Assembly (NCBI RefSeq): GCF_026870155.1
Contig: NZ_CP113975.1
Span: forward strand, 4,278,001-4,342,000
DNA length: 64,000 bases
Reading direction: 5' to 3'
Source: Flavobacterium marginilacus
GTDB lineage: Bacteria; Bacteroidota; Bacteroidia; Flavobacteriales; Flavobacteriaceae
Shown here: positions 1 through 64,000 of the stretch, in pieces
How positions within the stretch are numbered: position 1 is the first letter of the stretch
Layout: the number at the start of each line of letters is the position of its first letter
Notes under the pieces: model-generated
What the model was told of the DNA's origin: nothing
Databases searched by the model: none
The model's input: only the letters and a program-made list of their open reading frames with translations
Translations under genes and position numbers: made by a program

Positions 1-713
1 GATTCGAGGCCACCAAACAGTTCTTGAAAAATGGTGCGAAGGTCATTATTACCGGCAGAAATCAGGATAAATTGAATGCTGCCAAACAGCAGTTTCCGGA
101 ACTTATCGCCCTTAAAAGCGATGTCTCCAAAGCAGAAGATGCCAATGCACTTTTTGAGAAGGTTTCTGGACTTGGAGGAATCGATATTCTTTTTAATAAT
201 GCCGGTGTAGGGGTTCCTCCGATAAATCTTGGTGTTGCGAATGACAAGCATTTAGCCGGTGCAGTATATGAAATGGAGGTGAATTATTTTGGCGTCATCC
301 GCCTGAATAATCTTTTTATGGATATGCTTCAATCACGCAGGGAAGCAGCTATCATAAACACCACTTCTATATTGAGTATTGTCCCTTCCGTATTAGAAGC
401 AACCTATTCGGCTACAAAAGCGGCTTTGGCATTTTACACCAAATCATTGCGATCCCATTTGCAGGCTATCCAAAGTTCGGTAAAAGTTTTTGAATTATTA
501 CCGCCCTTGGTAGATACAGATATGGTGGCAGACCGCCCGGATAAGAAAATGAGTCCTGAAAAATTAGTCGACGAGTTGATTAAAGGTCTGCGGAACGATA
601 CTTATACCATTCGTGTGGGAGATACAAAAGCACTTTACTTCCTGAATCGTTTGATGCCTGAGACTGCGTATAAAATGGTCAACAAAAAAGAACATTACAA
701 ACAGCTGAAATAG
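1..713 (+). CDS. SDR-family oxidoreductase, 5' truncated by window edge
   Basis: Short-chain dehydrogenase/reductase, DltE-like. The reading frame is open from nucleotide 3 with no start codon, so the gene begins before the window and the Rossmann TGxxxGIG motif is missing. What remains starts FEATKQFLKNGAKVIITGRN, the usual segment just after that motif. The NNAG motif, the catalytic serine region (NTTSILS) and the Y-x3-K pair in YSATKAAL are all present. It should be a cytoplasmic NAD(P)-dependent oxidoreductase of unknown substrate. A DoxX-like gene follows after 25 bp and two further oxidoreductases come next, so it is probably the start or middle of one operon. Family is secure; substrate is not. 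Confidence 0.9.
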   Translation, partial: FEATKQFLKNGAKVIITGRNQDKLNAAKQQFPELIALKSDVSKAEDANALFEKVSGLGGIDILFNNAGVGVPPINLGVANDKHLAGAVYEMEVNYFGVIRLNNLFMDMLQSRREAAIINTTSILSIVPSVLEATYSATKAALAFYTKSLRSHLQAIQSSVKVFELLPPLVDTDMVADRPDKKMSPEKLVDELIKGLRNDTYTIRVGDTKALYFLNRLMPETAYKMVNKKEHYKQLK

Positions 714-738
714 ATGCTTTAACTTAATTTGTAACTTT

Positions 739-1116
739 ATGAAAAAAATCAACATAATTTACTGGACAACAACTGTACTAGCAATGCTTACAGGAGCCAC
801 TTCCGGTTACTTTTATTTTACTAATCCAACGATGCTGGAAGCATTTCACCATCTTGGTTTTCCGGATCATTTCAGGATAGAACTTGGTGTACTCAAGGTG
901 CTGGGATCTTTTGCGATTCTGATTCCTAGTGTTCCTTCCAAGATTAAAGAGTGGGTCTACTTCGGTTTCGGAATTACGTTCCTTTCCGGTACTTATGCTC
1001 ATTTTATGATTGATGGTTTCAGCAAAAGCCTGTTTCCGCTAATACCATTTGTGTTTTTGGTAATTTCTTATTTCTATTATCATAAACTAAACAATAGCAG
1101 GTCAAAAAACATTTAA
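739..1116 (+). CDS. DoxX-like four-helix membrane protein
   Basis: A 125-residue integral membrane protein with four predicted hydrophobic helices, at about residues 7-27, 48-64, 70-90 and 95-113. The FRIELGVLKVLGSFAIL stretch and the total length fit the DoxX-like (DoxX_2) family, whose members often sit beside oxidoreductases and redox-stress genes. It lies between an SDR gene and a medium-chain dehydrogenase in the same direction, with gaps of 25 and 10 bp, so it is probably co-transcribed. The family's function is poorly defined; a role in redox or quinone metabolism at the inner membrane is an inference from context. Confidence 0.75.
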   Translation: MKKINIIYWTTTVLAMLTGATSGYFYFTNPTMLEAFHHLGFPDHFRIELGVLKVLGSFAILIPSVPSKIKEWVYFGFGITFLSGTYAHFMIDGFSKSLFPLIPFVFLVISYFYYHKLNNSRSKNI

Positions 1117-1126
1117 ATTATAGACT

Positions 1127-2128
1127 ATGAAAGCATTTGTAATTAATAAATACGGCAAAAAGGAAAAGATGCAGCTTTCTGATGCGGCAAAACCAACAAT
1201 TAAAGATACAGAAATACTGGTCGAAATACATGCCACCGCTCTTAATTTACTCGATTCTAAAATAAAGAACGGGGAATTTAAATTATTACTGCCCTATAAA
1301 ACACCTCTTGTTTTAGGTCATGATCTGGCTGGTGTGATTGTTGAAACAGGCAGAAAAGTAACCAAATTTAAAGCTGGTGACGAAGTTTATGCCCGTCCGG
1401 CAGATTTCAGGATTGGAACTTTCGCAGAGTTTATAGCATTTGACCAGGCAGATGCAGCTTTAAAACCCAAAAACATTTCAATGGAAGAGGCAGCCTCTAT
1501 TCCACTGGTTGGATTAACAGTCTGGCAGGCATTTTTTGAAAAAGCTCATTTAAAAAAAGGTCAGAAAGTTTTCATCCAGGCCGGATCCGGCGGTGTAGGT
1601 ACGTTCGCTATCCAGCTGGCAAAACACTTGGGATTGGAAGTAGCTACCACTACCAGCAGCAAAAATCATGAATTGGTTCAATCTCTAGGGGCAGATGTTA
1701 TTATTGATTATAAAACACAGCATTTTGAAAACATCCTGAAAGATTATGATTATGTCCTGAACAGCCAGGATAAAAAAACACTGCTGAAATCGATTACCAT
1801 TCTTAAATCAGGAGGACAGCTGGTTTCTATTTCCGGCCCTCCAACACCGCTGTCTGCTAAAGAACTAGGTTTGTCATGGGTGATGAAGTTTGTATTTGGC
1901 ATGATAAGCAGTAAAGTCCGCAAAAAAGCGAAGCAGCAGCATGTTGATTATTCTTTTCTTTTTATGAAGGCCAATGGTGCGCAGCTTGAAGAGATCACCA
2001 AATTGATTGAAGCCGGCATTATCAAACCAATTGTAGATAAGGTTTATCCATTTGAACATGCACAACAAGCTTTGGAATATGTGGAGAGCGGCAGGGCCAA
2101 AGGAAAAGTAGTTTTAAAAATCAAATAA
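1127..2128 (+). CDS. Zinc-less medium-chain dehydrogenase (quinone oxidoreductase family)
   Basis: A 333-residue NADP-dependent medium-chain dehydrogenase/reductase of the quinone-oxidoreductase type. The N-terminal GroES-like domain carries GHDLAGVIVETG at about residues 64-75. The Rossmann nucleotide-binding loop is QAGSGGVGTFAIQLAK at about 151-166, followed by LGADVIIDY. The cysteine cluster and catalytic zinc ligands of true alcohol dehydrogenases are absent. It probably reduces quinones or alpha,beta-unsaturated carbonyls with NADPH. It starts 10 bp after the DoxX-like gene and 11 bp before a second enzyme of the same superfamily, so the two dehydrogenases are likely an old, diverged tandem pair in one operon. 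Confidence 0.9.
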   Translation: MKAFVINKYGKKEKMQLSDAAKPTIKDTEILVEIHATALNLLDSKIKNGEFKLLLPYKTPLVLGHDLAGVIVETGRKVTKFKAGDEVYARPADFRIGTFAEFIAFDQADAALKPKNISMEEAASIPLVGLTVWQAFFEKAHLKKGQKVFIQAGSGGVGTFAIQLAKHLGLEVATTTSSKNHELVQSLGADVIIDYKTQHFENILKDYDYVLNSQDKKTLLKSITILKSGGQLVSISGPPTPLSAKELGLSWVMKFVFGMISSKVRKKAKQQHVDYSFLFMKANGAQLEEITKLIEAGIIKPIVDKVYPFEHAQQALEYVESGRAKGKVVLKIK

Positions 2129-2139
2129 ATAATTTAAGT

Positions 2140-3123
2140 ATGAAAGCAAGCAGATTTCACCAAAATGGCAATCCCGATGTTTTGGTATATGAAGAAATAG
2201 AAACCCCTAAGCCAAAAGCAGGAGAAGTTTTGATAAAAATTGAAAGTGTGGGCGTAAATTACGCCGACACAATCAGAAGAAGAGGTGATGATTATCCAGA
2301 CCCATCGCCTGTACCCTTCACTTTAGGAATTGAAGTGGCCGGAACTATTGAAGAACTGGGAGAAGGAGTTGATAATCTGGCCGTAGGCACCCGTGTTTTT
2401 GCTATACCAGGCGCAGGCGGCTATGCACAATATATCTCGGTGCCTGCAGCTGTAGTAATTCCATTGCCTGAAACTATTGATTTCGATACTGCTGCAGCGA
2501 TATTGGCTCATGGCTTAACCGCAGTAATTATTTTGCAAAAAGCGGCCAAAATACAAAGTGGCGAAACTATTCTTATTGAAGGCGCTGCCGGTGGATTGGG
2601 ACTGTTTGCTGTACAAATCGCTAAAATTTACGGAGCTGTCGTAATTGCTGCAGCCAGTACCGAAGAAAAGAGAAAAATGGCTGCCGATTATGGTGCTGAT
2701 TTTACAGTAGATTATACTCAGCCTGACTGGGCTCAAAAAGTACGAGAATTTACAGATGGTAAAGGTGTTGATGTTGTCTGGGAAACTACAGGCGGTGATG
2801 TTGTGAACCAGGCTCTGGATGCGCTTGCTATTTTTGGGCGTATGATTTATCTGGGACAAAGCAGCGGGCAGTCAGCTGCAATAGATCCCTGGAGGCTTAC
2901 TGCGTCAAGTCATACAATTACCGGTGTTTACATCAATAATTATGCAAGCGATCCGGAATTAATAGGTGCTGCGATACAAGAACTTATCGGATATATCATG
3001 ACTGGCAAAGTAAAAGTGGAAGTTGGCCACGTACTCCCTCTTTCAAAAGCTTCAGAAGCTCATAAACTGTTGGAAAACCGTAAAAATATAGGGAAAGTGG
3101 TTTTGAAGCCATGGGCTGATTAG
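2140..3123 (+). CDS. Zinc-less medium-chain dehydrogenase (quinone oxidoreductase)
   Basis: A 327-residue NADPH:quinone oxidoreductase-like protein. The GroES-like domain has TLGIEVAGTIEELGEG at about residues 61-76, and the cofactor loop is EGAAGGLGLFAVQIAK at about 147-162. The C-terminal GKVVLKP is typical of the family, and no structural or catalytic zinc ligands are seen. It is the last gene of the left-hand oxidoreductase operon; the next gene on this strand is more than 1 kb away and a terminator hairpin lies at 3395-3422. It shares the fold but limited identity with the preceding enzyme. The substrate cannot be read from sequence. Confidence 0.9.
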   Translation: MKASRFHQNGNPDVLVYEEIETPKPKAGEVLIKIESVGVNYADTIRRRGDDYPDPSPVPFTLGIEVAGTIEELGEGVDNLAVGTRVFAIPGAGGYAQYISVPAAVVIPLPETIDFDTAAAILAHGLTAVIILQKAAKIQSGETILIEGAAGGLGLFAVQIAKIYGAVVIAAASTEEKRKMAADYGADFTVDYTQPDWAQKVREFTDGKGVDVVWETTGGDVVNQALDALAIFGRMIYLGQSSGQSAAIDPWRLTASSHTITGVYINNYASDPELIGAAIQELIGYIMTGKVKVEVGHVLPLSKASEAHKLLENRKNIGKVVLKPWAD

Positions 3124-3394
3124 AAGAATTTATTATTTGAATTGATAATTTTTTCTTTAATCCCTAACAGGAAATCTAACCAGATTATTGATTTAACATC
3201 GGTCTAATCAGGTGAAATTTTCCATAAATGGGCAAAATCTACACTTTCGAGAATACTTAAACTGTCTTTAAATTGTATATTGATTGAATTTAAGTTAAAT
3301 GATTTTCATTGTTTTTACAATATCATTGCAATTCAAAAAAAGCACAATAATCCTCAATAAACTTGTTAGATTTTTCAAGATTACCCGCTATTAG

Positions 3395-3424
3395 AAAAGC
3401 TTCAGATTTCTCTGAAGCTTTTTC
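3395..3424. terminator. Bidirectional rho-independent terminator
   Basis: Perfect 12-bp stem AAAAGCTTCAGA / TCTGAAGCTTTT with a 4-nt loop TTTC (3407-3410). It has a T-run on both strands, best on plus. It sits between convergent genes: the oxidoreductase operon ending at 3123 and the membrane-protein gene ending at 3589. The same stem recurs at 24033-24064. The rest of 3124-3588 holds no supportable gene. Confidence 0.8.
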
Positions 3425-3588
3425 GTTTATATAATACTTGACTTGCGGGATGCGAAGTCGAGAGACATTCGCACAGCATTCATCAAAAGACTTTGTAGAG
3501 CAACATTCGATTTCATATCCATACAAATTAAAACTTAGAAAACCTCAAAACTGCACAATGTTGTGACAGTAATGAGGCCCGCTAAAAA

Positions 3589-4059
3589 CTATATGTTAGC
3601 CGATTCAAATTGTTTGAGATCTCGGGTATTTTTTTGCACTGCAAGAGCAGAAAACAGTCCTAATACGAACGACATTCCGAAGAATCCTTTTTCACTCAGG
3701 AGTAAATCGGCATTCCATAGACCGATTATTAACAATACTACAGCAGTAATGGTACTAAACCAACTTAAACCGTAATATAAATCGGTTACGGGAATACCTT
3801 CCAGTCTGTCTCGTACACTTTTCTGCACTGATATTACAGAGAAAAGACCAAAAAGGAGAATCGTAAAATAATATCCTTTTTCGTTGTAAGCCATATCCGA
3901 GTTATAAAGTCCGATACAATAGGAAGTCATACCTATAATTAACGTCATCCACGATGCGCCCACAAAAGCGACACTTGGCTTTAGAGGAGATTCATTGTTT
4001 AATCTTGCATTTCTTGATTCTGAATTGCTGTTTGATTCATTTGATTTTAGCGGTTCCAT
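3589..4059 (-). CDS. YiaA/YiaB-family inner membrane protein
   Basis: A 156-residue protein with a hydrophilic Asn/Ser-rich N-terminus (about residues 1-27) and two repeated two-helix units: GASWMTLIIGMTSYCIGLYN...GYYFTILLFGLFSVISVQKSVRD and the similar second half ending LGLFSALAVQKNTRD. This internal duplication of a two-helix module ending in QKxxRD is characteristic of the YiaA/YiaB family of inner-membrane proteins of unknown function. It is divergent from the following plus-strand gene and convergent with the oxidoreductase operon. No enzyme motif is visible. Confidence 0.8.
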   Translation of the reverse strand: MEPLKSNESNSNSESRNARLNNESPLKPSVAFVGASWMTLIIGMTSYCIGLYNSDMAYNEKGYYFTILLFGLFSVISVQKSVRDRLEGIPVTDLYYGLSWFSTITAVVLLIIGLWNADLLLSEKGFFGMSFVLGLFSALAVQKNTRDLKQFESANI

Positions 4060-4188
4060 AATTTTTTATGTTTTATGATTATGAGGCAAATGTCAGCATG
4101 AAACAGGAATTCTAAAAATCAATTTATTAATAAAACTGACGATATAAAAATGTATTTTATTATTTTTATACTAAAAAAAACCATCCGT

Positions 4189-5709
4189 ATGAATGCACTT
4201 CAGGAAATAGTAAATATGATGAATGAAAACGAAAAAAAGGCATTCATACAATATCTTTCAAAAAAGAACAAACGTAAAGACACAAGCAATACAGCATTAT
4301 TTAATTCTTTAAAAACTGACGATATAAATTATAAAATAAATACTTTAGAAAACAAAAAAAGTACCGATGCCTATCATGCTCTCAGAAAAAGACTTTATGA
4401 CAGCATGATTGATTTCATGGCCAATCGAAGTTTTGAGAATGACACCTCACAAGAAAATGCAGTACTTCGTCTTATTGTTGTAAGCCGTTTATTTTTTGAA
4501 CACAAATTGATAAAAACAGCCTTTAAATGTCTTGCAAAGGCCGAAGATATTGCATTGAGCATTGAACATTTTGGTCTTCTCAATGAAATCTATCAGACTC
4601 AGATACAATTTGCACATTTCAACCTATCAGAACCAATCGAAAAAATAATTGAGAAGTTTAAAGCCAATAAAAAACAACTCGAATATGAAGAACAGCTCAA
4701 TTTAGGCTATGCTGTTTTACGCCGTGAACTTGCCGCTATTCATCACGAAGGCCGGATTGTAGATTTTCAGTCTCTTATAAAAAACACCATTGAAACACAT
4801 GGAATATCATTAAAACAGGGACTGACTTTTAAATCGCTGTATCAAATATTATTTATCGCCAACGAATATGCTTCCCTAAACAGTAATTTCTCGCTTATTC
4901 AGCCTTTTGTAGTTAAAAGCTACCGTTTCATTAGTAAAAAAACGGATCTGACAGACAGACATTTATACTATCATATCTACATTTTATATTTTGTAGCCAA
5001 CTTCTATTTTCGGAATGGTCAGTTTAGAGAATCTTTGGACTATCTTGATTTGATGTCTGCCGAACTTCAAAAACAATCTGGTAAATATTATCAGCGGTTC
5101 TGCCTTCGGTATTTTTTATTATTGGCTTTCAATGAAAATTATCTTGGTCATTGGCAAAAAGCAATTGAAATTGCCGAAAAAGCGCTTTCTTCAAATAAAA
5201 AAACAGATCCTAATGACAGTAACGACATCCGTCTGATGCTGATCGTTTTTTATATACAGCAAAATACAGGACGCAATGCCGTAAAAGAAATGGCAAAATT
5301 AAACCATACCGACAGCTGGTACGAAAAAAAAATGGGAATGGACTGGACGATAAAAAAGTGTCTTGTCGAAATCATTCTGCATGTCCAGCAGGAGAACACC
5401 GAACTGACTTTATCCCGAATAAAAAGTTTTAAACGGCGTTATAAAAAATACCTTTTAACGGTAAATGAAGAACGTGTTGTACACTATCTTTTATTTATTG
5501 AGCAATATGTACTGAAACCCGAAATTATAAAAACACAAAAATTCCAAATAGAAATAGAAGATTTTATAGTTTCGGCACAAAACGGCCCAAAAGATATTTT
5601 TATCATGAGCTTCTTATCCTGGCTGCTTGCAAAAGTGAGACGAAAAACGACTTATGAAACTACGTTAAATCTACTGACAGCCTACTTCCCTGTTACAAAT
5701 TTCATATAA
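4189..5709 (+). CDS. Helical-repeat (TPR-like) protein, unknown function
   Basis: About 506 residues, cytoplasmic, almost entirely alpha-helical. Alternating hydrophobic and charged helices resemble degenerate TPR repeats (for example around KTAFKCLAKAEDIALSIEH and the region GQFRESLDYLDLM). I chose the ATG at 4189 (MNALQEIVNMMNENEKKAF). An in-frame ATG at 4150 would add 13 mostly hydrophobic residues encoded in a probable leader, which is less natural for this N-terminus. No catalytic motif or membrane segment is seen. It stands alone, divergent from the YiaA-like gene. A scaffolding or regulatory role typical of TPR proteins is only a guess. Confidence 0.7.
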   Translation: MNALQEIVNMMNENEKKAFIQYLSKKNKRKDTSNTALFNSLKTDDINYKINTLENKKSTDAYHALRKRLYDSMIDFMANRSFENDTSQENAVLRLIVVSRLFFEHKLIKTAFKCLAKAEDIALSIEHFGLLNEIYQTQIQFAHFNLSEPIEKIIEKFKANKKQLEYEEQLNLGYAVLRRELAAIHHEGRIVDFQSLIKNTIETHGISLKQGLTFKSLYQILFIANEYASLNSNFSLIQPFVVKSYRFISKKTDLTDRHLYYHIYILYFVANFYFRNGQFRESLDYLDLMSAELQKQSGKYYQRFCLRYFLLLAFNENYLGHWQKAIEIAEKALSSNKKTDPNDSNDIRLMLIVFYIQQNTGRNAVKEMAKLNHTDSWYEKKMGMDWTIKKCLVEIILHVQQENTELTLSRIKSFKRRYKKYLLTVNEERVVHYLLFIEQYVLKPEIIKTQKFQIEIEDFIVSAQNGPKDIFIMSFLSWLLAKVRRKTTYETTLNLLTAYFPVTNFI

Positions 5710-6001
5710 ATACTGATCTTAAATAGATTTTAAGAACAAACACATTATGTCTTTTGAACTTTAGAACATCTGCAGCAGCTTTTCATTGGAACATTTTAGA
5801 AAACTAACTTTAGTTTTCATTCAGCACACAAAAAAATTTATAAATCAACTTATTTTTAAATATATCTTTCTACTATTTACAAATATAAAAAAGCCAAACT
5901 GCTATTTAAAAAATTTATTTATTTCTGTAATAAAATTAGTTATACATTAGCAATAAAAACACTGAGATCCAACTTAAACTAAAGAAGAAAACGCATAAAA
6001 G
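5710..6001. other. AT-rich intergenic region upstream of dioxygenase operon
   Basis: 292 bp of very AT-rich DNA with long A and T tracts. It must contain the promoter of the operon starting at 6002. TATCTTTC at 5863-5870 loosely resembles a -7 box, but no convincing -33 partner was found. No ORF or strong hairpin is visible. Confidence 0.4.
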
Positions 6002-7231
6002 ATGATGACATTACCCAGCGAAAACAAAATTTCTAAAGACAAAAATATTCTCATTGTTTTAGGTAAAAACACAAACACAACTTTAGAGCTTAGCTACCTG
6101 ATAGAAAAATTCTGTGGAATTGTAGTAAATGATTTTTCTAAAATTAAAACTTCGTTAGCTGACAAAATGATTTACGTCTGCGGAGATATTAATCAACTTA
6201 AAAACAATAAACATAACTTATATGTAATCGAAGAACTGTCAATAAATCACGAAAATTACAAAGGTGATAATCTGCATTTTATAACATTAGGAGAAGTTCC
6301 GCTTCTTATCAGCAATGCTGGAATCTATTACCGAAATATGTTTGGCGACAATGATTATTTTAATACAATTAAATCTGAACATTTATTTCAGGAACTGACA
6401 GAATCGAACAAAGAATCTAAGGCTCTAAGAAAAGGCATTTATTTAACTGAAATTGTAAAAGAAAATACAAATAATTCAGAATTGCTTCATTTTCGCCTTT
6501 TGAGATGTTCAAGCAATTTTACCGGACCAACAGACAATTTTAGAAAAACTGATCAAATTATCCTAAACATTTTAAATAATGCTATCAAATATACTTTTGA
6601 AAAAGAAACAAAAGTTAATCATGTTCTAGCTCAAATTTATGAGAATAAAATAAAGAGCAATGACAGCGCAAAAGAAGTAAAATCTAAAATAAAAGCACAT
6701 TCTGACAAAACAAAAGATATGTCTAAAGATGGTATTATTGCTTTTTGCACTTTCTATGACAAATCCAATTTTGACCAGCTGACACAATCAAAAGAGGATA
6801 GGTACGATTGGTTTTATAAGAAAGCAAGCGGACTGACAAAACTTCATTTTAAATTAAAGAATACCGTAACTGATCCAGCTTTAGAAAAGGAATTCAATGT
6901 TACTTTGTATCCAAATTCAGCTTTTTTAATACCTCTTTCTACAAATAGATTATACACTCACGAAATTAAGCCTTCTGTTCTAAATGTAGATCAAATTCCA
7001 ATTAGAATGGGTTATGTTGCCCGCTGTTCAAATTTAGAAGCCGTTTACATAAATGACCAAACCTATATCAAGGAAAATAATAGGTTTATTAAACTTGAAC
7101 CAATGACTTCAGATACAATGATTGACCTAAGAAATTCATATTACGAAGAAAATATCAGTGAAAAGAAAATAGAATACGGTAAAATTCATTTTAGCATGAA
7201 TTCTGGTGATTACGAAAAACCAATATTTTAA
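6002..7231 (+). CDS. AlkB-like 2OG-Fe(II) dioxygenase with extra N-terminal domain
   Basis: 409 residues. I assign the second half to the 2-oxoglutarate/Fe(II) dioxygenase fold, AlkB-like, from motif order. The metal ligands would be H233 and D235 (KAHSDKTKDM) and the distal H320 (LYTHEIKPS). Arg335 (QIPIRMGYVAR) or Arg341 would bind 2OG. The helix before the HxD motif (VNHVLAQIYENK) corresponds to the AlkB strand preceding its HxD. Residues 15-110 look like a separate alpha/beta domain (KNILIVLGKN, MIYVCGDINQ) that I cannot name. No signal peptide, so presumably cytoplasmic. It is the first gene of a tight operon with another AlkB-like protein and an endonuclease V-like nuclease, which favours a nucleic-acid substrate. 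The DNA is markedly AT-rich (25% G+C at 6421-6480). Call by motif only; homology search would decide. Confidence 0.6.
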   Translation: MMTLPSENKISKDKNILIVLGKNTNTTLELSYLIEKFCGIVVNDFSKIKTSLADKMIYVCGDINQLKNNKHNLYVIEELSINHENYKGDNLHFITLGEVPLLISNAGIYYRNMFGDNDYFNTIKSEHLFQELTESNKESKALRKGIYLTEIVKENTNNSELLHFRLLRCSSNFTGPTDNFRKTDQIILNILNNAIKYTFEKETKVNHVLAQIYENKIKSNDSAKEVKSKIKAHSDKTKDMSKDGIIAFCTFYDKSNFDQLTQSKEDRYDWFYKKASGLTKLHFKLKNTVTDPALEKEFNVTLYPNSAFLIPLSTNRLYTHEIKPSVLNVDQIPIRMGYVARCSNLEAVYINDQTYIKENNRFIKLEPMTSDTMIDLRNSYYEENISEKKIEYGKIHFSMNSGDYEKPIF

Positions 7232-7245
7232 TCTGACAATAAGTA

Positions 7246-8040
7246 ATGAACAACTTAGGCTTTTATAAAATCACACTCCCTCTTGAAAACTTATTCGAAG
7301 AATTATCAAATTCCATAACTTTTGAAAATATCACTAAAGGGAGAATCGGAAATAATTTAGTTAATATATCTGATCAAAATATTCCAATCACAAGAACAAC
7401 CAGTATTTACAATATTCCGCCTCATGATTTTTCTCCTGTACATCATCAAATTATAGCGTCTTTAAATACTGAAATTCAAAACAATCCTATTGAAAATTTA
7501 CAATCGGCAGATTTTAATAATGCACTTATAGAAATCTACGACTGTAATTATTCTAAAATGAATTATCATTCTGATCAATCTTTAGATTTGGAAACTGGCT
7601 CTTTTATTGGTTTATTTTCATGCTATGAAAATCCTGACAATTTAATAGAAAAGAACATACGTAAACTAAAAATTAAAGACAAAGTCAGTAATGAAGAATA
7701 CGAAATCCCGCTGACACATAATTCTATTATCCTATTTTCATTGGAAACTAATAAAAAGTTTCTTCATAAAATTATATTAGAATCTGCTTTAAGCAAAAAG
7801 AAACTTGAATTTGATAATAAATGGCTTGGAATTACTTTTAGAAAATCAAAAACATTTATACATTTCAAAGATAATTTACCGTATTTCTCCAATGGAGAAT
7901 TGTTAACATTGGCTGATGAAAATCAAAAAAAGGAATTTTATACTTTAAGAGGACAGGAAAACAACAATTTAAATTTTATTTACCCGATATTATCATACAC
8001 ATTAAGTATAGGAGATACAATGGAACCAATAGAATCATGA
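7246..8040 (+). CDS. AlkB-like 2OG-Fe(II) dioxygenase
   Basis: 264 residues with a clear AlkB-type motif series. The strand ALIEIYDCNYSKMNYHSDQS carries H108 and D110 of the HxD iron motif. LTHNSIILFSLE is the strand before the distal histidine H174 (KKFLHKI), and WLGITFRKSK ends the core with Arg199, the usual 2OG ligand. PITRTTSIYNI at about 47-57 resembles the substrate-lid region of AlkB-type enzymes. The expected reaction is oxidative demethylation or hydroxylation using 2OG, O2 and Fe(II). Starts 14 bp after the first dioxygenase gene, and its stop overlaps the next start (ATGA). It is diverged from its neighbour, so the pair may form a heterodimer or act on different lesions; this is inference. 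Substrate unknown. Confidence 0.7.
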   Translation: MNNLGFYKITLPLENLFEELSNSITFENITKGRIGNNLVNISDQNIPITRTTSIYNIPPHDFSPVHHQIIASLNTEIQNNPIENLQSADFNNALIEIYDCNYSKMNYHSDQSLDLETGSFIGLFSCYENPDNLIEKNIRKLKIKDKVSNEEYEIPLTHNSIILFSLETNKKFLHKIILESALSKKKLEFDNKWLGITFRKSKTFIHFKDNLPYFSNGELLTLADENQKKEFYTLRGQENNNLNFIYPILSYTLSIGDTMEPIES

Positions 8041-8558
8041 CAAAAAAATTAGTGCTTTTGGCATTTGACACATATTATTTTGACGGAAAAGCCAAAACCG
8101 TCTGTATTGAATTTAATCAATGGAATCATAGCAAAGACTATAAAGTATATTCAGAAATAGTTGATAATGTCGAAGAATATATTCCAGGAGAATTTTATAG
8201 AAGAGAATTGCCTTGTATTTTAAGCCTTTTGAAAAAGATGGAGCTGAAAAAAAACATTGATGCAATAATTGTTGATGGATATATTTATCTGGATGATGAC
8301 AAAAAATATGGCTTAGGTGGGCATTTGTATGAAAAATTAAATCAGGAGATCCCAATAATTGGAGTAGCCAAAACTAATTTTGCATCATTAAACAAAGACA
8401 AAAAAAGCTTGTTTAGAGGCGATAGTAAAAAACCTCTTTTTATCACTTCAATCGGGATTGATTTAAACGAGGCATTCGCAAAAATCGAAAGTATGGCTGG
8501 AGAATTTAGATTTCCTACTTTATTAAAAGAATTAGACAGGCTGACTAAAGAAATTTAA
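8037..8558 (+). CDS. Endonuclease V-like nuclease
   Basis: 173 residues aligning with the core of endonuclease V (Nfi), which cuts DNA or RNA one nucleotide 3' of inosine. Visible family motifs: metal Asp11 (LLAFDTYYFDG), the wedge YIPG (48-51), Glu57 in YRRELP, Asp80 in IIVDG, and the Lys112 loop IIGVAKTNF. The C-terminal EFRFPTLLKELDRLTK matches the usual gYRlPePtRlAD ending. It is shorter than the usual 220 or so residues, and the HPRR loop after VDG is replaced by an acidic DDDKK stretch, so specificity may differ. It overlaps the preceding AlkB-like gene by 4 bp, so the three products are made together. This strongly suggests a base-modification and cleavage pathway. Confidence 0.85.
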   Translation: MTKKLVLLAFDTYYFDGKAKTVCIEFNQWNHSKDYKVYSEIVDNVEEYIPGEFYRRELPCILSLLKKMELKKNIDAIIVDGYIYLDDDKKYGLGGHLYEKLNQEIPIIGVAKTNFASLNKDKKSLFRGDSKKPLFITSIGIDLNEAFAKIESMAGEFRFPTLLKELDRLTKEI

Positions 8559-8571
8559 ATCATTCTCAAAT

Positions 8572-8742
8572 CTAAAAACACTCCACAATAAAAAAATAAA
8601 GAAGTGCCCAAGTTCCTATAAAAAAAAGACCAAGATACATGTTATTTAAGTTTTTCTTTAAATCCTTTTTAACTATAAGCCGATATAAAGTCCAGACTAT
8701 AAAAGTGAGCGTCAAACCTATTACCATGAAAATTCTCGACAT
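8572..8742 (-). CDS. Small two-helix membrane protein (56 aa)
   Basis: A short ORF convergent with the endonuclease V-like gene, ATG at 8742 and TAG at 8572. The product has two hydrophobic helices separated by a basic loop: first MSRIFMVIGLTLTFIVW, then a linker with KKDLKKN, then MYLGLFFIGTWALLYFF. The positive loop between two helices fits an N-out, C-out hairpin in the inner membrane. No known family is recognised. Support is the typical membrane-protein pattern, the full ATG-to-stop frame and its position filling otherwise empty DNA. It stops 14 bp past the end of the nuclease gene. Its function is unknown, and it need not belong to the dioxygenase operon. Confidence 0.55.
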   Translation of the reverse strand: MSRIFMVIGLTLTFIVWTLYRLIVKKDLKKNLNNMYLGLFFIGTWALLYFFIVECF

Positions 8743-9334
8743 AACTTATTTGTTTTCTGACGGCGTTGTATTAGTTTCTGCCGTCTGTTAGATATTTTTT
8801 TATGCTGCCACTAAAACCAGAATATCTCGAAGTTTAGTGAGTGATAAGTAAAATTACTAATTTAAAATTAGGATTACAAATACAAATTTATTAAAAACTT
8901 TCTTTTGATAAAGTCATACTTTTCATTGCTTACAAATAAGATAAACGGATTATAATAAAGAACCTTAACTAGGAATATAATATAAAATTTTAGGAAAAGA
9001 GAGAACGTAATTTTCTCTGCATCTAATCTTTATTTTCAATCATATTCTTCCTCTCACCAAATAAAAAAACTGCGCTTGTTCAATTATTTTGACCATTTAT
9101 AATTTTAGGCAGTAAAATTGTATTTATTTTATATACGTATTGATTATTAATACATTAACTTTACATATAGAAATAATTGAATGAGAAATTTAAAGCAACA
9201 GTCACCCCAGAACTTACTTTAAATTTTTAGATTATTTCCCTGACACTACCTACTTTATTAGTGACAGAAAATAACAAAAAACAACATATCGGAAAATAAA
9301 AAAGATGATTTAGTAACTTTTTAAATGTATAGTT
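8743..9334. other. Long AT-rich intergenic region
   Basis: About 590 bp without a supportable gene. An inverted repeat GACGGC/GCCGTC (8759-8764 and 8780-8785, 15-nt loop) is followed by T-rich sequence and may be a weak hairpin. A second small inverted repeat (ACACT...AGTGA) lies near 9243-9267. Otherwise I see only AT-rich DNA, presumably the promoter of the 9335 gene. Confidence 0.4.
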
Positions 9335-9790
9335 ATGAAAAAATTCCTATTACTAATGGTTTTAATGACATCACTTGCAAACTCACAATCAAAAAGAGAA
9401 CAGTATGCGAAAGATAATGCCAACTATTATCCAGGTACTCAAGTCAGTTTGTTAGCATCACCCAGCTCTTATGAAGTAGGAGTTTCCTATACTGATATCC
9501 TAACATACGGCGTTTCATTTGAAAGAACTCAATTTGACATAGTGAATAATGAAAAATCATTTTATGCAATATACGGTTCACTAGGAGGAGAGTTTGAAAG
9601 GGTTACAGTAACAGTGAAAATTGGAGGTACCAGCCTAAAACAAATGAATACTGAAAACACAACAATTCAGCTTGCCTATGGAGGAGCATTAGAAGTAAGA
9701 ATTACACCAAATATTGGGGTTCTTGTTGGTGCTGATAATGTGGTAGATACTTTTTTATATGGATTATGCTACCATTTTGGTGCGAAATAA
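9335..9790 (+). CDS. Small secreted protein, possible beta-barrel, unknown function
   Basis: 151 residues with a typical signal peptide (MKKFLLLMVLMTSLANSQ, cleavage near residue 18). The mature part is rich in alternating polar and hydrophobic residues (TQVSLLASPSSYEVGVSYTD, FYAIYGSLGGEF, VTVTVKIGGTS, IQLAYGGALEVRITPNIGVLVG). It ends in an aromatic strand LYGLCYHFGAK, as in small outer-membrane barrels. It is exported and probably outer-membrane associated. It is the only gene in its region on this strand, with 544 bp or more of non-coding DNA upstream and a hairpin downstream. I do not recognise the family. Confidence 0.6.
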   Translation: MKKFLLLMVLMTSLANSQSKREQYAKDNANYYPGTQVSLLASPSSYEVGVSYTDILTYGVSFERTQFDIVNNEKSFYAIYGSLGGEFERVTVTVKIGGTSLKQMNTENTTIQLAYGGALEVRITPNIGVLVGADNVVDTFLYGLCYHFGAK

Positions 9791-9892
9791 AACAAAAAAT
9801 ACTGAAACATTTTTAATCCAATATCGTTTTCAATCTAAAATTATCAAGGATAGAAGCCAATGCCGTTACGTTAAGCTTTAATTTCATTCTCG

Positions 9893-9949
9893 AAAAGTCG
9901 CGAAGACACAAAAAAACGTTCAGAACTTTGCGTCTTCACAACTTTGCAA
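9893..9949. repeat. Imperfect inverted repeat between convergent genes
   Basis: The arms AAAAGTCGCGAAGACACAAA (9893-9912) and CTTTGCGTCTTCACAACTTT (about 9926-9945) are near-complementary around a short loop. It lies between the plus-strand gene ending at 9790 and the minus-strand cluster ending at 10066, so it may act as a bidirectional terminator. The sequence looks like a dispersed palindromic repeat. Confidence 0.6.
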
Positions 9950-10065
9950 GAATTATATTTTAGCACACAACCTTAGCTTAAATGATATTCACTTTGTAGA
10001 CGCAATCATTCCTATAAGCCAAGAATAGGATTTTATAAAGATATAACAGCTTGTTACTTATTTTA

Positions 10066-10905
10066 CTAAACTCGAAAAAAATTAGCTTCAATCCAGCGTT
10101 TTTTCCAACTGCTCCATATTTCTTCAAATACCTCATCATTTTCTTTGTACTGAGTTTTAAACCGTTCTTTTGCAACAGCAATATCACCTTGCTCTTTTAA
10201 AATACTTAAAAAATCATACTGTTCTTTGTGCAGATCATAAATTGCCAATTTAAATTTATGGCGCAAAACCACACAATAACTTTCGCTTTCAAATGGTAAA
10301 TTGGGTTCCTTTCCATTTTTAAACTCGGAATAGTATTTTTGTACTGGAAACTGGAATTTGAATAAGCTGCATATAGGTACTAATTTTAGTTCCTTTTCTG
10401 CAATATTAATCGCCGCTAATTGATAATTTTCTTCCGCTTTCATTTCAAAAAGAACACCAATAGCATATTCAAATTGAGCCAGTTCAATCATAAAATCTAT
10501 CCAATCTTCTTTCAGTTCGTCTTGGGCATCAGGTCTATTATTTTGCAGATACTCCGAAAAATGAGCCCCTAAAAAAGATAAGTTGTAATTATACGATGGT
10601 TTTGAAGCAAGATAATCATCAGCAAAAGCGCAAAAAATAGCCTCCCCCAAGGCATATTCTAATGCGCTAAATTGCTGTGACATACAATTTCGCAAACGCG
10701 CAATATAACTCCGCTGGTAAATACCCAAATGTTCTTGCGCGGTCAATTTTTCAGAATGACAAATCACATCTTCAATTGATGCTGCATTTGATGCATTGGA
10801 AAGCAAATCATTAGGATTGACAGCTGTCTGCTGGTAAGGATCCAGTAAAAGCTGCTGCATCCATTGCTGAAAATCCTTCAATGGTATGGTAGGCGTTTTG
10901 TGCAT
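10066..10905 (-). CDS. DUF2063-type partner protein of MNIO enzyme
   Basis: About 280 residues. The N-terminal part (LKDFQQWMQQLLLDP, then EHLGIYQRSYIARLRNCMSQQFSALEYALGEAIFCAFADDYL) is the putative DNA-binding/DUF2063 domain typically encoded next to DUF692 enzymes. In characterised systems this protein is the partner that recognises the precursor or supports the iron enzyme. I chose the ATG at 10905; a GTG at 10914 is three codons upstream. It begins about 10 bp after the stop of the DUF692 gene and is the last gene of the minus-strand cluster. It is probably cytoplasmic, and a direct complex with the upstream enzyme is expected. Confidence 0.8.
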   Translation of the reverse strand: MHKTPTIPLKDFQQWMQQLLLDPYQQTAVNPNDLLSNASNAASIEDVICHSEKLTAQEHLGIYQRSYIARLRNCMSQQFSALEYALGEAIFCAFADDYLASKPSYNYNLSFLGAHFSEYLQNNRPDAQDELKEDWIDFMIELAQFEYAIGVLFEMKAEENYQLAAINIAEKELKLVPICSLFKFQFPVQKYYSEFKNGKEPNLPFESESYCVVLRHKFKLAIYDLHKEQYDFLSILKEQGDIAVAKERFKTQYKENDEVFEEIWSSWKKRWIEANFFRV

Positions 10906-10914
10906 CTTAAACAC

Positions 10915-11829
10915 TTATATAAATTGATTTATCGCAACAATATTCAATGGATTTGAAATTTGCTCATTATCAATAGATTGAATTTCATTTTCAGTTCCAG
11001 CAAATGCTTTATCCATATATTTTTTTGATTTAAGCAACTCGGAATGATACACATCAAAGGCTGGAATATTACCATCCCACTCCAATAAAACGGAAGCTTC
11101 GCTTACCAATTGATATGCCATCTGAAACAATTTCCATACTGGATTGGTCACTTCCCTATCATGTGTATCAATGATATAATTGCCGCAGTTCTGATGACCC
11201 GCCAAGTGCATCTGCACTACTTTATCATGCGGAATTCCATTGATATATTCCACTGGGTCAAAATCATTATTAAAAGAAGACACATACACATTGTTTACAT
11301 CCAGCAGTAATCCGCAACCTGTTTCATCGGTCATTAATCGCAAAAACTCCCATTCTGGAAGTGTAGAATTATTAAAGGATGCATACGTACTTGGGTTTTC
11401 CAAAATCAATGGACGTTCCAGATAATCCTGAACCTGCCTGATTCGATCACAAACATGTTTTAATGACTCGTCATTTAGCGGAAGCGGTAATAAATCATGC
11501 GAATTGGTTGTTAAAACTCCTGTCCAGCACAGATGATCGCTAATCCAAGCCGGTTTTACTTCGGCTGCCAGCTGTTTTAAACCTTTTAGGTAATCAAAGT
11601 TCAGCGGATCGGTACTTCCTATAGACAGCGATACCCCGTGCATTACCACGGGATACTGTTCTGCTATCTGATGTAAAATATATCTAGGCCGTCCATGCGA
11701 ATCCATAAAATTTTCAGAAATTACCTCAAACCAATCTACTCCGGGTTTATTCTGAAGTATATGCTCAAAATGCTGACTTCTTAAACCTAATCCTAATCCT
11801 AAATTAGGCAATCCAAGTCTAGTTATCAT
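10915..11829 (-). CDS. DUF692 multinuclear iron oxidative enzyme (MNIO)
   Basis: 304 residues, TIM-barrel enzyme of the DUF692/MNIO family, which uses two or three iron ions to modify cysteines or backbone of ribosomal peptides. Family signatures are present in order: WFEVISENFM (33-42), VMHGVSLSIGS with His64, ISDHLCW with Asp98/His99, LENPSTY with Glu144, LLLDVNNVYVS with Asp177, QMHLAGH with His208 and His212, DTHDREV with Asp221/His223, and LLEWDGNIP with Glu250. All candidate metal ligands are intact, so it should be active. The start overlaps the stop of the Cys-rich gene by 4 bp, and the DUF2063 partner follows directly. The arrangement points to the Cys-rich protein as substrate. Confidence 0.9.
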   Translation of the reverse strand: MITRLGLPNLGLGLGLRSQHFEHILQNKPGVDWFEVISENFMDSHGRPRYILHQIAEQYPVVMHGVSLSIGSTDPLNFDYLKGLKQLAAEVKPAWISDHLCWTGVLTTNSHDLLPLPLNDESLKHVCDRIRQVQDYLERPLILENPSTYASFNNSTLPEWEFLRLMTDETGCGLLLDVNNVYVSSFNNDFDPVEYINGIPHDKVVQMHLAGHQNCGNYIIDTHDREVTNPVWKLFQMAYQLVSEASVLLEWDGNIPAFDVYHSELLKSKKYMDKAFAGTENEIQSIDNEQISNPLNIVAINQFI

Positions 11830-12404
11830 TTTTTCGAACAGCAGTTTGAAATAGTCTCAGGCAGTTTTTTTGCACTTTCTTCCTTCATCTTCAAAACCCT
11901 TAAGTCGGCAGCCGCCTTTCTATCCACAGGATTGTTTATGTAGGAACAAGACCTTGAACCGCTTTGTCCGCAGGAAGAATAATCTTTACCTGTAGTCCCG
12001 CGAACCATATTTACATATTCATCGCTTGGACCATACTGTTGTGGCGCTGCGCCAAATGATTCACCGTTTTCTGTTCTTTTTTCTTCAAAACGCGCTCTTG
12101 CCAATTGCCAGACACTAAGTCCTTTATTAGGCCCTTGTGCCAAAAAACGAGAAGACAGAATAGGCACTCCGCAGCTTCCCTGATAACGGCATTCATTTTC
12201 GCCTGGATGACAAAGTTCCTCGGTAGTTCCAAAGATTCCACAGCCTCCCTGTCCCTTGCAGGCATTCAAGGTATGACAGGGATGACCAACTGCTGTTGAA
12301 CAATCTCCTTTTCCAGCACAATCATTATTGCCTGAATATCCCGCATTTTTACATGAATTAAGCCCCATGCATACATGAAGCTCTCTATTTACTAATTCTG
12401 ACAT
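11826..12404 (-). CDS. Cys-rich protein, candidate MNIO substrate
   Basis: 192 residues with 14 cysteines, 10 of them in the first 80 residues (12, 18, 29, 35, 43, 49, 55, 65, 72, 78). Five pairs are spaced C-x5-C (12/18, 29/35, 43/49, 49/55, 72/78), including HTLNACKGQGGCG. The second half (about 85-180) is hydrophilic with C145 and C153, and the protein ends NCCSKK. No signal peptide or membrane helix is seen, so it is cytoplasmic as made. It is translationally coupled to the DUF692 enzyme (4-bp overlap), as expected for a modified substrate. It is longer than typical RiPP precursors. The alternative is a metal-binding protein without modification. Confidence 0.7.
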   Translation of the reverse strand: MSELVNRELHVCMGLNSCKNAGYSGNNDCAGKGDCSTAVGHPCHTLNACKGQGGCGIFGTTEELCHPGENECRYQGSCGVPILSSRFLAQGPNKGLSVWQLARARFEEKRTENGESFGAAPQQYGPSDEYVNMVRGTTGKDYSSCGQSGSRSCSYINNPVDRKAAADLRVLKMKEESAKKLPETISNCCSKK

Positions 12405-12420
12405 CTTTTTTATTTTTTGA

Positions 12421-13935
12421 TTAATGATTATGTTTATATGGTGTGCTTGGTACCTTTGGCATATCGGCTATAATACTGTGATCCAGCCCTACGTCTGGCA
12501 GTGAAGGAAAATAATTTTCACTCTTAATTGCCCAGCCCCAATTAACAGGATCAGCTTTAGCCAATTGATCGACCAAATTCATAATCTGCTCTTTTGGTCT
12601 TAAAAAACTATTTACAAAAGAATAAGGTTCAAATGTTAAAGCTCCTCTGTAAGCGCTATTTCCTTTGGAATAAGTATAATAATTTATCTGATTTCCTACA
12701 CCGCTCAACAGCCAGATCATCGATTTATGAATGCCATACAGGAACAAATCATATTGAGTGCTTTCGTCTTTATAATAACAGGTTTCAATCATTAAAAGAA
12801 TATAAGCAAAAACCGCATTACCCAATTCTGAACAAAGTGCCAGAGCCTCATTACCCGATGCTCTATAATCGGCTATTGTCGGATTGGCATCAGTGTCGTA
12901 CACGAAATAGCTGAAAAAATCGTCCAAGCCCTGAATTTTACTAAACTTTTCCTGATAATGACCTCCAAGGCTATACGCTTCGAGGAATTTGGCAAAATGT
13001 GCCACTTCTTTTCCGGTATCATCATAATCGCCTTCCCAAAACGTAACCTTTCCATCCACGACTTCCATTGGTACCGGCATTTTATTTTCTCCCCAAATCA
13101 GAGTATGCTGTTTCTCCTTGCTTCGTCCTTCTCCTTGTTCTACAATTCGTTCCAAAGCCTCAACTGCCGAATGAGCATCATACACCCCAACCAGTTCGCC
13201 GCTATCATTGCCATTAGCAAATTTAGGATTGTGCTCTCTGTCATAATGCACAGTATTCATCGAGTTTTGAGAATAAAACGGCTTAGGACGTGCCGGATTA
13301 TCAGGTGGAAGCAATTGTGGTCTATAATTATACGGACCAGGGAAATTCTCTTTTACGCACTCAATAATCATCTCATACAAACGGCCAATAGTTTGATAAT
13401 CAACCGTGTTTAACAATTGTTTTTCTGCATATGGATCTACAAATGGTTCAGGGCTTTCTATCTGCAAAAAAGTAGTCAGCTGATTCAGCGATAATTTTGC
13501 AGCGTTAATTTGAAATTCAGGAATATGTCCATCTAATTGTGTTGGAAATGACAGTACTTTTCCGATTCCCATAAGATCCGGCTCTGTTTGACAAACTGCT
13601 TGTTTCACATTACAGGAAAGAGCCAGGTGCAGCATTTCTTCGATAACCACACTCATAATTAAAGCAGCTGATTTATTCGAATATACCAATACATCCAGTT
13701 TCAGATCTTGCGCCAATGCTTCAATTTCTGCTTCAGTACGTTCACCAGACTGCGATAGCTGCGCATGGAGTTTAGCGTATAGCTTATCTTGATCCTGCGC
13801 TCTGTTTATTGAATAATAGGTCGACAGATACGTTGGAATAGTAGCAAGCTCCAGTGCAATTGCCTGCTGCATTACCTCTTTGATATTATCTTTTGTTACC
13901 TCATTTGAAAATGTAAAAAGTTTTTTGGTTTTCAT
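12421..13935 (-). CDS. Ferritin-like protein, VioB-type (PF12902-like)
   Basis: 504 residues. The N-terminal half is a ferritin-like four-helix region: VMQQAIALELATIPTYLSTYYS at about 20-41 and VVIEEMLHLALSCNV around 95-109. These are the E...ExxH-type metal-binding helices seen in the ferritin-like domain of iminophenyl-pyruvate dimer synthase (VioB/RebD group). In those pathways the enzyme couples two imines made by an FAD amino-acid oxidase. An FAD amino-acid oxidase gene lies immediately upstream here, which supports an analogous pair. It is about half the length of VioB, so only part of that architecture is present. 16 bp separate it from the Cys-rich gene. The exact reaction is not predictable. 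Confidence 0.7.
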   Translation of the reverse strand: MKTKKLFTFSNEVTKDNIKEVMQQAIALELATIPTYLSTYYSINRAQDQDKLYAKLHAQLSQSGERTEAEIEALAQDLKLDVLVYSNKSAALIMSVVIEEMLHLALSCNVKQAVCQTEPDLMGIGKVLSFPTQLDGHIPEFQINAAKLSLNQLTTFLQIESPEPFVDPYAEKQLLNTVDYQTIGRLYEMIIECVKENFPGPYNYRPQLLPPDNPARPKPFYSQNSMNTVHYDREHNPKFANGNDSGELVGVYDAHSAVEALERIVEQGEGRSKEKQHTLIWGENKMPVPMEVVDGKVTFWEGDYDDTGKEVAHFAKFLEAYSLGGHYQEKFSKIQGLDDFFSYFVYDTDANPTIADYRASGNEALALCSELGNAVFAYILLMIETCYYKDESTQYDLFLYGIHKSMIWLLSGVGNQINYYTYSKGNSAYRGALTFEPYSFVNSFLRPKEQIMNLVDQLAKADPVNWGWAIKSENYFPSLPDVGLDHSIIADMPKVPSTPYKHNH

Positions 13936-13960
13936 GTTTTTAGAAATTTGAAAGCATTAT

Positions 13961-13992
13961 AACATTTGTATAAGCAAAGTGACACAAATGTT
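13961..13992. promoter_or_regulatory. Inverted repeat upstream of ferritin-like gene
   Basis: Perfect 9-bp arms AACATTTGT (13961-13969) and ACAAATGTT (13984-13992) with a 14-nt spacer. They lie in the 83-bp gap between the amino-acid oxidase stop and the ferritin-like start, the widest gap in this cluster. It could be an operator, an mRNA hairpin or part of an internal promoter. Confidence 0.5.
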
Positions 13993-14018
13993 AATCTGCC
14001 TTATTTAGTTAGAGTGAA

Positions 14019-16016
14019 TTATTCTGGAGAGATAAAAGGATAATACTTTTCATCTATGATTGGTTCGATACCAAAAAAATCATTAAGAACAGATTCGGCA
14101 GTACAAAATGCCCCTTCTACCCAAGCCTGATCATTTGAATACGTTTCGCCAACTATAAAAATATCGCAATCCGTTTTTGGAACGAGCTGTGACGGTTTTC
14201 TAATTTTTCTTTGCACGTCACCTAAATCATAGTGTGATTTATAAGCATGATACCCTGCATTAAAAGGAGGCAGCGACCAGTCCATGTATTTTGTTTCCAA
14301 AGGTTCAGGCACAAAAGAATAATCAGCCTGTGGTCCAAAATGCAGTGCTGCCAATTGTGAACGGAGCATTTTGACCATTACTGGCGTGGCTTTTCTTGGT
14401 CCTTCGAGCGGCTGGCAATCTCTGGACTCCGGAATTTCACGTGTTCCATTTGGCCCAAGCTCTAAAGCTTTCCAGAATGTTGTATACTGAATATCATCAT
14501 AACTGGCCAGAATACCATACACTTTTTCCCCCTTTTTATTTATGGCGTTATCACCAAAATAAACCACCTGCCGGATAGGCATATCGGTAATGCTTGGACC
14601 AATAGTATCTAATTCGGCTACAGCTGCAATCTGCTTTTCTTCTTTAAAAGTCAGGCGTTCCTGAATTGCATTTTCTACAGCAGCTATAAAACTGATCTTA
14701 TCGTTAAATGATGCACCTATAATAACCGGATTTTTTGCTGATTCTATTGCTTTCAAATAATTAGAAGGAAATTTTTCTTTTTTAAGTTTGGCAATTCCTT
14801 CCTGTGTTAGGAAATAACTGGTTAGTTTGGCAGGATACGTTGGACTTCCAGCCTCGGTTGTTCTCCACCAAGGAGTAGTAAAAAACATTCCTATTTTGTA
14901 CGAAGGTTCCATAATTACAGATTCCAGATAGAGCTGTACTTTTTCGTGGTTCAAGACATCCTGACCTTCATCATCTGTATAACGCGTTGCCTCAGCTACC
15001 AGTTCAATAGCCGCACGAGGCATTGCAAGAAATGCAGCATTGCATATTTTACTTTCGGCAAGTTTATCAGGAGCTGCGCGTTTTGCGGTGGTAAAACGAA
15101 TCCCAGCCTTAGTATGCAGAATTGAACGTAATCTGGTATCTGGAAAATAATTCAGTGTAATTCCTTTTTGTTTTGCCAGTTTTTCAACTTCTTCGAATAA
15201 AGCATCAAATAAACTGGAGTATCCTTTTACCAGCGTTTTATATTCAGTTCCAGGAGTAAATTCGTCATTAACATTAAAGGACTGGGCACTATGGCTGTTT
15301 ACTACGTTTGAACTATAGCCGTTACCATCCGCCAGATAGCCAAATCCTTCTTGTCCAAGTCTGTCATAAGCGAGATTCCAATACCCTATATCTTTTAGTA
15401 AATCTCCTTTTTGAAAGATTGAACTTTCCGGCATATCAATATTGATTCTTCCTTCTGCATAAAACCGGCACCACTCTCTTCTGGTTACAGGCCCGGATTC
15501 TTGCGTAATAGCTACAGATTGTATCGTTGTAAATCCATCATCCGGCGGAGCGTCTTCACCATAATTGTTTGCAAAATAAGGCGCTGGCTGATTAGAATTA
15601 ATGTCTGAGACATACATATTTTTAGAACGCAGAGACATTAATGGATCCGCAGATTCATTAAACTCAATGGAATCTTTCTTTAAATCAAGTTTCTCTATAG
15701 TTTTGGTAACTACACGATGTCCAGCCCCTTCAGGACTTCCGTCCCAATAAGAATATCGCATACCGCCCAATTCCAGATACGAATTGTCTTTATTGTCCTT
15801 GTAATGCCATGTACAGACACGTGCGCCTGGCTCTCTCGTACCTGGATTTTTTTTGGAAAAATCATATTTCCCCCAGTCGTAGAGTTCCAACACATCACCT
15901 TTGACAAGCATTTTTTCGTTTTTATCATGTTTGGATTTCCCTTCCAGTAATCTCCAGGCAGTATAGAGCCCAGCTGCACCCGCTCCAAAAATAGAGTATG
16001 TTTTCTTATTAGTCAT
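14019..16016 (-). CDS. FAD-dependent L-amino-acid oxidase-like protein
   Basis: 665 residues of the flavin amine oxidase superfamily. The N-terminal dinucleotide-binding motif is IFGAGAAGLYTAWRLLEG (about 9-26). YLELGGMRYSYW follows, corresponding to the GGMR substrate/flavin motif of L-amino-acid oxidases. The C-terminal FAD motif is IFIVGETYSNDQAWVEGAF at about 622-640. No Tat or Sec signal, so cytoplasmic. It probably oxidises an amino acid to the imino acid with H2O2 release. Its position just before a VioB-like gene recalls the VioA-VioB and RebO-RebD pairs of bisindole pathways. A ThDP decarboxylase gene ends 26 bp upstream. The substrate, tryptophan or another residue, is not determinable here. 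Confidence 0.85.
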   Translation of the reverse strand: MTNKKTYSIFGAGAAGLYTAWRLLEGKSKHDKNEKMLVKGDVLELYDWGKYDFSKKNPGTREPGARVCTWHYKDNKDNSYLELGGMRYSYWDGSPEGAGHRVVTKTIEKLDLKKDSIEFNESADPLMSLRSKNMYVSDINSNQPAPYFANNYGEDAPPDDGFTTIQSVAITQESGPVTRREWCRFYAEGRINIDMPESSIFQKGDLLKDIGYWNLAYDRLGQEGFGYLADGNGYSSNVVNSHSAQSFNVNDEFTPGTEYKTLVKGYSSLFDALFEEVEKLAKQKGITLNYFPDTRLRSILHTKAGIRFTTAKRAAPDKLAESKICNAAFLAMPRAAIELVAEATRYTDDEGQDVLNHEKVQLYLESVIMEPSYKIGMFFTTPWWRTTEAGSPTYPAKLTSYFLTQEGIAKLKKEKFPSNYLKAIESAKNPVIIGASFNDKISFIAAVENAIQERLTFKEEKQIAAVAELDTIGPSITDMPIRQVVYFGDNAINKKGEKVYGILASYDDIQYTTFWKALELGPNGTREIPESRDCQPLEGPRKATPVMVKMLRSQLAALHFGPQADYSFVPEPLETKYMDWSLPPFNAGYHAYKSHYDLGDVQRKIRKPSQLVPKTDCDIFIVGETYSNDQAWVEGAFCTAESVLNDFFGIEPIIDEKYYPFISPE

Positions 16017-16042
16017 GATTGTATATTTTTTTGTTTTTTTGT

Positions 16043-17761
16043 TTATTCGTTACCCAATCTTGACATTTGCTGTGCCAGATCTTTTTGAGGAATTACAATT
16101 TCTACCAAACTTGGAAGATTCGTTTTTTTCTTGAGTTCAAGAAGTACTTCGTTTAACTCTGTTACGGTTTCGGCTCGGTAACTGTTTGCGCCAAATGCTT
16201 TGGCAAGTGCCTGATAATCCCATTTTGGAAGGATATCAAATTCATCAAACTTATGTTCTGGTCCCGCCTTAAACGAGTCCATGTCTACATATACCTGCTC
16301 AATAGCATATACCCCGTTACTCATGACAAATATCACAGAGTTGATATTGTATCTTACAAGAGTCGAAAGTGACTGTGCAATCATCATAAAACCGCCATCT
16401 CCGGCTACAGTCCAAGCCTGCTTGCCGCTTCCAAGCTGAGCACCCGAAGCTGCACCAGTTTCAAAACCAATACACTGCCACGCTGCCGAAGAAATAAAAG
16501 CATTTTTTGATAATCCGTAAATATTGGTAGCCACATACATAGATGAGCTTACGCCAAAAGTCATGACAATGTCTTCAAGCATTTTGTTCTTTTCCAAGAA
16601 AGAAACCGTATTTTCAAAAAAGCGATTGAATGTTATTACTTCGGGGGTGTTATCATATTTAGGATCCGAATTAGATTTCCAAGGCTCTGGAAATTTTGGC
16701 TGAGGTGGTGCCACCGATTTTAAAGGATATTCTGCCGCTTTTTTAAAACGTTTTATTAATGCTTCAATAAAATCTTTTAAGGTTACATCATTATACGTAA
16801 AATAACCAACACGCATTTCTTCTGTGGTTGCCTGAATCATATCCGAAAACTTATTTTCTACCAGCCACAAATAATCATCTGTAATAATCGTCCCTAAAGA
16901 CAGGATACAATCAGAAGCTTCGACCAGTTTTATCACTTCGGGTATAGATGCCTGATCTGAATAGGTTCCAATAAATTTATCTCCCTCCTCATCCAGAACC
17001 GTTTTTCCCAGTGAAGTAGTAGTGTACAGTATACCGCTATATTTGATAAATTCTTCCAGCTGACTGGACAAATTGTGCCGCAAAATCTCTACGCCTGCAA
17101 AAATCAAAGGCGATTTTGCCTCAGTAATTTGAGTCCAGGCTTGAGAAACAGCATTCTCAAGTGCCGCCGCTTCACTTTTGATTATCTGAGGCTTTAATTT
17201 TTTATCTGAAGGCTTTGGGCAAGGCTCACCCCACACCTCTTTATAACATGCAATGTATACAGGACGCTGGTGCGTAAGTGCAGTAATGATTAATTTATCG
17301 ATTTTTTCTGGAGCATCTACAGAACTGCTCAAGGTCTCGGCAGCAACAGTTACTCTTTCGTAAATTTCCTGATCCGCGTTGAGATTACCCGTAGAATGAT
17401 GATAAAGCACATTGTACATACTCCCGATCTGGCGTGCATCTGCTCCGGGAGTGGCACTAATTACCACAACAGGACTGCGCTCTACATAAGCTCCTGCAAT
17501 AGCATTTAATGCGCTGTAAGTACTTACCCCATACTGCAGGGATACAGCAGCCAGCCCGCGGGTACGTGCATAAGCATCTGCAGCATAAGAAGCGTCTAAT
17601 TCATTGGAAGTTCCAATGGTTTTGATTCCATCAAAATTTTCCAGGGCTTGTGTAAAGTGCTTGACATAATCACCTGGTATTTGAAAAATTTCGGTAACAT
17701 TTAATTGCTTGAGCCGAGTGAGCAGATAATCTGCAACTGTAAATTCTTTTGTAGATTTCAT
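16043..17761 (-). CDS. ThDP-dependent 2-oxoacid decarboxylase (PDC/IPDC family)
   Basis: About 572 residues. Start chosen at the ATG giving MKSTKEFTVADYLLTRL; in-frame ATG and GTG lie at 17785 and 17788. Family hallmarks are the catalytic Glu in TSNELDASYAADAYAR (about residue 54), the His-His pair in LYHHSTG (about 121-122), the GDGGFMM ThDP motif, and SNGVYAIEQ, whose Glu matches the second catalytic glutamate of pyruvate decarboxylase. It should decarboxylate a 2-oxo acid to an aldehyde. An amino-acid oxidase in the same operon would supply the 2-oxo acid (for example indolepyruvate or phenylpyruvate), which makes the pair a plausible two-step module. Substrate specificity is inferred only. 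Confidence 0.85.
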   Translation of the reverse strand: MKSTKEFTVADYLLTRLKQLNVTEIFQIPGDYVKHFTQALENFDGIKTIGTSNELDASYAADAYARTRGLAAVSLQYGVSTYSALNAIAGAYVERSPVVVISATPGADARQIGSMYNVLYHHSTGNLNADQEIYERVTVAAETLSSSVDAPEKIDKLIITALTHQRPVYIACYKEVWGEPCPKPSDKKLKPQIIKSEAAALENAVSQAWTQITEAKSPLIFAGVEILRHNLSSQLEEFIKYSGILYTTTSLGKTVLDEEGDKFIGTYSDQASIPEVIKLVEASDCILSLGTIITDDYLWLVENKFSDMIQATTEEMRVGYFTYNDVTLKDFIEALIKRFKKAAEYPLKSVAPPQPKFPEPWKSNSDPKYDNTPEVITFNRFFENTVSFLEKNKMLEDIVMTFGVSSSMYVATNIYGLSKNAFISSAAWQCIGFETGAASGAQLGSGKQAWTVAGDGGFMMIAQSLSTLVRYNINSVIFVMSNGVYAIEQVYVDMDSFKAGPEHKFDEFDILPKWDYQALAKAFGANSYRAETVTELNEVLLELKKKTNLPSLVEIVIPQKDLAQQMSRLGNE

Positions 17762-17799
17762 TATTTGATTTTCTAAATTAAGCATCACATTTGTTCTTC

Positions 17800-19152
17800 T
17801 TACACTTTTATACGCACCTGTAAACTTCCAATATTGTCAGTCAATCCAGCTCCGTATTCTCCATTTAAATCATCGTTGATGCATAATTTTAAGGCTCCGC
17901 TTTCCCCTGCGGGAGTTGTAACGGGACCGTTTCCAATATAGAAAGGAGCATTAGACCCAACTTGTCCTATAAGAGATCCCATATTTACATTTTGAATTGG
18001 ATAACCTGACTGGGTCACGATAATACCAGGGCATCCATCTGCTCCATACAAATTGCCGCCATTTGTTTCTGGATCTGCAGTCCATTGACCAGAACTGTAA
18101 CTTACTGTTACCTGACTTCCTGGCTGTACGGTAACTCCTGTTTCCTGCCATGGCTGTTTTGCATTCACTTGAGTAAACGTTTCTACCAGCTGTAAGGTGT
18201 TTGCATCAATATGTAAAAATTGGGTCGGTAAACCATTTATTAAAAACTGTAAAACAATATTTTGAATGTACTGCAGCTGCACTTTTCCATTACTCAAAGT
18301 TTCAACATACCAAGTAGTGTCCATCGAAATCACTTTCCCAAAGGAATTTTCAAAATTTATATTACTTACCGCACCGCCTTCATTGGTAGTACTAACCGTA
18401 ATGCTTGAGTAACTCTCGACAGTAATACCTTTACTATTCAATCCTTTTAATTGCTGTGTCAAATAAGTTGATGGATCAATTATAGAAGAATCCGTAAAAG
18501 GTAATTTAGTTCTATCGGCTATTGGAAAAACCGGATTTCCTGTTCCAGATACAACCGGTCCTCCCGTCATCAAAACGGAAACACCATGAGGCACCGAAAT
18601 TTGTTTGTTATATTGAGTTGCTGGATTTTGTACTGGAATTGGATTTGTGACAGGAACAGTCCCTGGTCCATAAGGTCCTTCCATTTGATTTTGTATAGCA
18701 TGATAAAGCCAAGTCCCATTTTCAGCATGAATCAAGGTGTTCTCAATTGGCTGTGATCCGCTTGGATCGGCGTTGTCTGCTATGTATACTCTTTGTTCAT
18801 AAAACAGTACACCGCTGGACTGTGTAAACTGCCCTTCCCTGTTTGGCGCTCCGCCGGCTATTGCCGAAAATGAAATTTCTTCAAAATAAGGAAAATTTTT
18901 AGTGATGTAGCCATTTGGAGCATCTGTCTGAGGCAAAGGCATAACATTGTAACCTGCAGCATCAGCTCCAGTCGGGCTGTTCCAAGTACCAATAAAATTA
19001 TTTAAAAGTCCCAGATTTGAAGTACCAATGACTGGCGGCTGATTTGTTGCTGATACAAGCGGCGTTGTAATGTCTGGAATTATCGCTGTTGCTGATGCTT
19101 GTTCAGCAAGATAAGGGCATTTTTGTTTTTCTAAGCTGATTGAATTTTCCAT
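17800..19152 (-). CDS. Beta-barrel-like domain fused to LecA-like lectin domain
   Basis: 450 residues. After a hydrophilic N-terminus, LLNNFIGTWNSP (about 49-60) starts a region with the GTW signature of nitrobindin/lipocalin-like heme-binding barrels, running to about residue 320. From about 335 to the end there is a domain like the PA-IL/LecA galactose lectin: VQPGSQVTVSYSSGQW, then GSLIGQVG, then LKLCINDDLNGEYGAGLTDN. The latter matches the LecA calcium/sugar loop NDxxGxYGxN. No signal peptide is seen. It is the first gene of the minus-strand cluster, 38 bp before the ThDP enzyme. It could bind heme or sugar, or hold a pathway intermediate; both domain calls are by eye. Confidence 0.55.
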   Translation of the reverse strand: MENSISLEKQKCPYLAEQASATAIIPDITTPLVSATNQPPVIGTSNLGLLNNFIGTWNSPTGADAAGYNVMPLPQTDAPNGYITKNFPYFEEISFSAIAGGAPNREGQFTQSSGVLFYEQRVYIADNADPSGSQPIENTLIHAENGTWLYHAIQNQMEGPYGPGTVPVTNPIPVQNPATQYNKQISVPHGVSVLMTGGPVVSGTGNPVFPIADRTKLPFTDSSIIDPSTYLTQQLKGLNSKGITVESYSSITVSTTNEGGAVSNINFENSFGKVISMDTTWYVETLSNGKVQLQYIQNIVLQFLINGLPTQFLHIDANTLQLVETFTQVNAKQPWQETGVTVQPGSQVTVSYSSGQWTADPETNGGNLYGADGCPGIIVTQSGYPIQNVNMGSLIGQVGSNAPFYIGNGPVTTPAGESGALKLCINDDLNGEYGAGLTDNIGSLQVRIKV

Positions 19153-19538
19153 TTTTTTATGTTTTTTATTGGTTCCTTGATCGTAAATTTTCTGGCTAAA
19201 CCTCCTCTTCCTCTATAAAAGCATTTTACAGGTCAGCTTTTATTTTATGCTTCCAGTTAATATATCGCAGCACTTTCATAGCTCTCTATAAAAAGTCAAT
19301 TTAAAACTTGTGACATATTAATTTGGAGCAGTATCCTGAAAACAATCCAGCGTTAGGATTTCTTTTCTATTATAAACTTACGATGACACTACATTTCAAA
19401 TCAAAAAAAAGGTATCAATACCGAATTTTCATCTATAAGAAACCCAAATAATAGTATAAGATAAATAGTATTAAGACAATTGGAATCTGCACTTAAAGAC
19501 TGCTTTCTAAATCAGCAGTTTTTTTCAAGCAGAACGAA
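19153..19538. other. Intergenic region between natural-product cluster and lacI-type gene
   Basis: This divergent region must hold the promoter of the minus-strand cluster, but no clear -33/-7 pair was found for it. A plus-strand hairpin terminator is present near its end (listed separately). The only plus-strand ORF noticed is a 22-codon one starting at 19384, too short to support. Confidence 0.4.
19499..19525 (+). terminator. Rho-independent terminator with no gene upstream
   Basis: Stem ACTGCT (19499-19504) / AGCAGT (19514-19519) with a 9-nt loop, followed by seven T on the plus strand only. No plus-strand gene precedes it for thousands of bases, and the LacI-type gene promoter starts 14 bp later. 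It may end a small RNA or shield the promoter. Confidence 0.6.
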
Positions 19539-19581
19539 TTGGTAAATTCAAAATAATAATCTATTTTCGTAATCGATTACG
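19539..19581 (+). promoter_or_regulatory. Promoter and LacI-type operator of the 19587 gene
   Basis: TTGG (19539-19542), a 19-bp spacer and TATTTTCG (19562-19569) fit the Bacteroidota -33/-7 pattern. A perfect 14-bp palindrome CGTAATCGATTACG (19568-19581) overlaps the -7 box and ends 5 bp before the start codon. It has the central CG symmetry of LacI/GalR operators. The arrangement predicts autorepression. Confidence 0.8.
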
Positions 19582-19586
19582 GAAAA

Positions 19587-20606
19587 ATGAAAACAAAAAT
19601 TACTATTAACGACATTGCAAAAGAATTAGGCATCGCTCCGGCGACCGTCTCTCGTGCATTAAGCAATCATCCGGAAATAAGCGCATCCACCAAGAAAAAA
19701 GTTAAAGCTGCTGCAGAACGCCTTGACTACAGACCTAATAAAATTGCTTCTTCATTGCGTTCGGGAAAAACAAAAATTATTGGAGTACTAATTCCAACTG
19801 CTGAACATTTATTTTTCGGATCAGTAATTCATGGCATTTCAAATTTAGCCAGCCAGCACGGTTATGATGTTCTTATTTATCAGTCCAACGAAAACGAAGA
19901 GTTTGAAAAAAAAGGAATTGATACATTTATTGGAGCAAGAGTTGATGGGATTTTAGTTTCAATTTCTAAAAACACAACCGATTTTTCACACTTCGAATCG
20001 GTCAAAAAGAAAAATATTCCAATTGCTTTTTTTGACCGTACCAATGATGATCTAGAAATTTCGTCCGTCTGCACTGATGATTATATGGGAGCCTTCATGG
20101 CAACTGAATCCCTTATAAAATCAGGATATCAAAGAATTGCTCATATTTCGGGCCCACAGCAAATTAAAGCTTTCACAGAAAGAATCCGAGGCTATAAAGC
20201 AGCTTTAAATGAGTACAATATTAATTTTGACCAAAATCTGATTTACAGCGGAGACATCAGTATTGAAGCCGGGAGAAAAGGCGTGCAGTATTTTTTAGAA
20301 TTAGAAAAAAAACCAGATGCCGTTTTTGCCACAGAAGATTTTACGGCGCTTGGTGCTTTAAAGGAATTAAAAGAACGAGAAATTAATGTGCCTAATCAAT
20401 TTGGAGTAATGGGTTTCTGCAATGATTTATTCAGTGAACATATTACGCCTTCCCTTTCGACTGTAGACCAAAAAACTGTCCAGATGGGCGAAGAAGCATT
20501 CAATCTCATCTATGAATTAATTTCAAAGAAAGGAGAAAAAATAAACCTGCAAAGACGAATACTAACACCAGCTTTAATTCTAAGGCAATCATCAAATAAG
20601 AACTAA
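19587..20606 (+). CDS. LacI/GalR-family transcriptional regulator
   Basis: 339 residues. The N-terminal LacI helix-turn-helix is TINDIAKELGIAPATVSRAL (about 4-23), followed by hinge RPNKIASSLRSGKTKIIGVLIP. The rest is the periplasmic-binding-protein-like effector domain (FFGSVIHGISNLASQHGYDVLIYQ; DGILVSISKN; AHISGPQ; PDAVFATEDFTALGALKEL). It probably represses the downstream aldo/keto reductase and GH2 genes and itself, releasing DNA on binding a sugar. Palindromic operators of the same sequence lie on its own promoter and 13 bp before the next gene. The effector sugar is unknown; a GH2 product such as galactose is a reasonable guess. Confidence 0.92.
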   Translation: MKTKITINDIAKELGIAPATVSRALSNHPEISASTKKKVKAAAERLDYRPNKIASSLRSGKTKIIGVLIPTAEHLFFGSVIHGISNLASQHGYDVLIYQSNENEEFEKKGIDTFIGARVDGILVSISKNTTDFSHFESVKKKNIPIAFFDRTNDDLEISSVCTDDYMGAFMATESLIKSGYQRIAHISGPQQIKAFTERIRGYKAALNEYNINFDQNLIYSGDISIEAGRKGVQYFLELEKKPDAVFATEDFTALGALKELKEREINVPNQFGVMGFCNDLFSEHITPSLSTVDQKTVQMGEEAFNLIYELISKKGEKINLQRRILTPALILRQSSNKN

Positions 20607-20624
20607 AAAAAATTAATTAATCAC

Positions 20625-20638
20625 CGTAAACGATTACG
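20625..20638 (+). promoter_or_regulatory. Second LacI-type operator, upstream of aldo/keto reductase
   Basis: CGTAAACGATTACG differs from the palindrome at 19568-19581 by one base (T to A at position 6), which breaks perfect symmetry but keeps CGTAA-n-CG-n-TTACG. It ends 13 bp before the start codon of the aldo/keto reductase gene. It probably represses the downstream pair. Confidence 0.75.
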
Positions 20639-20651
20639 TAAACTAAAAAAA

Positions 20652-21641
20652 ATGACATACCAGCCAGCCGCAAACAGATATGCCGATATGGAATACCGCA
20701 GATGCGGAAATTCAGGGCTTAAACTTTCAGCCTTTTCACTAGGCCTTTGGCACAACTTCGGACAAAACAGCGATTTTGAAAACAGCCGAAACTTAATAAA
20801 AACAGCTTTCGATAGTGGAATTACCCATTTTGATCTTGCTAATAATTATGGCCCGCCTCCAGGATCGGCAGAAGAATGTTTTGGGAAAATTTTAAAAACT
20901 GATTTCAAAAATTATAGAGATGAAATGATTATTTCATCCAAAGCCGGCTACACTATGTGGGACGGTCCTTATGGTGACTGGGGATCCAAGAAATATTTAG
21001 TTTCCAGTTTAGACCAAAGCTTAAAAAGAATGGATTTAGAATATGTGGATATTTTTTACCACCACAGACCAGATCCGGAAACTCCTTTGGAAGAAACAAT
21101 GGCAGCTTTGAACTTAATCGTACAGCAGGGAAAAGCTTTATATGCTGGTATTTCTAACTATCGCCCGGCCGAAGCTGCAAAGGCTTTTAAAATATTGAAA
21201 GAAATGGGAACTCCCTGCTTAATTCACCAGCCAAAATATTCGATGTTCGAACGCTGGATTGAAGACGGACTTTTGGATTTATTAGGAAAAGAACAAGTAG
21301 GCTGTATCCCTTTTTCTCCATTAGCACAGGGATTACTAACCGATAAATATATAAATGGAATTCCTGCTGACTCAAGAGTTGCTACCAGCGGACAATTTTT
21401 GAATGCAAGTCACATTACCACTGAAAGGCTGGATAAAATCAAAGCATTAAATACTATTGCAGAAGAAAGAGGTCAAAAATTAGCACAAATGGCATTGGCC
21501 TGGATTTTACGTGACCCTAGAGTGACTTCGGTATTAATTGGTTCCAGCAGACCTGCGCAAATTTTAGATTCAATTAAAGCCTTAGAAAATACCGCTTTCA
21601 GCGAAGAAGAATTAAAAAAGATTAATCTGATTTTAAAATAA
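20652..21641 (+). CDS. Aldo/keto reductase (L-glyceraldehyde-3-phosphate reductase type)
   Basis: 329 residues of the aldo/keto reductase superfamily, closest in pattern to the YghZ/voltage-gated channel beta-subunit-like group. The catalytic tetrad is recognisable: Asp and Tyr in ITHFDLANNYGPP, Lys in IISSKAGYTMW, His in DIFYHHRPDPETPLEE. The NADPH-binding C-terminus contains LAQMALAWILRDPRVTSVLIGSS. Cytoplasmic. It is followed by a secreted GH2 enzyme after 28 bp and preceded by a LacI-type regulator and operator, so it probably processes a sugar-derived aldehyde. The substrate is not visible in sequence. Confidence 0.9.
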   Translation: MTYQPAANRYADMEYRRCGNSGLKLSAFSLGLWHNFGQNSDFENSRNLIKTAFDSGITHFDLANNYGPPPGSAEECFGKILKTDFKNYRDEMIISSKAGYTMWDGPYGDWGSKKYLVSSLDQSLKRMDLEYVDIFYHHRPDPETPLEETMAALNLIVQQGKALYAGISNYRPAEAAKAFKILKEMGTPCLIHQPKYSMFERWIEDGLLDLLGKEQVGCIPFSPLAQGLLTDKYINGIPADSRVATSGQFLNASHITTERLDKIKALNTIAEERGQKLAQMALAWILRDPRVTSVLIGSSRPAQILDSIKALENTAFSEEELKKINLILK

Positions 21642-21669
21642 GAATTTTAAAAACTTAAACCCCAAAAGA

Positions 21670-24015
21670 ATGAAGGATTTAAAAAAAACAAAGGTGCAGC
21701 TATTTATACGCTGCTTCTTATTTGTTTTGGTATTTACAACGACAGCCGTTTTTTCTCAAGGACGAAAAACAATCCCCTTTGATGCCAGCTGGCAGTTTAA
21801 AACAGGAGAAATCGCTAATGCCGAAAAACCGACATTTGACGACAAAACATGGAAAACACTTGATGTGCCGCACGATTGGAGTATCGAAGGTCCTTATGAC
21901 CGAGAAAACCCGTCTGCCCGTGGCGGCGGTTATCTGCCAGCAGGAATTGGTTGGTACCGCAAAACCTTCCAATTAGATTCTACCGACGCTAATAAAATGT
22001 TTTCCATAGAATTTGATGGTGTCATGGCAAACAGCGATGTATGGATTAACGGTACCCATTTAGGCAGACGCCCTTATGGCTACATCAGTTTCACGTATGA
22101 TCTTACTCCTTATTTAAATTTTGGAAAAGACAAAACCAATGTAATTGCAGTTCGAGCTGATAATTCAATTCAGCCTGCTTCCCGTTATTATACCGGTGCC
22201 GGAATTTATCGTCATGTACGATTAACTGCTGTAAATACTACACATTTTAAACATTGGGGGACACAGATTACAACTCCAAATGCGACGACTCAAAAAGCCA
22301 TTGTAAATATTAAAACTGAGATAGAAAACAGCGGTGCTGCCGGAACTTATAAATTACAGATTGATATTATTGACAGCAAAGGAAAGGCTGTTAAATCAAT
22401 CGAGAGTCAAGAGAATATTGATAAAACAAGCAATTTATCTAAAGATATTGAAATTCAAAATCCTAAATTATGGGATATTGAAGCCCCGAATCTCTATACT
22501 GCGGTAACCAAACTATATTCCGGCAAAACACTTATTGACAGCCAAACGATTACATTTGGAATAAAAAATGCCGAATTTAGAGCCGAAACCGGTTTTTGGC
22601 TGAATAATAAAAATTACAAAATAAAAGGAGTCTGCCTTCATCACGACGGAGGTGCTGTTGGCGCTGCAGTGCCACTAGGCGTTTGGAAAGAGCGGTTGAA
22701 AAAATTAAAAGAAGTGGGTGTGAACGGAATCCGTACCTCACACAATCCTGTAGCTCCAGAGTTTCTTGATTTGTGCGATCAAATGGGATTTGTGGTTATG
22801 GACGAAACTTTCGATACCTGGACAGCCGCCAAGCATAATGGCGAAAAAGGATATAATTTATACTTCAAGGACTGGTGGGAACAAGATACGAGAGATATGA
22901 TTTTGAGAGACCGAAATCATCCTTCAATTGTTATTTACAGCATAGGGAATGAAATCCATGATGACCTTAGTTATCCTGAAGGCTACAAAACTTATAAAAT
23001 GCAGGAAGATGTTGTAAAAAAATACGACAGCACCAAGCCTGTAACCATGGCTCTTTTCAGACCAGCAAATTCCAAAGTATATCTTAGCGGTTTTGCAGAA
23101 CAAATGAATGTTGTAGGGCAAAATTACCGTGAAAACGAATTAATTGCCGCGCATGAAGAGCATCCAACCTGGAAAGTTATTGGTACCGAAAACACTCATG
23201 TGATCAACCAATGGCTGGCTTTGAGAGACAAACCTTATATGGCTGGGCAGTTTTTATGGACGGGCTACGATTATCTGGGAGAAGCCGACTGGCCAGAAAC
23301 CACCAATAATCAAGGGCTGTTTGACAGAGCTGGAAACTGGAAACAGGAGGCACTGCAAAGAGAAAGCTGGTGGTCATCAAAACCTGTGGTGCATATTGTG
23401 AGAAAATCAGATAATGCTGGGGCTGGATTCTGGATTTCTGATTGGACTCCAAGTGATTTTGACACTTATGACAATGCCAAAATAAATGTTTACAGTAATT
23501 GTGACGAAGTAGAGCTTTTTCTGAACGACAAATCATTAGGAACATTAAAAAAACCGGCAGATGATTCACCAAGAGAATGGAATGTCACTTTTGAACAAGG
23601 AACAATAAAAGCAATTGGAAAAAACAACGGAAAAGCTGCAGCCAAGGAAGAACACACTTCTGCCGGAAAACCAGCCAAAATTATCCTGACCAAAAGCAAT
23701 GCAGTACTTGCCAACAACTGGGACGATGTAAACTTCATTACCGCGACCATTGTTGACGAAAAAGGAATCAGATGCGCTAATGCCGATAATCAGATAAAAT
23801 TCACAATTACCGATTCAGGCAAAATCATTGCTGTAGACAATGGAAATATCATAAACCACGATGGTTACCAAGGCCCAGCTGTAAGAGCTTATCAAGGAAA
23901 AGCAATCGCGATTATTAAAGCAGTAAAAGATAACGGCACAATAACCGTTAAAGCAGATGCTGAAGGTTTAGAACAAGGCTCACTGCCTGTCGAGATTGTT
24001 TCTGATAAAAAATAG
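21670..24015 (+). CDS. Secreted GH2 glycoside hydrolase (beta-galactosidase-like)
   Basis: 781 residues. A Sec signal peptide ends near AVFSQ (about residue 30). Then come the GH2 sugar-binding jelly roll (SWQFKTGEI...VWINGTHLGRRPYGYISF), the immunoglobulin-like domain and the TIM barrel (IKGVCLHHDGGAVGAAVP; NGIRTSHNPVAPEF). The acid/base Glu lies in VIYSIGNEIHDD. The nucleophile is probably the Glu in VIGTENTHV. C-terminal Ig-like modules follow, as in DUF4982-containing GH2 enzymes. It is periplasmic or surface exposed, likely a beta-galactosidase or beta-glucuronidase acting on side chains. It is co-transcribed with the aldo/keto reductase and ends in a shared bidirectional terminator. Confidence 0.9.
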   Translation: MKDLKKTKVQLFIRCFLFVLVFTTTAVFSQGRKTIPFDASWQFKTGEIANAEKPTFDDKTWKTLDVPHDWSIEGPYDRENPSARGGGYLPAGIGWYRKTFQLDSTDANKMFSIEFDGVMANSDVWINGTHLGRRPYGYISFTYDLTPYLNFGKDKTNVIAVRADNSIQPASRYYTGAGIYRHVRLTAVNTTHFKHWGTQITTPNATTQKAIVNIKTEIENSGAAGTYKLQIDIIDSKGKAVKSIESQENIDKTSNLSKDIEIQNPKLWDIEAPNLYTAVTKLYSGKTLIDSQTITFGIKNAEFRAETGFWLNNKNYKIKGVCLHHDGGAVGAAVPLGVWKERLKKLKEVGVNGIRTSHNPVAPEFLDLCDQMGFVVMDETFDTWTAAKHNGEKGYNLYFKDWWEQDTRDMILRDRNHPSIVIYSIGNEIHDDLSYPEGYKTYKMQEDVVKKYDSTKPVTMALFRPANSKVYLSGFAEQMNVVGQNYRENELIAAHEEHPTWKVIGTENTHVINQWLALRDKPYMAGQFLWTGYDYLGEADWPETTNNQGLFDRAGNWKQEALQRESWWSSKPVVHIVRKSDNAGAGFWISDWTPSDFDTYDNAKINVYSNCDEVELFLNDKSLGTLKKPADDSPREWNVTFEQGTIKAIGKNNGKAAAKEEHTSAGKPAKIILTKSNAVLANNWDDVNFITATIVDEKGIRCANADNQIKFTITDSGKIIAVDNGNIINHDGYQGPAVRAYQGKAIAIIKAVKDNGTITVKADAEGLEQGSLPVEIVSDKK

Positions 24016-24032
24016 ACTTACTTCCAATAACT

Positions 24033-24064
24033 AAAAAAGCTTCAGATTCCTCTGAAGCTTTTTT
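24033..24064. terminator. Bidirectional rho-independent terminator
   Basis: Perfect 14-bp stem AAAAAAGCTTCAGA / TCTGAAGCTTTTTT with loop TTCC, between the convergent GH2 (ends 24015) and GH51 (ends 24083) genes. The core stem is identical to the one at 3395-3422. Confidence 0.9.
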
Positions 24065-24082
24065 AGTATCTATCATTATTTA

Positions 24083-26068
24083 TTATTTCATCTTAATTTT
24101 CAATACAATAACCGAATAAGCAGGCAGATTAAGCTGTGCTTTCTCCCCTTTCAAATTGTATTCGCTTTCTGTCGGACTTATTTTTTTAGGAGAGGCAAAA
24201 GTATTTTCATCCTGTAGATTTGGGCTGGTAAGCGTAATTATACTTCCTTTTGACAATAATTTACTTCCTTTTAAATCAACAGTAACTTCTTGTGCTGTAG
24301 CAGCTGTATTTACCAGTTTTACAATTATTTCTTTAGAATTAACATCTTTCACCGCAGAAGCATACAAACTGTTTTGTCCTGTCAGCGGCTGTCCGTCTTT
24401 AGTAATAGATAATAAATCAGTTCCTTTATTGAGAGAAAACAATTTTTGAACATAATAATTAGCAGAGCCAAAAGCTTCCAAATTGTTGAACCAGATCATA
24501 TCCGGTGTCCATTGCCAGGCATCTTCATGAGCCATTAACGGAGCATAAGAACACAAATTCACCACTTCGGCATTTCGTTCCAGTCCGGTCATGAAAGCGG
24601 CTTCAGAAAAGGCACATTCCCAATTGTTTCTATTACTTGACTTATCAGCTGCAGGGCTTTGAGCTGCATATTCTCCGGCAAATATTTTTGGCCCTTTACG
24701 GTCGTATTTGTCATAACGGGCAGCATTTTCTCTAAACCACTGCGGGCTTTTATAATAATGTTCATCTATCAGTTCGGCATCCAGCTTTTTAAGTTCCTGC
24801 ATAGCAAAATCAAAATGCTCGCCATCTGGAGATGGTCCGCTTCCTGACACTATAGTTATATTTGGATATTTTGCCTTAATTGCTTTTTCAAAAACTTTAT
24901 ACCTTTCTATATAATCCGGTCCCCATTGTTCATTTCCTACTCCAATGAATTTAAGATTAAATGGTTTTGGGTGTCCCATATCCGTGCGGAGTTTCCCCCA
25001 AGCTGTCGTCTCTGCTCCATTAGCAAATTCAATTAAATCCAGCGCATCTTGAATATACGGATCTAATTCTTCTACTGGAGCTAATTCACCAGTATTGTAC
25101 TGACAAGCCATTCCGCAGCTTAAAATAGGTAATGGAGATGCCCCAATATCTTCTGAAAGCTGAAAATATTCATAGAATCCCAAACCAAAACTCTGAAAAT
25201 AATCAGGAGTCTGCTTATTGCTGAACTCCACATTCCAGCGGTTCATCATCGTTCTTCTATCCTCAACATTTCCTACTGATTTTTTCCACTGATAACGGTC
25301 TGCCAAAGTTCTTCCTTCTACAATACAGCCACCTGGAAAACGTAAAAATCCTGGTTTCATATCATACAAAAGCTGTACAATATCTTTGCGCAGACCATTT
25401 TTTCTATTCATCCAGGTATCTTCCGGAAACAGTGAAATCATATCTAAATCAATAGTTCCAGTCCCTTCAAAAGTTATTTTTAATTTTGCTTTTGCTTCAG
25501 TCTGAGTTGCTGTAAATTGTGCAGTATAGTATTTCCATTCATTTGATGCCGGCACAATACTGGTTTCACCAATAACTTTCTTGTCTTTATCAATAAACTG
25601 AATGATTATTTTTTTTATGGCTCCGTCATGATTAGCCGCCTTCAAAGAAAGATTGTATTTCGCATCTTTTTTGACACCCATTCCTCTAAATCCTTCATTG
25701 ATAATCGTATATCCTTTGTCATCATTTATAAGAACTCTGCAAAAATTAGTATTGGTTTTATTTCCCGATACTTTGATAGGAACTGCAGTACCCGACTGCA
25801 TATTCAAAGAAGACCTTTTTGTATTAGGCTGCTCCCATCCCATTAACGGTTTATCAAATTCGAAGGAACGGTTTTTTACCATTTCGGCATACAGTCCTCC
25901 GTCGGCGGCAAAATTGATATCTTCAAAAAACAGACCAAACATCGTGGGCTGGATTTTGGTAATTGTTTTAGTAACGTCTACTTCTAAATTTGTCTTTTGG
26001 GCAAATCCATAAAGACCATTAAAAAGCAAACCGCCAATGATAATTTTTGTAATTATATTGTTTTTCAT
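24083..26068 (-). CDS. GH51 alpha-L-arabinofuranosidase
   Basis: About 661 residues from the ATG at 26068, chosen because it begins a normal signal peptide (MKNNIITKIIIGGLLFNGLYGFA); the 13 codons upstream look non-coding. The mature enzyme has the GH51 signatures TMFGLFFEDINFAADGGLYA, MKPGFLRFPGGCIVEG and FIGVGNEQWGPDY with the acid/base Glu, plus the nucleophile Glu in KIFAGEYAAQ. A middle region (about 150-230) resembles a carbohydrate-binding module. It removes alpha-L-arabinofuranosyl groups from arabinan or arabinoxylan in the periplasm. It is the downstream end of a minus-strand hydrolase series with GH27 and GH28 enzymes, which fits pectin side-chain breakdown. Confidence 0.92.
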   Translation of the reverse strand: MKNNIITKIIIGGLLFNGLYGFAQKTNLEVDVTKTITKIQPTMFGLFFEDINFAADGGLYAEMVKNRSFEFDKPLMGWEQPNTKRSSLNMQSGTAVPIKVSGNKTNTNFCRVLINDDKGYTIINEGFRGMGVKKDAKYNLSLKAANHDGAIKKIIIQFIDKDKKVIGETSIVPASNEWKYYTAQFTATQTEAKAKLKITFEGTGTIDLDMISLFPEDTWMNRKNGLRKDIVQLLYDMKPGFLRFPGGCIVEGRTLADRYQWKKSVGNVEDRRTMMNRWNVEFSNKQTPDYFQSFGLGFYEYFQLSEDIGASPLPILSCGMACQYNTGELAPVEELDPYIQDALDLIEFANGAETTAWGKLRTDMGHPKPFNLKFIGVGNEQWGPDYIERYKVFEKAIKAKYPNITIVSGSGPSPDGEHFDFAMQELKKLDAELIDEHYYKSPQWFRENAARYDKYDRKGPKIFAGEYAAQSPAADKSSNRNNWECAFSEAAFMTGLERNAEVVNLCSYAPLMAHEDAWQWTPDMIWFNNLEAFGSANYYVQKLFSLNKGTDLLSITKDGQPLTGQNSLYASAVKDVNSKEIIVKLVNTAATAQEVTVDLKGSKLLSKGSIITLTSPNLQDENTFASPKKISPTESEYNLKGEKAQLNLPAYSVIVLKIKMK

Positions 26069-26127
26069 TATGTAGATTTTATGTTGAAACATGTTCAAAT
26101 GTATCAATATTTAAATATTTAAAAAAC

Positions 26128-27694
26128 TTATTTCGATAATTTTAAAAGCATGACTCCATGAGGATTTACACTAACTTTTATTTCATCTGAGAACTCTCCG
26201 AGATCTTTCTGACGCCAAACATCTCTGATTTTATATTTTTTCAAAAAATGAAATTCTTTCAATTTTCAGCGTATATTCTTTTGTTAAATCTGTGGTATTG
26301 AATATTCCAACAGCGATACTACCGTCAAAAAGTGCTTTGTACATTACTCTGATCTCATCACTTTTTAACCAAAATTTATCTGCTGAAATTCCTAACGGAT
26401 CCTGATCAATATCAATTACTTCATTATTTGTAATTAAAGATAATGTAAAATCATCCAGTTCATCTAAATTACAGCTTATTATAAGTGGAGCTGCCTGCAA
26501 AGCCCAAAAACTAACTTGTGAATATTGCTCATCAGCTGTTAATTTTGATGGTACTGTTTTCTTGACAAAGCTGTTTGGAATTCCAAAATTCCCTATTTGC
26601 AGCATGTCAGGATCACTCCAATGTCCTGGTCCCACATAAGGCCTCCACTCGAATTGTGTATCAACTATGCTTAGAACTTTCTCCCATTTGTCCTCAATAT
26701 CTGTAGTAGTTCTCCATAAATTGGAATAAGCAGACAATCCTTCTGCATTTGTAATTGGAGCATTATTAGAAACCGAAAATACGATATCACGACCTTTTCC
26801 TAACAAATCTTCAGAAAATCTTTTTGTAGTCTTGATATCATTTGGTTTCCAATCGACCTTAACAAAATCAAATCCCCATTCTGCAAATTGCTTTGCATCT
26901 TTGTCTAAAAACCAATATTCTCCAATTCGCGATAAATTTTTACGGTGTACCCCAGGATAACTTCCTGATATTTGATTGACTTGTTTTCTGTCTTCTTTCG
27001 AAATTGCAAATACATCATAATTTCCTTCTGCATTGTCGCAGGTTCCTCCTGTAAATCCGGCATAAGAACTAACCCAAGGCGTTGTATAAATTCCAATTTT
27101 CATACCGAAACTATGAACATAATTACAAAGACCTTTCATATCAGGGAATCGTTCATTGGATTGCAGTGCAAGATCTTTTCCTTCTCTTTTACCTTGCCAG
27201 CAATCATCAATATTAATATAATTCCACCCGTAATTAATTAATCCTAATTTTTCAAAAGCTACAGCTGTTTTACGAATTTTATCATCGGCTACGGATTCTG
27301 ACCAAGAATACCAGCTGTTCCATCCCATTGGCGGAGTTAAACAAATTTTATCTCCAACTTTAATTTTCATTTCACGTTTATCGGATCCTAATTTATTTGT
27401 CGCTTTTAAAACGACTGTAAAATCACCCTTTTCTTTTAAAACTCCAGTAATCACACCATTTCTGGAATCAACAGATAAGCCCGAAGGCAAATTATCAACA
27501 CTGTAAACCAAAGTACCTTCTCCAGTTGCAGGAATTTTATAAATGAATTCACTGTTTGGACGCACTCCAAAAACGCGAACGGCATTAACTTTAGGAAATC
27601 TCCCCGGTTTAGGCGTTAAAATACTCTGATCGTTATCCTGCGCCTGAGCGACTATTAAAAAAAAACAGCAAAAGAAAGCTAAAATATTTTTCAT
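26128..27694 (-). pseudogene. GH27 alpha-galactosidase, frameshifted near the 3' end
   Basis: The open frame from 27694 stops at 26231 (487 residues). It has a signal peptide, an Ig-like domain (about 30-112) and the GH27 barrel: LTPPMGWNSWYSW, NYGWNYINIDDCWQG, nucleophile Asp in FDFVKVDWKPND, acid/base Asp in GHWSDPDMLQIG. The last residues read ISFFEKI then stop. In another frame translation continues KIRDVWRQKDLGEF, then VSVNPHGVMLLKLSK to a stop at 26128, exactly the normal GH27 C-terminal domain. One extra base in the T6 or A6 run at 26236-26248 explains it. The catalytic domain is intact; about 36 residues of the C-terminal beta domain are lost. Real mutation, phase variation and sequencing error are all possible. 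Confidence 0.85.
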
Positions 27695-27741
27695 TATATT
27701 TTGATTTTAAAGAAAAACTTAATGTTTTATTTAAAATATTA

Positions 27742-29181
27742 TTACTTTTTCACCGCTTCATATTTATCCGGAAAGGCCGATTCTCCATCTAAATTATTCA
27801 CTTTCAAAACATCTACATTTTTGCTTTCGACTGCATGTTTGAAATAGTCCTGTTTGTTATTTCCCCAGCTCACTGAACAATTCTGAACTTTTATACTTTC
27901 TGCGGTATCAAAATAAAATCCCGATGTACTGCCTTTTACAAAACCATCCGCTTTTGAAGGACGGCGGTCATAAACCCCGCCTGGGAAATTGGATGTTTTA
28001 TCAATAGAAACACTCACTCCCTCAAAAACTATATTCTTAATTTTATCCTTCGATTCGCCGCTCACATAAACACCATTTTCACCTGTACATTGGATATTGG
28101 TAAAATAAATATTGCTTACTGTCCCCACTTTTCCTTCAGTTGCTCCTTTTGGAAAACGCCAGTTGGCATCTTTGTGGTTGCCGCTCGCACGACTGTAAGC
28201 AGTTACATAAATAGGTTCTGCTTTTCCCCACCAGGTATCGGTCTTTAATTTTCCTTCAATAATCATATTCGAAAAAATCACATCGCTCACCGTTCCTTCA
28301 TCACGATTTTGAATTCCTACACCGCGGTTACTGTTTTTAATAATGCAGTTATTAATAATCACCTGTCTGATGGCATCCATATTCTCTGAACCAATCTTGA
28401 TGGCACAGCTGCTGCTGGTCATGGTACAGTTGGTCACAACAATATTCTCACAGGAACCAAATTCTTCAAATTCTCTTCTGTTTTTTAGGCAGATGCAGTC
28501 ATCACCGCTTTCTATATAACAATCGCTGATGCGGACATTCTTGCTGTGGTCAATATCAATTCCATCACTGTTGCGGACTTTCAGGCTGTTCAACAACGTT
28601 ATTCCGCTAATGACAACATCATTGCACCCAATAAGATGAACGGTCCAATAGGCCGAATTTCCAATATGGACATCTCTTATTCGAATGTTTTTTCCTCCAA
28701 TAATTGTAAGCACATGAGGACGCGGGTCCAGGATATTGAAAGGTTTCAGTACATAAGCATCTTCCTCTTCGGCACCCATAAAGGAAATTCCGTTTCCGTC
28801 TATTTTTCCGCTGCCGCTAATGGTAAAATTCTCGATGTTTTTGCCACCAATCCAAATTGTTCCCTCACCTTTGTTGGCACGAAAAGCACTTTCGGTGTAT
28901 AATTTTTCATCCGGGCTTGCCAAAATTTTAGCACCTCCCTCGATATGCAGATCTACATTTGATTTCACATTGAAAGGTCCTGTCAAAAAAGTAAACGGAG
29001 CTGGTATCAACACCTGTCCGCCTGTAACACTGCAGGCATCAATCGCTTTTTGAATCGCAATGGCATCATTCGTTTTTCCGTCACCTTTGGCTCCATATTT
29101 TTTAACGTCATATACTTTTTGCGCAGCAACGCTCAGTGACAGGCAAAAAACGATCAAAGTAATTACATGTTTCTTCATCAT
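27742..29181 (-). CDS. Secreted GH28 polygalacturonase-like enzyme
   Basis: 479 residues, signal peptide ending VAAQ (about residue 20), then a pectin-lyase-type right-handed beta-helix. GH28 catalytic motifs are present: VRNSDGIDIDHS (Asp of NTDG), IESGDDCICLKN (the Asp pair), SSSCAIKIGSE at the G-H-G position and RGVGIQNRD at the RIK position. The His of the GHG motif is replaced, as in many Bacteroidota exo-acting GH28 enzymes. Acts on galacturonan or rhamnogalacturonan in the periplasm. It is followed on the same strand by GH27 and GH51 genes with short gaps, consistent with one transcript. Confidence 0.9.
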   Translation of the reverse strand: MMKKHVITLIVFCLSLSVAAQKVYDVKKYGAKGDGKTNDAIAIQKAIDACSVTGGQVLIPAPFTFLTGPFNVKSNVDLHIEGGAKILASPDEKLYTESAFRANKGEGTIWIGGKNIENFTISGSGKIDGNGISFMGAEEEDAYVLKPFNILDPRPHVLTIIGGKNIRIRDVHIGNSAYWTVHLIGCNDVVISGITLLNSLKVRNSDGIDIDHSKNVRISDCYIESGDDCICLKNRREFEEFGSCENIVVTNCTMTSSSCAIKIGSENMDAIRQVIINNCIIKNSNRGVGIQNRDEGTVSDVIFSNMIIEGKLKTDTWWGKAEPIYVTAYSRASGNHKDANWRFPKGATEGKVGTVSNIYFTNIQCTGENGVYVSGESKDKIKNIVFEGVSVSIDKTSNFPGGVYDRRPSKADGFVKGSTSGFYFDTAESIKVQNCSVSWGNNKQDYFKHAVESKNVDVLKVNNLDGESAFPDKYEAVKK

Positions 29182-29239
29182 ATTTTTTATTTATTAAAAG
29201 ATTATTTTCAAATCTTTATTTACTATTTCAAAGTCTAAA

Positions 29240-30805
29240 TCACCTCGCAGGCAATTCAAACGTACTCTGTTTCGGTTCACTTTTTCTTTTTGAAGCTTCT
29301 GCATCAAGGTTACTTGAAGGAACATCTTTAAAAATAATCTGATTGTTTTTATCCGAAGGAACATCAATTTTTTCCATCACAAGTCCTTTTACATCATCAA
29401 AAACAAATGCCGGACGAAAATCCTCCTTTTCAAGCGTCAGTTTTATATTCTTCATTTGGATTCCGTCAACATGACGAACGTAAAATCCCCAGGACGGCAG
29501 TTCACCAAACATCGTAAACTCAGGATATCCTTTTATGTTTTCCAATACGTCTTTTAAACGCCATAAAGGCAGATATGCCATACCCTTCGAAGCTTTTCCC
29601 GAATACTGGATTTCAATATTTTCCAAAGTTACGTTTTCGATGGAATGTCCAGGAATTCCAGCAATGGAAGCAGGAAATGGATTGTGGAAATAATCTACTT
29701 CCGGACCTCTTAAATCATAATCAATATCGGGACGGCCAAAAGGAACCTGCACTTTTATATTTTTTACCGATACATTTTTGATATAGCCTGGCTTCTCTCC
29801 GTTTCTATGTCCCAATCGAATCAGAACCGCATTTCCAGTATTTACGGCAGTAATATCCGAAACCTTGATGTTTTCAATTTCGGCACCATCCACAGATTCA
29901 ATGGCAACAGCCGATCTAAAAGTATCAAATACCTTAATGTTTTCTATCGTTATATTTTTGAAACTTCCATAGGAACCAGTCCCGAATTTGACAGCACAGG
30001 AACTGGAACGAATGGAACAATTAGCTATATAATAATTGTCGTTATACAGTCCCGGAGAATCCGACTTCAGGCAAATACCGTCATCGGCAGCATTGATATC
30101 GCAATTGGTTACGCGGACATTACTGCATCCATCCATATCAATACCATCATTATTCCAATAAGCGCGGCTGTTGACTTTAACATAATCGACGACTATATTT
30201 TTTGATTTCCGCATTGAAAAAACCCAGCCCGGACTGTTTTTCAGCAGCACATCTGTCACTTTAATAGAATCACATTCTGAAAGAAAAATCAATTTTCCCC
30301 TGCCGTCATTCGGGCGGAGTCTCCTGTAATTGTAACTTGGGTCTATCCGCACTCCCGTATGATGCAGACTGTCAACCGCCAAAGCCAGCTCACGCCCCTG
30401 ACCATCGATAATTCCTTTTCCAGTAATGGCAATATTTTTTTGAGCGTGGGAAATTATCAGTGCGCGTGCATCATTGTATTTTGGATAATCATCGGGATTT
30501 GTGCTTCCTAACAGCGTACTTCCTTCTTCAAAAAAAAGCTCAACTCCGCTTTTTAATATAATGCTCCCAGATAAAAAATTTCCTTTCGAAAAAACAACTC
30601 TTCCGCCTCCTTTCTTATTGGCAGCATCAATTGCTTTCTGAATCGCTTGAGTATTTAGCGTTTTACCATCAGCCACTGCACCAAAAGCCGTAACCGGAAA
30701 ATCTTTTCTTTTATTGGCAAACATTTCCGAATTGAAACTGAGCTGAAAAAGAAAAAGCAAAATGATATAACTCTTAAAAATTTTACTGCTGGTATTCAAA
30801 ATCAT
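29240..30805 (-). CDS. Secreted GH28 family enzyme
   Basis: About 521 residues from the ATG at 30805, which starts a signal-peptide-like N-terminus (MILNTSSKIFKSYIILLFLF). The longer frame to 30889 runs into a palindromic repeat and is not credible. Beta-helix signatures include VTAFGAVADGKTLNTQ, YWNNDGIDMDGCSNV, INAADDGICLKSD, SSSCAVKFGTGSYG and FRSAVAIESVDGAEI. It closely resembles the GH28 gene at 45625-47208 along its whole length (shared DYPKY/DYPNM, KGMAYLPLWRL/KGMAYIPLNRL, SMFGELP-like stretches), so the two are paralogues. Likely exo-polygalacturonase or rhamnogalacturonan hydrolase. It lies downstream of a sodium symporter gene. Confidence 0.9.
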   Translation of the reverse strand: MILNTSSKIFKSYIILLFLFQLSFNSEMFANKRKDFPVTAFGAVADGKTLNTQAIQKAIDAANKKGGGRVVFSKGNFLSGSIILKSGVELFFEEGSTLLGSTNPDDYPKYNDARALIISHAQKNIAITGKGIIDGQGRELALAVDSLHHTGVRIDPSYNYRRLRPNDGRGKLIFLSECDSIKVTDVLLKNSPGWVFSMRKSKNIVVDYVKVNSRAYWNNDGIDMDGCSNVRVTNCDINAADDGICLKSDSPGLYNDNYYIANCSIRSSSCAVKFGTGSYGSFKNITIENIKVFDTFRSAVAIESVDGAEIENIKVSDITAVNTGNAVLIRLGHRNGEKPGYIKNVSVKNIKVQVPFGRPDIDYDLRGPEVDYFHNPFPASIAGIPGHSIENVTLENIEIQYSGKASKGMAYLPLWRLKDVLENIKGYPEFTMFGELPSWGFYVRHVDGIQMKNIKLTLEKEDFRPAFVFDDVKGLVMEKIDVPSDKNNQIIFKDVPSSNLDAEASKRKSEPKQSTFELPAR

Positions 30806-30866
30806 TTTATTCTTATTTAATAATTTGGTTCTACTGGGAATTTTATGAACATTCATATTTTTTTCT

Positions 30867-30933
30867 ACCATTAAGACATTAAGGTTCATTAAAAAACAAA
30901 CAAAACCTTAATTTTCCTTAATCCCTTAATGGT
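30867..30933. repeat. Palindromic dispersed repeat, family A, copy 1
   Basis: 67-bp element with perfect terminal inverted repeats ACCATTAAG (30867-30875) and CTTAATGGT (30925-30933). Inner arms are TTAAGGTT and AACCTTAA. A second copy lies at 44416-44481 with the same ends and similar core. Both are in intergenic gaps. Confidence 0.8.
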
Positions 30934-30995
30934 TAAAAAATCAAACTGTCTTTCACATTAAAACATCAGAATCGGATAAGAAACTGTTCCAAAAT

Positions 30996-32633
30996 TTACC
31001 AAAAAACAGTATATAAAGCTACTAATATACCGCTGATGATGAATGACCCAATAACAAACTCAGATGACACTTTAAACAATGCAGTATCAACTTCAATTTT
31101 GTGTGCTTCGTGCTGTTCTTTTGGCTCAGGTTTTAAAAGACTTATTGCCACCATTAACAATACTATGATGAAGAAAGCAATTGTCATTCTGTCCAAAAAC
31201 GGATAATCAGGAAAAGCACCATTGGTCCACATCGGCAGGAATTTTAATACTGCCGCGATAGGAACCGTAAGGAAAGCACCGGCAAGTCCTGCTGATGCAG
31301 TAGTCCTTTTCCAGAACATTCCCAATAGAAAAATAGCAAGAACCCCTGGCGAGAAAAACCCAACATATTCCTGTATAAACTGATAAGCCTGATCTAATGA
31401 TTTTAATGCAGGAGCAACTACAGCCGCAATAGCCATACAGATTACTACGCACCATCTTCCAGTAAGAACCAATTTCCTTTCCGAAGCATTTGTATTAAAA
31501 TATTTTTTATAAATGTCTAAAGAAAAAATTGTCGAAATACTGTTTGCCTTACCTGCCAAAGAAGCAACAATTGCCGCTGTCAGAGCTGCCAAGGCTATTC
31601 CTTTTAATCCGGCAGGCAGTAAATTCATCAAAGTTGGGTAAGCGTGGTCAGGTTTCAGTACACCTGCAGCATCTACCATTTCCTGCTGAAACATTCCGTT
31701 TTGATGCATTACATACATAGCGATACCCGGCAGTACAGCAATAATTGGGACTAATAACTTTAAAAAAGCAGCAAACAGAATACCTTTACGAGCCGTTTTC
31801 AAATCGGCTCCCAAAGCTCTTTGAACAATATACTGATTACAGCCCCAATACGCCAGATTATTAATAAGCATTCCGCCTATAAGTACAGACATTCCCGGAA
31901 GTTCTACATAATGAGGACTGGATTTATCAAATATCATGTGCAGGTGATCTGGTGCTTTTTCAGCTATAACTGACAGCGCTTTAAAAATGTCTTTCCCAAA
32001 ACCAAACTGCTCCGAAAGCAGAGTCAGCGACAAATAAGTAGTAACCAGACCTCCCAATATTAATACTACAACCTGAAAAATATCGGTGTACCCTATGACC
32101 TTCATTCCGCCCAAAGTAACAATAACCGAGAACAGACTCAATCCTATAATACAAAATTCAAAACTAACTGGTGCGATAGACGAAATTGCCAAAGCCCCTA
32201 AATAGATAATGGAAGTAAGATTTACAAACACATATATCAATAACCAAATGACCGCCATTATAGTACTTACGGAACCATTGTATCTTTTTGCCAAAAACTG
32301 CGGCATCGTAAATATCTTGTTTTTAAGATAGACCGGTAAAATAAATATGGCTACCAAAATTAATGTAGCGGCTGCCATCCATTCGTAAGATGCAATAGCC
32401 AGTCCCAGTGCAAAACCAGAACCGCTCATTCCTATAAAATGTTCTGCCGAAATATTGGACGCTATCAATGAAGCACCAATAGCCCACCAGGTGAGTGATC
32501 CTTCAGCCAGAAAATATTCCTGAGAACTGCTCGATGTGTTTTTCTTACTCCTATAAATATACATTCCATAGGCTGTAACTAAAACAAAATAAATAAAGAA
32601 GACTATATAATCTGCGGTTTGTAATACGTTCAT
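30996..32633 (-). CDS. Sodium/solute symporter (SSS/SGLT family)
   Basis: 545 residues with about 13-14 transmembrane helices. It begins ADYIVFFIYFVLVTAYGMYIYR and contains EYFLAEGSLTWWAIGASLIASNISAEHFIGMSGSG, the SSS-family region with sodium-site residues. Further signatures are IYLGALAI, VVVLILGGLVTTYLS and GKANSISTIFSLDIYKKYF. It probably imports a monosaccharide or uronic acid with Na+ across the inner membrane. The surrounding GH28 and other hydrolase genes suggest galacturonate or another pectin sugar. A 2.2-kb run with DUF5009 and GH2 genes precedes it on the same strand. Confidence 0.92.
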   Translation of the reverse strand: MNVLQTADYIVFFIYFVLVTAYGMYIYRSKKNTSSSSQEYFLAEGSLTWWAIGASLIASNISAEHFIGMSGSGFALGLAIASYEWMAAATLILVAIFILPVYLKNKIFTMPQFLAKRYNGSVSTIMAVIWLLIYVFVNLTSIIYLGALAISSIAPVSFEFCIIGLSLFSVIVTLGGMKVIGYTDIFQVVVLILGGLVTTYLSLTLLSEQFGFGKDIFKALSVIAEKAPDHLHMIFDKSSPHYVELPGMSVLIGGMLINNLAYWGCNQYIVQRALGADLKTARKGILFAAFLKLLVPIIAVLPGIAMYVMHQNGMFQQEMVDAAGVLKPDHAYPTLMNLLPAGLKGIALAALTAAIVASLAGKANSISTIFSLDIYKKYFNTNASERKLVLTGRWCVVICMAIAAVVAPALKSLDQAYQFIQEYVGFFSPGVLAIFLLGMFWKRTTASAGLAGAFLTVPIAAVLKFLPMWTNGAFPDYPFLDRMTIAFFIIVLLMVAISLLKPEPKEQHEAHKIEVDTALFKVSSEFVIGSFIISGILVALYTVFW

Positions 32634-32692
32634 AATTAGGTTGGTTTATTTTTAGTTAATAGGTAACTTGACTTAAATATTTAATTTTATCT

Positions 32693-32831
32693 TTTAACAC
32701 ATAGACATGGTTTTAGTTTAACCAAAAAGAAGTTTCTGTTTATAAACAATCTCACAGCATCAATGTGAAAATTTATTGTTTCTAAAAAAACTCAGATCCG
32801 AAGTTTAAAACCTATGTCTCTTTGTGTTAAA
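32693..32831. repeat. Long inverted-repeat element, family B, copy 1
   Basis: About 139 bp bounded by near-complementary arms, TTTAACACATAGACATGG (from 32693) and CCTATGTCTCTTTGTGTTAA (32811-32830). It fills the gap between the DUF5009 stop and the symporter start. A similar-sized element with CATAGA-type arms lies at 53024-53163. No ORF inside; MITE-like or a large hairpin. Confidence 0.65.
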
Positions 32832-32852
32832 TAGTTCTTTATAACATGCAGC

Positions 32853-34001
32853 TTAGACTTTAAAAAACCATTTTCTTTTGTATAGAAAATAAAGCAAAAT
32901 GAATTGAATTAATGTTACCGACATTGCTGTAAAGACTGGCTGCCAGACAATCGGAGAGAACTTAATCAGTCCGCCAAATACGAAATCTGCAGTATGTCCA
33001 AAATTTACTAAGCCTTCGGATGCCATATAAATCAGTATAGAATTGGAGCCAATTAACAGTAAAGGGAATGCCCATTTACGAAAACCCAATACATCAATTA
33101 TCAGGTAGAAAAAAGTAAAAAACAAAATACTGAATCCCCCGACAAAACATACAAAAGAACTTGTCCACAAACGTTTGTTGATTGGAAAACTATAATCCCA
33201 AACAAGCCCTAAAGCAATCAGAGCAGCTGCTGCTGCAATCATTATCAATACTGTTTTATTTGTCGAAAATTCATTTGCCCTGCTTTTCAGAAAAGTTCCT
33301 AAAAACACGCCCAGCAAAGCAGTAGCAACAGCCGGTATGGTCGAAAACAATCCTTCGGGATCATATACTTTACTGTGTAATCGCCCTGGCAGAAACAGCT
33401 GATCTATATAGCTCGAAAATGATCCTTCCGGCGTTAAAATACCAGCTCCAAAATTTGGAACTGGTACTAACTTCATTACTGCATAATAACCAACCAAAAT
33501 GCCTACTAACCAAAGCACTTGTTTTTTTATATCAAAATTTAAATAGATAATTCCTGCAAAAAACCAAGCAAGTCCAATACGTCCCAATACACTTGCAAAA
33601 CGAGTCTGACTGTATCCGTCAAACTTCAATAATCCATTGACAATAAATCCTAATAGCAATAGTTTACACGTTCTTTTAACCATGGTGAGGTATATTTTTC
33701 GTTTTTCTTCTGCTGGCAGTTCCATTGGTGTATTCACTCCTGCAACACTCATTTTCTTTTCGAAAGAAAAAGGCATTGAAACTCCTGCAACAAAAAGAAA
33801 CACTGGAAATATCATGTCATAAAACGTAATACCGTTCCAGTCTGTATGATGCAGCTGTGATGACATCCATACAAAAACAGGAATTGGCGCGGCTTTCGCC
33901 AAAGCATGTGCAATGTGCTCTCCGCTCATAATCCAAAACATAACAAATCCTCTTAGAGCATCCAGGGAAACTAACCTTCCATTTGTATTTGTATTACTCA
34001 T
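32853..34001 (-). CDS. DUF5009 multi-pass membrane protein (acyltransferase-like)
   Basis: 382 residues with about 10 transmembrane helices. The start RLVSLDALRGFVMFWIMSGEH matches the DUF5009/heparan-alpha-glucosaminide N-acetyltransferase-like family, whose membrane acyltransferase relatives carry an LDxLRG motif. GITFYDMIFPVFLFVAGVSMPFSFEKK follows, also typical. These genes are frequent in Bacteroidota polysaccharide loci, perhaps acetylating sugars across the inner membrane, but biochemical evidence is thin. It lies between a LacZ-type GH2 and a symporter, with a peculiar G-tract region just upstream. Confidence 0.85.
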   Translation of the reverse strand: MSNTNTNGRLVSLDALRGFVMFWIMSGEHIAHALAKAAPIPVFVWMSSQLHHTDWNGITFYDMIFPVFLFVAGVSMPFSFEKKMSVAGVNTPMELPAEEKRKIYLTMVKRTCKLLLLGFIVNGLLKFDGYSQTRFASVLGRIGLAWFFAGIIYLNFDIKKQVLWLVGILVGYYAVMKLVPVPNFGAGILTPEGSFSSYIDQLFLPGRLHSKVYDPEGLFSTIPAVATALLGVFLGTFLKSRANEFSTNKTVLIMIAAAAALIALGLVWDYSFPINKRLWTSSFVCFVGGFSILFFTFFYLIIDVLGFRKWAFPLLLIGSNSILIYMASEGLVNFGHTADFVFGGLIKFSPIVWQPVFTAMSVTLIQFILLYFLYKRKWFFKV

Positions 34002-34089
34002 ATTTTACTTATTTAAAAGCATATTTCAAATATTGGTTTCTCTTTATGAGTACCTGCTTATTAATGATATTTTTGTCGATAAGTTAAGC

Positions 34090-34150
34090 CATACAATCGC
34101 TTGGGGGAACGATTGTATGACTTGGGGGAATAGCATATCTACAAGGGGGG
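34090..34150 (-). promoter_or_regulatory. Phased G-tracts and palindrome upstream of DUF5009 gene
   Basis: Three G5-6 runs begin at 34103, 34124 and 34145, exactly 21 bp apart. The first two share CTTGGGGGAA. The first lies between perfect 10-bp inverted repeats CATACAATCG (34090-34099) and CGATTGTATG (34110-34119). It is striking in AT-rich DNA between the GH2 stop (34172) and DUF5009 start (34001). The 21-bp phasing fits AraC-type direct-repeat binding. Confidence 0.55.
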
Positions 34151-34171
34151 AAGTAAGCTACTACTTATTTT

Positions 34172-37318
<3,147 letters not shown>

Positions 37319-37395
37319 TTACTATTTATCTACTAATTAACACGAGATCATTCCGTCTCCGATTTACAAGTATTTAACCTGCATCAGTAAGACTC

Positions 37396-37420
37396 CTGCA
37401 GGATTTAGAAAACCCTGCAG
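37396..37420. repeat. Small palindromic hairpin upstream of GH2 gene
   Basis: CTGCAGG (37396-37402) and CCTGCAG (37414-37420) form a 7-bp stem with an 11-nt AT-rich loop, in the 37319-37458 gap between the inositol oxygenase stop and the GH2 start. Possibly a weak terminator or dispersed repeat. Confidence 0.45.
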
Positions 37421-37458
37421 AAAGAAATACATTCTCTAAACAAAAAGTGATTTGTACT

Positions 37459-38331
37459 TTAAAAATTAAGTTTTTCTGGTAAATACTTAGCTACTAATTT
37501 TTTGTAATAAGGAAGCAAAGCTTTTACATCCGGCTTAACAGGGGCTTTTGTATATAAATCGTAGGGATTGAATTTTTTGACCCATTCGAACATTTCTACA
37601 TCTTTTTCATTCATTAAATGGGCATAGGCATTTTCTCTGTGCTGAGAGTAAAAAGAATGATATCTAATCATGTATAATGCCGGATCCGGAAGGTAATCTT
37701 TCATTATCTGGTACAGATATTCATCATGTCCCCAGCTCATTTTTACTTTGTCTAGACCGCAGTTTTCGGTATAAATTCCAAACTTTGTATTGAATCTCTC
37801 ATCGGTATAATCTGGATTTTCCTTGAAAAATTCAGGGTAAACAATCTTATCAGAATAAGCACAGCCCACAGGAAAAGTATCTCCAACTACAGCCCATTGA
37901 GGCTCTCCAAACAAACATAATACTTTTCCCAGGTCATGCAAAAATCCTGTAAGAACAAACCAGTCTTCGTGACCGTCAGCCCTAATCGCCTCCGAAGTCT
38001 GCAAAAGGTGCTGGGTTTGGTCTAAATCGATATCCGGGTCGCTGTCATCAACAAGGGTATTCAGGAATTCAACTGCTTCCCAAATAGACAAACTCTTTTT
38101 ATTAAACTGTAAAAACTCTTCTTCTTTACTGCATACAAAATCATAGGTTTGATATGTATGGTTCATTCTGTAAAACTCCTTAACGGTTTCTACTCTTTCT
38201 GAATCGACATAATTTCTAAACTCTTCTTTTTCTTTTATATTTTCGGCCGGATCGGGATAACGTATTAATAAATCGTCTTCCCATTCGTCCAAATTCTTTA
38301 ACGGCTTATCTGTATCTATTATCTTTTTCAT
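37459..38331 (-). CDS. Myo-inositol oxygenase (MIOX)
   Basis: About 290 residues from the ATG at 38331 (MKKIIDTDKPLKNLDEWEDD); 14 codons further upstream in frame overlap the promoter and are excluded. MIOX turns myo-inositol and O2 into D-glucuronate with a di-iron centre. The HD-domain ligands are recognisable: His in DQTQHLLQTSEAIRADG, His-Asp in LTGFLHDLGKVL, His in SWGHDEYLYQIM and His in MIRYHSFYSQH. PVGCAYSDKIVYPEFFKENPD is the usual family stretch. Cytoplasmic and unusual in bacteria. Its promoter shares a direct-repeat operator with susC, so it probably serves the same substrate, implying an inositol-containing glycan or lipid. Confidence 0.93.
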   Translation of the reverse strand: MKKIIDTDKPLKNLDEWEDDLLIRYPDPAENIKEKEEFRNYVDSERVETVKEFYRMNHTYQTYDFVCSKEEEFLQFNKKSLSIWEAVEFLNTLVDDSDPDIDLDQTQHLLQTSEAIRADGHEDWFVLTGFLHDLGKVLCLFGEPQWAVVGDTFPVGCAYSDKIVYPEFFKENPDYTDERFNTKFGIYTENCGLDKVKMSWGHDEYLYQIMKDYLPDPALYMIRYHSFYSQHRENAYAHLMNEKDVEMFEWVKKFNPYDLYTKAPVKPDVKALLPYYKKLVAKYLPEKLNF

Positions 38332-38356
38332 CGTGTTTAAATTAAAATTTACAAGA

Positions 38357-38411
38357 CAAAAATATAATATCACTTAGAAAACGAAATGGATTAATTCATC
38401 AAAAACATGGA
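38357..38411 (-). promoter_or_regulatory. Promoter with 21-bp-spaced direct-repeat operator, inositol oxygenase gene
   Basis: On plus, ATGGA at 38386-38390 and 38407-38411 are 21 bp apart (minus strand TCCAT-N16-TCCAT). A -7 box TATTTTTG lies at 38364-38357 on minus, 21 nt from the proximal half-site. The same layout occurs before susC at 60465-60520. Probably an HTCS activator site. Confidence 0.7.
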
Positions 38412-38453
38412 TATATTCTAATTACTACAGCTGATTTTCAAAGTTTTAAGAAA

Positions 38454-41400
38454 TCAGCCGTTAATTAGTTTGCTTGGAGGAAATCCAAACTGTTTTTTAA
38501 AACACCGGCTAAAATACAAAGGATCATTGAAGCCGACTAACTCTGTTACTTCAGAAACATTATATCTTTTTGTTTTGAGAAGCTGTGCTGCTTTTTTCAG
38601 ACGAATCGTTCTGATAAACTCATTTGGTGCCAAATCTGTAAGTTCTTTTATTTTTCGGTACAGCTTTGAAGAGCTTACTCCAAGTTTATCACACAGAAAT
38701 TCTGTAGACAAATCAATTTCGTCCAGATTGTCATTTATCAGAGCAGTAATTTTGGTCATAAATTCTTCATCGATAGGAGAATGTGTCAATAAACCCACCT
38801 TGCTTTCTACTTCGCCGGAGAATTTTTCCTTTAATTCTAATCTTGACTTAATAATATTCTCGATAACTGTTTTAAGCAGTGAAGGCTCAAATGGTTTCAC
38901 AAGATAACCATCTGCGCCAATGCCATATCCTTTTACCTTATCTTCATTTTCAGAAAGTGCTGTTAGTAAAACCACTGGAATGTGACTGATAAACTCATCT
39001 TTTTTTAATTCTTCGCAAAAATCAAGTCCGTTCATAACCGGCATCATGACATCTGCAACACACAGAATTGGTTTTACCTGTCTGCAGATTTTCAGTCCTT
39101 CCATTCCATTTTCTGCATCATAAACTTTGTAATAATCAGACAGATAATCAACCAAATATTTCCTTAGTTCCGTGTTATCTTCAACCACTAATATTTTTTG
39201 TTTCATCTCCGTATTCTGCAGAATTTTCTTCACGGTCTTTTCGGGAAGAGACATACTCTGATTGTCATTTTTCAGAATATATTCGAATACTTCTTTGTCA
39301 TTATAAAAACTGCGGTCAATTGGAATTTCAACTGTAAATACACTGCCGCTTCCCGGAGTACTATCTACTTTAATAGTTCCTTTATGAAGTGTTACCAATG
39401 ATCTTACCAATGACAGACCAATTCCTGAACCCGTATTATCAGTTTTACTGCTGCTAACCTGATAAAAACGTTTGAAAATTTTCTCCTGGCTCTTTAACGG
39501 AATTCCTATTCCATTGTCACTTACTTCAATAACTAATTTGTTTTCTTCTTTTAATCGGATAAACAAATCAACGTTTCCATATTTATTGGTAAATTTCAAT
39601 GCATTAGACAAAAGATTGTATAAAATTTTATCATACTTATCATTATCCACCCAGCCTCTTATATGGTCATTTTCTGTATTAAAAGTCAAGACAATATTTT
39701 TATTGAAAGCCATTTCTTTGAAAGAATCAAAGATATTTTTAGAATAGGTAACAATATCTGTCTCCGAAGCTTTAAGTTTTAATTCCCCTGCCTGTGCTCT
39801 TCTAAAATCCAGTACCTGATTGACCAGATTTAACATTCTGCTGGCATTCTGATGAATCAGATTATACCTGCTCTTTTGATATTCGCTTGCATTCCCTTCC
39901 TCCATCAATTGTTTGGCGGGGCCCAAAATCAGTGTCAAAGGCGTTCTTAACTCATGAGAGATATTGGTAAAAAAACGAAGCTTTTCATTGTTCAGTTTAA
40001 TATCCTGCTCCCTGTTTATTTTTTCAGTAAGTAATTCCTGTTTTAATCTGATACGGTTTCTGATTTCTTTTCTAACGAAATAAAAACCGACAGATAACAG
40101 CACTAAAAATAACAGCAAAGCTATTGGTGTCAGCCAGAAAGGAGGATGTATTACTATTTTATAAGAAGCAGCCTTGCTCCAATGTCCGTCACTGTTGCTG
40201 GACATTATTTTAAACACATAACTGCCCGGATAAAGGTTGGTATACTGCACGGTTCTTGAGTTGCTGTTTGCAGTAATCCAGTTTTTATCAAAGCCTTCCA
40301 GCATATACTGAAACTTATTCAATTTTTCGTTTGCAAATGACGGAGCCGAAAACTGGAGCGAAAAATTGCGGTTTCTATAATCCAGTTCAATCTCCCTGCC
40401 GTAATTTAAATCATTAACCAATGGAATCTGTCCGTTAATTTCCATTCCCGGAAGTACTTCTTCATTCTGAATTTTGAATTCGGTAACTATAGGGCTGGGC
40501 GACCAGTTATTTTTTTTCATCGTATGAGGAGAAAAATAAATAATACCGTTTTTGCCTCCTAAATAGATTTTCGAATCATTAAAATTGAAAAAACCGCTTG
40601 AACTAAATACATCTAATCTATTACCGCTATTGACATGATAAATATTAATATCTTTCAAATTGTATTTTACCCATGCAATACTGTTATTATTGATATTTAA
40701 CCATAAATCCCCTTTGGAATCCAGCAGTATATCTGTAATCCACTTTCCATTTAGTTCCTTGAGATGAGTAACTGCTTTGAATTTGTTTTTTGAAGGCTCA
40801 TAAATACACAGACCATAGCGGGTAGAAGCCCATACCTTTCCTTTTTTATCTATTAAAACATCGCTGACATTATCGTCGTATGGTATTCCGTTTTCTCTTT
40901 TAGAAAGCGACTTATAGGTATCTATTTTGCTTGATACAGTGTTGTACCTCACTACACCGGTTTCTGTGGCAAACCAAATATTGTTCTGATTGTCTTTTTC
41001 TATGGCATTGATTTGAAAACCTGGCAGTAATTTACCTTTCGAGACTTGAACTTCCAAGGTATTAGTGTTTATCACAACTGCTCCTTCGCCAAAAGAACCG
41101 ACCATCATTGCTTGCGGTCCTATTTTACAAAAAGCAAATAATGCTGCCGATTCGAAACCTAAACTAATTTCTTTTGAAGAATTGGTAAGATAATTATAAA
41201 CCAGCAGATTGCCATTCCAAAGACCGCAGTAAAAAATCTTCCCATCTTCCGAATAAATGCTGGCAATATCCTTATCACTATTATACAATGGCTTGAAAAC
41301 ATTGCCATTCGAGATAAAAAGTCCATTATGGCTGGTTGTAACAATCACCTTATTATCATAGGTCTTGGCAAATCCTCTTATGCGGGGAGCCTGATTGCCT

Positions 41401-42485
41401 ATGTAATGTGATATATCTTTGTTGATTGTAAACTGATTTTCATAAGGATCGTATTTATCCAGTCCGTCTTCGGTTCCTATCCAAAGTACTCCTGAAGCAT
41501 CAAAATATAATGCCGAAACCAAATTATCAACTATAGATGTTTCTTCTGACAATATAGAATAATACCATTTATAATAGCCTTTCTGAATATCTTCCAATTG
41601 ATTGCAAACGAGTAATCCTCCTAAAGTTCCCACCCAGTATTTACCATCGGGAGCTTGGGCAACAGACAAAAAATACGGGCCTAAACTTCCTCTAATCTCT
41701 TTGTTTTCAATATACAGGTTTACAAATTGATTAGTATTTTTATCCAATTTATAAAGCCCTTGGCGTGTTCCAACAAAAATATCCGACTTGGCATCCTGAT
41801 AAATAAAATTGACGTATGGATTCTTCTCATTCGAATGAGGAACAGTAAGCGTATAATCATTAATTTTTACGATTGCACCTTTGGTGTCCATTGTTATTTT
41901 GGCCACAGATCCTTTTTCATAACTGCCTATCCAGATATTCCCGCTTCTGTCTTCAAAAATTTCTTTTACATATTCAAAACCCTTTATCGGAATCTTTTCA
42001 AATCTATTTTCCTTCAAAAAAAACAGATAAACACCCTTGGTTTTAGTACCTACCCAAACTCTTTTAAATTTATCTACATATACAGAACGAATTTCTTCTT
42101 CGGGCAGACTATTTGAATCTTCTTTTTTGGAGAAAAAAGTGGTAAAAACCTGCGTGTCCAATTTGAAAAGAGTCAAGCCTTTTCTAGTACCTATCCATAA
42201 ATTGTTTGATTCTTCATCGAGTTCCAATGCCGTGATATCATCATTGTATAGTTTATTTGCACTAGCGGAAGAACTCATGTAATTTTTAAATTGATAACCA
42301 TCGAAACGATTCAATCCAGAGAAAGTACCCAGCCATAAAAAACCTTTTTTATCCTGAACTATATGCCTAACGGAATTATGAGACAAACCATTGTTGTCGT
42401 TATAATGCGTAAACTTTATATTCTGAGAATAAGAATAATAAAAAGTAAATAGACAAAGGAATACTATAAACAGATTTTTCTTCAT
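38454..42485 (-). CDS. Hybrid two-component system regulator (HTCS)
   Basis: 1343 residues, one-polypeptide sensor and regulator. A signal peptide or anchor (1-20) precedes a periplasmic sensor of repeated reg_prop propeller units with WIGT/WVGT motifs (about 40-660) and a Y_Y_Y domain (about 695-780). Then come a TM helix (about 783-804), histidine kinase with His844 in NISHELRTPLTL, ATPase with NLLSNALKF and GSGIGLSLV, receiver domain with Asp1145 in VADVMMPVMNG, and a C-terminal AraC-type DNA-binding domain (about 1245-1343, VGFNDPLYFSRCFKKQFG). It should sense an oligosaccharide in the periplasm and activate the surrounding genes. It is flanked by inositol oxygenase and metallophosphoesterase genes. 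Full length, all catalytic residues present. Confidence 0.95.
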   Translation of the reverse strand: MKKNLFIVFLCLFTFYYSYSQNIKFTHYNDNNGLSHNSVRHIVQDKKGFLWLGTFSGLNRFDGYQFKNYMSSSASANKLYNDDITALELDEESNNLWIGTRKGLTLFKLDTQVFTTFFSKKEDSNSLPEEEIRSVYVDKFKRVWVGTKTKGVYLFFLKENRFEKIPIKGFEYVKEIFEDRSGNIWIGSYEKGSVAKITMDTKGAIVKINDYTLTVPHSNEKNPYVNFIYQDAKSDIFVGTRQGLYKLDKNTNQFVNLYIENKEIRGSLGPYFLSVAQAPDGKYWVGTLGGLLVCNQLEDIQKGYYKWYYSILSEETSIVDNLVSALYFDASGVLWIGTEDGLDKYDPYENQFTINKDISHYIGNQAPRIRGFAKTYDNKVIVTTSHNGLFISNGNVFKPLYNSDKDIASIYSEDGKIFYCGLWNGNLLVYNYLTNSSKEISLGFESAALFAFCKIGPQAMMVGSFGEGAVVINTNTLEVQVSKGKLLPGFQINAIEKDNQNNIWFATETGVVRYNTVSSKIDTYKSLSKRENGIPYDDNVSDVLIDKKGKVWASTRYGLCIYEPSKNKFKAVTHLKELNGKWITDILLDSKGDLWLNINNNSIAWVKYNLKDINIYHVNSGNRLDVFSSSGFFNFNDSKIYLGGKNGIIYFSPHTMKKNNWSPSPIVTEFKIQNEEVLPGMEINGQIPLVNDLNYGREIELDYRNRNFSLQFSAPSFANEKLNKFQYMLEGFDKNWITANSNSRTVQYTNLYPGSYVFKIMSSNSDGHWSKAASYKIVIHPPFWLTPIALLLFLVLLSVGFYFVRKEIRNRIRLKQELLTEKINREQDIKLNNEKLRFFTNISHELRTPLTLILGPAKQLMEEGNASEYQKSRYNLIHQNASRMLNLVNQVLDFRRAQAGELKLKASETDIVTYSKNIFDSFKEMAFNKNIVLTFNTENDHIRGWVDNDKYDKILYNLLSNALKFTNKYGNVDLFIRLKEENKLVIEVSDNGIGIPLKSQEKIFKRFYQVSSSKTDNTGSGIGLSLVRSLVTLHKGTIKVDSTPGSGSVFTVEIPIDRSFYNDKEVFEYILKNDNQSMSLPEKTVKKILQNTEMKQKILVVEDNTELRKYLVDYLSDYYKVYDAENGMEGLKICRQVKPILCVADVMMPVMNGLDFCEELKKDEFISHIPVVLLTALSENEDKVKGYGIGADGYLVKPFEPSLLKTVIENIIKSRLELKEKFSGEVESKVGLLTHSPIDEEFMTKITALINDNLDEIDLSTEFLCDKLGVSSSKLYRKIKELTDLAPNEFIRTIRLKKAAQLLKTKRYNVSEVTELVGFNDPLYFSRCFKKQFGFPPSKLING

Positions 42486-42538
42486 AACATTGAATTATCA
42501 ATACAATATACTGATTTTTAACCAGTAATCATTATTTT

Positions 42539-44368
42539 TTAAGGATTTATTTTTTCTATCTGATTGGTTTTCAGATTAATTTTAAAATGATCGGACGGTT
42601 TTCCATTCATGGTTTTCAGCATTATTTCTGCCCATAAAACCAGCTTCGCATTATCTGTTTTTTCTAACTGCCCGCATACTAATTGATACTGTTTTAATCT
42701 TTTGACACCAATTCCGGGAATGGCCAATTCATCTGCGTTTTTTAACCTGTAAAAATCAAAAATCATATCAAAACCAGTCCATGATTCAAAATCTTTAACA
42801 GTTAAATTATTAGAAGCTAATTGTTTTTCAAAAGCAGCGGCATTATTATTAATCTGCAATAAATCTTTCCCGGAAAGTTTCAAGACAGATGCTAAAAAAT
42901 CTGTCGGAAAATCTTCAGGCAAAAACCGAAGACGCACTAATTCTTTCAGGTGCCATTTTGTGAAATCTTCATAATCCTTGGCTTTCAGAATGTCTTTATT
43001 CCAAATCGCAGGTTTTTTTATATTTTGCAGATAAGCATATTCTTCTTCATAAAAAGGGAATAAGCTATTAAATTTTGGAACAGAACCCACAACAACCGTT
43101 TCCACTTCTACTGCTGCAGCCGAATGTATAGTGAGTATCTTATAAGCCGGCATATAAGCTGCCAGAGACGGTGTCTGGATATTAAATAAAGTATTGCCTT
43201 TGGCAGTTGTCCGCACTCCTGTATCATTAATGTGCATATGGCCGCCAAAATGAATCTGAATACCTGCATCCGCAAATGCCTGTGCGACTTCTTCATTTGG
43301 AACTCTTGCCAGCTGCATTTTATCGGAACCAAAAAGAAGTTTCATTTCTGCTGAAGCATCATCGTTGAAATCAACCATCGGATAATGACTGAAAGCAATA
43401 AGAACTTTTCCTTTCCGTTTTGCTTCTGCCGAAACTTTCTTTACCCATTGTATTAAATGTTTTTTATAAATAAGCACATTGTTATAGCCTATGCTTGCTC
43501 CCGAAAAATCATGTGGATCATTCGGCAGACCTGATAATTTTTCGTTTGGGACATACGCATTAGCATCTATTGCCAAGAGCCAAATTCCTTTTATGGGTTC
43601 AACCAGATAACTCGCATCCGGAAGGAATAAATTAGTGTTTTTTACTGGATAAATTCGTTTTTCTAAAATAGATTCTTTTAAAGCTTTATCAAAATTATAG
43701 CTTTCATAACTATAAGTTGAGAAAGGTGTCTCCCAATACAGAAATTCTTTTTTTGGATAAAAACCAAAATTCGCCATTTCACTCAGAGTCTCTTTGTAGC
43801 CGCCATTTTTTATATCGGATGTGATGATGGGTTCCAATTGATTTTCTTTCGGCTTCAAAATACTTTTAGAACTGCTGATGATTTGTTCTTTACCGTCTTT
43901 GCCTAAAAAATCAGTTTTAGCAGCCTCTTGTGCAAAAGGCTTAGGAGCATCATGATTTCCTGTAGTTACAAAAAATGACATGCCGTATTTTTTAGAATAT
44001 TCGTCCAATATTTTTCTTAATCCTCTAATATGCACAGGCTGTCCGTCATCGCTGAAATCACCTGGAAGTACCACGAGCTTAATTCCTCTTTTGGAAATAT
44101 CATTCAGAGCATCCAAAAAGGCAAAATAGTTTTCATTAAAAATTCGGGTAGAATGCAGCTGGGAGTCCATCGTCCTGATATTCGCATACTCGCCCGTAAC
44201 CGGATTTTTAATTCCCTGGTAATTATTATCTTCAAATTTTGCAAAAATATCCTGCAGATGAACATCAGCTATAAAAGCAATCTTTACAGATGCTTTTCTT
44301 TCCTGCTGCTGTGATTTACAGGCATAGAAAGAAAACAGCAGTAATAACAAACTTGATATTCTTAACAT
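42539..44368 (-). CDS. Metallophosphoesterase lipoprotein
   Basis: 609 residues. The N-terminus MLRISSLLLLLFSFYACKSQ is a lipoprotein signal with Cys at about residue 17. All calcineurin-type metallophosphoesterase motifs are present: IAFIADVHLQD (DxH), LPGDFSDDG (GDxxD-like), VTTGNHDAP (GNHD), AFSHYPM and IHFGGHMHIND (GHxH). It is therefore a two-metal phosphatase anchored in the periplasm or outer membrane. The C-terminal 200 residues are helical and unassigned. It directly precedes (downstream of) a PI-PLC-like gene, so phosphate removal from inositol phosphates or phosphorylated sugars is a plausible role. Confidence 0.9.
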   Translation of the reverse strand: MLRISSLLLLLFSFYACKSQQQERKASVKIAFIADVHLQDIFAKFEDNNYQGIKNPVTGEYANIRTMDSQLHSTRIFNENYFAFLDALNDISKRGIKLVVLPGDFSDDGQPVHIRGLRKILDEYSKKYGMSFFVTTGNHDAPKPFAQEAAKTDFLGKDGKEQIISSSKSILKPKENQLEPIITSDIKNGGYKETLSEMANFGFYPKKEFLYWETPFSTYSYESYNFDKALKESILEKRIYPVKNTNLFLPDASYLVEPIKGIWLLAIDANAYVPNEKLSGLPNDPHDFSGASIGYNNVLIYKKHLIQWVKKVSAEAKRKGKVLIAFSHYPMVDFNDDASAEMKLLFGSDKMQLARVPNEEVAQAFADAGIQIHFGGHMHINDTGVRTTAKGNTLFNIQTPSLAAYMPAYKILTIHSAAAVEVETVVVGSVPKFNSLFPFYEEEYAYLQNIKKPAIWNKDILKAKDYEDFTKWHLKELVRLRFLPEDFPTDFLASVLKLSGKDLLQINNNAAAFEKQLASNNLTVKDFESWTGFDMIFDFYRLKNADELAIPGIGVKRLKQYQLVCGQLEKTDNAKLVLWAEIMLKTMNGKPSDHFKINLKTNQIEKINP

Positions 44369-44415
44369 ATAATTTTAGTTTTACTGGAAATATTATCAAT
44401 ATTAATTTTTCTTCC

Positions 44416-44481
44416 ACCATTAAGACATGAAGGCTCATTATGAAGCGGACAATACCTTAATTTTCCTAATCTCTTAATGGT
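44416..44481. repeat. Palindromic dispersed repeat, family A, copy 2
   Basis: 66 bp with the same perfect ends as 30867-30933: ACCATTAAG (44416-44424) and CTTAATGGT (44473-44481), and shared core segments such as ACCTTAATTTTCC. It lies between the PI-PLC-like stop and the metallophosphoesterase start. Confidence 0.8.
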
Positions 44482-44553
44482 CCAAAGATTTTAAAATTCT
44501 TTTTCTTATTTTGATTTGACACAAATACCATAAGAATCATAATTTTAATTACA

Positions 44554-45624
44554 TTATTTTATTCGTTCAAAAGTATTGTTCTCAAAGGAAATTCTAAAAT
44601 CCGATTTAAATAATTTACTTGGCAGATAATAATCGGTTGAAATAACTTGTGCTCCTGATGCTTTGGCTTTTTCAAACGAAGTATAATCATTAGTTCTAGC
44701 CTGCCTGGTATCCGAATCGGCTCTGGTACGAACCATATAGCCTTTGGCAACTAATTCCTTAATATAGTCAAAATCCTTGATTGGGTCATTTATAATCCGG
44801 AACGCTGCTTCGGGATTCCCCTCTTTGCTATTAACGAATAAAACTCTGTTTTTTAATGACGGATGATTCTCTAAATACCGATTGATTTTATCTTCTTTTT
44901 CGTCTAATACAAAAAGAAAACGTCCTTTTACATCTTTCAATTCAGGCCAGCCTTTTTTTAGAACTGCTTCTTCCAAAGTTTTGTATTTTCCTCTAACCAA
45001 ATCTGGTGTAATAAGCTGTTTATTAGAAAAAACACTTTTTATTTCTATATCAATGCTGTCCAAAGCTTTTGCGGTAAAAGGTAACGGTTTACGCAATTTT
45101 TCAATAACATCATCTTTTGTGTTCATCAAAATAAAAATCGGGGTGTGATTCGGGTGTTTATCAGACCATTTTTTCAGCGCCAATAAGCCTTCCCTAAACA
45201 ATAGATAATGACTTCTAAAATCAATAGCCTGAATATGGAACATCTTTAAACCTGGCTTTTTAAGTTTTTGCTCTTTATCAAAAGCCATAGGTTCCTGCCC
45301 TAAATTTTTCACTATTTCCAGGCCTTTTGGATTCGAGTAATAGCCACCGTTGGGGTCATATAAAACATCCAGTTCTAAATTTCGCAAACCTAAATCGAGC
45401 TGCTCTTCCAAAGGAATATGGCTGTACTGCAGCGATTTTGCCCGTGAAGAATCCAGTTTAAACAAATAATTAAACAAAGGTTCTTCAATAGCGATTTTAT
45501 AAGAGTTATGACTGCCGATAACCTGAATGTCATTAAGGCGGACACCATCATTTGAAAAACCGCAGATGAAGATGCCTAAAATTAATAGAGCAGGATAATA
45601 TTTTCGGATATTTACTGTTTTCAT
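44554..45624 (-). CDS. Secreted PI-PLC-like phosphodiesterase
   Basis: 356 residues with an N-terminal signal sequence (about 1-24). DIQVIGSHNSYKIAIEEPL carries the first catalytic His of the PLC-like phosphodiesterase barrel. LGLRNLELDVLYDPNG supplies the metal-binding Glu/Asp, and KMFHIQAIDFRSHY the second His. This fits the Ca2+-dependent phosphoinositide phospholipase C (PI-PLC-C1-like) family, which releases inositol phosphate from phosphatidylinositol-type lipids. It is adjacent to a GH28 gene upstream (0-bp gap) and a metallophosphoesterase gene downstream. Together with inositol oxygenase this suggests handling of inositol lipids. The lipid substrate is not proven. Confidence 0.85.
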   Translation of the reverse strand: MKTVNIRKYYPALLILGIFICGFSNDGVRLNDIQVIGSHNSYKIAIEEPLFNYLFKLDSSRAKSLQYSHIPLEEQLDLGLRNLELDVLYDPNGGYYSNPKGLEIVKNLGQEPMAFDKEQKLKKPGLKMFHIQAIDFRSHYLLFREGLLALKKWSDKHPNHTPIFILMNTKDDVIEKLRKPLPFTAKALDSIDIEIKSVFSNKQLITPDLVRGKYKTLEEAVLKKGWPELKDVKGRFLFVLDEKEDKINRYLENHPSLKNRVLFVNSKEGNPEAAFRIINDPIKDFDYIKELVAKGYMVRTRADSDTRQARTNDYTSFEKAKASGAQVISTDYYLPSKLFKSDFRISFENNTFERIK

Positions 45625-47208
45625 TTAGTTCTTAATTTCTATTGTTTGTTCTAATAACTGATCTTCTAAGACTGCTGAAATTACATTCTTAAAGACAAGC
45701 TGTTTCTGCTTTTCTTTCGGAAGATTTATGGCTTCCATTTTTAAGTTTTGAACACCATCAAATACAAATGCTGGTCTGAAATCAGCATCCGCTAATGTCA
45801 GTTTGATGTTTTTCATTGTTATCCCATTGGCATGTCTCACATAAAAACCATATGCAGGCAATTCACCAAACATCGAAAATTCAGGATAATCCTTTACTGC
45901 TTCCGGCACTTTATTTAATCGGTTTAACGGAATATAAGCCATTCCTTTTGTTGCTCTTCCTGGATAATTTATTTCGATGTTTTCTAAAGTTACATTTTCA
46001 ACTGCATAACCTTCCAAACCAACTATTGAAGCAGGAAAAGGATTGTGAAAAAAATCAACCTCTGGTCCTCTCAAATCATAATTGTCATCGGGCCGACCAA
46101 ATGGTACTTGCACTTTTATATTTTTTAGAAATACATTTTTTATATTTCCCGGTTTTTCGCCAGTACGCTGTCCTAAACGTATAAAAATGGCATTACCTGT
46201 ATTTACTGCTTCTATGTTTGAAACATTAATGCTTTCAATAAAAGCACCATCAACAGATTCTATTGCAATGGCAGAACGAAAAGTATCGAAAACCTTAATA
46301 TCTTTAATGGTCACATTTTTAAATCCGCCAAAAGAAGCAGTTCCAAACTTTATAGCACTGGCACTGGATTTAATGGTACAATTGGCAATATATACCGAAT
46401 CATTACAATATCCTGGATAGTATGATTTTAAACAAATACCATCATCTGCGGCGTTTATATCGCAATTGACAACTTTAACATTTCTACAATCTGTGATATC
46501 TATTCCGTCGTTGTTCCAATACGAGCGGTTCACAATTGTAAGATTATTGAGCGTAAGATTGCTGCATAATTCAAAAGACAATCCCCAGCAGGATGCCTCT
46601 CCTGCTTTCAGGTCTTCGACCAAAACATTGTCACATTGTGAAAAACGAAATAATTTGGGCCTCATGGTTTCATTTGGCCTGTTTCTGCGAATGCTGTATT
46701 TTAGGTCAACAGCAATCCCTGCATGATGAAGGCTGTCAATATTCAAGGCCAGCTTTAGTCCCTGACCATCAATTGTACCTTTACCTTTAAGCGCAATATT
46801 ATTTGCTTTATGGGCTATAATTAAAGCCATCTGGGAGTTGTCATCTTTTTTTGGAGAATCAGGGCGTCCTTCAAAAGCCATATTCGGATAATCTTTGGGA
46901 TTTGTACTTCCCAGCAGTACCGAACCTTCCTCAAAATATAAGGTTACATTGCTTTTTAAAATAATACTCCCTGACAAAAAGATCCCTTTGGGAAAAATTA
47001 CACGGCCACCTTTATTTTTAAAAGCCGCATCAACTGCATTTTGGATAGCAATTGTATTAAGCGTTTTACCATTTGGTTTTGAACCATAATCCGTGATAAG
47101 AAATTCTTTTTGGGATTTAATGCTTTTTTGCGCTGTGCAAATAAAACCAAATGAAAAAAGACCCATCAATAAAGCCAAAAAAAACGGTTTTAGTTTAATT
47201 TTTAACAT
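45625..47208 (-). CDS. Secreted GH28 family enzyme (paralogue of 29240 gene)
   Basis: 527 residues with signal peptide (MLKIKLKPFFLALLMGLFSFGFICTAQ would be its span). The beta-helix carries YWNNDGIDITDCRNV, INAADDGICLKSY, SSASAIKFGTASFGG and FRSAIAIESVDGAFI, matching the GH28 catalytic region. It is very similar to the gene at 29240-30805, including PFGRPD(D/I)xYDLRGPEVD stretches. Its stop abuts the PI-PLC-like start, so the two are co-transcribed. Role: exo-acting polygalacturonase or rhamnogalacturonan hydrolase. Why a GH28 enzyme is coupled to a phospholipase is unexplained; it may simply serve glucuronate- or galacturonate-containing glycans. Confidence 0.9.
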   Translation of the reverse strand: MLKIKLKPFFLALLMGLFSFGFICTAQKSIKSQKEFLITDYGSKPNGKTLNTIAIQNAVDAAFKNKGGRVIFPKGIFLSGSIILKSNVTLYFEEGSVLLGSTNPKDYPNMAFEGRPDSPKKDDNSQMALIIAHKANNIALKGKGTIDGQGLKLALNIDSLHHAGIAVDLKYSIRRNRPNETMRPKLFRFSQCDNVLVEDLKAGEASCWGLSFELCSNLTLNNLTIVNRSYWNNDGIDITDCRNVKVVNCDINAADDGICLKSYYPGYCNDSVYIANCTIKSSASAIKFGTASFGGFKNVTIKDIKVFDTFRSAIAIESVDGAFIESINVSNIEAVNTGNAIFIRLGQRTGEKPGNIKNVFLKNIKVQVPFGRPDDNYDLRGPEVDFFHNPFPASIVGLEGYAVENVTLENIEINYPGRATKGMAYIPLNRLNKVPEAVKDYPEFSMFGELPAYGFYVRHANGITMKNIKLTLADADFRPAFVFDGVQNLKMEAINLPKEKQKQLVFKNVISAVLEDQLLEQTIEIKN

Positions 47209-47294
47209 ATTATTCTTTTATTATTTTACAATTCAAACAAGAACATACTAAACTAAAACTGTTTTTCATTGGCTTAAATTAAAGGACAATCAGT

Positions 47295-48152
47295 CTATTT
47301 TATATAGGCTTCTAATTTATCCAATGTGTTTAGTTCCTGCTCTCTTTCGCTTGAAGATATAATTTTTGTTTCTAAAGATACCGTTGGCTTAGAAATCATC
47401 AGATACTGAGTTCCGTCATCTGTATTTTTTACATAATCTTTAGGATTGTACTTTATTGCAGCTCCAATTCCTATAACCTCAGCAGCTACGTCTTCTGGGT
47501 GTTTTCCCCATACAGCGATATAATCAGCTCCTTTTTTAGTTTCAAAACCTTTGAAATAATTTACTCCGGTAGCAAACTGCACTTTTTCTCCAGTTAAGCT
47601 GACTGCTTCCACTTTGGCTTCTCTTTTTCCAGAAAATACAGTAACACGAATCAGAATATCTACTTTTTTCCCTTTGTAAGGCACACCTCTGGAAATCATT
47701 TCCATCCATGAAGTATTTTCTGTTTTACCTACTCTGGCCAAACGGTTGGTAACCGGATTCAGCGGTACTATCTTTTCTCCGTCCCAAAGTTTTACGCCTC
47801 CCAGACCTACAGTATTAGCAACTTTATAATAATCAGCTCCCCATCCTTCTTTTTGCTGTTCCGGGGTTGGATACCATTGAGCTTTTTTCAGCTCTAATCC
47901 TGCTTTTGCTTTATTATAAACATCGATAGCCACTTTATCGCTGAAATAAATTCTCAATGCCATCCATTCGTTTTCAATAGCTGGTCCATGATGCCCGATT
48001 GTCTTGTATAAATCCCCTGATTCTGAACCGATATCTGTCAGATAGGTTATTTTTTCTGATTTTTCGGCCTTCATATACAAACTGGTGTCCGTATTATTTT
48101 GTCCAAAACAAATACAGCAGAACAGTAAAGCGACAATAAATGATAATTTCAT
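47295..48152 (-). CDS. DUF4861 family secreted protein
   Basis: 285 residues with signal peptide (MKLSFIVALLFCCICFGQ). The mature part contains IGHHGPAIENEWMALRIYFSDKVAIDVYNKAK and GWGADYYKVANTVGLGGVKLWDGEKIVPL, features of the DUF4861 family found in polysaccharide utilisation loci for uronic-acid glycans. Beta-rich, no recognised catalytic motif; some relatives may be lyases or hydrolases of unsaturated uronides. It lies 86 bp from the GH28 gene and next to a lyase-like protein on the same strand. Confidence 0.8.
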   Translation of the reverse strand: MKLSFIVALLFCCICFGQNNTDTSLYMKAEKSEKITYLTDIGSESGDLYKTIGHHGPAIENEWMALRIYFSDKVAIDVYNKAKAGLELKKAQWYPTPEQQKEGWGADYYKVANTVGLGGVKLWDGEKIVPLNPVTNRLARVGKTENTSWMEMISRGVPYKGKKVDILIRVTVFSGKREAKVEAVSLTGEKVQFATGVNYFKGFETKKGADYIAVWGKHPEDVAAEVIGIGAAIKYNPKDYVKNTDDGTQYLMISKPTVSLETKIISSSEREQELNTLDKLEAYIK

Positions 48153-48175
48153 AATTTCAATTATTTTATGGATTA

Positions 48176-48200
48176 GTTTTAATTTTCGTAAAATTAAAAC
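48176..48200. promoter_or_regulatory. Perfect AT-rich palindrome between lyase-like and DUF4861 genes
   Basis: GTTTTAATTTT (48176-48186) and AAAATTAAAAC (48190-48200) form an 11-bp perfect stem with a 3-nt loop. On this strand there is no clear T-run after it, so an operator or weak terminator are both possible. Confidence 0.5.
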
Positions 48201-48237
48201 AACCTTTCAAAAATGCATGAAAAATTCCTTTATATTA

Positions 48238-50034
48238 TCAAGAAATTGTCATTTTGTGATGAAAAGGCGTAAATCCTGTAATATAAACATACTCTCCGCT
48301 GGTTCGCAAACTGCCCTGATGATAGGTATACTCTTCGCTGTCCAGATTTTCTACGTTTAAATGTTCGCATTTTCCCGGTCCAAATTGAATAGCATCTGTT
48401 CCCGCGGAAAGCGATCCCATTTCGGATTTTAGGAAATAATTATTTTTTTCATCCGCTACAGCTCCTGCAATACTGCTTCCCTCTTTAAAACACATTTCTA
48501 TCGTCACTTCGACATTTGGAGGGCCGTCTACTTTAAAATCTAAATTTAGAGCACCGTTATTTTCGGTAATTTCAATCACGGTAACCTGTTTTTTTACATT
48601 GCTTTTTGTTCGTGAATCAAAATCCATTTTATTCCAAAACCGGTCATCGGGTGATTCAGATAATTTGTAATCACCATCTGCTTTCAGGAATTCTTTGGCA
48701 AGAGGCTGGTAATAATCTCCTTCTTTGGTTTCTTTCAGTATATATTTATTCCCTTCTTTTACAATTCCGTCACTGCTAAAATATCCCAATCTAAAAAACG
48801 AAGAAGACAGACGCATGTATTTCAATATCGCATCTCCTTTTCTGTACATTAAAAAATTAGGATTTGAGGATCTTCCCGAAACAACCATAATCGGTTTATC
48901 ATTCCCTCCAAACAGCGTCACAGAAGTTTTTCCGCGTCTGATTCTTGCCAGATTTGAAACTGCAAAAAACTTTTCAAAATCATTTGCGGTCTTTCCTTCA
49001 ACCGAAATTGGTTTCCGAAGCTCTTCATTTTCCATAAAAAACACGAGCGAATCCGACAGGACTTCAGCAGTAAAAGCAGGAAGATTTTCGATAAGATTCA
49101 CCATTTGGGCAAACACTGGGTTATTGGTATGAACTGCCATATAACGGTATTGCTGGTAAAACTTAATAACCGTCAGATTCATGAACTGATCCTGTCTTTT
49201 GGAATTTACCGTAACCAAATCTCCGTTGGTTTCTGTATGATAATAGCAGGCCGTCAGGTTTTTGCTGACAATTTCTAATAACTCCGGTTTATGCAGTAAC
49301 CTTGCCATCGTGATTAAAGCCTTGTCGATAACCGCTGAGTACACTCCGCTTCTTTCTGAATAATCACCGTCTTCGTTGATATCGATTCCTTCTGCAAGCC
49401 ATTCATTAATTCTTTGAATATATCTCGAATCCGGATACAGGGAATTGATATTTGCCAAAGCAGCACAAATAACCCATCTGTGATTGGGAGTATGGACACC
49501 TCCCGTAATCATGGCTTCACCTGCATTCAGAATAAACTTTTTCAATTTAGCTCTCAATGCCTCAAAATCTTTTTGCTTTTCCAGATTTAAAACTGTTGCC
49601 GCTGGACACATATATTCCAAAATAAAGGCTGTATCGGGCGGGGACTGCATGTTTCCTCCTGCGTCTAATGTGCCATCTGGATATTGCTTTTTCAGTAAAA
49701 CATCAATTGACTGATCCATTTTGTCTGCTACAAGTCTGGACTTATAATATTCCGAAGCAGAATTGGATATCGAGGCTGCCATAACAGAAATAGATCCAGC
49801 TATAGAACGAAAACTATTTGTTCGTATCGCGGAATCAATCGGAGCTTTATCCAATAGGCTCTTTACTTTGGCATCATTATTCAAGATGAGCTTTTTCATT
49901 AACAGAGTATCTTCTTTTGCACCACTACTGTTCGAAAAAAAATCATTTGCAAAAGCGATATCACTTACTAAAGCACCCGCCAATGAAAGACTTCCAAGTC
50001 TAAGAAATTCTCCGCGGCTCATCTGATGTTTCAT
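48238..50034 (-). CDS. Secreted lyase-like protein, alpha-toroid plus beta-sandwich
   Basis: 598 residues. The N-terminus MSRGEFLRLGSLSLAGALV resembles a Tat signal, with only one Arg where twin Arg are usual, so it may be Sec-exported. The first half is helical with features of alpha-toroid polysaccharide lyases (YPDGTLDAGGNMQSPPDTAF, GGVHTPNHRWVICAALANIN, GDYSERSGVYSAV with Tyr and Asn/His candidates). The second half is beta-rich (KTSVTLFGGNDKPIMVVSG...). It resembles heparinase/hyaluronate-lyase architecture, but I cannot assign a family. DUF4861 and hypothetical genes flank it; role likely in uronic-acid glycan cleavage. Confidence 0.55.
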   Translation of the reverse strand: MKHQMSRGEFLRLGSLSLAGALVSDIAFANDFFSNSSGAKEDTLLMKKLILNNDAKVKSLLDKAPIDSAIRTNSFRSIAGSISVMAASISNSASEYYKSRLVADKMDQSIDVLLKKQYPDGTLDAGGNMQSPPDTAFILEYMCPAATVLNLEKQKDFEALRAKLKKFILNAGEAMITGGVHTPNHRWVICAALANINSLYPDSRYIQRINEWLAEGIDINEDGDYSERSGVYSAVIDKALITMARLLHKPELLEIVSKNLTACYYHTETNGDLVTVNSKRQDQFMNLTVIKFYQQYRYMAVHTNNPVFAQMVNLIENLPAFTAEVLSDSLVFFMENEELRKPISVEGKTANDFEKFFAVSNLARIRRGKTSVTLFGGNDKPIMVVSGRSSNPNFLMYRKGDAILKYMRLSSSFFRLGYFSSDGIVKEGNKYILKETKEGDYYQPLAKEFLKADGDYKLSESPDDRFWNKMDFDSRTKSNVKKQVTVIEITENNGALNLDFKVDGPPNVEVTIEMCFKEGSSIAGAVADEKNNYFLKSEMGSLSAGTDAIQFGPGKCEHLNVENLDSEEYTYHQGSLRTSGEYVYITGFTPFHHKMTIS

Positions 50035-50114
50035 ACACTTCGATTTTGGTTAGTTAATACTCAGGCAATTTGAAGCAAAAACCATTGGTCAATTGGTTCT
50101 TTTTGACAGCTATA

Positions 50115-50681
50115 TTAGTTGTCCTCAATTTTTACAAGCAAAAAATTTATACCCAAAGGGTTTTCGGTCATTTTACAGATTAAAGGAAAATCCAGATTTT
50201 TTATAATCCACATTTCGGTCTTATCAATTTGTGCTGTGACATGAAAAGCATCAACTGATTTTCCATCTAGAACAACACTGTTTTTATCCGTTTTTTCATC
50301 CAGCACATAAGTAGTATTATTATAAACAAACTTCTTATTTTTAACTAAATCCTGATAAGCTGACTGCGAAATCATAAAAGAGGTTTCACTTGGTTTCAGT
50401 ACCAAAACAGGAGCGTATTCTCCTTGATTATAACTTAAAGCATTGCCGTTTTTTAATCCTTTCTGACTAATTACGATACTGCTTTTTACGCCTCTGGTTT
50501 CCAGATTGAGTACCAGTGTGTCCTTATCCATTTTGGTAACAAGCGTTAAAGACCTCGTTTGCCCGTGCAGTTTACAGACATAATTTAATTTGGTATTATT
50601 TTTAATCGCTGGAATGTAGTTTTGCGACATTCCCATTTGATATATTCCACAAAAAATGATGGCTAATAATATATTTTTCAT
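50115..50681 (-). CDS. Hypothetical secreted protein
   Basis: About 188 residues from the ATG at 50681 (MKNILLAIIFCGIYQMGMSQ, a signal peptide); the longer frame to 50753 overlaps the GH92 gene end and lacks a signal peptide start. The mature part is beta-rich (NYIPAIKNNTKLNYVCKL, LTLVTKMDKDTLVLNLETR, FVYNNTTYVLDEKTDKN). No family recognised. It sits 13 bp after the GH92 gene on the same strand and before the lyase-like gene, so it belongs to the main glycan operon and may be an accessory binding protein. Confidence 0.6.
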   Translation of the reverse strand: MKNILLAIIFCGIYQMGMSQNYIPAIKNNTKLNYVCKLHGQTRSLTLVTKMDKDTLVLNLETRGVKSSIVISQKGLKNGNALSYNQGEYAPVLVLKPSETSFMISQSAYQDLVKNKKFVYNNTTYVLDEKTDKNSVVLDGKSVDAFHVTAQIDKTEMWIIKNLDFPLICKMTENPLGINFLLVKIEDN

Positions 50682-50694
50682 CTGCTTCCTGTTT

Positions 50695-52974
50695 TTATTT
50701 TGTTGGCGGTAAAATTGTTGTTCCCCAAGCCGAAGGTTTTGAATCCATTTCAAAAATCAGTTCGCCTCCTTTAACAATATCATCGTGCATAATCCATGCT
50801 TTGCTGTATGGTTTCCCGTTTAAAAAAGCTGCTTTTATGTATTTATTTTTATCATTTAAATTCTTCGCTGTAATCTTAAACTGGTTACCGTTTTCTAACT
50901 TCACCGTTGTTTCTTTAATGAATGGCGTGTTCAATAAATAATACGGCTGGCCTGCATTAGGATACAGTCCCATCATGTGAAATGAAAGCCAGGAAGACAT
51001 TGCACCCGAATCATCATTACCCGGTAAACCTTCATGCGAAGTATTGAAATTATTGGTAATAATTTCATGAATTCTGTCACTGCTTAAATAAGGTTTTCCT
51101 ATCCAGTGGTACAAAGTAGGAGTCAAGAAAGAAGGTTCATTGGCAACGTTATACAATTTTGCATCAAAGAAAGTATCCAATCTTTTTTGGAAAGCTGAAT
51201 TACCGCCCGACTTACGCACAAGTTCCGGAACATCATGAGGAATACTGAATGAATACTCCCAAGAAGTTGCTTCATAGAAAAAAACGCACCAGTGGCATAC
51301 ATACCAAGGAGATTCTATAATAACCGGAGTATATTTGAAAGTAGGTTTTTGGATTTTTGATTCTCCAAAAACAATATCATCCAGCCAGTTTCCTGCAGCA
51401 TCTTTTGGCATGATAAAACCTTTAGCTCCATTATTTTCATAATCGGAACGCCATAAATTCTGCCAGCTGTCTGCCTGTTTCATGTATTGATTATACAGGT
51501 CGGTATAGCCCAGTCCTTTGGCCACGGTAGCAATATTGTAATCATTGTATGAAAAATCAATTGTCATATTTCCGGCACGGGGAACATTGTAAGGCACATA
51601 ACCCAAGCGCAGATATTCAGTCAGTCCGCCTCTTCCTTCTTTTTCTTCATTGCCGCCAGGAGGAACAGTCGCATCTTTCAGCATTGCTTTTAATGCCAAT
51701 TCATAATCGATACCTTTTAAGTTTTTAACAAATGCATCAGCAACTACAACCTCAGCATTAGAACCGCCCTGCGTACGGCCGTTGTCGTTACCGCTTCTGC
51801 CTTCGGGCATATAACCGTCTCTTTTGTAAATGTTCAGCATTGCGTTTACAATTTCGGCTTCACGCTTAGGATCTATCAAAGTAATAAGCGGACTTGAACT
51901 TCTGAAAGTGTCCCAAATACAATAAAAATCATCGTAATAAGGTTCATTATTTGTCCATAATGGATTTTCTCCCGTTCTGTTTACGGGTGCCAGCATGGTA
52001 TGGTACAAACCGGTGTAAAACATTTTTTTGTGTTCTATAGAAGTATCCGGCGAAAGCGTAATGCGGTTTAATAACTGTTCCCATTTATTTTCTAAACCAG
52101 TTAAAACAGTGCTGAAATCCCAATGCGGAATTTCGATATCCATATTATTTTTTGCTTTTAATTCACTTAAAAAAGAAATTCCGATCTTAACATTTAATTC
52201 CTGCTTCCCTTCTTTTCCAAAAGAAAGCAACGCTGCCGTTTTTTTTCCTGAATCAAATTGAGAAGACTGATCAGCATAAAATTTTCCGTCTTTCCAAGTC
52301 ACATATTTTGCAATTGGCTGATCAAAAGCGGCCCAGAAATAAACCGTATAAGCACGCCCATTATTCCAGCCTCCACGGATTCGGCTATAGCCTCTGACTT
52401 CATGATCCGAAACAACTTCTATTTGAGAACCAACAAACTGCTGTGCTTCTCTTCCGTCTGGTTCAGGCGATTCTCCCAAGAAAAAACCCGGATCGATTTT
52501 TAATTCTTTGGAAGCATTTCTTGGATACGTAATTCGGTAAAAAGATGCTTTTTCAGCTGTTGTTATCTCCGTTTTTATCTGATTTTCTTTGAAAACTGTT
52601 TCATAATAACCCAATTTCACATTTTCTTCGGCTCTATGCGATGTTTGATCTAACTTATCCAAAGCTCCGGAAAAAGGCATGATCTGGATATTGCCATATT
52701 TTGGACCGCCGCCGGTTCCGCTGACATGAATCTGGCTGAAACCCGTTACTTCTTTTGGCAATGCAAGCCAGCCGCTGTTTGAATTTACCGTACAGTCCGG
52801 ACTTGGTTTTACCATCCCGTAAGGATATGAAGGGCCAACAAAAACCCTGCCCACTCCTTCTGACCCAATCATAGGATCTACATAATTGTGAAGCTGGTTT
52901 TGGGCATTACTATTTTGAATAAAAAATAGTGATATCCCTAACATTAAAACTTTGGTACACATTTTTACTTGCAT
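50695..52974 (-). CDS. GH92 family alpha-mannosidase, canonical type
   Basis: 759 residues with a signal peptide (about 1-25); an ATG at 52962 is an alternative start. GH92 signatures: LHNYVDPMIGSEGVGRVFVGPSYPYGMVKPSPD at the N-terminal sandwich, then the (alpha/alpha)6 barrel with PPGGNEEKEGRGGLTEYLRLGYVPYNVP. The conserved acid residues in FYEATSWEYSFSIPHDV and SHEGLPGNDDSGAMSSW are also present. GH92 enzymes are Ca2+-dependent exo-alpha-mannosidases, acting on high-mannose N-glycans, mannans or glycolipids. A second, divergent GH92 gene lies upstream. Two such enzymes beside GH89 and NagB genes point to a mannose- and GlcNAc-containing target. Confidence 0.92.
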   Translation of the reverse strand: MQVKMCTKVLMLGISLFFIQNSNAQNQLHNYVDPMIGSEGVGRVFVGPSYPYGMVKPSPDCTVNSNSGWLALPKEVTGFSQIHVSGTGGGPKYGNIQIMPFSGALDKLDQTSHRAEENVKLGYYETVFKENQIKTEITTAEKASFYRITYPRNASKELKIDPGFFLGESPEPDGREAQQFVGSQIEVVSDHEVRGYSRIRGGWNNGRAYTVYFWAAFDQPIAKYVTWKDGKFYADQSSQFDSGKKTAALLSFGKEGKQELNVKIGISFLSELKAKNNMDIEIPHWDFSTVLTGLENKWEQLLNRITLSPDTSIEHKKMFYTGLYHTMLAPVNRTGENPLWTNNEPYYDDFYCIWDTFRSSSPLITLIDPKREAEIVNAMLNIYKRDGYMPEGRSGNDNGRTQGGSNAEVVVADAFVKNLKGIDYELALKAMLKDATVPPGGNEEKEGRGGLTEYLRLGYVPYNVPRAGNMTIDFSYNDYNIATVAKGLGYTDLYNQYMKQADSWQNLWRSDYENNGAKGFIMPKDAAGNWLDDIVFGESKIQKPTFKYTPVIIESPWYVCHWCVFFYEATSWEYSFSIPHDVPELVRKSGGNSAFQKRLDTFFDAKLYNVANEPSFLTPTLYHWIGKPYLSSDRIHEIITNNFNTSHEGLPGNDDSGAMSSWLSFHMMGLYPNAGQPYYLLNTPFIKETTVKLENGNQFKITAKNLNDKNKYIKAAFLNGKPYSKAWIMHDDIVKGGELIFEMDSKPSAWGTTILPPTK

Positions 52975-53023
52975 ATTTTTTTCTTTGCAGTTTTTTTAAT
53001 CTATTAACTCCTTATCCTTTTTT

Positions 53024-53163
53024 AGAAACATATAGAAACATAGAATTATAGCATTTGAAAAGAATTTGATTAGTATCTTATTTCACATAATGAATATGTA
53101 AAAAGCTGTGGTATTTCTATTCATTCTTTAAATCGTTAGCTATAAATCTATGTATCAAAATGT
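53024..53163. repeat. Long inverted-repeat element, family B, copy 2
   Basis: About 140 bp between GH92 genes with arms such as AAACATAGAATTATAGC (53037-53052) and GCTATAAATCTATGT (53139-53153). Length and CATAGA-type arms match the element at 32693-32831. Confidence 0.65.
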
Positions 53164-53242
53164 AATTTCATTTTTATCTAACAAAAATTACATACTATGA
53201 GTAAAATTTAGTGACAATCTTCTAATTAACTCAGTACAACAT

Positions 53243-55567
53243 TTACTGTTTTGGCTTATCCGACATCTCTAAAATTAATTTTCCGCCGCTTGTAATATCA
53301 CTATGAGTAATACTAAACTTTTCTACAGCTGTATTGCTGCGAGTTATTTTGTTTATATAAATATTCCCTGGATTATTGTTTTTGGCTTCAATAACAAAAT
53401 TTCTGCCAGAATAATATTTTGGGTTCAATTGAATTGTCACTTTGTTAAAGATTGGGCTTCCTATCTGGTATTCAGGATTTGCATCTGTCCCTCCGTTCAT
53501 CTGAAATAAACCTATTTTTAGAAGCACATTCAGACTTCCCATCAAACCTTGATCTTCGTCCCCATTGTAACCAGTGCTTGGCGATAAACCACTGAAAGTT
53601 TCCTTTACTACATTTCTAGTCCAATACTGCGTTAAATCAGGTCTTCCAAGGAGATTAAAAACAAACGATGTCTGTATCGACGGCTGATTTCCAAAATTGA
53701 TTGGAATTCGGCTAAACTCTGGATGCAGTTCGGCATCATGCGAAGTTCCGGAGGTAAACTTTAATTTTTGGGCAGCTTCAAATTGAGTGTTTAATTTGTC
53801 AGCCGCTTTTTCTTTTCCGCCCATCAAATCTGCTAGACCACTTATATCGTGAGGTACAAACCAAGTTGACTGTGCACCATTCGATTCTATAAATCCGGTT
53901 TCATATTTATACGGATCATAATTTGCGAGCCATTCGCCATTCACATTTTTTGGGCGCATCCATCCAGCTGTTTTATCAAAAACATTTTGGTAGTTTTTGG
54001 ATCTGTCCATAAAATATTTATAATCCTCATCGTGATTTAATTTCTTAGCCAATTGTGCCAAAGTCCAATCCTGATAAGCATATTCTAATGTCTGGCTGGC
54101 ACCGTCCTGATGACTCCCGAAATTACCGTCCGGGAGAGGGTAAGGTACAAAACCTTTTTCCATATAATATTTCAATCCGCCGCCAATGCTTGTATTATGC
54201 TCATATCCTGCTTTTCCCATAATCCCATTTAACATGTGATTTTTTTTCAATGCCTGATAAATAGATTCCAAATCATCTTTTACCAGTCCTTTTTGAATAG
54301 CACTAACTATAAAAGGCGTTGCCGAAGCTCCCGTCATAACATAAGTATCATTTCCTCCAGAAGGACCGCGGGGAATCATGCCGCCGTCTTTGTAATACTG
54401 CATTAATGAATGAACAAATTCGTCCATTATTTCAGGATAAACAAGTCCCCAAAGGGTATTTATTGTCCATTGGGCACCCCAGAACGCATCAGAATTGTAC
54501 TGATTAAATTTTGGTTTTCCATCAGCATCGAGAGGCAATTGCCCGATTCTGAATTTTTCTCCTGTATTATCTGGATATGCTCCATTGGCATCACTGATCA
54601 TTTTTCGTCCCTGCAGCGCGTGCCAAAGATCTGTGTAAAATCTTCGCTGATCAGTTTCTGTTCCGCCTTCAATTTTTATTCTGCCCAACAGATTATTCCA
54701 TTCGGTTTTTGATTCTGTAACTGCTTTATCAAAATCCCAATGAGGCAATTCTTCTTGAATATTGATAGCCGCGTTTTCAAGCGAGGTATAAGAAATCCCC
54801 GCTTTCATTAATACCACTTTATCTGATTTACCAAAACTTACCAAATAATTACCTGTAGCTCCATCTTTCTCTACCGAAACAATCGGTGTTTTGAACATGA
54901 TTTTAAAAAAAACCGTTACTGGTTTTGGCCTTCTAAAATTGGTACTCATTATTAATGATCCTGAAAGCTCATAATCATTGTTCTTTTCTAATGTTCCGTC
55001 TGTATTGTCACATGGTCCTAAAACTGTATTTAGGTTAAAAAGAATTGCTTTCTGAGCATTTTCGGGAAATGTATATTTGTGAAAACCTACTCTTTTGGTG
55101 CTTGTCAATTCCGAAGTTATCTGATATCTGTCAAGTACCAAAGAATGATATCCGGGCGTTATTTTTTCGGTATCATGGCTGAATTTTGAATAAAAATCTT
55201 TGAAAATATTTTTTTTGCTTTCGCCAATGATAGTTACCGGAATTACCGAAAGTCCAGAAAGCTGCCATTCATGAATATGACTGAAGCCTTTTATGGTGTC
55301 ACTTGTGTATTTGTAGCCGCCTCCCCAATCGCCTTTAATTTCCGTATCGGGACTTAAATTCACCATACCGAACGGACGGCTTGCAGAAGAAAAGAAAAAC
55401 CACCGCGAGTTCTCAGTATCGAGCAAAGGATACACCTTATCCACCAGCTGATCTTTTAACTGATCCTTTGGAAGAGAAGCTGTTTTTTCCGTTTTACATG
55501 ATACTAACAAAACGAGAGCTAAACTTATTCCTATATTACCGATTTTTAAAATTTTCTTTAGTCTCAT
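53243..55567 (-). CDS. GH92 family protein, divergent
   Basis: 774 residues, lipoprotein-like N-terminus (MRLKKILKIGNIGISLALVLLVSCKTEK, Cys near residue 24). The barrel carries DAFWGAQWTINTLWGLVYPE, GFVPYPLPDGNFGSHQDGAS, TLEYAYQDWTLAQ, FIESNGAQSTWFVPHD and GDEDQGLMGSLNVLLKIG. The GGNEEKEGRGG stretch of the first GH92 is not conserved here and the base motif reads GDEDQG instead of GNDDSG. It may be a GH92 of another subfamily, with different linkage preference, for example mannose next to phosphate; that is speculation. Lipoprotein anchoring suggests surface display. Confidence 0.85.
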   Translation of the reverse strand: MRLKKILKIGNIGISLALVLLVSCKTEKTASLPKDQLKDQLVDKVYPLLDTENSRWFFFSSASRPFGMVNLSPDTEIKGDWGGGYKYTSDTIKGFSHIHEWQLSGLSVIPVTIIGESKKNIFKDFYSKFSHDTEKITPGYHSLVLDRYQITSELTSTKRVGFHKYTFPENAQKAILFNLNTVLGPCDNTDGTLEKNNDYELSGSLIMSTNFRRPKPVTVFFKIMFKTPIVSVEKDGATGNYLVSFGKSDKVVLMKAGISYTSLENAAINIQEELPHWDFDKAVTESKTEWNNLLGRIKIEGGTETDQRRFYTDLWHALQGRKMISDANGAYPDNTGEKFRIGQLPLDADGKPKFNQYNSDAFWGAQWTINTLWGLVYPEIMDEFVHSLMQYYKDGGMIPRGPSGGNDTYVMTGASATPFIVSAIQKGLVKDDLESIYQALKKNHMLNGIMGKAGYEHNTSIGGGLKYYMEKGFVPYPLPDGNFGSHQDGASQTLEYAYQDWTLAQLAKKLNHDEDYKYFMDRSKNYQNVFDKTAGWMRPKNVNGEWLANYDPYKYETGFIESNGAQSTWFVPHDISGLADLMGGKEKAADKLNTQFEAAQKLKFTSGTSHDAELHPEFSRIPINFGNQPSIQTSFVFNLLGRPDLTQYWTRNVVKETFSGLSPSTGYNGDEDQGLMGSLNVLLKIGLFQMNGGTDANPEYQIGSPIFNKVTIQLNPKYYSGRNFVIEAKNNNPGNIYINKITRSNTAVEKFSITHSDITSGGKLILEMSDKPKQ

Positions 55568-55718
55568 ATATTCTATGTGTATTGACTGGGCATATATTGT
55601 TTATGCTTCATGGCTCTAACTTACCAATTACAATTCTAAAAGATGCTATATTTTGGAAACTTCTCATTCAAAAGCTAAAACATTTTTTAGAACAAAGTCT
55701 AAACCAAACTTTTAATAA

Positions 55719-55754
55719 AAAAAGGAGAAGAAATATAATCTTCTTCTCCTTTTT
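55719..55754 (-). terminator. Strong terminator after susD
   Basis: Perfect 14-bp stem AAAAAGGAGAAGAA (55719-55732) / TTCTTCTCCTTTTT (55741-55754) with loop 55733-55740. It lies between the SusD stop (55793) and the second GH92 start (55567), so SusC/D mRNA probably ends or is attenuated here. Confidence 0.85.
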
Positions 55755-55792
55755 ATGAAATAAAATCTATCAGCAATCTGCTTTTAAATTAA

Positions 55793-57397
55793 TTAATATC
55801 CTGGATTCTGGTCTAAAGAAGGATTTAAAGCCTTAGCATAAGTTGGAATCGGGAAAATACGGCGATAAGTGTCCGCATTTGTTTTGAATCCCCATTTACC
55901 TTCATACTTACCAAAACGGATCATATCGTTTCTATGCCATGCTTCCCAAGCGAATTCACGGCATCTTTCTTTGTAAAGATCTTCTAAAGCTACACTTGTC
56001 CATGCTGCAGAAGTAGAACGATTAGTACGTACATTATTTACCAATGTAAGAGCTGTTTGTCCTAATGTTGGATTACCTCCGCGAAGAATTGCTTCTGCTT
56101 TCATCAAGAGAACATCTGAATAGCGTAAAAACGGCACATCATTATTTTGGTTACGGCTGGTTGATGTATTGTCTGGATAAAATTTAATATTTCTATAACC
56201 CATGTTCCAGGCAATTTCATCATTTCCGCAGTCAAACAAAGCAGGATTCTGACGAAGAACGATGTCTGGTGTTAAGTTTACCTGATAAGTATAAGCAGCA
56301 GAACCATCTGCTCCTGTATAAAACTGATCGTACCCTTTTTTGGTTGTACTAACAGTTAAAGGAGTACCATTACTATTATATTGCAACCCTGTTAACCATT
56401 GATTGTTACGAATATCATTTACATCATCAAAATTGGCATAAAATTCAGGCAGAGTACTTCTAGGTGCACTTGGCGTAAAAGGAAGACCGAACTTTGCTCT
56501 TTCAGAACGAGGGACATCATAACGCGCATGATACATTTGTCCATTGAAACCTACTGTTGTAGCTGAAGGATCAAAAGGTACAGCAAAAATAAATTCTTTC
56601 ATTGCAGGACCATTATTCGGATAAAACATCTGAAGATAAGTGCTTCTAGGCTCAACGGCATACAATCCAGAATTAATTACCGCATCACAAGCAGCAATAC
56701 AATCATTGTAACGCTGTGTTCCTGTATAAACCTCAGCATTCAAGTATAATTTGGCAAGCATAGCATTGGCAGTCTGTTTATTTGGTCTGCCGTATGTTGT
56801 AATACCAGATGCAGGATTTAAATTAGGAACTGCTTTTTTCAATTCTTTTTCTATGAAATTGAAAACTTCAGTTCGGCTGGATCTTGCTTTAGAGCTAAAT
56901 TCCCCATATACCGTGTCCAGCGGTACACCGCCATAAGAGTCCATCAGCATAAAATAAGAAATAGCACGCATTGTTTTTAATTCGGCAATCATTGTTGATT
57001 TTTCTGAACCGGCCGGCATTGTTTTATCTAAAATTGAAATGGTCTGATTGCTCGTTCCGATAACAGCTTCTGCCCAGCCCCAAGGACCAACTCCATTGTC
57101 TGCAGTCCAATCATGGTAATGCTGGCAGGCATAACCTCTATTATCAAACCAGTTCCCACCGCGTGCAGGCATAATGGCTTCATCGGTAGTTATAGACTGT
57201 GACCACCACCAAGAAAATGCAAAATCTCCGCGAAAGGCAGTATATACTGCACCAGAAGCTTGAATATATTGTGCTGAATTCTGGGGGAATACATCTGGTG
57301 TAAGCTGCGTCGTAATTGGCACATCAAGATTTTCGCAAGAACTTAATAAGCCAACCATAAGTATTGGAAGTCCTAAATATTTTAATATATTTTTCAT
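55793..57397 (-). CDS. SusD/RagB-family glycan-binding lipoprotein
   Basis: 534 residues. The lipoprotein signal MKNILKYLGLPILMVGLLSSC places Cys at about residue 21. The SusD TPR-like fold is indicated by NSAQYIQASGAVYTAF, FMLMDSYGGVPLDTVY, TANAMLAKLYLNAEVYT and the C-terminal RCREFAWEAWHRNDMIRFGKYEG. It sits at the cell surface, holding the glycan over the SusC pore. It starts 19 bp after the SusC stop, the normal SusC-SusD order. Confidence 0.95.
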   Translation of the reverse strand: MKNILKYLGLPILMVGLLSSCENLDVPITTQLTPDVFPQNSAQYIQASGAVYTAFRGDFAFSWWWSQSITTDEAIMPARGGNWFDNRGYACQHYHDWTADNGVGPWGWAEAVIGTSNQTISILDKTMPAGSEKSTMIAELKTMRAISYFMLMDSYGGVPLDTVYGEFSSKARSSRTEVFNFIEKELKKAVPNLNPASGITTYGRPNKQTANAMLAKLYLNAEVYTGTQRYNDCIAACDAVINSGLYAVEPRSTYLQMFYPNNGPAMKEFIFAVPFDPSATTVGFNGQMYHARYDVPRSERAKFGLPFTPSAPRSTLPEFYANFDDVNDIRNNQWLTGLQYNSNGTPLTVSTTKKGYDQFYTGADGSAAYTYQVNLTPDIVLRQNPALFDCGNDEIAWNMGYRNIKFYPDNTSTSRNQNNDVPFLRYSDVLLMKAEAILRGGNPTLGQTALTLVNNVRTNRSTSAAWTSVALEDLYKERCREFAWEAWHRNDMIRFGKYEGKWGFKTNADTYRRIFPIPTYAKALNPSLDQNPGY

Positions 57398-57416
57398 AGT
57401 TTTTACAATTTAGTTT

Positions 57417-60400
57417 TTAGAATATCACATTCAAACCAAACAAAAAGGTTCTGGTTTTTGGATAAAAGTTATTTGAATCTACACCCGGAGCTGTTCCTCC
57501 TTGTTCTACTTCAGGATCAATTCCAGAATACTTAGTAATAACAAACAGATTATTTACTGTTTCATACAAGCGGATTTTTTTGATGTATTTACCAACTTTA
57601 CCAAAATCATATCCAAGAGTCATATTGTCTAATCGGATGTAACTGCCGTCTTCTATAAAACGAGTCGAATATTTATAAGCATTAAGGTCATTTGGTGATT
57701 CATCTGCAGCATCTACTAGAATATTATTAGTCATTGCAGTACTTGGTCTGAATAAATCAGCACGAGTTGCGTTGAAAATTTTATTACCAAATACCCCACG
57801 GAAAAATATGTTCAAATCAAATCTTTTGTATGTGAAATTATTATCCCATCCCATCAAAAATTTAGGCTGTGCACTTCCTGCATAATGGTAATCTACACCA
57901 ATCTGCGGGTTTGTTGTTAAAGTTCCGTCTTTGGCAACATACTGAGAAACACCCGCTGCATTTTTTCCTGCATATTGAAGCGTAAAGAACTGTCCAAGAG
58001 GTTTTCCTTCTTTGAAAATCTGCAAAGTACTTCCTGTTTGTCCGCCACCGTCTGGCTGTACTCTTCGTATTGAATCTCCTCCAATAAAATATGGATTTGT
58101 CAATTTAGTAATTTTATTTTTGTTGCGTGAATAATTCAAACTTGTTGTCCAGCTAAATTTTTCAGTTCTAATTGGAGTACTGCTCAAAGCAACCTCAACA
58201 CCTTTGTTTGTCATATTACCGCCGTTTGCAACAATTGATCCTACTGGAACAAGTACTGGATTTACAGAATAATTATAAATCATATCCGTAGTTTTCTTGC
58301 TATACAAATCAACAGAACCTGACAATATACCTTTTAATACTGTAAAATCAACACCAATATTTGCAGTAGCTGTTTTTTCCCAATTCAAATCTGGATTAGC
58401 CGCCTGATTTGGTCCATAAGCACCAGATTGCTGTCCGTTATAATAGAATGTTCCTAAACTTCCTGAAATAAATTGAGCAGTATAAGCGTTGAATCCAGAA
58501 GAGTTTCCTGTTTCACCCCAGCTTCCGCGAAGTTTCAAATCAGTAAAAAACTTTTGATTCTGCATGAAATTTTCTTTTTCAATTCTCCATGCACCACCTA
58601 CAGAAGGGAAATAACCCCATTGATTATTGATTCCAAATACTGATCCGCCGTCTCTTCTTATAGATCCTTGTAAAAGGTATTTATCTTTGTAATTGTAATT
58701 CAAACGTGCAAATTCAGAAATCAAACGTTTTTTCTGATACGCTCTGCTATCTCCAAAATCAACTCTGTAACCAGAAACTGAAGCATAGTTACCTAAAGCA
58801 AGGTTGTTATAGCTAACATCATCTACAGGGAAATTTGTGTTTGTTGCCTGAAATCCGTCACCCAAAACATCTTCCTGCCATGAATACCCCACAACTGCTT
58901 TGATTTTGTGATTACCAAAAGTTTTATCCCAATTCAAGAAACTTTCAATAATAGTATTATTTGTTTGGTATGAATTTCTTAAAGCTGCTCCATTTACTCC
59001 AAAATTCACCAATGAACGTGTATACGGTGGATCTGGGTTATTGTAAAAATTGGCACTATTATATTTTGAATAATAGCTGTCATAAAACTCACCATGCAGT
59101 GAATTTAACTGCTGATAAGAAAGATTTAAGTTATAAGAAAATCCAAAAGGAAGTTTTACCTCAGTAGTGAAACTACCAACAAAATTATTTGCTTTCGTAT
59201 CATCAACACCATGATTAATCATCGCAACAGGATTGAAATAACCTGTTTGAATGAAGTTTTCAAAATAAGTTCCGTCTGCATTTCTTACCGGTGAAACTGG
59301 AAGGTGGCTAATTGATTGTAAAAGTACCACGTTACGCTGAGGGACGTTATTGTAAACACTATTCGAATTGGTTACATTCAAACCAAATTTAACATGATCA
59401 TCGAAAGCATTTTGTTCTATCGCTAAGTGTGCAATTGTTCTTGAAAAGTTATTCCCAATAAGAACTCCTTCTTTGTCCATATAGCTTACACTTGCAAAAT
59501 AGTTACCATGCTCACCGCCGCCGCTTAATGAAAGGTTATGGCTCATTGAATTAGCATATCCAGGTCTAAGGATTTCTTTCTGCCAATCTGTATTTGCTCC
59601 TTTATCATTTTCAGGGGTAAAACTTAAATTATTTTTAGTCGTAAATGCTCTTAACTGATCTGCATTCATCATGTCAAGCTGGTTTGAAACCTTTTCGAAA
59701 CCAAAATAATTGCTGTAATTAACCTGAGTTTTATCTTTGCTTCCTCTTTTTGTTGTTACCATAATAACCCCATTGGCAGCACGATTACCATAAATAGCTG
59801 TTGCAGCCGCATCTTTCAATACATCAACAGTAACAATATCCTCTGGCGAAATAATTGAAATATCAACACCAGGAATACCATCTACAACATAAAAAGGTCC
59901 TTGAGAACTGTTTAATGTTGAAGCCCCGCGCAAAACCACTGAAGATGTTTTTGTAGGATCACCGCTAACCGAAACATTCAAACCAGCAACTTTACCCTGC
60001 AGTAATTGACCAACGTCTGCAATTACACCATTATTTAACTGATCAGCTTTTACAGAAGAAACAGCTGTCGTTAAATTTTTACGGGTTCCTCTTCCATACC
60101 CAACTACTACAACCTGCTCTAAGTTAGTTGAAGTAGAAGTTAATCTAATTGTGTACTTTGATTTGGCTCCGTCTAATTTGACACGTTGTTCTACAAAACC
60201 AACAAAAGAAACAACCAAAACAGCATTTTTATCTGAAACAGATATTTTGAATGTCCCGTCAAAATCTGTCATAGCACTATTTGTGCCACCATTCTCAAGT
60301 ACATTTGCTCCTGGAAGCGGCATACCTTTATCGTCCAAAACCGAACCTGTAATTTCTGTTTTTTGTGCCCAGCTGTTAAATGACAAGGTCACAAAAAATG

Positions 60401-60428
60401 CGAATAATAAAATTTTAAGTTTTTCCAT
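57417..60428 (-). CDS. SusC/RagA-family TonB-dependent outer membrane transporter
   Basis: 1003 residues. Signal peptide (about 1-21), a carboxypeptidase-D-regulatory-like domain (TEITGSVLDDKGMPLPGANV...; about 24-92), TonB-box region and plug (QVVVVGYGRGTRKNLTTAVSSVKADQL; FYVVDGIPGVDISIISPEDI), then a long beta-barrel ending in the aromatic FLFGLNVIF. It imports oligosaccharides across the outer membrane with SusD. Its upstream region carries a TAATTTTG -7 box and a 21-bp-spaced direct repeat shared with the inositol oxygenase gene, linking it to HTCS control. No truncation. Confidence 0.96.
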   Translation of the reverse strand: MEKLKILLFAFFVTLSFNSWAQKTEITGSVLDDKGMPLPGANVLENGGTNSAMTDFDGTFKISVSDKNAVLVVSFVGFVEQRVKLDGAKSKYTIRLTSTSTNLEQVVVVGYGRGTRKNLTTAVSSVKADQLNNGVIADVGQLLQGKVAGLNVSVSGDPTKTSSVVLRGASTLNSSQGPFYVVDGIPGVDISIISPEDIVTVDVLKDAAATAIYGNRAANGVIMVTTKRGSKDKTQVNYSNYFGFEKVSNQLDMMNADQLRAFTTKNNLSFTPENDKGANTDWQKEILRPGYANSMSHNLSLSGGGEHGNYFASVSYMDKEGVLIGNNFSRTIAHLAIEQNAFDDHVKFGLNVTNSNSVYNNVPQRNVVLLQSISHLPVSPVRNADGTYFENFIQTGYFNPVAMINHGVDDTKANNFVGSFTTEVKLPFGFSYNLNLSYQQLNSLHGEFYDSYYSKYNSANFYNNPDPPYTRSLVNFGVNGAALRNSYQTNNTIIESFLNWDKTFGNHKIKAVVGYSWQEDVLGDGFQATNTNFPVDDVSYNNLALGNYASVSGYRVDFGDSRAYQKKRLISEFARLNYNYKDKYLLQGSIRRDGGSVFGINNQWGYFPSVGGAWRIEKENFMQNQKFFTDLKLRGSWGETGNSSGFNAYTAQFISGSLGTFYYNGQQSGAYGPNQAANPDLNWEKTATANIGVDFTVLKGILSGSVDLYSKKTTDMIYNYSVNPVLVPVGSIVANGGNMTNKGVEVALSSTPIRTEKFSWTTSLNYSRNKNKITKLTNPYFIGGDSIRRVQPDGGGQTGSTLQIFKEGKPLGQFFTLQYAGKNAAGVSQYVAKDGTLTTNPQIGVDYHYAGSAQPKFLMGWDNNFTYKRFDLNIFFRGVFGNKIFNATRADLFRPSTAMTNNILVDAADESPNDLNAYKYSTRFIEDGSYIRLDNMTLGYDFGKVGKYIKKIRLYETVNNLFVITKYSGIDPEVEQGGTAPGVDSNNFYPKTRTFLFGLNVIF

Positions 60429-60464
60429 ATTAGATTTAAATTAGTTATTTGGTTAATTGTTTGT

Positions 60465-60520
60465 CAAAATTAATATTAATGATTTATCAGAATAATGGAC
60501 AGATTATTCATAAATATGGA
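60465..60520 (-). promoter_or_regulatory. susC promoter with 21-bp-spaced direct-repeat operator
   Basis: On plus, ATGGA at 60495-60499 and 60516-60520 are 21 bp apart. On the minus strand this reads TCCAT-N16-TCCAT, with a -7 box TAATTTTG at 60472-60465. The proximal half-site is 22 nt from the box, against 21 nt before the inositol oxygenase gene. Confidence 0.7.
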
Positions 60521-60592
60521 TGTTTTTAATAAACCCAATGACAATAAGGGATGAGAAGCAAATTTTTATTTTATTATATGCTTAAAACCTTA

Positions 60593-62521
60593 CTAATATA
60601 CCCATCTTACGAAGGCTTCCATTGCTGCATAATGTGCTAATCCAAGCTGATGGTATATTGCAGCTGTCTCTCTGTTGCGGTCTTCGGCACGCTGCCAAAA
60701 TTCCCTGCTGTCTGAACCTTGAAAAACCACTCCGTCTTTTTGTGACTGATGTTTAAAAATGGCTTTTCTTTTTTCGAGCACCTGATCTGGCCCCATCGGA
60801 ACCGCCATTTCAATTTCATCTATTCCCCATTCCTGCCATGCGCCTCTGTACAGCCAAACCCAGCAGTCTTTCATGTATTCTTTTTCTTTTAGTCTTTTCA
60901 CTGCTTCAAAAACTGCATCCAAACATACTTTATGAGTTCCATGCGGATCTGCCAGATCTCCTGCAGCATAAATTTGATGGGGCTTTATTTTCTCAATCAA
61001 ATCCATCGTTTTTTGAATATCTTCTTCTCCTAATGGTTTTTTCTCTATCGTTCCTGTTTCATAAAACGGAAGTTCCATAAAATGAATCTGATTATCCGGC
61101 AATCCTACAAAATGACAGGTGGCCTGTGCTTCTCCTTTTCGGATAAGGCCTTTTATGTTTCTGACCTCTGGAATATCGGTTTCGCTGTTTTTTTTATTCT
61201 GAATAAACTGAACTGATTTTTTGTAAATATCATCCGCCTCACTGCCAGCAATTCCAAATTTTATATTGTAATCACATACAAAATTGGCAAAACGCAGTGC
61301 TTCATCATCGGCTACTGCAATGTTTCCAGATGTCTGATAACCTATATGCACTTCGTGTCCTTGTTCATGCAGACGCTTAAAGGTGCCGCCCATACTTATA
61401 ATATCATCATCCGGATGAGGACTAAAAATAAGAACTCTTTTCTGCGCTGGTTCTGCCCGCTCAGGACGCTTACTGTCATCTGCATTAGGTTTACCTCCCG
61501 GCCACCCGGTAATGGTATTCTGAAGTTTATTGAAAATTCCAATATTAATATCATAAGCAGGACCTAAATCTGCAAGCAGATCACTCATTCCGTTTTCAAT
61601 ATAATCGGCATCGGTCAGCATTAATATTGGTTTTTTCAAATGCTGCGCCAGCCCCAAAACCGCTTTTCGGATAAGAGTATCTGTCCAGACTACATTTTCA
61701 ACCAGCCAAGGCGTATTAATACGTGTCAGTTTTGAAGCTGCAGATTTGTCTAAAACAAAAGTGGTATTATTATGCTCCTGCAGAAAAGTTGCCGGAATCT
61801 GATTAGTCACTGGTCCTTCAACAGAGTCTTTGATAATGTTTGATTTTCCTTCGCCCCAAGCCAGCAGTATAACCCTTTTGGCCTCCATAATCTTTTTTAC
61901 ACCTAGAGTAATTGCTGTTCTTGGTGTATTATCTAAACCCGAAAAGTCTTTGCTTGCTGCCACACGAGTAATATGATCTAAAGCAACTAAACGCGTTTTT
62001 GAATTTTGAAGCGAACCTGACTCATTGAATCCAATATGCCCGTTACCGCCTATTCCCAAAACCTGCAGATCAATACCTCCCAGCGCTTCGATCTTACTTT
62101 CATAATTACTGCAGTAATCCCCAATTGCTTCCTTCGATAAAGTTCCGTCTGGAACATGCACATTTTCCGGAAGAATGTCTACCTGATCAAAAAGTAATTC
62201 ATGCATAAACCGCACATAACTGTTTATTGAATCGGGTTCCATAGGGTAATATTCATCTAAATTGAATGATACTACATTTTTAAAACTCAAACCTTCTTCT
62301 TTATGAAGGCGCACCAGTTCCGCATATAAGCTTTTTGGACTGGATCCTGTAGCAAGTCCCAATATGCATAATTGATTTTGGGACTGCTTTTCTCTTATCA
62401 AATCAGCTATTTCTTTAGCCACCGATTTGGAACCTATTACCGAATTTTCATAAACTACAGTTCCAATATTTTCAAATCGTTTTTCAAAACTTGTCGCTTT
62501 GTCTATTTCACTTTTTAACAT
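60593..62521 (-). CDS. nagB: Glucosamine-6-phosphate deaminase fused to PIG-L-type deacetylase
   Basis: 642 residues in two domains. Residues about 25-280 are NagB-like: LGLATGSSPKSLYAELVRLH, VVSFNLDEYYPM with the catalytic Asp/Glu, LQVLGIGGNGHIGFNESG with the active-site His. Residues about 375-640 are a LmbE/PIG-L deacetylase: IFSPHPDDDIISMGGTFKRL (metal motif HPDD) and ADPHGTHKVCLDAVFEAVKRL. Such fusions occur in Bacteroidota. The NagB part turns GlcN-6-P into Fru-6-P and ammonia; the PIG-L part presumably removes an N-acetyl group, though its substrate is unproven. Cytoplasmic, no signal peptide. It lies next to GH89 and SusC genes, so it feeds glucosamine from the glycan into glycolysis. 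Confidence 0.9.
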   Translation of the reverse strand: MLKSEIDKATSFEKRFENIGTVVYENSVIGSKSVAKEIADLIREKQSQNQLCILGLATGSSPKSLYAELVRLHKEEGLSFKNVVSFNLDEYYPMEPDSINSYVRFMHELLFDQVDILPENVHVPDGTLSKEAIGDYCSNYESKIEALGGIDLQVLGIGGNGHIGFNESGSLQNSKTRLVALDHITRVAASKDFSGLDNTPRTAITLGVKKIMEAKRVILLAWGEGKSNIIKDSVEGPVTNQIPATFLQEHNNTTFVLDKSAASKLTRINTPWLVENVVWTDTLIRKAVLGLAQHLKKPILMLTDADYIENGMSDLLADLGPAYDINIGIFNKLQNTITGWPGGKPNADDSKRPERAEPAQKRVLIFSPHPDDDIISMGGTFKRLHEQGHEVHIGYQTSGNIAVADDEALRFANFVCDYNIKFGIAGSEADDIYKKSVQFIQNKKNSETDIPEVRNIKGLIRKGEAQATCHFVGLPDNQIHFMELPFYETGTIEKKPLGEEDIQKTMDLIEKIKPHQIYAAGDLADPHGTHKVCLDAVFEAVKRLKEKEYMKDCWVWLYRGAWQEWGIDEIEMAVPMGPDQVLEKRKAIFKHQSQKDGVVFQGSDSREFWQRAEDRNRETAAIYHQLGLAHYAAMEAFVRWVY

Positions 62522-62563
62522 TGCTTTTATTTTTATTTATTGATAGATATTAATTATGACATA

Positions 62564-64000
62564 CTAATGCATTTCATTGTTTTCAGTCCACTTTACTTCC
62601 CATTGTTTTATGGCTTCTCTTTCTTTCGTTTCATCAAACGGAATGTTATTGGCTGATGATTTTCTTAAATCCTGTAAAAACATTTTCCATCTTGGCCAAT
62701 AAAAGGATGCATACATACCGCGCCACGATCTTGATGCATAATCATTCAGATGTCCTTCTCCGCCCCAAAGCGTTATTAATGTTTTTGCATTTTTTATATA
62801 CAATTTGGATTCATCAGGAGTGTTTCCGTAATCAGAAGCCGATTTCACCCAATTATTTAAGCTGTTCAAAGGCTGTCCCAAAAGCATATTATCAATATCC
62901 AAAGCATGCTTTTCGATTTTTTTAAACAATTCATCGCCTTTTTTTATGTCTTTTGACTGATAAGCTTTGACACACTCCATCAGCTGTTCATCAATAATAA
63001 GTGAATAATAATGTCTGGATGCATCCAGCAGATCATAATTATAAAGGCTCTCTTTACTGAAGTTTTTAGCTTCTTTTTTCAGAATATCCAAAGCCTGTTT
63101 AAGCTTTTTCTTATCTCCGGGATTTCCTTTAAATTCTGTAATTTTTAATGTAGGTCTTTTAAAAAACAGGTAAGCTCCTGCCCAGTCATTCCACCAGCGC
63201 GTTTCCCAGTATTTAGTGCTGTAAACGGACTCTAACAGCAATTGCCAAGCCTGAAAAACAGGAGCAGAAGTTTTTTTGCCGTATCTGGCTTTTAGATACT
63301 GATGCATCCAGTCATTTACAGATTCTTTACCCTGTGACCAAGGAAGGTCATAAATGTATTCGTAAACTATTGAGTTATTGTTTAATCCTTCCGGCATTAC
63401 TCCGTAGCCGGCAACATTGCCTTTATTTGGATTGTTCAATAAGCTTGTCAGCTCGTTTCTGTAGAAATTTAAATCCCCGTAAACTGGATTGGATCCCCCA
63501 TAATTATGTACATATCCATAGGTCCATTGCTTTCCATAAAAAGCCTCTTGATTTTCCCATACTTTATATCGGTCATTTGCATAATCCTGAATCATTAAAC
63601 GATCGTTTGGCACTTTGCTTAAGAAAGCCTTAGTAGCTTCTTTAGTCCAAAATTCTTTATTGTCCCCAAAAAGCCATCCCTGCATAACCCAGGTTGCTTT
63701 TGGAGCAGCTTCATTTATGGTTTCAAAAATGGTTTTTCCATAATCTGACAGTTCCTCGTTTTTATGCTCTTTTGAAACTGGCGGTGTTATTTCGTTAAAT
63801 GAATCGGCTAGGTAGAAATCAGCCTCTCCATAAACTTTTGTGTAAATTTCTATAAAACGCTTACCAACTTCTTTAAACAAAGGATCTTTAGAATCCAATA
63901 AATAAGTACTTTCAAAACCTCCTCCTGACCAGGAATTTAATTCACTAATCTTTGAATTTGGGTGTTTTTCTGCAAATGCTTTTGGCACGTAGCCGCTAAA
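62564..64000 (-). CDS. GH89 alpha-N-acetylglucosaminidase, N-terminus outside window
   Basis: C-terminal 478 or so residues of a NAGLU-type GH89 enzyme; the frame remains open to the right edge (FSGYVPKAFAEKHPN at its start), so the N-terminal part is missing. GH89 signatures: FYLADSFNEITPP with the acid/base Glu, TWVMQGWLFGD, LMIQDYANDRYKVWE, YGYVHNYGGSNPVYGDLN, VAGYGVMPEGLNNNSIVYEY with the nucleophile Glu, RWWNDWAGAYL. It cleaves terminal alpha-linked GlcNAc (or GlcN). It sits first among the visible PUL genes on this strand, 42 bp before NagB/PIG-L, giving a direct path from alpha-GlcNAc release to catabolism. Confidence 0.92.
   Translation of the reverse strand, partial: FSGYVPKAFAEKHPNSKISELNSWSGGGFESTYLLDSKDPLFKEVGKRFIEIYTKVYGEADFYLADSFNEITPPVSKEHKNEELSDYGKTIFETINEAAPKATWVMQGWLFGDNKEFWTKEATKAFLSKVPNDRLMIQDYANDRYKVWENQEAFYGKQWTYGYVHNYGGSNPVYGDLNFYRNELTSLLNNPNKGNVAGYGVMPEGLNNNSIVYEYIYDLPWSQGKESVNDWMHQYLKARYGKKTSAPVFQAWQLLLESVYSTKYWETRWWNDWAGAYLFFKRPTLKITEFKGNPGDKKKLKQALDILKKEAKNFSKESLYNYDLLDASRHYYSLIIDEQLMECVKAYQSKDIKKGDELFKKIEKHALDIDNMLLGQPLNSLNNWVKSASDYGNTPDESKLYIKNAKTLITLWGGEGHLNDYASRSWRGMYASFYWPRWKMFLQDLRKSSANNIPFDETKEREAIKQWEVKWTENNEMH

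Follow-up and report, generated by a model that had tools for sequence, protein, structure and literature searches.

A bufferin-type MNIO and its DUF2063 partner recur with a cysteine-rich protein encoded beside, or fused to, a ferritin-like PF12902 protein

The closest described relatives of the system considered here are the MNIO (DUF692) pathways treated in the cited portions of two articles (PMC13097082, PMC12452194). In these pathways, an MNIO and its DUF2063 partner act on a Cys-rich substrate, whose cysteines are oxidised to copper-binding 5-thiooxazoles; an absorbance band near 305 nm is reported for thiooxazole products in PMC13097082. The characterised products described in those portions are peptides, often secreted and metal-binding. 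Substrates without a signal peptide are reported together with PME-type 2 partners in the cited part of PMC12452194. One published group of unnamed function, adjamnio-I, is listed in Table 2 of that article with precursors of 122–293 aa that contain 8–21 Cys, have no signal peptide and are encoded upstream of the MNIO.

The window analysed here is a stretch of 64 000 nucleotides (C1:4278001–4342000) from the 5.32-Mb genome of Flavobacterium marginilacus. Its minus strand carries seven co-directional ORFs, running from 19152 to 10066. In order of transcription they encode an FMP-type heme-binding protein (450 aa, 17800–19152), a ThDP-dependent 2-oxo acid decarboxylase (581 aa, 16043–17788; the start may be the ATG at 17761), an FAD-dependent L-amino-acid oxidase (665 aa, 14019–16016), a ferritin-like PF12902 protein previously labelled 'VioB-like' (504 aa, 12421–13935), a Cys-rich, probably cytosolic candidate MNIO substrate that we call CysR (192 aa, 11826–12404), an MNIO of the bufferin-maturase type (304 aa, 10915–11829) and a DUF2063 partner (282 aa, 10066–10914; the start may be the ATG at 10905). 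The intergenic gaps are 11, 26, 83, 16, −4 and 0 bases; these positions confirm the first-pass annotation in its account of seven same-strand genes with short gaps, and the 4-base overlap that it noted between the CysR and MNIO genes is real. The gene at 17800–19152, which was missing from the title of that annotation, is the one for the heme-binding protein. The seven genes are two separable blocks: a four-gene unit (ferritin-like protein, CysR, MNIO and DUF2063 partner) and an oxidase–ThDP decarboxylase pair, often with the heme protein. The 83-base gap between the blocks (13936–14018, minus strand) can form a hairpin (RNA fold, −16.9 kcal/mol); the corresponding gap is ∼20 bases in most Flavobacterium relatives. 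Promoter and terminator scans gave no excess over shuffled sequences (38 versus 31.3 and 8 versus 7.6, respectively), and a PHROGs search with three proteins returned no match.

The cluster shares several features with the bufferin (Buf2/BufA2) and captophorin systems: a BufB-level MNIO, a bona fide DUF2063 protein, the order precursor–MNIO–partner, and repeated C-x5-C cysteines with Cys-Lys motifs, which are found in CysR. The MNIO, assigned to the iron-dependent MbnB/TglH/ChrH family, matches PF05114 at 359.2 bits (cut-off 25) and is the only such match in the whole genome. It also exceeds the BufB cut-off (NF050167, 356.7 bits versus 310), as do 3/3 other MNIOs from module or fusion loci. 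The DUF2063 partner scores 52.9 bits against PF09836 (cut-off 27.2), which places it in PME-type 1, and lies below the HvfC-type cut-off (NF050145, 47.6 bits versus 142). PF09836 is over its cut-off in all 10 other partners scanned, which come from eight of nine non-Flavobacterium split loci and two of three fusion loci. The earlier proposal of an MNIO/DUF2063 set with a Cys-rich candidate substrate is supported.

The differences lie mainly in the substrate. Unlike its bufferin and captophorin counterparts, CysR has no signal peptide, falls below the BufA2 cut-off and has a ferritin-like enzyme encoded just ahead of it or on the same chain. In a screen based on hydropathy only, 0/43 CysR sequences had a 12-aa window over 1.6 within the first 50 aa, and the BufA2 cut-off (NF050166, 60 bits) was missed by the CysR of the window (21.3 bits) and by two relatives (20.7 and 19.8 bits). 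Eleven cysteines are conserved in ≥98% of 43 relatives. The protein as a whole is conserved from end to end, its C-terminal half is ordered, and a Foldseek search of the PDB with the CysR model found nothing. The MNIO differs as well: the residue after the inferred catalytic Asp is Gly, Ser, Ala or Asn in 17/17 sequences but acidic in the one bufferin-type control. CysR is like the adjamnio-I precursors in the features listed in Table 2, and the two groups may overlap. According to the cited portion of PMC12452194, however, adjamnio-I occurs with PME-type 2 partners, whereas the partner in our cluster is over the PF09836 cut-off, a comparison made by description only. Because CysR lacks a signal peptide by hydropathy and goes with a bona fide DUF2063 protein, it breaks the correlation between signal-peptide-less substrates and PME-type 2 partners reported there.

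The ferritin-like protein matches PF12902 at 115.3 bits (cut-off 22.3), and residues E29, E100, H103, E160, E269 and H313 are invariant in 54 relatives. PF12902 is the only domain found in its 504 aa, with no match in NCBIfam, a collection that may hold no VioB model. We take the PDB entry 3hl1 and the VioB/RebD domain to be PF12902 ferritin-like as well. Relatives are named iminophenyl-pyruvate dimer synthase in UniRef; these names copy the domain name. In contrast to PF12902 proteins of the VioB/RebD type, the protein of the cluster is tied to a Cys domain of the MNIO-modified type, and no heme-type VioB partner domain was found in it.

A search with the oxidase yielded 45 loci, 23 of them from Flavobacterium; 'no module' at an oxidase locus refers to the fetched stretch. 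All four unit genes lie directly downstream of the oxidase, in the order of the window, at 15/45 loci, which argues that the arrangement is more than chance. All 15 belong to the 23 loci of Flavobacterium, with the heme protein upstream in 12. At one of the 15, L044, the MNIO matches fall in two frames. Outside Flavobacterium, the four-gene order of the window is kept at 9/9 loci with a separate CysR (L058, L059, L060 and L066–L071). Two of the nine, from a single genus (L060 and L068), have a divergent oxidase and ThDP enzyme upstream in reversed order, and at two others (L058 and L071) a relative of the heme protein neighbours the unit.

The CysR protein is rare. Among 395 genomes of the Bacteroidota phylum, 11 were matched, 7 of them convincingly; the four weak matches (E 3.4e-5 to 9.2e-4) were left out of the CysR counts. 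One of these, L061, resembles a bufferin gene and adjoins an MNIO, and the other three (L055–L057) are without any cluster relative nearby. Further searches that found CysR matched 3/150, 2/148, 2/151 and 3/299 genomes, counts that include our own and already known genomes and, in the last case, one fusion. A search with the ferritin-like protein matched 4/295 genomes. Among the 120 CysR relatives listed, 48 have a longest contig equal in size to that of one of the 120 ferritin-like relatives listed (41/71 for contigs of at least 5 kb), while jittered sizes give a mean of 0.4 and a maximum of 4.

The two proteins also occur as natural fusions. In Aureivirga sp. CE67 (L072), a 766-aa ORF combines PF12902 in its N-terminal part with a CysR-like segment in its C-terminal part and is followed by MNIO and DUF2063 genes, and the MNIO and DUF2063 genes are next at all three fusion loci inspected (L072; L075, from P. 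piscicida; and L078). Homology is supported by profile comparison for both parts of the fusion, the tail with CysR (97.7, E 1.9e-12) and the N-terminus with the ferritin-like protein (99.0, E 8.7e-18). When residues 550–700 of the L072 fusion were used alone, 450 proteins were found among 546 candidates of 421–1340 aa, and PF12902 is carried by 116 of the 120 long-protein relatives listed for the Cys-rich segment. CysR and the ferritin-like protein are a single chain in many relatives. The names of the fusion-tail relatives include Pseudoalteromonas, Shewanella, Pseudovibrio, Nostoc, Actinosynnema and others. Fusions are rare in the samples covered: the fusion profile matched 1/259 genomes of one phylum sample and 0/198 of another (a sample without a positive control). 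The fusion was present in 2 of 72,556 plasmid records, both from Pseudoalteromonas, and the fusion protein was found in 0/3 of the genomes of L036, L038 and L046. A comparison that barely covered the Cys-rich tail listed no folded relative for it. Since gene order is kept at 9/9 non-Flavobacterium loci and the natural fusions join it to a Cys-rich domain, the VioB-like protein, which the first-pass annotation had grouped with the oxidase, is part of the MNIO set.

The oxidase has no Pfam match at E ≤ 1e-3, and its assignment comes from PDB sequences, among them an FAD-dependent amino-acid oxidase (7x7i, E 1.6e-149) and an L-Lys oxidase (7eii, E 1.9e-53). None of the nine PDB sequences at E ≤ 0.01 is named VioA or RebO, although absence from this list excludes nothing. 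Among the oxidase loci, the one from Flavobacterium sp. HJJ is nearest (99–100% identical), and a plasmid search with the oxidase found nothing. The ThDP gene adjoins the oxidase at 40/45 loci by tblastn, at 39 as a clustered ORF and at one more as a fragment; such pairs are also present on Bradyrhizobium and Agrobacterium contigs. The ThDP protein has three Pfam domains of ThDP enzymes, and in the PDB it is closest to decarboxylases of 2-oxo acids, pyruvate and indolepyruvate. It fits the family of 2-oxo acid (pyruvate/indolepyruvate-type) decarboxylases, with GDY, NELxAS, HH and a Glu near NGxYxxE present in the alignments, presumably the functional decarboxylase positions, and lies below the NF equivalog cut-offs for indolepyruvate decarboxylase (254 of 946 bits). 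The linked loci fall into two separate groups in a ThDP protein tree, as read by eye from a FastTree result without support values that was rooted on L082 by choice. The heme protein scores 178.6 bits against NF040572 (cut-off 150), has no PDB sequence relatives beyond chance and occurs at 14/45 oxidase loci. L-amino-acid oxidases and 2-oxo acid decarboxylases are known enzyme families; compared with other pairs of the two, the pair of this cluster differs in the recurrent company of the MNIO unit.

How closely are the two blocks joined? The combination of the MNIO set with small-molecule enzymes, which had been proposed for the window, recurs elsewhere: 8/14 genomes with a unit or fusion have an adjacent oxidase–ThDP pair, a raw count without a background rate. 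Some of these cases are not independent, since G174 and L014, and likewise G1255 and L032, have contigs of equal length and G166/G758 and G099/G1018 share genera. The pair is linked to the unit in four genomes (G202, G174, G166 and G758) and unlinked in four (G099, G1018, G1255 and G461). It is absent from 6/14, namely G343 (remnant only), G320 (an oxidase relative without ThDP), G790, G801 and the two fusion genomes (G1104 and G1616), so that a pathway link is not obligatory. Losses of either block are also seen. At L073 (G343), a clean deletion has removed the ThDP gene and most of the oxidase, so that the heme gene's start now runs into the final portion of the oxidase gene, and the unit is intact. 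L018, in turn, retains the heme, ThDP and oxidase genes and has lost CysR and nearly all of the MNIO; its ferritin-like and DUF2063 genes persist as remnants. These reciprocal losses weaken a plain seven-gene operon with one function. The first-pass annotation had regarded separate transcription of the four upstream genes and the DUF692 set, with no co-occurrence in other genomes, as evidence against a combined cluster; the blocks are indeed separable, yet they do co-occur, linked or unlinked. The oxidase–decarboxylase pair is thus a recurrent, not an obligatory, partner of the MNIO unit.

The comparisons of sequence and gene order tip modestly in favor of a model in which the ferritin-like protein, CysR, the MNIO and the DUF2063 partner are one functional unit, a candidate system whose MNIO/DUF2063 pair modifies cysteines of a domain working within a ferritin-like metalloenzyme rather than those of a secreted metallophore; this judgement applies to the best explanation as a whole. 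In such a system, the DUF2063 protein would keep CysR in place for the MNIO to oxidise a number of its conserved cysteines, presumably in the cytosol, and the modified residue would by analogy be a 5-thiooxazole. CysR would not be released as a peptide but would work with the ferritin-like protein, its modified, metal-binding cysteines becoming part of a putative dimetal oxidoreductase. More tentatively, the site built by MNIO and DUF2063 on this integral domain, whether split or fused, could be a Cys-derived metal site and hence a protein-derived cofactor that serves an amino-acid-to-aldehyde pathway. Here the oxidase would convert an L-amino acid to a 2-oxo acid, hydrogen peroxide and ammonia, the ThDP enzyme would convert the 2-oxo acid to an aldehyde, the heme protein may consume peroxide and the ferritin-like/CysR enzyme would be the likely next step after the aldehyde.

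CysR could instead be a variant bufferin whose role is to bind surplus copper, or some other metal, in the cytosol, with the ferritin-like protein oxidising or storing metal and the oxidase block an unrelated neighbour. We regard such a buffer as rather unlikely, but it has points in its favor: the MNIO is of the bufferin type, CysR matches BufA2 weakly, the blocks can be lost separately and bufferin-type products are reported to bind copper in the cited portions of PMC12452194 and PMC13097082. In the CysR model, residues 1–55 and 70–79, the Cys-rich segment, are below pLDDT 50; with such very low confidence in this segment, a plain metal buffer fits equally. The shortfall against the BufA2 cut-off and the lack of predicted signal peptides count against it, as does the fact that the named neighbours in the cluster of the window include no DoxX, sigma factor or metal transporter. 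The fusion to a conserved domain of dimetal type is also in keeping with an enzyme.

The layout of one operon with an MNIO, a DUF2063 partner and a Cys-rich protein is the usual one for a RiPP in the part of PMC12452194 cited, and CysR might be a precursor that releases a modified core for export, with the ferritin-like protein as a second tailoring enzyme. This appears improbable given that CysR is conserved over its full length, that the fusions carry the Cys domain inside a protein of about 650–780 aa with a constant C-terminus, and that none of the seven genes is a protease or exporter gene by Pfam or NCBIfam. We give a similarly low probability to a role in peroxide defence, with the ferritin-like protein and modified CysR as a dimetal catalase or peroxidase clearing the hydrogen peroxide made by the oxidase. 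A bisindole-type pathway like VioA/VioB or RebO/RebD, suggested earlier from the co-location of an amino-acid oxidase and a PF12902 protein and echoed by the UniRef names, is not supported and is very improbable: the closest relatives of the oxidase act on L-lysine or on L-amino acids in general, and the VioB-like protein has PF12902 only and travels with the MNIO set.

Returning to the enzyme-maturation model, we found no paper that connects MNIO/DUF692 to any such ferritin-like protein in a literature collection with few subscription journals. The word 'ferritin' has no match in PMC12452194, and the one article with both terms, PMC8224329, proved unrelated, the terms standing in the title of a reference and in a table on copper. 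The natural fusions offer a ready single-chain substrate for experiment. If the model is true, a non-secreted domain of a ferritin-like enzyme would be a substrate of a bufferin-type MNIO, and MNIO chemistry would also mature enzymes; its confirmation would widen the known range of the MNIO family.

The two blocks of the cluster are separated by 83 bases (positions 13936–14018 of the window), a stretch that RNA folding predicts can form a strong hairpin (−16.9 kcal/mol). In L009–L015, loci recovered in the oxidase search, match positions indicate that the same inter-block gap spans only ~20 bases, as compared with 83 in the window. A LacI-family regulator gene (19587–20606) lies beside the cluster, divergently oriented and separated from it by 434 bases.

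In the marine oxidase–ThDP loci, a distant relative of the FMP-type heme protein and a second oxidase are located directly downstream, in the position held elsewhere by the MNIO unit; L041, also from the oxidase search, shows this arrangement at 12118–15186. Deletion scars are evident at two other loci: (i) in L018 (scar at ~12050–12490), what is left of the genes for the ferritin-like protein and the DUF2063 partner lies immediately 3′ of an intact oxidase gene and (ii) in L073 (scar at 7100–7560), the start of the heme gene is joined to the 3′ end of the oxidase gene and the MNIO unit is intact.

Near the ferritin-like/CysR-like fusion gene of L078, two similar 420-aa ORFs occur side by side (4070–6619), and by eye these look like cytochromes P450. 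The L068 locus, from outside Flavobacterium, carries genes for a DyP-like peroxidase and a 144-aa protein between its ThDP and ferritin-like genes (5699–7306). The peroxidase scores 62.4 bits against TIGR01413, under the cut-off of 100.5. These two proteins perhaps take the place of the FMP-type heme protein.
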